In this document: piece after piece, positions 1 to 26,360 of the stretch
Position numbering within the stretch: position 1 is the stretch's first letter
How the letters are laid out: every line of letters begins with the position of its first letter
Assembly: GCA_002179805.1 (NCBI GenBank)
Contig: NAVB01001516.1
Coordinates: forward strand, 1 to 26,360
Length of the DNA stretch: 26,360 bases
Direction of reading: 5' to 3'
From: Acanthamoeba lenticulata
Lineage: Eukaryota > Discosea > Longamoebia > Acanthamoebidae
Position numbers and translations under genes: made by a program
The notes under the pieces: model-generated
What the model was told of the DNA's origin: nothing
The model's database searches: none
Seen by the model: the letters and a program-made list of their open reading frames with translations, nothing else

Positions 1-2441
1 TCCTCCAGCGTCGCGATGCGGTCTGCAAGTCGTAGTTGCCCCCCCCCCCGCGTCCATCATGAGCGTCCACACTCCGCCGGGCGATGGCGAGGCGGCTGAC
101 AAGGAGATCAGCCTCGAAAGAACAAAAGCGAGTGCGGCGCACCGTCCTTGGCCTCGTCGTAGTTCTTGTCCTGGATGTCCCGGTCATACGACTCCTGAAA
201 TATGTTTGGGTTTGTTAAAAAATGCACATATTTATCACGTGCAATAATAAAGAATCAGAATTAGAAGAAAAAGGAAGTAATAGAGCCAGTCGCGCACGAG
301 AAGTTCGCGGTAGCTGAGCTTGTCCTTGTTGAGGATGTTGATCTGCAGCTCCTGCCTCGCGTTCTTTTCCTGCACGCGCGTGTCGGTGCTGAGCCTCCTC
401 GTCGTAGAAAGAAAAAAAGAAGGGGGGGGAGATGATACGGTCATGGCCTCGAGCTCGCGGCGGCACTTGTCGAGCTCCTTCCGCGCGTCTGCAGTGCGCG
501 TCTCGTGCGTGCGCGCCACCTTCTGCGCCCGCTTCGCTTCGGCCGCCAGTTCGCCGCACCGCTCCGTCAAGCTCTCTGAGCTCGACCACCCATCCATCCA
601 CCCATCCATTCGTGAGTCGTTTGTTTGCTCTGCGGGCGATGGCGTGTCGGCGCACCGTTCTTGCGCTGGAGGTCCTCCACGATGCTGGCGATGTGCGCAG
701 CCGATTCAAATTGCGTGAGGTCGCCAAAGTAGCTCTCCCTGCGTGCCACGCACGTGACATGACACGTCCATATGGCCGAGCCCTCGGTCAGCTCCACAGA
801 AAAATGAAATAAAATGGAAAAAAAATATAAAAAATAACAAAATAAAAAAGCTCCCGTAGTGGCGGCACACCATTTGGCGGTCTGCTTGAGGAGGTTCTCG
901 TGTTCGACCTGCAGCTGCGAGTGCGCCTCGAGGTCTCGGTTGGCCCGCTCCAGCCTGCTGTTCAATCGCTCGACCTCGTCCTGTGCAATGGCGCGCGCAC
1001 ACACAGCGTATGAGCGCGCTGCGTGGACAAGCCATGGAGAGGATGACGATGATGACGCAAGACCTGAAGTATCTGAGCGTTCTGCATGCGCTGGCGCAGC
1101 TGCCGGTTCTCGGCCTCGACCGCCTTGCTCTTGTTCTCGATATCCACCATGCGCCCGAGCTCCTCTAATGATGATGATGATGATGATGATGAAGATGATC
1201 AAAATAATGAAAAGGAGCCAAAGGGACATCAAAGGGGGCGACGACGACTGACCTTGCATGGCCTCCATGAGGGACGCGGCCTCGGCGTTGAGCTCCGAGG
1301 TCTGCGTGAGGACCTTGAGGCGGTCCTGGGCACGGGCCAGCTCGTCCTGGAGGCGGTTCACCGCCTCTGCCTCGGCGTGGACCTCGCCCAGCTGCTTGGA
1401 GAGCAGCTCGGCCTGCTTGGCGAGCGCCTCGTTCTCGGCCTGGAGCTGTGCCTCCGTCTGCGTCATCTTGTGGATCTGCGCTTGTCCGCCACCAAACCTC
1501 GGCCTGTGAGCCGACGCGAGCCTCCCTTTAAGGGGGCGGCTGACAACACTTCCTCGAGGAGCCGCCGTACGGTATTTTCGAGCCTGGACTTGGTGGTCTT
1601 GGCCTGGAGCTGCTCCTCGGCCAGGGCCTCGTTGGCGGCGAGCTTGTCGCGCTCGAGCTCGCTCACGCGCTTCTCGAGGGCCTCCTTGGTGGCCTTGAGC
1701 TCCCGGACCTCGGCCGGGCTGCTGGCTTGGTCGCGCGAAGGCGAGGCCAAGCCGGCCGAAGAGGGAGGCCGCATGAGGATCTGCGCCTTCTCGCGCTCCT
1801 TGCGCACCTCCCACTCTTTCCTGTTGAGCTCGCTCTCCTTCTCCAGCCGAAACTGTGCGCCACGCATGAAGAAGAAGCCGATCGAGTTGAACATGACAGC
1901 TGCACGTATGCTGGGCGCGTAGGGTGAACTACCTTGGTGAACTCCCATTCTTTGCGTAGGAGGGCCTCCTCGGCCGCGCGTGCTCGCTCCACGGCGTGCT
2001 TCAGGTCCATTTCTGCTCACGGCAGAGGAGAGAGGAGGCAAGATCAGCACACAGTGCCCGTCCAATGGGACAGATGAAGGTGGGGGAACGAACTCAGTTT
2101 CAAGGCCTGTTGTCAAAAAGGATGTGATCGAAGCAAGATAGACAAAGTTGGGCGTAAGATCATGATTCTGATGGGAATGTGGGCCAAATGCATGGGTAGC
2201 GTACGGCAAGATCGGACGAGGCATCTGCTGAAGGGGCCAGTGGCCGAAGCGCGTGGGAAAGATGAGAGCCGACTTGGGCAAAAGCGTTGCCAGCAGCTCC
2301 CCGAGGATTTTCAGGATCGTTACCCTCACCATCAAAGTGAATGGAGAACGATGTCGTTCCACGCCCACGGATGGGCGAAGCATCCATTTCCTCCTCTTCA
2401 TCTTCGCCTTCACCGCGCCTTCTCTTCCGTGGCTGCTCCAT
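1..2441 (-). CDS. Mad1-like spindle assembly checkpoint coiled-coil protein, C-terminus off the window
   Basis: Proposed exons: 2441-2330, 2012-1933, 1852-1550, 1475-1253, 1164-1064, 980-871, 738-656, 575-439, 369-298, 194-143 and 22-1; all junctions keep frame. The product is almost wholly coiled coil after a short head with a basic PRKRRR cluster (possible NLS) and an acidic run. Late exons read AKWESYFGDL, then a LQRKN block, then NKDKLSYRELLESYD and NYDEAKDDRIATLEE. This order (W..LL segment, long coil, 'K-x-x-YR-x-L-x-SYD') is that of Mad1, which sits at nuclear pores and unattached kinetochores and recruits Mad2. The Mad2-binding motif and C-terminal RWD-like domain would lie beyond base 1, so the key test is outside the window. 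Exon 1 and its 317-nt intron are less certain; translation could instead start at the ATG at 2010. Several introns carry microsatellites. Another long coiled-coil family remains possible. Confidence 0.68.
1168..1199. repeat. ATG/GAT trinucleotide microsatellite in a Mad1-like gene intron
   Basis: About eight atg units, then imperfect ones, in intron 1165-1252. They directly abut the acceptor of exon 1164-1064, replacing the usual pyrimidine tract on the coding strand with ATC/CAT repeats. Confidence 0.75.
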
Positions 2442-2454
2442 CGTTCTTCTTCTC

Positions 2455-2466
2455 TTGGCGCCAAAA
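2455..2466. promoter_or_regulatory. Palindromic E2F/DP-type site in a divergent promoter
   Basis: TTGGCGCCAAAA lies in the 101-bp gap between the Mad1-like start codon (minus, 2441) and the F-box gene start codon (plus, 2543). Read on the minus strand it is TTTTGGCGCCAA, the classic two-sided E2F consensus. It is 14 bp upstream of the proposed Mad1-like ATG. E2F control of a mitotic checkpoint gene would make biological sense, but binding is inferred from the motif alone. Confidence 0.5.
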
Positions 2467-2542
2467 CTGTTTCCTTTACATTTTCTCTTTCTTTGCGCAT
2501 AAATTGAAAAAATTGGTGAAACGACCACACAAACGAACAAAG

Positions 2543-5500
2543 ATGCTCTTCAGCTCATCGCTGCCAGATGAAGTGGTATTGACCGTGTTGGGCCATATCG
2601 TGGACCCACTCGACCTGCTGTGGGTTGCCGCCACCTGCCGCCGCGCTCTTCTGCTCTCTCGTGGTTCGTTATGTTATGGCCTCTTCTGACCTCGAAGTCC
2701 TTACTTCTTTATTGGACTCACCTCTTCCGTTTCTCATGTCGAGCAGACAAGCAGGTGTGGGAAGTTGTCCTGCGGCGGTCACAGCACGACCGGGCTGCTC
2801 GCTGGTGTTCGCTGGTGCTCGACGGCATCCCGCCGCACCTCTCCCGCGCCGCGGCCAGCGCCTCATCAGCGGCCCAGGAAGGTGAATGACGCCGACCCCG
2901 TGCCTTCTTTTCCCGCACTTCGCTCTTTCTCATGTGTGTCTTTGGGCGTTACGCAGGGAAAGCCGCTGAGCTCAGCGCCGCGCCGAGCGTCATGGAGTGG
3001 CTCCGCTTCTTTGCACACTACAAGCGGGAACTGGTGGCCTGTCTCCAGCCCGTCTTCCCCAGAGCCAGCACTGTGGCCGAGGTGCGTGGCGGGGCCAAGA
3101 TAGACAACAATTGGTGCATTTTTGTTGACGTTGGAGTCCGCCCCGGCGCGTCGCAGGTGCTGATGAGCCGCGAATTCGTGCTGGATTGGTTGATGTCGCC
3201 CTCAACCTCAACGGCCTTTAGCACCGTGGCCAACAAGCTTCAACTGCCGCGGCAGTTTGTCTTTGATCTTGTCCTCTTTCCCTTCCTCGAGGCCCGCCCC
3301 CGTACCTCCTCCCGCAGCGCCCGCGCGTGGATCTGTCGCGCAGACACACGCGCTCACATCGAACTCGCCTGTCGTGCGCGTGTGCGTGTGCGCATGTGCG
3401 TGTTCGGGTACGTGTGCGTGTGCGTGTGTGTTGTGTCGAGCGCGGAAAGGTTCTCGCGAGGAGATGTTCTTACGAAGGTCGTTGATCACCGCGCTGCATC
3501 TGCGTGACCGGCTCAATGCCACGCTCAACCGCCTCTTCGTTCCGCTCCTGTCGTCCCAGCTCTTTGCCTGCGAGATGCAGCCCGACGTACGCCACTCTTT
3601 TCTTCCTCTTACCTTTTATTTATTTATTGAAAATAAATAATTTATTTTTTTTTAAAATTTCAATGATGACGTGCAGCCAAGGAAGTCAAAGAGTTTTACT
3701 GCCGAACACCAGGAGCGGTTGCAGCGGGCAGTCGACGCCGTCCTGGCCGAGCTCGAATCGCTCGCGCTTCCTGTGTACGACGTCGGGCGCGAAGCCTCTC
3801 TTGTGCTGCCCTTCCCGCGCTCAAACTGTTGGCCAGTTGTTGATTGAGGGCTTGGCAGGGAGGCGCGCCTGCTGTGCTCCCACCACGCCTCGTATCTGCG
3901 CCAGGCCCACCGCCAGGCCAAGACGCCGACGACGTTGCTGACGCCGGCCACGAACGAGACGACCAAGGCCGACAAGCGCAACGACAACGCCGAGAATGGC
4001 GAGGACGAGGCCGATGAGGACAACGGGAAAGACGACGAGAAGATCGAGACGCTTGTGCTCAAGGCCATGGGCAAGCTGCTGGTCCTCCGAGTGGGCCTGC
4101 CCCTGTTCAGCTCGCGGCAGCTTCTGCGCCAGCTGTCCACCCAGCAAAAGCGCAACATGCTGCTGGTGGGCAAGGTCCTGCAGCTGCTCGTCAACCACCG
4201 GCCGGACGACGCGCTGTGGCGCCACGCGGAGCAGCACTGGCGCGAGCTTCAGCCTTGGCTCGAAGCCCGCCACGGCCGGATCGACCAAGTCCTCCGCCGC
4301 GCGTCGGTTCTCTTCTTCCTCCCCTTTCCGAATTTTTTATTGAATTTGATTTGATTTAATTGATTTTTGGATATTTCTTCTGACAAAATTTCGATTTTTT
4401 GGTTTTACGGCAGACGGTGAGCGACGAGGAGCTGCAGGCGATGCTGTGGCGCCGGCTGGGCAGGTCCGGCGGACATGACGTTCCTGGCGAGGATGATGAA
4501 CCGCGATGCCTTGAAGAGGAGGATGCGGTCGTGCTCAACCAGCACATGAGGCTTCACGCCCAGTTGCTCACGAAGAACGGCGCCTACGCCACCAACCCCG
4601 CCGCGAAGCCGCCGTCGTGGCTGCTGCAGGTTGGTTGTGGTTGTTGCTGTTGTTGTTGGCCCCCAAACGCTCGCCCGCTGTTGTTCCTCATCAACGACTT
4701 GCTTGTTGCGCGCGTTGCATGAGCGCAGAGGCTCGTCTACCTCTTCGTCCCTGTACAGATCAAGCTCACGCGTACGCGAACTGTTGTTGTTGTCGTTGAT
4801 GATGATGATGATGATGAGGATGATGACAAAGGTGATTGGTGACACGCTCGTTGTGTCGTGTGGTTGTGTTGCAGTCTTGGGCGTGACCAGCACGATGGGC
4901 CCGTTTAAGCATGCCGCGCTTTACACCGCCGACCGGCTCCTGGGCTCGGTCTCCTGGGGTCCGGGCGAGACGGCCTGTGAGGCGGTCTTCGACACCAGCC
5001 TCCTCTTGGCGGAGCACAGCGGCAGCGCCGCAGACGGGATGGGCTTTTCGTTCCGAATCGTGTTTTTTGGCGGCGCCGTGGAGGACCAAGAGGAAGAGGA
5101 GCGCGGCCCTCTGGTGTTGGGCATCGTGTGCGTGCCGACGGCCGATGTCGTGGCACACCTGGCCAAACACCAGACCGCCGCCGAGCCGCTTGACCAAGCG
5201 GTCGAGATGGCCGTGCCGCTGGTGACTCTCTCGCACGCGCACTATCGCGTGCTCTTGAGCCACATTCGGTCTGGCGCCGATGAAGAGGAAAACGAAGCCG
5301 CCGCCACGACGAGCAAAGGCGTCAGCGACGGAAAGCAAACAGGGTGGCTCCGGAACCTCGTGCAGCGGCTGCGTGGTCCACGCACTGCCACCGTGGCTGC
5401 GGAGAACAGCGGGCACGATGCGGATAAGGATCCGATCCTCGGGCAAGCCGATGACGGCAGGGACGTAGGCGGCGTTGATGGACAGGAGGCGGGCGAGCTG

Positions 5501-5669
5501 CGCGTTTCTCTCTGTTTCTCTTCAGCGGAGGGGCCTGGCCAAGTCGGGGCTTGACCCACCCAACGCTGCTTGGACTTCGGCGACCGGTGAGCTACTCGCT
5601 CCCGTGGCGGCGAACAAAGCCATTATTTTATCATCGAAACTGCGTTGTTTCGATAAAACTGTTGAGTGA
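2543..5669 (+). CDS. F-box protein
   Basis: Proposed exons: 2543-2663, 2747-2881, 2957-3081, 3157-3301, 3450-3586, 3677-3774, 3859-4306, 4414-4633, 4875-5464 and 5526-5669. Residues 6-50 form an F-box: LPDEVVLTVLGHIVDPLDLL, then WVAATCRRALLLSRDKQVW across the first intron. F-box proteins bind Skp1 and present substrates to SCF ubiquitin ligases. The remaining ~670 residues have no repeat (LRR, WD40, Kelch) I recognise, so the substrate is unknown. They include an acidic/basic linker (~residues 270-300) and a globular-looking half from exon 9. The 3' end is ambiguous: reading straight through exon 9 ends at 5554 (702 aa), while a 61-nt intron with a strong pyrimidine tract (TTTCTCTTCAG) gives 720 aa ending at 5669. 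The exon 8 donor could also be 6 nt later. Confidence 0.7.
3372..3442. repeat. TG/GTGC-rich simple repeat inside an F-box gene intron
   Basis: Alternating purine-pyrimidine tract of gtgcgtgtg units lying within intron 3302-3449, just before the acceptor. It lengthens this intron to 148 nt, about twice its neighbours. Such tracts can adopt Z-DNA; no function is claimed. Confidence 0.7.
4798..4820. repeat. GAT trinucleotide microsatellite in an F-box gene intron
   Basis: About seven consecutive gat units, followed by imperfect ones, inside the 241-nt intron 4634-4874, the longest intron of this gene. A neighbouring ttg run lies just upstream (about 4780-4794). Confidence 0.7.
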
Positions 5670-5732
5670 TGGATTGTGGCATTCATGCATTTTCAAGTGT
5701 TTGAGAGGTCGCGGTTGAGGTCGGTGCATAAG

Positions 5733-6858
5733 ATGAACAGCCAAGAACCGGAAGAAGCCATGGTTGAGTTGCGGAGGCAGTGGGCTCGTGTGGCGGAAGC
5801 CAAGGCCGAAGTTGAGGGAGGGTCAGACTGGAGGAAGAAAGGCGTGCCAGTGAAGTCATGCACGACAAACTCGCGGCCACTTTGCCCGATCTACCCTCAA
5901 GAGTGAAGCTGAATGTCGGTGGCCAAGTGTTCATCACGTCGTTAGAAACCCTTCGAGGTCGTGAGCGGAGCTCTTTTTTTGGATCGCTCTTCTCGGGCAA
6001 GTGGAAGTCCGACGCTGACGCTGATGGCGCCTTCTTCATCGATCGGTAGCTACAACTTGTTCATGCTTTTCTCTCTGGGAACAGTTGTCCTCATATCGTT
6101 ATGGCAGGGATGGCAAACACTTCCGACGCATCCTGAACTACCTTCGCACGGGCGAGCTTGTCCTGCCGATTGACGACGCGGCGAGACGAGAGCTCATGCT
6201 CGAGGTCGACTTTTACCAGCTCCATGACCTGTTGGCTGACATTAACCTCCATTCTGGGTCAAACAACTTGACCCAGGCCAAGGTGTTCAAGGGCTCCATC
6301 TTGCTTGACTCTGCGCACCAACTGCAGCTGGCCGAGTGGTTCCCCCAGCACCTCCACCCCTCGGCCGAGCCAGCCGCTTGTTGGACGCTTCTCTTCCGCG
6401 CCTCACGAGACGGCCACACGGGCGAGCGCTTCCACGAGTTGTGCGACGACAAAGGCCCGACCTACGTCATCGTCCGCTCGGCCGAGGGACACCTCTTTGG
6501 CGGCTTCACCAAAGTCACGTGGGCCGCGCCCACGCGGCTGCGCGGGTCGAGCAGCCTCGGCGGCTACCGGGCCGACACCGACGCCTTCGTCTTCACCTTG
6601 CGCAACCCTCACGGCCTGCCGCCGACGCGCTACGCGGTGGCCCTGGCCTCGCTGGCCATCTACTGCCTGCCCCGGTGCGGCCCGTGCTTTGGGCTCGACC
6701 TGTTCCTCCCATGCGCATGGACGACGCTGGCCAGCAGCAAGTTCCCCAAGTCCTACACCGACACGACGGCCCTGAGAGAGAAGACCTTCACCGGCCAAGC
6801 CGACGGCTGGCGCGTGGACGAAGTCGAGGTCTTTGGCCTGGAGCCTCCTTGTGTTTGA
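5733..6858 (+). CDS. BTB (T1/KCTD-type) plus TLDc domain protein, apparent frameshift near the start
   Basis: Downstream exons are clear: coding to 6045, a 62-nt intron (6046-6107) and 6108-6858. The join restores FFIDRDGKHFRRIL of a T1/KCTD BTB fold (RVKLNVGGQVF to about GELVLPIDD). The second half is a TLDc domain: WTLLFRASRDGHTG, YVIVRSAEGHLFGGF, DAFVFTLRN, CFGLDLFL and a VDEVEVFGL end. BTB domains oligomerise or bind cullin-3; TLDc domains occur in oxidation-resistance (OXR1) proteins, some of which bind the V-ATPase. The first part, MNSQEPEEAMVELRRQWARV onward, is in a different frame from RLEEERRASEVMHDKL; both look coding and meet in the G-rich stretch near 5815-5825. Either one base is missing there, or an unrecognised splice removes the break. 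An in-frame ATG also exists at 5685. Confidence 0.78.
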
Positions 6859-6917
6859 CCAGAACGAAAAGAACGAAAAACGAGAACAAGAAGCACAAGA
6901 ACGTTGTCGGCTCCTGT

Positions 6918-9900
6918 CTAGTAGATGTGGACGACGTCGGTGGTGCCGCGGCCAAAGGTCTCGGGCGAGTACATCTCCTCGACCTTGGTGGGCGGCGCGA
7001 TGAAGAGGCCTAGCGTGGTGGCCCGGGCAAGGTAGGTGTACTCGTAGATGCCCGGCGCCAGGTAGGTGGTGAAGGCCTCGCATTGGTCGTTCTTGAGCTG
7101 CTGGTGATCGAACCACCGGCCGTCCCACCCCGTCACCAGCCCTGTTGTTCCCCCCCCTCCGGCCGTCAAAAAACGAAAGCGAAAACAAAGAACGAAAGAC
7201 GGTCAAGAACGAAAAACAAACCGACAGCGAAGCCGCGGCCGAGCGCGAGAAGCTCGAGGAGGAGAGTCTTGCGCGAGTTGTTGAGGGCGCCAAAGTCCTG
7301 TTCCTGCTTGAGCTCCGGGTTGAGCGGCTCCAAGCCGGCCGGGAGCGGGTCCTTGAGCGCCACGTGGTGGCGGGCCAGCTGCGTGGTCACCACAAGGCGC
7401 ACACGGACACGCGCGCCCGCCTTCACCCGCACGCGCCCCTCCGCGCTCACCTCGACACTGTCCCCGTCCACGAAGAGGTCAGCCAAACCACCGAAGCCGC
7501 GCGCGTGTGTGTGTTTTTGTGTGTTGCGTGTGGACACGCACGCGGACGGGTCGTCGACGTCCTCGTAGGTGCGCCGGACCGAGAAGCCGCGGTTGAGCGG
7601 CGGCAGGTCGTGCAGCGGCGGCGCATAGTTCATCGCTGTGTGCATGAAACCAAGCAAGAAATCGTGAGCGTTGAGATGACGATCATGAAGCGTGTCGAGC
7701 ATCGCACGCACTGATGCGATAGTGGAGGGTCCCCTGGCCGCGCTTGCGCAGGATGAGGTCCAGGCCGTCCTTCGGAACAAGGGCGGCCGAGGAGGACGAG
7801 GAGGCGGCCGCGTATTCGCGCTGGTCGAGCTGCTTGGCCAAGAGGGCGGTCATGGGCACCGCCAGCGACCGGGCGTGGGCCGAACGGCCCCGGAAGGCCT
7901 GGCGGCCCAGGTAGCCGTCCTCGTCCTCGAGCCAGAGGCGCAGATCAAAGTCGGGCGGGACGCGCTCGCGCGTCTCAAAGTAGCGCGCAAAGGCCAGGAG
8001 GACCCACACGTTCTCCTGCGTGCTGTCCCACGCGCCGGCCTTGCCCTTGGCCGCCTGCAGGCCGTGCGCCAGCTTGGGCACCAGCGGGTGCGAGGGGTCG
8101 ACCGCGAGCAGGGCCGACATGACCAGCGCGTCGCACTTGCGGGACGAGTGCAGGACGAGGTGGTTGTCCGTCCTCGTCGCGTCGGTGGTCATATGCGCGC
8201 CCGACGACGCGGTCTCCACGGCCCGGTTGTTGATCTCGCGCAGCGCCGCTGCGACGACACCGTCACGTTGCGGCTGCTGCTCGACATTCTGTTGTTGCTG
8301 CTGCTGCTCGGCGTCCGCCCCGCTGACGACCAACTGTTCGAGCCGGCGCTGGAGCCGCACGAGTGAGGCCTGGAGGACGGCCTCGCGCCGGAATCCGAAA
8401 TCGAGGATCGAGGCCAGGTCCCGGGAGGACTCTCCGGTAAAGAGCTGCATCCGATCGCGCTCGATCTCGGCCAGCTCTGCCTCGACCTCGGCCTTGCGCA
8501 GCTGGGCCTGGCGTTGGTCCAAGCGGTCCTCCTCGTCGCCGCTGGCGGCCCGCTCGCGACGGGAGCCGCCCGCGGCCAGCCGGGCCTGCTTGCGCGCCCT
8601 GCTCTCGTCTTCCTCGTGTACGATGGGAAGCAGCATGGCCAGGGCCTCGAGCGGCAGCTGGTCGGGGCCGCGGGCCAGCAGGCGCCGGGCGAGGGGCTGG
8701 TAGGTAGCCTTCTCGGCGCGCCGGTAGAAGCGGTGGAGCAGGAACAGGGCGTAGGCCCGGATGGTCTGCCGCGCACTGCGCGGGTATGACGCCGGGATCG
8801 GGTGGGCCTTGGGCGAGGTCTGGCGGCTGCTCAAGAACACGCCCTGTTGAGGAAACTGCCCGAAGTTCCGCACCTGCTGCTGCTGCTGCTGCGGCTGTTT
8901 CTGCTCGGCGGCCCATGCCTTGCGGCCGACGATGAGGCGCTTGACGTAGGCCAAGACCTTTTCAAGGACGCCGTTTTCAAAGCTGAAGTTGGACTCCTGG
9001 TCGAGCAGGAACAGCGCGTGGGCCACGTGCAGCTGAATGTACACACACAACACCAACCACAAACGTCCAAGGATTTGAATATGACGTCAGCAGTGCCAGG
9101 CGGGGTGACGTGGGCATGACGTGGCGCGTGACGTACGCTCACAAAGGGCCACGAGGGACTGTCGCTGCTCGAGTCGGCGTTGAAGGAGTAAACGTTCTGC
9201 TGGCGGCCTTGGCTAGGCCAGAAGCCGAAGCCGCCATCGGGGTTCTGCATGGCCACGAGCTTGCGGGCGTCCTTGCGCAGGCGCTTGTTGAGCTCGGAGC
9301 TCGGCTCGACGTCGTCGTGGCCCAGGCCGCCGCCAAACCGCCTCAAGAGCGGCGCAAACACGATCGTCGAGATGACGCGCGACGAGATCTGCTCACTACG
9401 ACGTTGACGTCAGCATGACGTGTGAGCGGCTCGAGCCCACGACGGGCGGACCACAGCACGGTTCAGGTACCTGCACTCGTACTCGTAGGTACGGAGATAG
9501 TGGAACGCGTCGGCCAGCGACGTGAGCATGGTGGACGAAGTCGACAGCTCGAGCCCGCCGAAGCGCGGGTTCATGTCGGCCGGCGGCTTGATCCGCAGGC
9601 GCAGGCCACCGGCGCTGGCCTCCAGCTCGCCCGTAGTGGCAAAGGTCTCCACGACGGCGGGCTCCTTGAGCGGCAGCGCCACCCGCACGGCGTCAGTCTC
9701 GGCACCAAACATGAACGCGCGGCCCTCGACGGCTACGGCCTCCACGACGGCCGACTTGGCCGCCACCGAGGCCTCCAGCGCAAACATGACCTCGGCCCTG
9801 CGACAAAAGGCCAGGGTTCAGGCCTCTGCAGCTCGGCGCAGCTGGTTCAATCGAGGGACGAGGGGAGGAAGGGCGTACCGGTCGTTGGCTTCGACCCGGA

Positions 9901-18798: not shown

Positions 18799-20407
18799 AT
18801 CTGTGCCTGCGGTTCGCTTTTTTCTTCTTTTCTTTATCTTTTGCCGGCATCTGTGGAACGTGATCACGGAATGTAAAAATGAAATTACCTATTTAATTTT
18901 TATTTTGTTGGCGATGACCACAAAAGGAAGCCGCGTAACATAAATGGAAAGCTCGCGTGGGCACCAAGGGCGTAGCGCCCCACGTCAGCGCCCATGGCTG
19001 TTTTCGGAAGGGAAAGTTAAACCAGCCCTTCCTCCTATTTGGCTAACCGTTATATTTTATACAAAATTAGCTAACGGCTAGGCGTAGCGAGAGGCCACTT
19101 CCCAAGCTGAGCGCTTCTGACGGCAGTGTAAAGCGCTGAGAAGCAAGAGAGGATGGAACGAGAGGGAGAAAGGACACTGGTTTGGCTCTAGCGAAGCTTT
19201 GAGGTGCCTGGTCGTAGTGTGCGTCAGTGTACGACTCCTCTCTTTGATGTTTGTCAACTCTGCTCCCTCACATCCGTTTCCTGGGCTACAGAGACCGTTT
19301 GTGCATTTGTTGATGGATCTTCAATGGTTGTTGAGTAGAGGTACTGTACTTCCACTCGCTCACAAAGATTCGCCTTTCTTTTTCTGTGCTTTACTCATCA
19401 TTGATACCTACTAGGACAACCGAGGTTGATTTCGAGCACCCACCGGTGTCGCGTGAGCCGCTCTGGTGTGCCTTCCTCTCATTCTTGTCCTCCGAACTTC
19501 CGCTGAGGTCTCGGGTAGTCCTCGTCCCATCGTCAGGACGCGAAACGGTAGTCAACCCAGAGGCTGCCTTACCTTTCTTCCTGAGTGAGGTACCTCGCTT
19601 CCTTTTACAGTGTTGGCACCTACATCCAGTGGATCCCAACAACGTGCTCTGGAAGAAAGGTAACGGCATCACGTGGACTTGACCTCAATCGCGCTTGCCT
19701 TAGGCTCGTGCCGATCATCCTGGTGTCCATAATCGCTCCGCCTGGTCTCCTCTCCGCAAACGTGAACGCCCTCGCGACTTCTCTGGCCCAATAGCTTGAT
19801 TTCCTTAAATCATAGGATTGGGCCGAGCAGTTATGGAAATGGTGTTGGCGCCCTTTGGCGCGGTTGTGGGCTGGGCTGTCTTTTTTCTTTTGTTGTGTGA
19901 CCAAGCGGCTGAGTGGTGAGAGATCGATCTACCTTGACGCGCCCTGTAGCAGCAAGCCTATTGCTGCGGTGAGCGTTTTCTTAGAGGTACTCGAGACCAA
20001 ATCACCAGAACCCATCTCTACTCTTTCGGCACCGCTCCTCCCTCCGACTCAGCATAGTGGGATACGCTCCCCGGCTCAGAGCCAGAGAACTAGCCCTACA
20101 CTCCCGCTTCTGCCCGTGTGGGACCACATCAACCTCCACTTCCACTTCGCCTCTTCAGTTCTTCACCACTTTCCTTTTTCTTCGCTCCAGCTCCTTTCTT
20201 CCCTTCGGCTTCCGCAACTCAGCTCTCTCTCGGCTGTAGCGTTACCAAAACTGAGTGTTGAGAAACGCCCCGCAGTGAAGTGGGCTCCAAGACAACCGAT
20301 CTTGACCAAGGAGGACAACTGAGGAGTCCCTTTCGCGCCCACTGAGTTCTTCACTTCTCTTGGACCATAAGAAAACACAGCCACATACCGAACTGCTCAC
20401 AAAGAAG
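18799..20407. other. 1.6-kb region without a supported gene; hairpins and pyrimidine-rich leader
   Basis: No open frame here resembles a protein, and none shows splice-supported continuity. 18799-18920 is AT-rich and probably holds the 3' end of the dynein light chain transcript. 18956-19140 contains several inverted repeats (listed separately). 19949-19967 is a perfect hairpin, GCAGCAA-GCCTA-TTGCTGC. From about 20020 to 20240 the plus strand is strongly pyrimidine-rich, typical of a promoter or 5' leader for the Myb/zinc-finger gene at 20408. No tRNA or rRNA was recognised. Confidence 0.5.
18956..19137. repeat. Cluster of three inverted repeats with a repeated GGCGTAGCG motif
   Basis: Stem 1 is 18968-18972/18976-18980 (GGGCG-TAG-CGCCC), nested in CGTG/CACG (18956-18959/18981-18984). 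Stem 2 is CCGTTA/TAACGG (19047-19052/19072-19077). Stem 3 is AGCGCTT/AAGCGCT (19110-19116/19131-19137). GGCGTAGCG occurs at 18969-18977 and again at 19081-19089. This could be a structured RNA or a worn mobile element; neither is proven. Confidence 0.45.
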
Positions 20408-23400
20408 ATGAGTATCCTTCCGGAGGACTCAGCCTTCTTCGGGTTCGAAGACCACAACATGGACATAAGCGAGTTCTTTGCCGGCGCGGGAGCTGATCTG
20501 CTCTCGGAAGGATTCGGCTCCATCGACAGCCACCTCCTCAACTCGCCACCAGAACTTCGCCGAAGCCAGCAAGCCACCAGCACTTCCTCCGCCACGAGCG
20601 CCTTCTACGCCACCAGCACGGTTGGCAACGAAGAAGCTGAGGGCGAACACCTCCTTTTGGCCTCACAAGCGTCCCCTTCCCTGGACGCCGCCGCCGGAAC
20701 CACGTCCGAGACAGTCAGCGAAGAAGGCACCTGGACCAAAGAAGACACCCTCCGCCTCACCGACCTGGTCAAGTTCTACGGCCCCAACTGGACCGAAGTT
20801 GCCAAGTCCTTTGAAGGCCACACTCACACGCCCGAGGTAGCCCACCTCTCCACGAACACAGTGCAATCAAATCAAAACAAAACAAATCAAGTTACGAAAT
20901 CTAATCCTTGTCCCAACTTGCAGGATTGCCAGCAGCAGTACCAGATCTTGATTGACTACGTGACCAAGCAGAACCAGCTCCAGTTGCTAGAGACTGCCGA
21001 CGAGTCGGACCTGTCTGGGTCGCCTTCGCCCTCTTGTGAGTTTTTCTTCTCAAGTCCTGGCGATGGGAGCATCGACCCCTTCATTATGCAGACGCTTGAG
21101 GATGGCAGCGAGGTGATGGAAATGGGCAACATGGGCGACTACACGGTCGCCGGCCTCCACCGCCATCACCAGTCGCATCAGCTCGTCGATATGGCGTCGG
21201 TCAACAGCCTGAACGCTGCGAGCCTGCTCGAGATGAACCCGCTCAGCGCGCTGAGCAGCATGGGCATCACGATGGAGTCCTACCATCCCCCATCTGACCA
21301 TCAACAAGGGTATCAACGCTACATGATACCCACCGCCTCGATGAGCGTCATCCGACCGCAGAAGAACATGAAGAACAAGAGCTCGAAGAAAGCCAGCAAG
21401 GAAAAAGACTCGAAGAAGGTAAAGAGCGGCGACAAGGCCAAGAAGAAGGCGCAGCGCCGCGCTGAGAAGGAGAAGCGCAAAGAGGAACGACGACGGAAAC
21501 GCCAGAAGAAGAAGGCCGATAAGGCCAAGAAGAAAGAGAACGAGGAAAAGAACGGCAAGGAGGCCGACAAGGAGAACGAAGCGGAAAAGAAGGAGACTGA
21601 CTCGAAGGAGACCAAGGAATCGTCCTCGAAGAAGCGCGAGCGGGACGATACCAAGGTTACCAAGGAGCCCAAGGTCGCCCGATTAGACGCCAAGACCATG
21701 AAGGAGAGCACCTTCACCTCCAAGCCGAAGGAGGCCAAGAGCTCGAAGAGTGCCAGCACCAAGGCGGTCAAGGTCAAGTTGGAGCCGAGCGCTGAAGACC
21801 CAAGCACGCCCCAGGCCGCCTCGACGTTTGGCACGTCGATGAACACGACCGCGCCGCTCAACAAGACTTTGGCCGGACCTTCTTCGTCATCATCGATACC
21901 TTCATCGTCACCGTCCATGATGGCGCTGGCGAATGTCGTGCAGTTCCAGCATCGCGTCAACTACAGCCAGCAGACGCACACCCCACAGCGCACGCAATAC
22001 CCGGTGCTCATTCCACGCATGCCGCCCGCCAGCCTAATGTCCAGCCTGCTGCCGCTCTCCATGTCCGTCGCGGGCGCCGGCCCGATGTGCGGCGTGATTC
22101 CTGCCGCGGCGCATGGCCAGCAGCAGTTGACGTCGCCCTTCTCGCCTGTTGTTGCCTCTCCCGCCGTTGCGATGCCATCACCCTTACCGTCGCCTTCGCC
22201 CAGCATGGCTTCCACGCCTGGGCCACAGTCCCTGAGCGATCCCGCCCAATCGAACACAGCTGCCGGTACGCCGCAATCGTTCGCACCTGCTTGTGTTTGC
22301 CCCAGAAGTCTGACCATGACGCGTTGCTGGCGACAGATTCGATCTCGGGCAGCAATCCGACCGACCCTGCGCAGCCGCAGGCCGCCACTTCTCAGACACC
22401 CGCACCCGCACTGACCAACGTTGAGGCTCAAGCCGTTGGCGCACAACAGACCACGCCTCCGCTTACCCCGGCCGGAAACAACGCCGACGGCTCTGCTGCC
22501 CCGAGCCCCGCCTTGGGAGTTGCTGGAGCCAAGACCTCCGTCCCCGGGGCTTCGCCCGCCTTTGTGCCCGGGCGCGTACCGCAGATGACCGTACGGCCCC
22601 ACTCTTGAGCCAAAATCAGCTCCCTCGTGGGCTGACGATGACACCTTGATTTCACGCGACAGATTCCGCCGGCCATGTTCAATGCCGCGCTGCAGTACCC
22701 GCTGGGCGTGCTGCACAGGATGCCCATGTGCCCGATCCCGCCCCAGGCCAGCATGAACACTGCTGTTGCAGCCAACAACGCCACAACGACCGCCGCCGCC
22801 GCCGCTGCCGCTGCCGCCAACTCCAACCTTAAGAGGAAGAAGTGCGGAGGCAAGCCCGAAGGCGCTCTGCCCGGCAGCATGGGGGTGAGCACCGAGAGCG
22901 GCAGCCCCGAAAGCGCTGCGGCCAAGAAGCGCAAGCGCAGGACCGCCGCGGAAATCGAGCGCAAGTTTAAGTGCGAGATGTCCAACTGCGCCAAGTCGTA
23001 CGGCAGCGAGGGCGCCCTCAAGATGCACGTCAAGCTCAAGCATCCGGGCGTCAAGCAACCTGCCCTCAAGTCGCCCAACGTCCCGTCGCCCCGCGTCACC
23101 ACGCCTCAGCAAATGCCGCTCTTGCTCCAGTTCCCGCTACCCTTCATGCCGGGCATGATGGGCTCGCAGCAGCCCATCTTCCCCGGCCCGGCCCCGAGTT
23201 CGGCGGCGGCCATGGTCGCTGCAGCTGCGGCAGCGGCCGCGGCGGCCGCCAACAACTCGGCTCTGGTCTCAAGCATGTCGGTCCCCGCCGTACCTGCGCG
23301 ATCGCTGGTGCCCACTGCGACGTCGGCCTCGGCCTCAGCGACGTCCAACAACGCGACATCCTCGGCTACTTCCTCGCGGTCATCGTCGAACACGGTCATT

Positions 23401-24669
23401 CCCAACCTGGGCAGTTTCCTTGCGACCAGCCCGGCGCTGCCGGCGTCGGCCTTTAGCTCATTCTCGGTCATCCCACCGGCCAGCTCTTCGTCGCGCCCGC
23501 CCCAGGGCCCGACTACGACGGTGATCGCCGACCTGGCGCCGGTTCGGGCAGCCTCGCCGTCGTCTGGTGTGCCGACTTGCACCACGATCCCACCGGCGTC
23601 GGCCACGTCAGTGTTCCTGTCCCAGCAGCCGTCGGCCAGCTCGCACGCCGGCCTGCCTGCTCAGCTGCCGCGGCCCTGTGTCCCGGCGGCCGCCAGCAGC
23701 CCGAGCTCCACCGAACCGTCCGTGATCGCCTTTGCTCAGGCCAACGAGCAACCAGCGGTCGAGACCAAGGAAGCCGAGCAGCCGGTTGGTGGAGTCCAGG
23801 GCCAGAGCCAGCCGCAGATCCAACTGCAGACCGTCGCTGATGCAAGCACCTCGACCTCAACTGAGGCCAACACGATGCAACTTGTTCAGTTCGTGCCCAT
23901 CACGCTAGAAGCCGCCGAGAAACAGAGTCACAGTTCCCTCTCGAGCCGATCGTCCTCGCCTACCCTCGAGAGCGAGGACGCGGCGACCGATTCAGGCAGT
24001 CCGATGTCTCCTGCGGTGTCGGCAGCCGACTTGCTCATGGACACGCTGGGTGAGGGCATGCTCTCGCTCCCGCAGGCCATGCTCATGGACGAGGAGACGG
24101 CGCTCGACATGACCTTGTGTGAGGCCGAAATGAGCAGCGTGAGCGAAACCAACACCTGCAGCCCCGGCGTCGCGGGAGCCGCCACCACGGCCGCTACGCC
24201 CACGACCAGCGACAACGACCACGGGCTGGCCGAGCTTCTCGGCGCGCCCGACGATAACGCCGATAGCGGTAGTGACGACAGCAACTGCAGCACCGATGGC
24301 GACACGTCCATCGAACACGACGGGGTCGACGCGGTGGGAATGGCGCTTGAAGGCTCCACCGAGGGCAGCTTGGCGACACAGCTCGTCGTTTTGCCGTTTG
24401 ACCTGCCATCGTCCTTCTTCAATCCGCTCAGCTTCTCGGGGGACGAGCTCGCCCTGCACCAGCTCGCTTCGTCGTCGGCCGATGAGCTCGATGTGCCAAT
24501 CGGCGACACCCAGCCACAGAACTGCACTGGAGGCGGCGAAGGCGGCAGCAACAGCCGAAGCGACGCCGCCGCTGCAGGCGAGGGCGTGTCACTAAACGAA
24601 GTCGGGACGTTCCACACCGACGACTTCCTAAGCGGCTTCATCGCGCAGAAGACAGCTGAATCGCTGTAA
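20408..24669 (+). CDS. Myb/SANT and C2H2 zinc-finger transcription factor
   Basis: Exons 20408-20836, 20924-22265, 22337-22590 and 22663-24669 give 1343 aa. A SANT/Myb helix set starts near residue 107 (GTWTKEDTLRLTDLVKFYGP, NWTEVAKSFEGH) and continues after the first intron (DCQQQYQILIDYV). Residues about 320-410 form a long Lys/Arg/Glu-rich region (nuclear targeting, single-helix-like). Near residue 779 a C2H2 finger reads FKCEMSNCAKSYGSEGALKM followed by HVKLKH (C-x4-C-x12-H-x4-H), preceded by a basic KKRKRR patch. The rest is Ser/Thr/Ala/Pro-rich with poly-Ala runs and an acidic C-terminal third, suggestive of activation domains. It likely binds DNA in the nucleus. The second intron (22266-22336) was chosen on donor type and phase; alternatives change only a few residues. 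Confidence 0.82.
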
Positions 24670-25427
24670 GCGCCTCCATCGGCCTACAGCTCTTCACCTG
24701 TCTACTCTCATCTTCTCCCTCTTCTTCCTCCTCATCTTTCTTCCTCTTCAGCAACAACTCTGTTGATGAGGAGAGGGAAGTCGATCTACAACGACGACCT
24801 TCACCTGATCAACTTTTTTCCTTCTACACTATCCCTGAGGACACGACCCGCCACCGTCCCGTGCTCCTCCGCGACATGGAGGACATCTTGACGAGGACGA
24901 GCCGAACGACACAAGCAGCTCCGCATCCGCAGCTTCGCCAGCAACCAACATCTCCCAGCACATATTCGTCCCACAGCACCAGCATCTTTCATCACGATCG
25001 CGTCGCCTGCGCGCCTATCCCGAGTTACCTCGACCTCACCAGTCGACACCCCAACACCCGCGACGCCATCGCTCACTCTCATCACGTTTTTTTTTCTCCT
25101 TTACTTCTTCGGACGCGCTCTTGACTAGCGCTGCAGCGTGCGAGCCGGTCGCGCCAGACCAACTCCGCTCGCGCTCCCGACGATGCCGTCCCTCTCGTGT
25201 TAATACCTTTCCTCCTACTCTACCTCCCACTGCACATACTTCTCTCAGATGCATCAGCACCTTTGTTTCGTCATGTGAATACTTGTGAATGAACAACCAA
25301 TTTCACATCCAGCTCTTGCGCCTTTCTATGCCCTTGAAAAAAAAGTACAAATTCTAAAAAAAAAAATAGAAAATAAAAACTTGCCGAGAGAGAGCCAAAG
25401 AAAGCGCAGTTCGTGTGAATCTTCAAG
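24670..25427. other. Intergenic region between the Myb/zinc-finger and AP-1 gamma genes
   Basis: 758 bp, without a supported gene. The left part is CT-rich and probably the 3' untranslated region of the upstream gene. The right part, ending in an A-rich stretch at 25336-25380, should be the AP-1 gamma promoter and leader. The open frames on either strand have no recognisable protein character. Confidence 0.5.
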
Positions 25428-26360
25428 ATGGCCGCGAAGCTGAGGGACTTGATCAAGGCCGTGCGCAACTGCAAGACGGCGGCGGATGAGCGCTCGGTGA
25501 TCGCCAAAGAATGCGCAGCCATCCGCGCCGCCTTCAGGGAGGAGGATTCCGAAACGAGACACCGCAATGTCGCCAAATTGCTTTATATTCACATGTTGGG
25601 CTACCCTACCCATTTTGGTCAGATGGAGTGCCTCAAGCTCATCGCTTCTCCCTCGTACAACGACAAGCGCGTCGGCTACTTGGGTCTGATGCTGCTTCTC
25701 GATGAGCGTCAGGAAGTTCTCATGCTGGCTACGCATTCACTGAAGAGGTAAGAAATCGTCAGCTCCCTAACACACAAGCACTCCATTAACGAACTCGGCC
25801 GCCCCATTTTTTTTTGTGGTTCAGCGATTTGAACCATGCCAATCATTATGTGGTCGGTCTGGCCTTGTGCGCGGTCGCCAACGTCTCGTCACCCGAGATC
25901 GCACGCGATGCCGCATCGGACGTTCAGAAGCTTCTCGGCAGCTCCAACCCTTACCTGCGCAAGAAGGTGCCCTCCCCCAATCTCTGCGTCTTAGCATACA
26001 AAAAGAGGCTAAACGAGCTTCGCATGGGACACAGGCCGCCCTGGCCGCGGTGAGGATCATCAGGAAGGTGCCAGAGACTGTCGAGAACTTCGTGCCCCGC
26101 GTCAAGTCTCTCCTGACGGACCGCAGCCACGGCGTGCTGCTGACGGCCGTGACGCTCATCATCAGCCTGTGCGAGGCCGAGCCGGCCGCCATCGACGTGT
26201 TCCGCAAGATGGTGCCGTCGCTCGTGCGCATCCTCAAGAACCTGGTCATGTCTGGCTACGCGCCCGAGCACGACGTGCAGGGCATCACCGACCCGTTCCT
26301 CCAGGTCAAGGTCCTCCAGCTCCTGTGCATCCTCGGCCGCGGCAACACCGAGGCCTCCGA
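25428..26360 (+). CDS. AP1G1: AP-1 complex gamma-adaptin, N-terminal part (runs off the window)
   Basis: Exons 25428-25747, 25825-25966 and 26035-26360 (continuing). The protein follows gamma-adaptin closely: [106 protein letters not shown]+[50 protein letters not shown]. Gamma-adaptin is a large subunit of AP-1, which sorts cargo between the trans-Golgi network and endosomes in clathrin vesicles. About 263 residues of the trunk's alpha-solenoid are present; hinge and ear lie beyond the window. Both introns (77 and 68 nt) fall at junctions that restore the family sequence without gaps. Confidence 0.96.

What the first reader, a model, noticed from the sequence alone, without database searches (positions are those of the whole stretch)
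6918..15740. An A2M protease-trap protein with two built-in ubiquitin folds
One continuous 26-exon gene joins bacterial-type A2M domains, an intact CxEQ thioester and two ubiquitin-fold domains. Every junction keeps phase and the total coding length is divisible by three, so the ubiquitin parts are not separate genes. The A2M and ubiquitin families are well known; I know of no protein that combines them. This is the best candidate for an undescribed system.
Basis: partly seen in the sequence, partly recalled or inferred. Interest (0 to 1): 0.92.

Follow-up and report, generated by a model that had tools for sequence, protein, structure and literature searches.

The report
Protease trap baited with ubiquitin
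An amoeba gene encodes a bacterial-type protease-trap protein that has no export signal and carries a whole ubiquitin, with its cutting site intact, where such traps keep their bait, so it may sense and catch enzymes that cut ubiquitin inside the cell.

Summary
In detail: one minus-strand gene (15740-6918), 26 GT-AG exons, 6,738 nt, 2,245 aa, joins bacterial-type A2M domains, a CSEQ thioester and two ubiquitin folds. (1) The second ubiquitin occupies the A2M bait region, between A2M_BRD and the A2M domain, with an intact LRLRGG|G cutting site; the N-terminal ubiquitin lacks RGG. Both hold in 5 of 5 sequences: window, second copy, A. castellanii Neff, Balamuthia, a EukProt transcript. (2) None of the five has the hydrophobic N-terminus of 192 of 229 other proteins held, so it is probably cytosolic. 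(3) The window copy has lost ~604 bp (14201/14202) against a second copy on contig C410, and stays in frame only through a doubtful splice acceptor. Best reading: a cytosolic thioester protein baited with ubiquitin, sprung by ubiquitin-cutting proteases. Main rival: routine cutting by host deubiquitinases into two chains. Four searches of an open-access library found no paper on it. The fusion is public, annotated as 'Alpha2-macroglobulin domain containing protein' and 'Polyubiquitin'. New variant of a known kind.

The parts
6918..15740 (-). whole gene, 26 exons, 2,245 aa model (bacterial-type A2M with two ubiquitin folds)
   Evidence: splice model, all introns GT-AG, single ORF; Pfam; homologues
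15290..15644 (-). Ub1: N-terminal ubiquitin-like domain (aa 33-103), tail LRLVGRPAG without RGG; spans exons 1-3
14885..15289 (-). acidic, faster-evolving linker between Ub1 and the A2M body (aa 104-238)
   Evidence: dN/dS 0.50 in this stretch, 0.29 overall; coordinates
14201..14202 (.). junction of a ~604-bp deletion relative to the copy on contig C410 (C410 15622-16225): most of C410 exon 6, all of exon 7 and over half of exon 8 are missing, about 150 aa of N-terminal MG domains
   Evidence: blastn, junction, C410 model
12866..13200 (-). MG2 domain (aa 645-727)
   Evidence: Pfam PF01835, 40.3 bits, cut-off 32.8 (coordinates)
10969..11486 (-). A2M_BRD domain (aa 1039-1184), ending in AVLFL before the FY anchor
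   Evidence: Pfam PF07703 (coordinates)
10445..10774 (-). Ub2: ubiquitin in the bait position (aa 1220-1295), 54 of 76 identical to human ubiquitin, tail LRLRGG; split by one intron
   Evidence: Pfam 1233-1304 in the earlier numbering; alignment; coordinates
10442..10447 (-). predicted scissile bond G76|G (codons of aa 1295 and 1296)
   Evidence: LRLRGG|G in 5 of 5 sequences; coordinates
9944..10381 (-). A2M domain after the bait (aa 1317-1404)
   Evidence: Pfam PF00207 (coordinates)
9389..9475 (-). thioester motif C-S-E-Q (aa 1534-1537), Ser codon split by an intron
   Evidence: C.EQ in 5 of 5
6960..7444 (-). bMG10/CTMG domain (aa 2098-2232) with the EEMY (ExMY) motif
   Evidence: Pfam PF17973; E.MY in 5 of 5 amoebal and 145 of 158 other proteins with a thioester motif
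15746..15960 (-). degenerate upstream repeat resembling exons 1-2 (QTLTGKVVEVTIPV*), apparently a relic
   Evidence: read from sequence

Best explanation
It is a cytosolic thioester protein of the bacterial A2M type in which ubiquitin serves as the bait. A ubiquitin-cutting protease, such as a deubiquitinase of an intracellular bacterium or a misplaced one of the host, recognises Ub2 and cuts after its Gly76. The freed chain starting GADPSMM lets the A2M body rearrange as bacterial A2Ms do after bait cleavage, the CSEQ thioester becomes exposed, and the protein bonds covalently to the enzyme or its neighbour. The N-terminal tail-less ubiquitin-like domain would then link the product to ubiquitin receptors or the proteasome. 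Shown here: domain order, bait position, selective retention of RGG, no signal-like N-terminus, intact CxEQ and ExMY, A2M fold of a relative's model, one amoebal group in the tree. Inferred: cytosolic place, cleavage, triggering, capture, and what Ub1 does.
Against: Ubiquitin placed inside linear fusions is normally cut cotranslationally by host deubiquitinases (PMC3692480, passages); the residues they read are conserved here, so nothing shows how an uncut trap would survive. In the predicted structure the ubiquitin region and its tail are of low confidence (pLDDT 32-68 by block), so access to the site is untested. The RDDR motif that works with ExMY is intact only in Balamuthia, KDDR in Neff, and degenerate in window, C410 and P0003. 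The lysine loss as a set is not significant (P 0.18). The window's own copy may be broken. There are no protein-level data.
Confidence: 0.45

Rival explanations
1. Routine two-chain maturation: host deubiquitinases cut the nascent protein after Ub2. The N-terminal chain ends in a free ubiquitin tail, the C-terminal chain starts GADPSMM, and the two halves assemble, as C3 works after processing (recalled). Ub2 is then a maturation signal, not a sensor, and the free RGG tail might even be activated by E1.
For: Internal ubiquitin in linear fusions is cut cotranslationally by deubiquitinases at any junction but proline (PMC3692480, passages). RGG|G is present in 5 of 5.
Against: In bacterial A2Ms bait cleavage is the activating step (PMC4498604, passages), so constitutive cleavage would spend the thioester, yet CxEQ and ExMY are kept in 5 of 5. 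Ub2 carries its own shared changes (ASW/GSW at 18-20 and Leu26 in Acanthamoeba and Balamuthia, Lys63 lost in 5 of 5), which a mere processing tag would not need.
Confidence: 0.28
2. Ub2 is an uncut docking module: it recruits ubiquitin-binding proteins or ubiquitin-dependent enzymes to an A2M scaffold that acts on them by another route, and the RGG is kept by folding or by chance.
For: The hydrophobic patch residues (8, 44, 68, 70) are identical in all five and human. Ub1 keeps part of that face without the RGG, so a docking use of ubiquitin folds in this protein is plausible at least for Ub1.
Against: RGG is not needed for the fold or patch, and Ub1 has none in 5 of 5 while Ub2 has it in 5 of 5. 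The insertion sits exactly at the bait.
Confidence: 0.15
3. At this locus itself the gene is a decaying duplicate of the intact copy on C410; the family is real, but the window's copy no longer makes the full protein. This does not compete with the other readings of the family.
For: ~604-bp deletion; the acceptor used by the C410 model of intron 5 would frameshift here. Of 67 amino-acid differences, 22 are derived in the window, 8 in C410 and 37 unresolved with Neff as outgroup. The window is A/T where C410 is G/C at 110 transition sites against 50 the other way.
Against: dN/dS between the copies is 0.29. The rest of the frame is open. A base change next to the junction makes an AG that restores the frame (GCCGAG against GCCGAA). 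An assembly error cannot be excluded.
Confidence: 0.5

Closest known systems
Bacterial A2M (E. coli YfhM/ECAM, Salmonella SaA2M)
   Same: MG domains, bait region domain, CxEQ thioester, C-terminal bMG10 with ExMY; best structural matches of the P0003 model
   Different: the bait is a folded ubiquitin with an RGG|G site instead of a disordered loop; no signal-like N-terminus; extra N-terminal ubiquitin-like domain
Complement C3/C4/C5 and TEPs
   Same: C3 is recalled to carry the folded anaphylatoxin domain (about 77 residues) at the bait position, with cleavage at its C-terminal end activating the thioester; a review likens the hypervariable region of fly TEPs to both bait region and anaphylatoxin domain (PMC5489563, passages). 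Model residue 273 is the first aligned with C3 residue 742 (2a73_B), which by ungapped counting puts Gly76 (model 258) about one residue from the C3a cleavage site at 726 (recalled)
   Different: ubiquitin, not anaphylatoxin; predicted cytosolic; no netrin-like C-terminal domain in the Pfam list; bacterial-type domains
A2Mcap, engineered E. coli A2M with an exchanged bait (PMC9918453)
   Same: a chosen protease site in the bait directs covalent capture of that protease (passages)
   Different: laboratory construct with a short peptide site; here a natural, whole protein domain
Ubiquitin fusion proteins and the ubiquitin reference technique (PMC3692480)
   Same: internal ubiquitin with RGG followed by another polypeptide (passages)
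   Different: those are cut at once to release the parts; here ubiquitin sits in a loop of a conformational trap and has own shared changes
Public proteins P0001 (A. castellanii Neff) and P0002 (Balamuthia mandrillaris 'Polyubiquitin')
   Same: relatives with the same domain families and both ubiquitin folds
   Different: the names given do not point to the bait position; the Neff model seems to lack short stretches present in the others (by eye)

Membership tests
Bacterial-type alpha-2-macroglobulin | MG2, A2M_BRD, A2M and bMG10 domains in order | tested here: met
   Pfam, all four above cut-off; same order in P0001-P0003
Bacterial-type alpha-2-macroglobulin | CxEQ thioester | tested here: met
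   CSEQ in the window; C.EQ in 5 of 5 amoebal sequences
Bacterial-type alpha-2-macroglobulin | ExMY motif of the C-terminal domain | tested here: met
   EEMY in 5 of 5
Bacterial-type alpha-2-macroglobulin | RDDR motif of the C-terminal domain | tested here: inconclusive
   RDDR in Balamuthia, KDDR in Neff, KNDQ in window and C410, KETG in P0003
Bacterial-type alpha-2-macroglobulin | bait region between A2M_BRD and A2M domains that proteases can cut | tested here: inconclusive
   the position is present and filled by ubiquitin; cutting was not tested
Bacterial-type alpha-2-macroglobulin | export signal | tested here: not met
   crude hydrophobicity scan: 0 of 5 amoebal sequences against 192 of 229 others; 37 of 229 others also lack it, so it is usual, not defining, and its absence marks a variant
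Bacterial-type alpha-2-macroglobulin | covalent capture of a protease after bait cleavage | not testable with these tools
   needs protein
Ubiquitin (bait domain Ub2) | ubiquitin fold and RGG tail | tested here: met
   Pfam E 6.6e-37; 53-67 of 76 residues identical to human ubiquitin; LRLRGG in 5 of 5
Integral ubiquitin-like domain (Ub1) | ubiquitin fold without processable GG end | tested here: met
   two Pfam ubiquitin stretches; Ub1 tails without RGG in 5 of 5
Complement C3/C4/C5 | anaphylatoxin domain at the bait position | tested here: not met
   ubiquitin is there instead; functional analogy only

The most novel reading that the evidence does not exclude
An intracellular complement-like system. 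Ubiquitin takes the place of the anaphylatoxin domain, a deubiquitinase acts as the convertase, and cutting after Gly76 makes a thioester protein bond covalently to whatever is near: the enzyme, the bacterium or the vacuole that released it. The target is thereby marked for the amoeba's ubiquitin-reading machinery. A domain swap would have turned a bacterial-type periplasmic protease trap into a cytosolic guard of the ubiquitin system.
Probability: 0.17. Interest if true: 0.96.

Novelty: new variant of a known kind. Interest (0 to 1): 0.86.

Why it matters
Amoebae host many intracellular bacteria, and some of these make predicted ubiquitin-specific proteases. How a cell would notice an enzyme that strips ubiquitin is open. 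A trap whose bait is ubiquitin itself gives a direct, testable answer, would be an A2M-type protein working inside a eukaryotic cell, and shows how the bait slot can be filled by a whole signalling protein. It would also suggest a simple design for covalent deubiquitinase capture. Even if the ubiquitin is only a maturation signal, a thioester protein processed by deubiquitinases would be new to me.

Tried and rejected
Separate ubiquitin genes beside an A2M gene: rejected, since one ORF runs through and a relative's transcript holds the whole order. Recent chance insertion of a ubiquitin copy: rejected, since Ub2 is in all five sequences and differs from the genome's own ubiquitin. Viral carriers: one scan of viral contigs gave 9 loci; the patterns used (one A2M, one ubiquitin) and the matched query ranges point to plain ubiquitin coding, and I did not read those loci. 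Ub2 as a feature of A2Ms in general: rejected; in the listed rows (120 of 707, 116 of 116, 120 of 3,017) only P0001-P0003 carry both Pfam families. Unlisted rows were not seen, only the roughly 8,000 candidates sharing most words were scored each time, and long ubiquitin-repeat proteins fill nearly all, so rarer members may be hidden. Searching the genome with Pfam A2M alone found nothing, probably because introns split the domain. PDB sequence searches with P0001 and alignment A1 showed ubiquitin-type entries only in the 60 rows listed of 387 and 427; a bacterial-type relative had to be used. The structure model does not settle whether the RGG tail is exposed. Foldseek global TM-scores are low (0.19-0.41 by query length) because domain placement differs. 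My first models were wrong in places and were corrected: exon 1 split, exon 2 and 3 borders, an intron kept in exon 24; scripts gave unusable models, and scripts 11 and 89 stopped on errors. Pfam and the protein search used the 2,284-aa version; dN/dS, polarisation, tree and hydrophobicity runs used the 2,273-aa, 25-exon version. The C410 model keeps the likely intron too (27 exons, probably 28). The dN/dS of Ub2 alone (0.21) rests on 5 changes and says little. The tree is a quick run on 5 amoebal and 65 of the other proteins then held; it flags long end branches, P0003 and Balamuthia among them, and possible long-branch joins, so only the amoebal grouping is used. P0279 met a loose motif filter; its listed Pfam families hold no A2M domain. 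The hydrophobicity scan is a crude home-made cut-off, not a signal-peptide predictor, and its 229 other proteins include a few polyubiquitins and partial proteins.

Full report
What was checked. The window is bases 1-26360 of contig C1011 of a 48.5-Mb genome in 1,825 contigs. I built a splice model from scratch on the minus strand and corrected it against relatives. The final model has 26 exons, 25 introns all GT-AG, 6,738 coding bases, 2,245 aa and no internal stop. Pfam on an earlier version finds two ubiquitin stretches, MG2, A2M_BRD, A2M and bMG10 above their cut-offs, and bMG3 and Big_5 below. The thioester is CSEQ.

Relatives. A search of 5.8 billion proteins gave three close full-length relatives: A. 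castellanii Neff (57% identity), Balamuthia mandrillaris (39%, named 'Polyubiquitin') and a EukProt transcript of unnamed origin (39%). None of the other 117 listed rows (120 of 707 shown) has the ubiquitin family in its Pfam column. In the three, Pfam places Big_5, MG2, A2M_BRD, a ubiquitin, A2M and bMG10 in this order, with two ubiquitin stretches each; Big_5 is below its cut-off in Neff. The first ubiquitin is at the N-terminus. Two further searches showed no other protein with both families in the rows listed. The five amoebal sequences (three relatives, the window, and a second copy in the same genome) form one group among 70 A2M proteins, SH-aLRT 98, in a quick tree that flags long branches, P0003 and Balamuthia among them. 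The named A2M rows among the rest are bacterial and most rows are unnamed, so a bacterial source of the A2M body is likely, but I did not test the donor.

The point that was missed. Ub2 lies between A2M_BRD and the A2M domain. In E. coli A2M the same anchors end at chain position 901 and resume at 953 (4rtd). The construct starts at residue 23, so 901 is about residue 923, and the paper has Arg923-Leu942 disordered as the cleaved bait (PMC4498604, passages). In other proteins the gap between my two anchor patterns holds 96-149 residues (51 of 229 with both found); in the four amoebal proteins where both were found it holds 137-138, ubiquitin included. So ubiquitin replaces the bait and is not an extra arm. 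After it comes a third glycine, then the chain whose E. coli counterpart binds the C-terminal domain after cleavage (Phe947-Asn963 in the paper).

Selective retention. Ub2 is 53-67 of 76 identical to human ubiquitin, and 50 positions are identical in all five and human. Its tail reads LRLRGG|G in 5 of 5. Ub1, in the same proteins, keeps LVLRL but has no RGG in 5 of 5. Window and C410 are near-copies, so this is four lineages. Lys63 is gone in 5 of 5, Lys29 and Lys33 in 4 of 5, Lys48 in 3 of 5; Lys6, 11 and 27 stay. The lysine loss as a set is not significant (P 0.18), while the deubiquitinase-facing set, recalled from memory, is more conserved than expected (1 of 16 variable, 5.5 expected, P 0.006). 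Six ubiquitin units of the genome's own ubiquitin genes, from three loci, are identical to each other and differ from human at three positions.

Place in the cell. A crude hydrophobicity scan finds a signal-like N-terminus in 192 of 229 other proteins held and in 0 of 5 amoebal ones, whose first 30 residues hold 8-14 charged or His residues. With a ubiquitin fold at the N-terminus and another in the bait, the cytosol (or nucleus) is the likely place. This is inference.

The window's copy and the second copy. Contig C410 carries a copy 95-97% identical in blastn pieces and 97.6% over 8,830 aligned bases without gaps. It is intact in my model: 2,426 aa, 27 exons as modelled. Against it the window lacks ~604 bp at 14201/14202, within the N-terminal MG domains. 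The acceptor of intron 5 in the C410 model would shift the frame here; a base change next to the junction makes an AG that would restore it. The window copy also shows more derived changes (22 against 8, 37 unresolved) and drift to A/T, although overall dN/dS is 0.29. I think it an even bet that the window copy is broken; the family does not depend on it. A third locus (C587) holds a distinct A2M with a long acidic bait and no ubiquitin motif in the 15 kb scanned.

How it may work. In A2Ms bait cleavage triggers the conformational change and exposes the thioester (PMC4498604, PMC9918453, passages). Replacing part of the bait of E. coli A2M by another protease site retargets capture (PMC9918453). 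A folded domain at this place whose end is cut has a precedent in C3, where the anaphylatoxin domain sits there (recalled; a review likens the hypervariable region of fly TEPs to both, PMC5489563, passages). The best reading is therefore a trap sprung by ubiquitin-cutting proteases. An amoeba symbiont does express predicted enzymes of this kind in Acanthamoeba (PMC8831229, passages). Against this stands the fact that host deubiquitinases cut internal ubiquitin cotranslationally (PMC3692480, passages), so a two-chain mature form is the strongest rival. The bait ubiquitin's own shared changes could lower host cutting, but this is a guess.

Novelty. Four paper searches on this combination found no report on an A2M with ubiquitin: searches found no paper, two and four. 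Those six hits are five different papers, off topic by title; one was checked by passages and the others were seen as listings only. The held library is open-access papers only. The proteins themselves are public under uninformative names. I file it as a new variant of the A2M/thioester family, not a new kind.

Noticed in passing
window 14201-14202: ~604-bp deletion relative to the C410 copy, with a one-base change beside the junction that creates a frame-restoring AG.
   Followed up: partly
window 15746-15960, minus strand: Degenerate repeat resembling the first two exons (QTLTGKVVEVTIPV*) just upstream of the gene, within the stretch that aligns to C410.
   Followed up: partly
L027/L028 (C587:54000-69000): Another A2M gene of the same genome with an acidic, E-rich bait and no ubiquitin motif; overlapping hits at 66.4-68.3 kb suggest a second, tandem A2M gene or fragment.
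   Followed up: partly
window 6025-6858, plus strand: Open frame with BTB/POZ and TLDc domains, tail to tail with the A2M gene.
   Followed up: no
window 20306-22414, plus strand: 702-aa open frame with a Myb-like DNA-binding domain.
   Followed up: no
Ub2 residues 18-26 (window about 10621-10595): Acanthamoeba and Balamuthia share [AG]SW.T[LV]..LK in place of EPSDTIENVK in the bait ubiquitin; a Trp at position 20 may dock ubiquitin to the A2M body. P0003 lacks it.
   Followed up: no
window copy versus C410: Differences are biased: A/T in the window and G/C in C410 at 110 transition sites against 50 the other way.
   Followed up: partly
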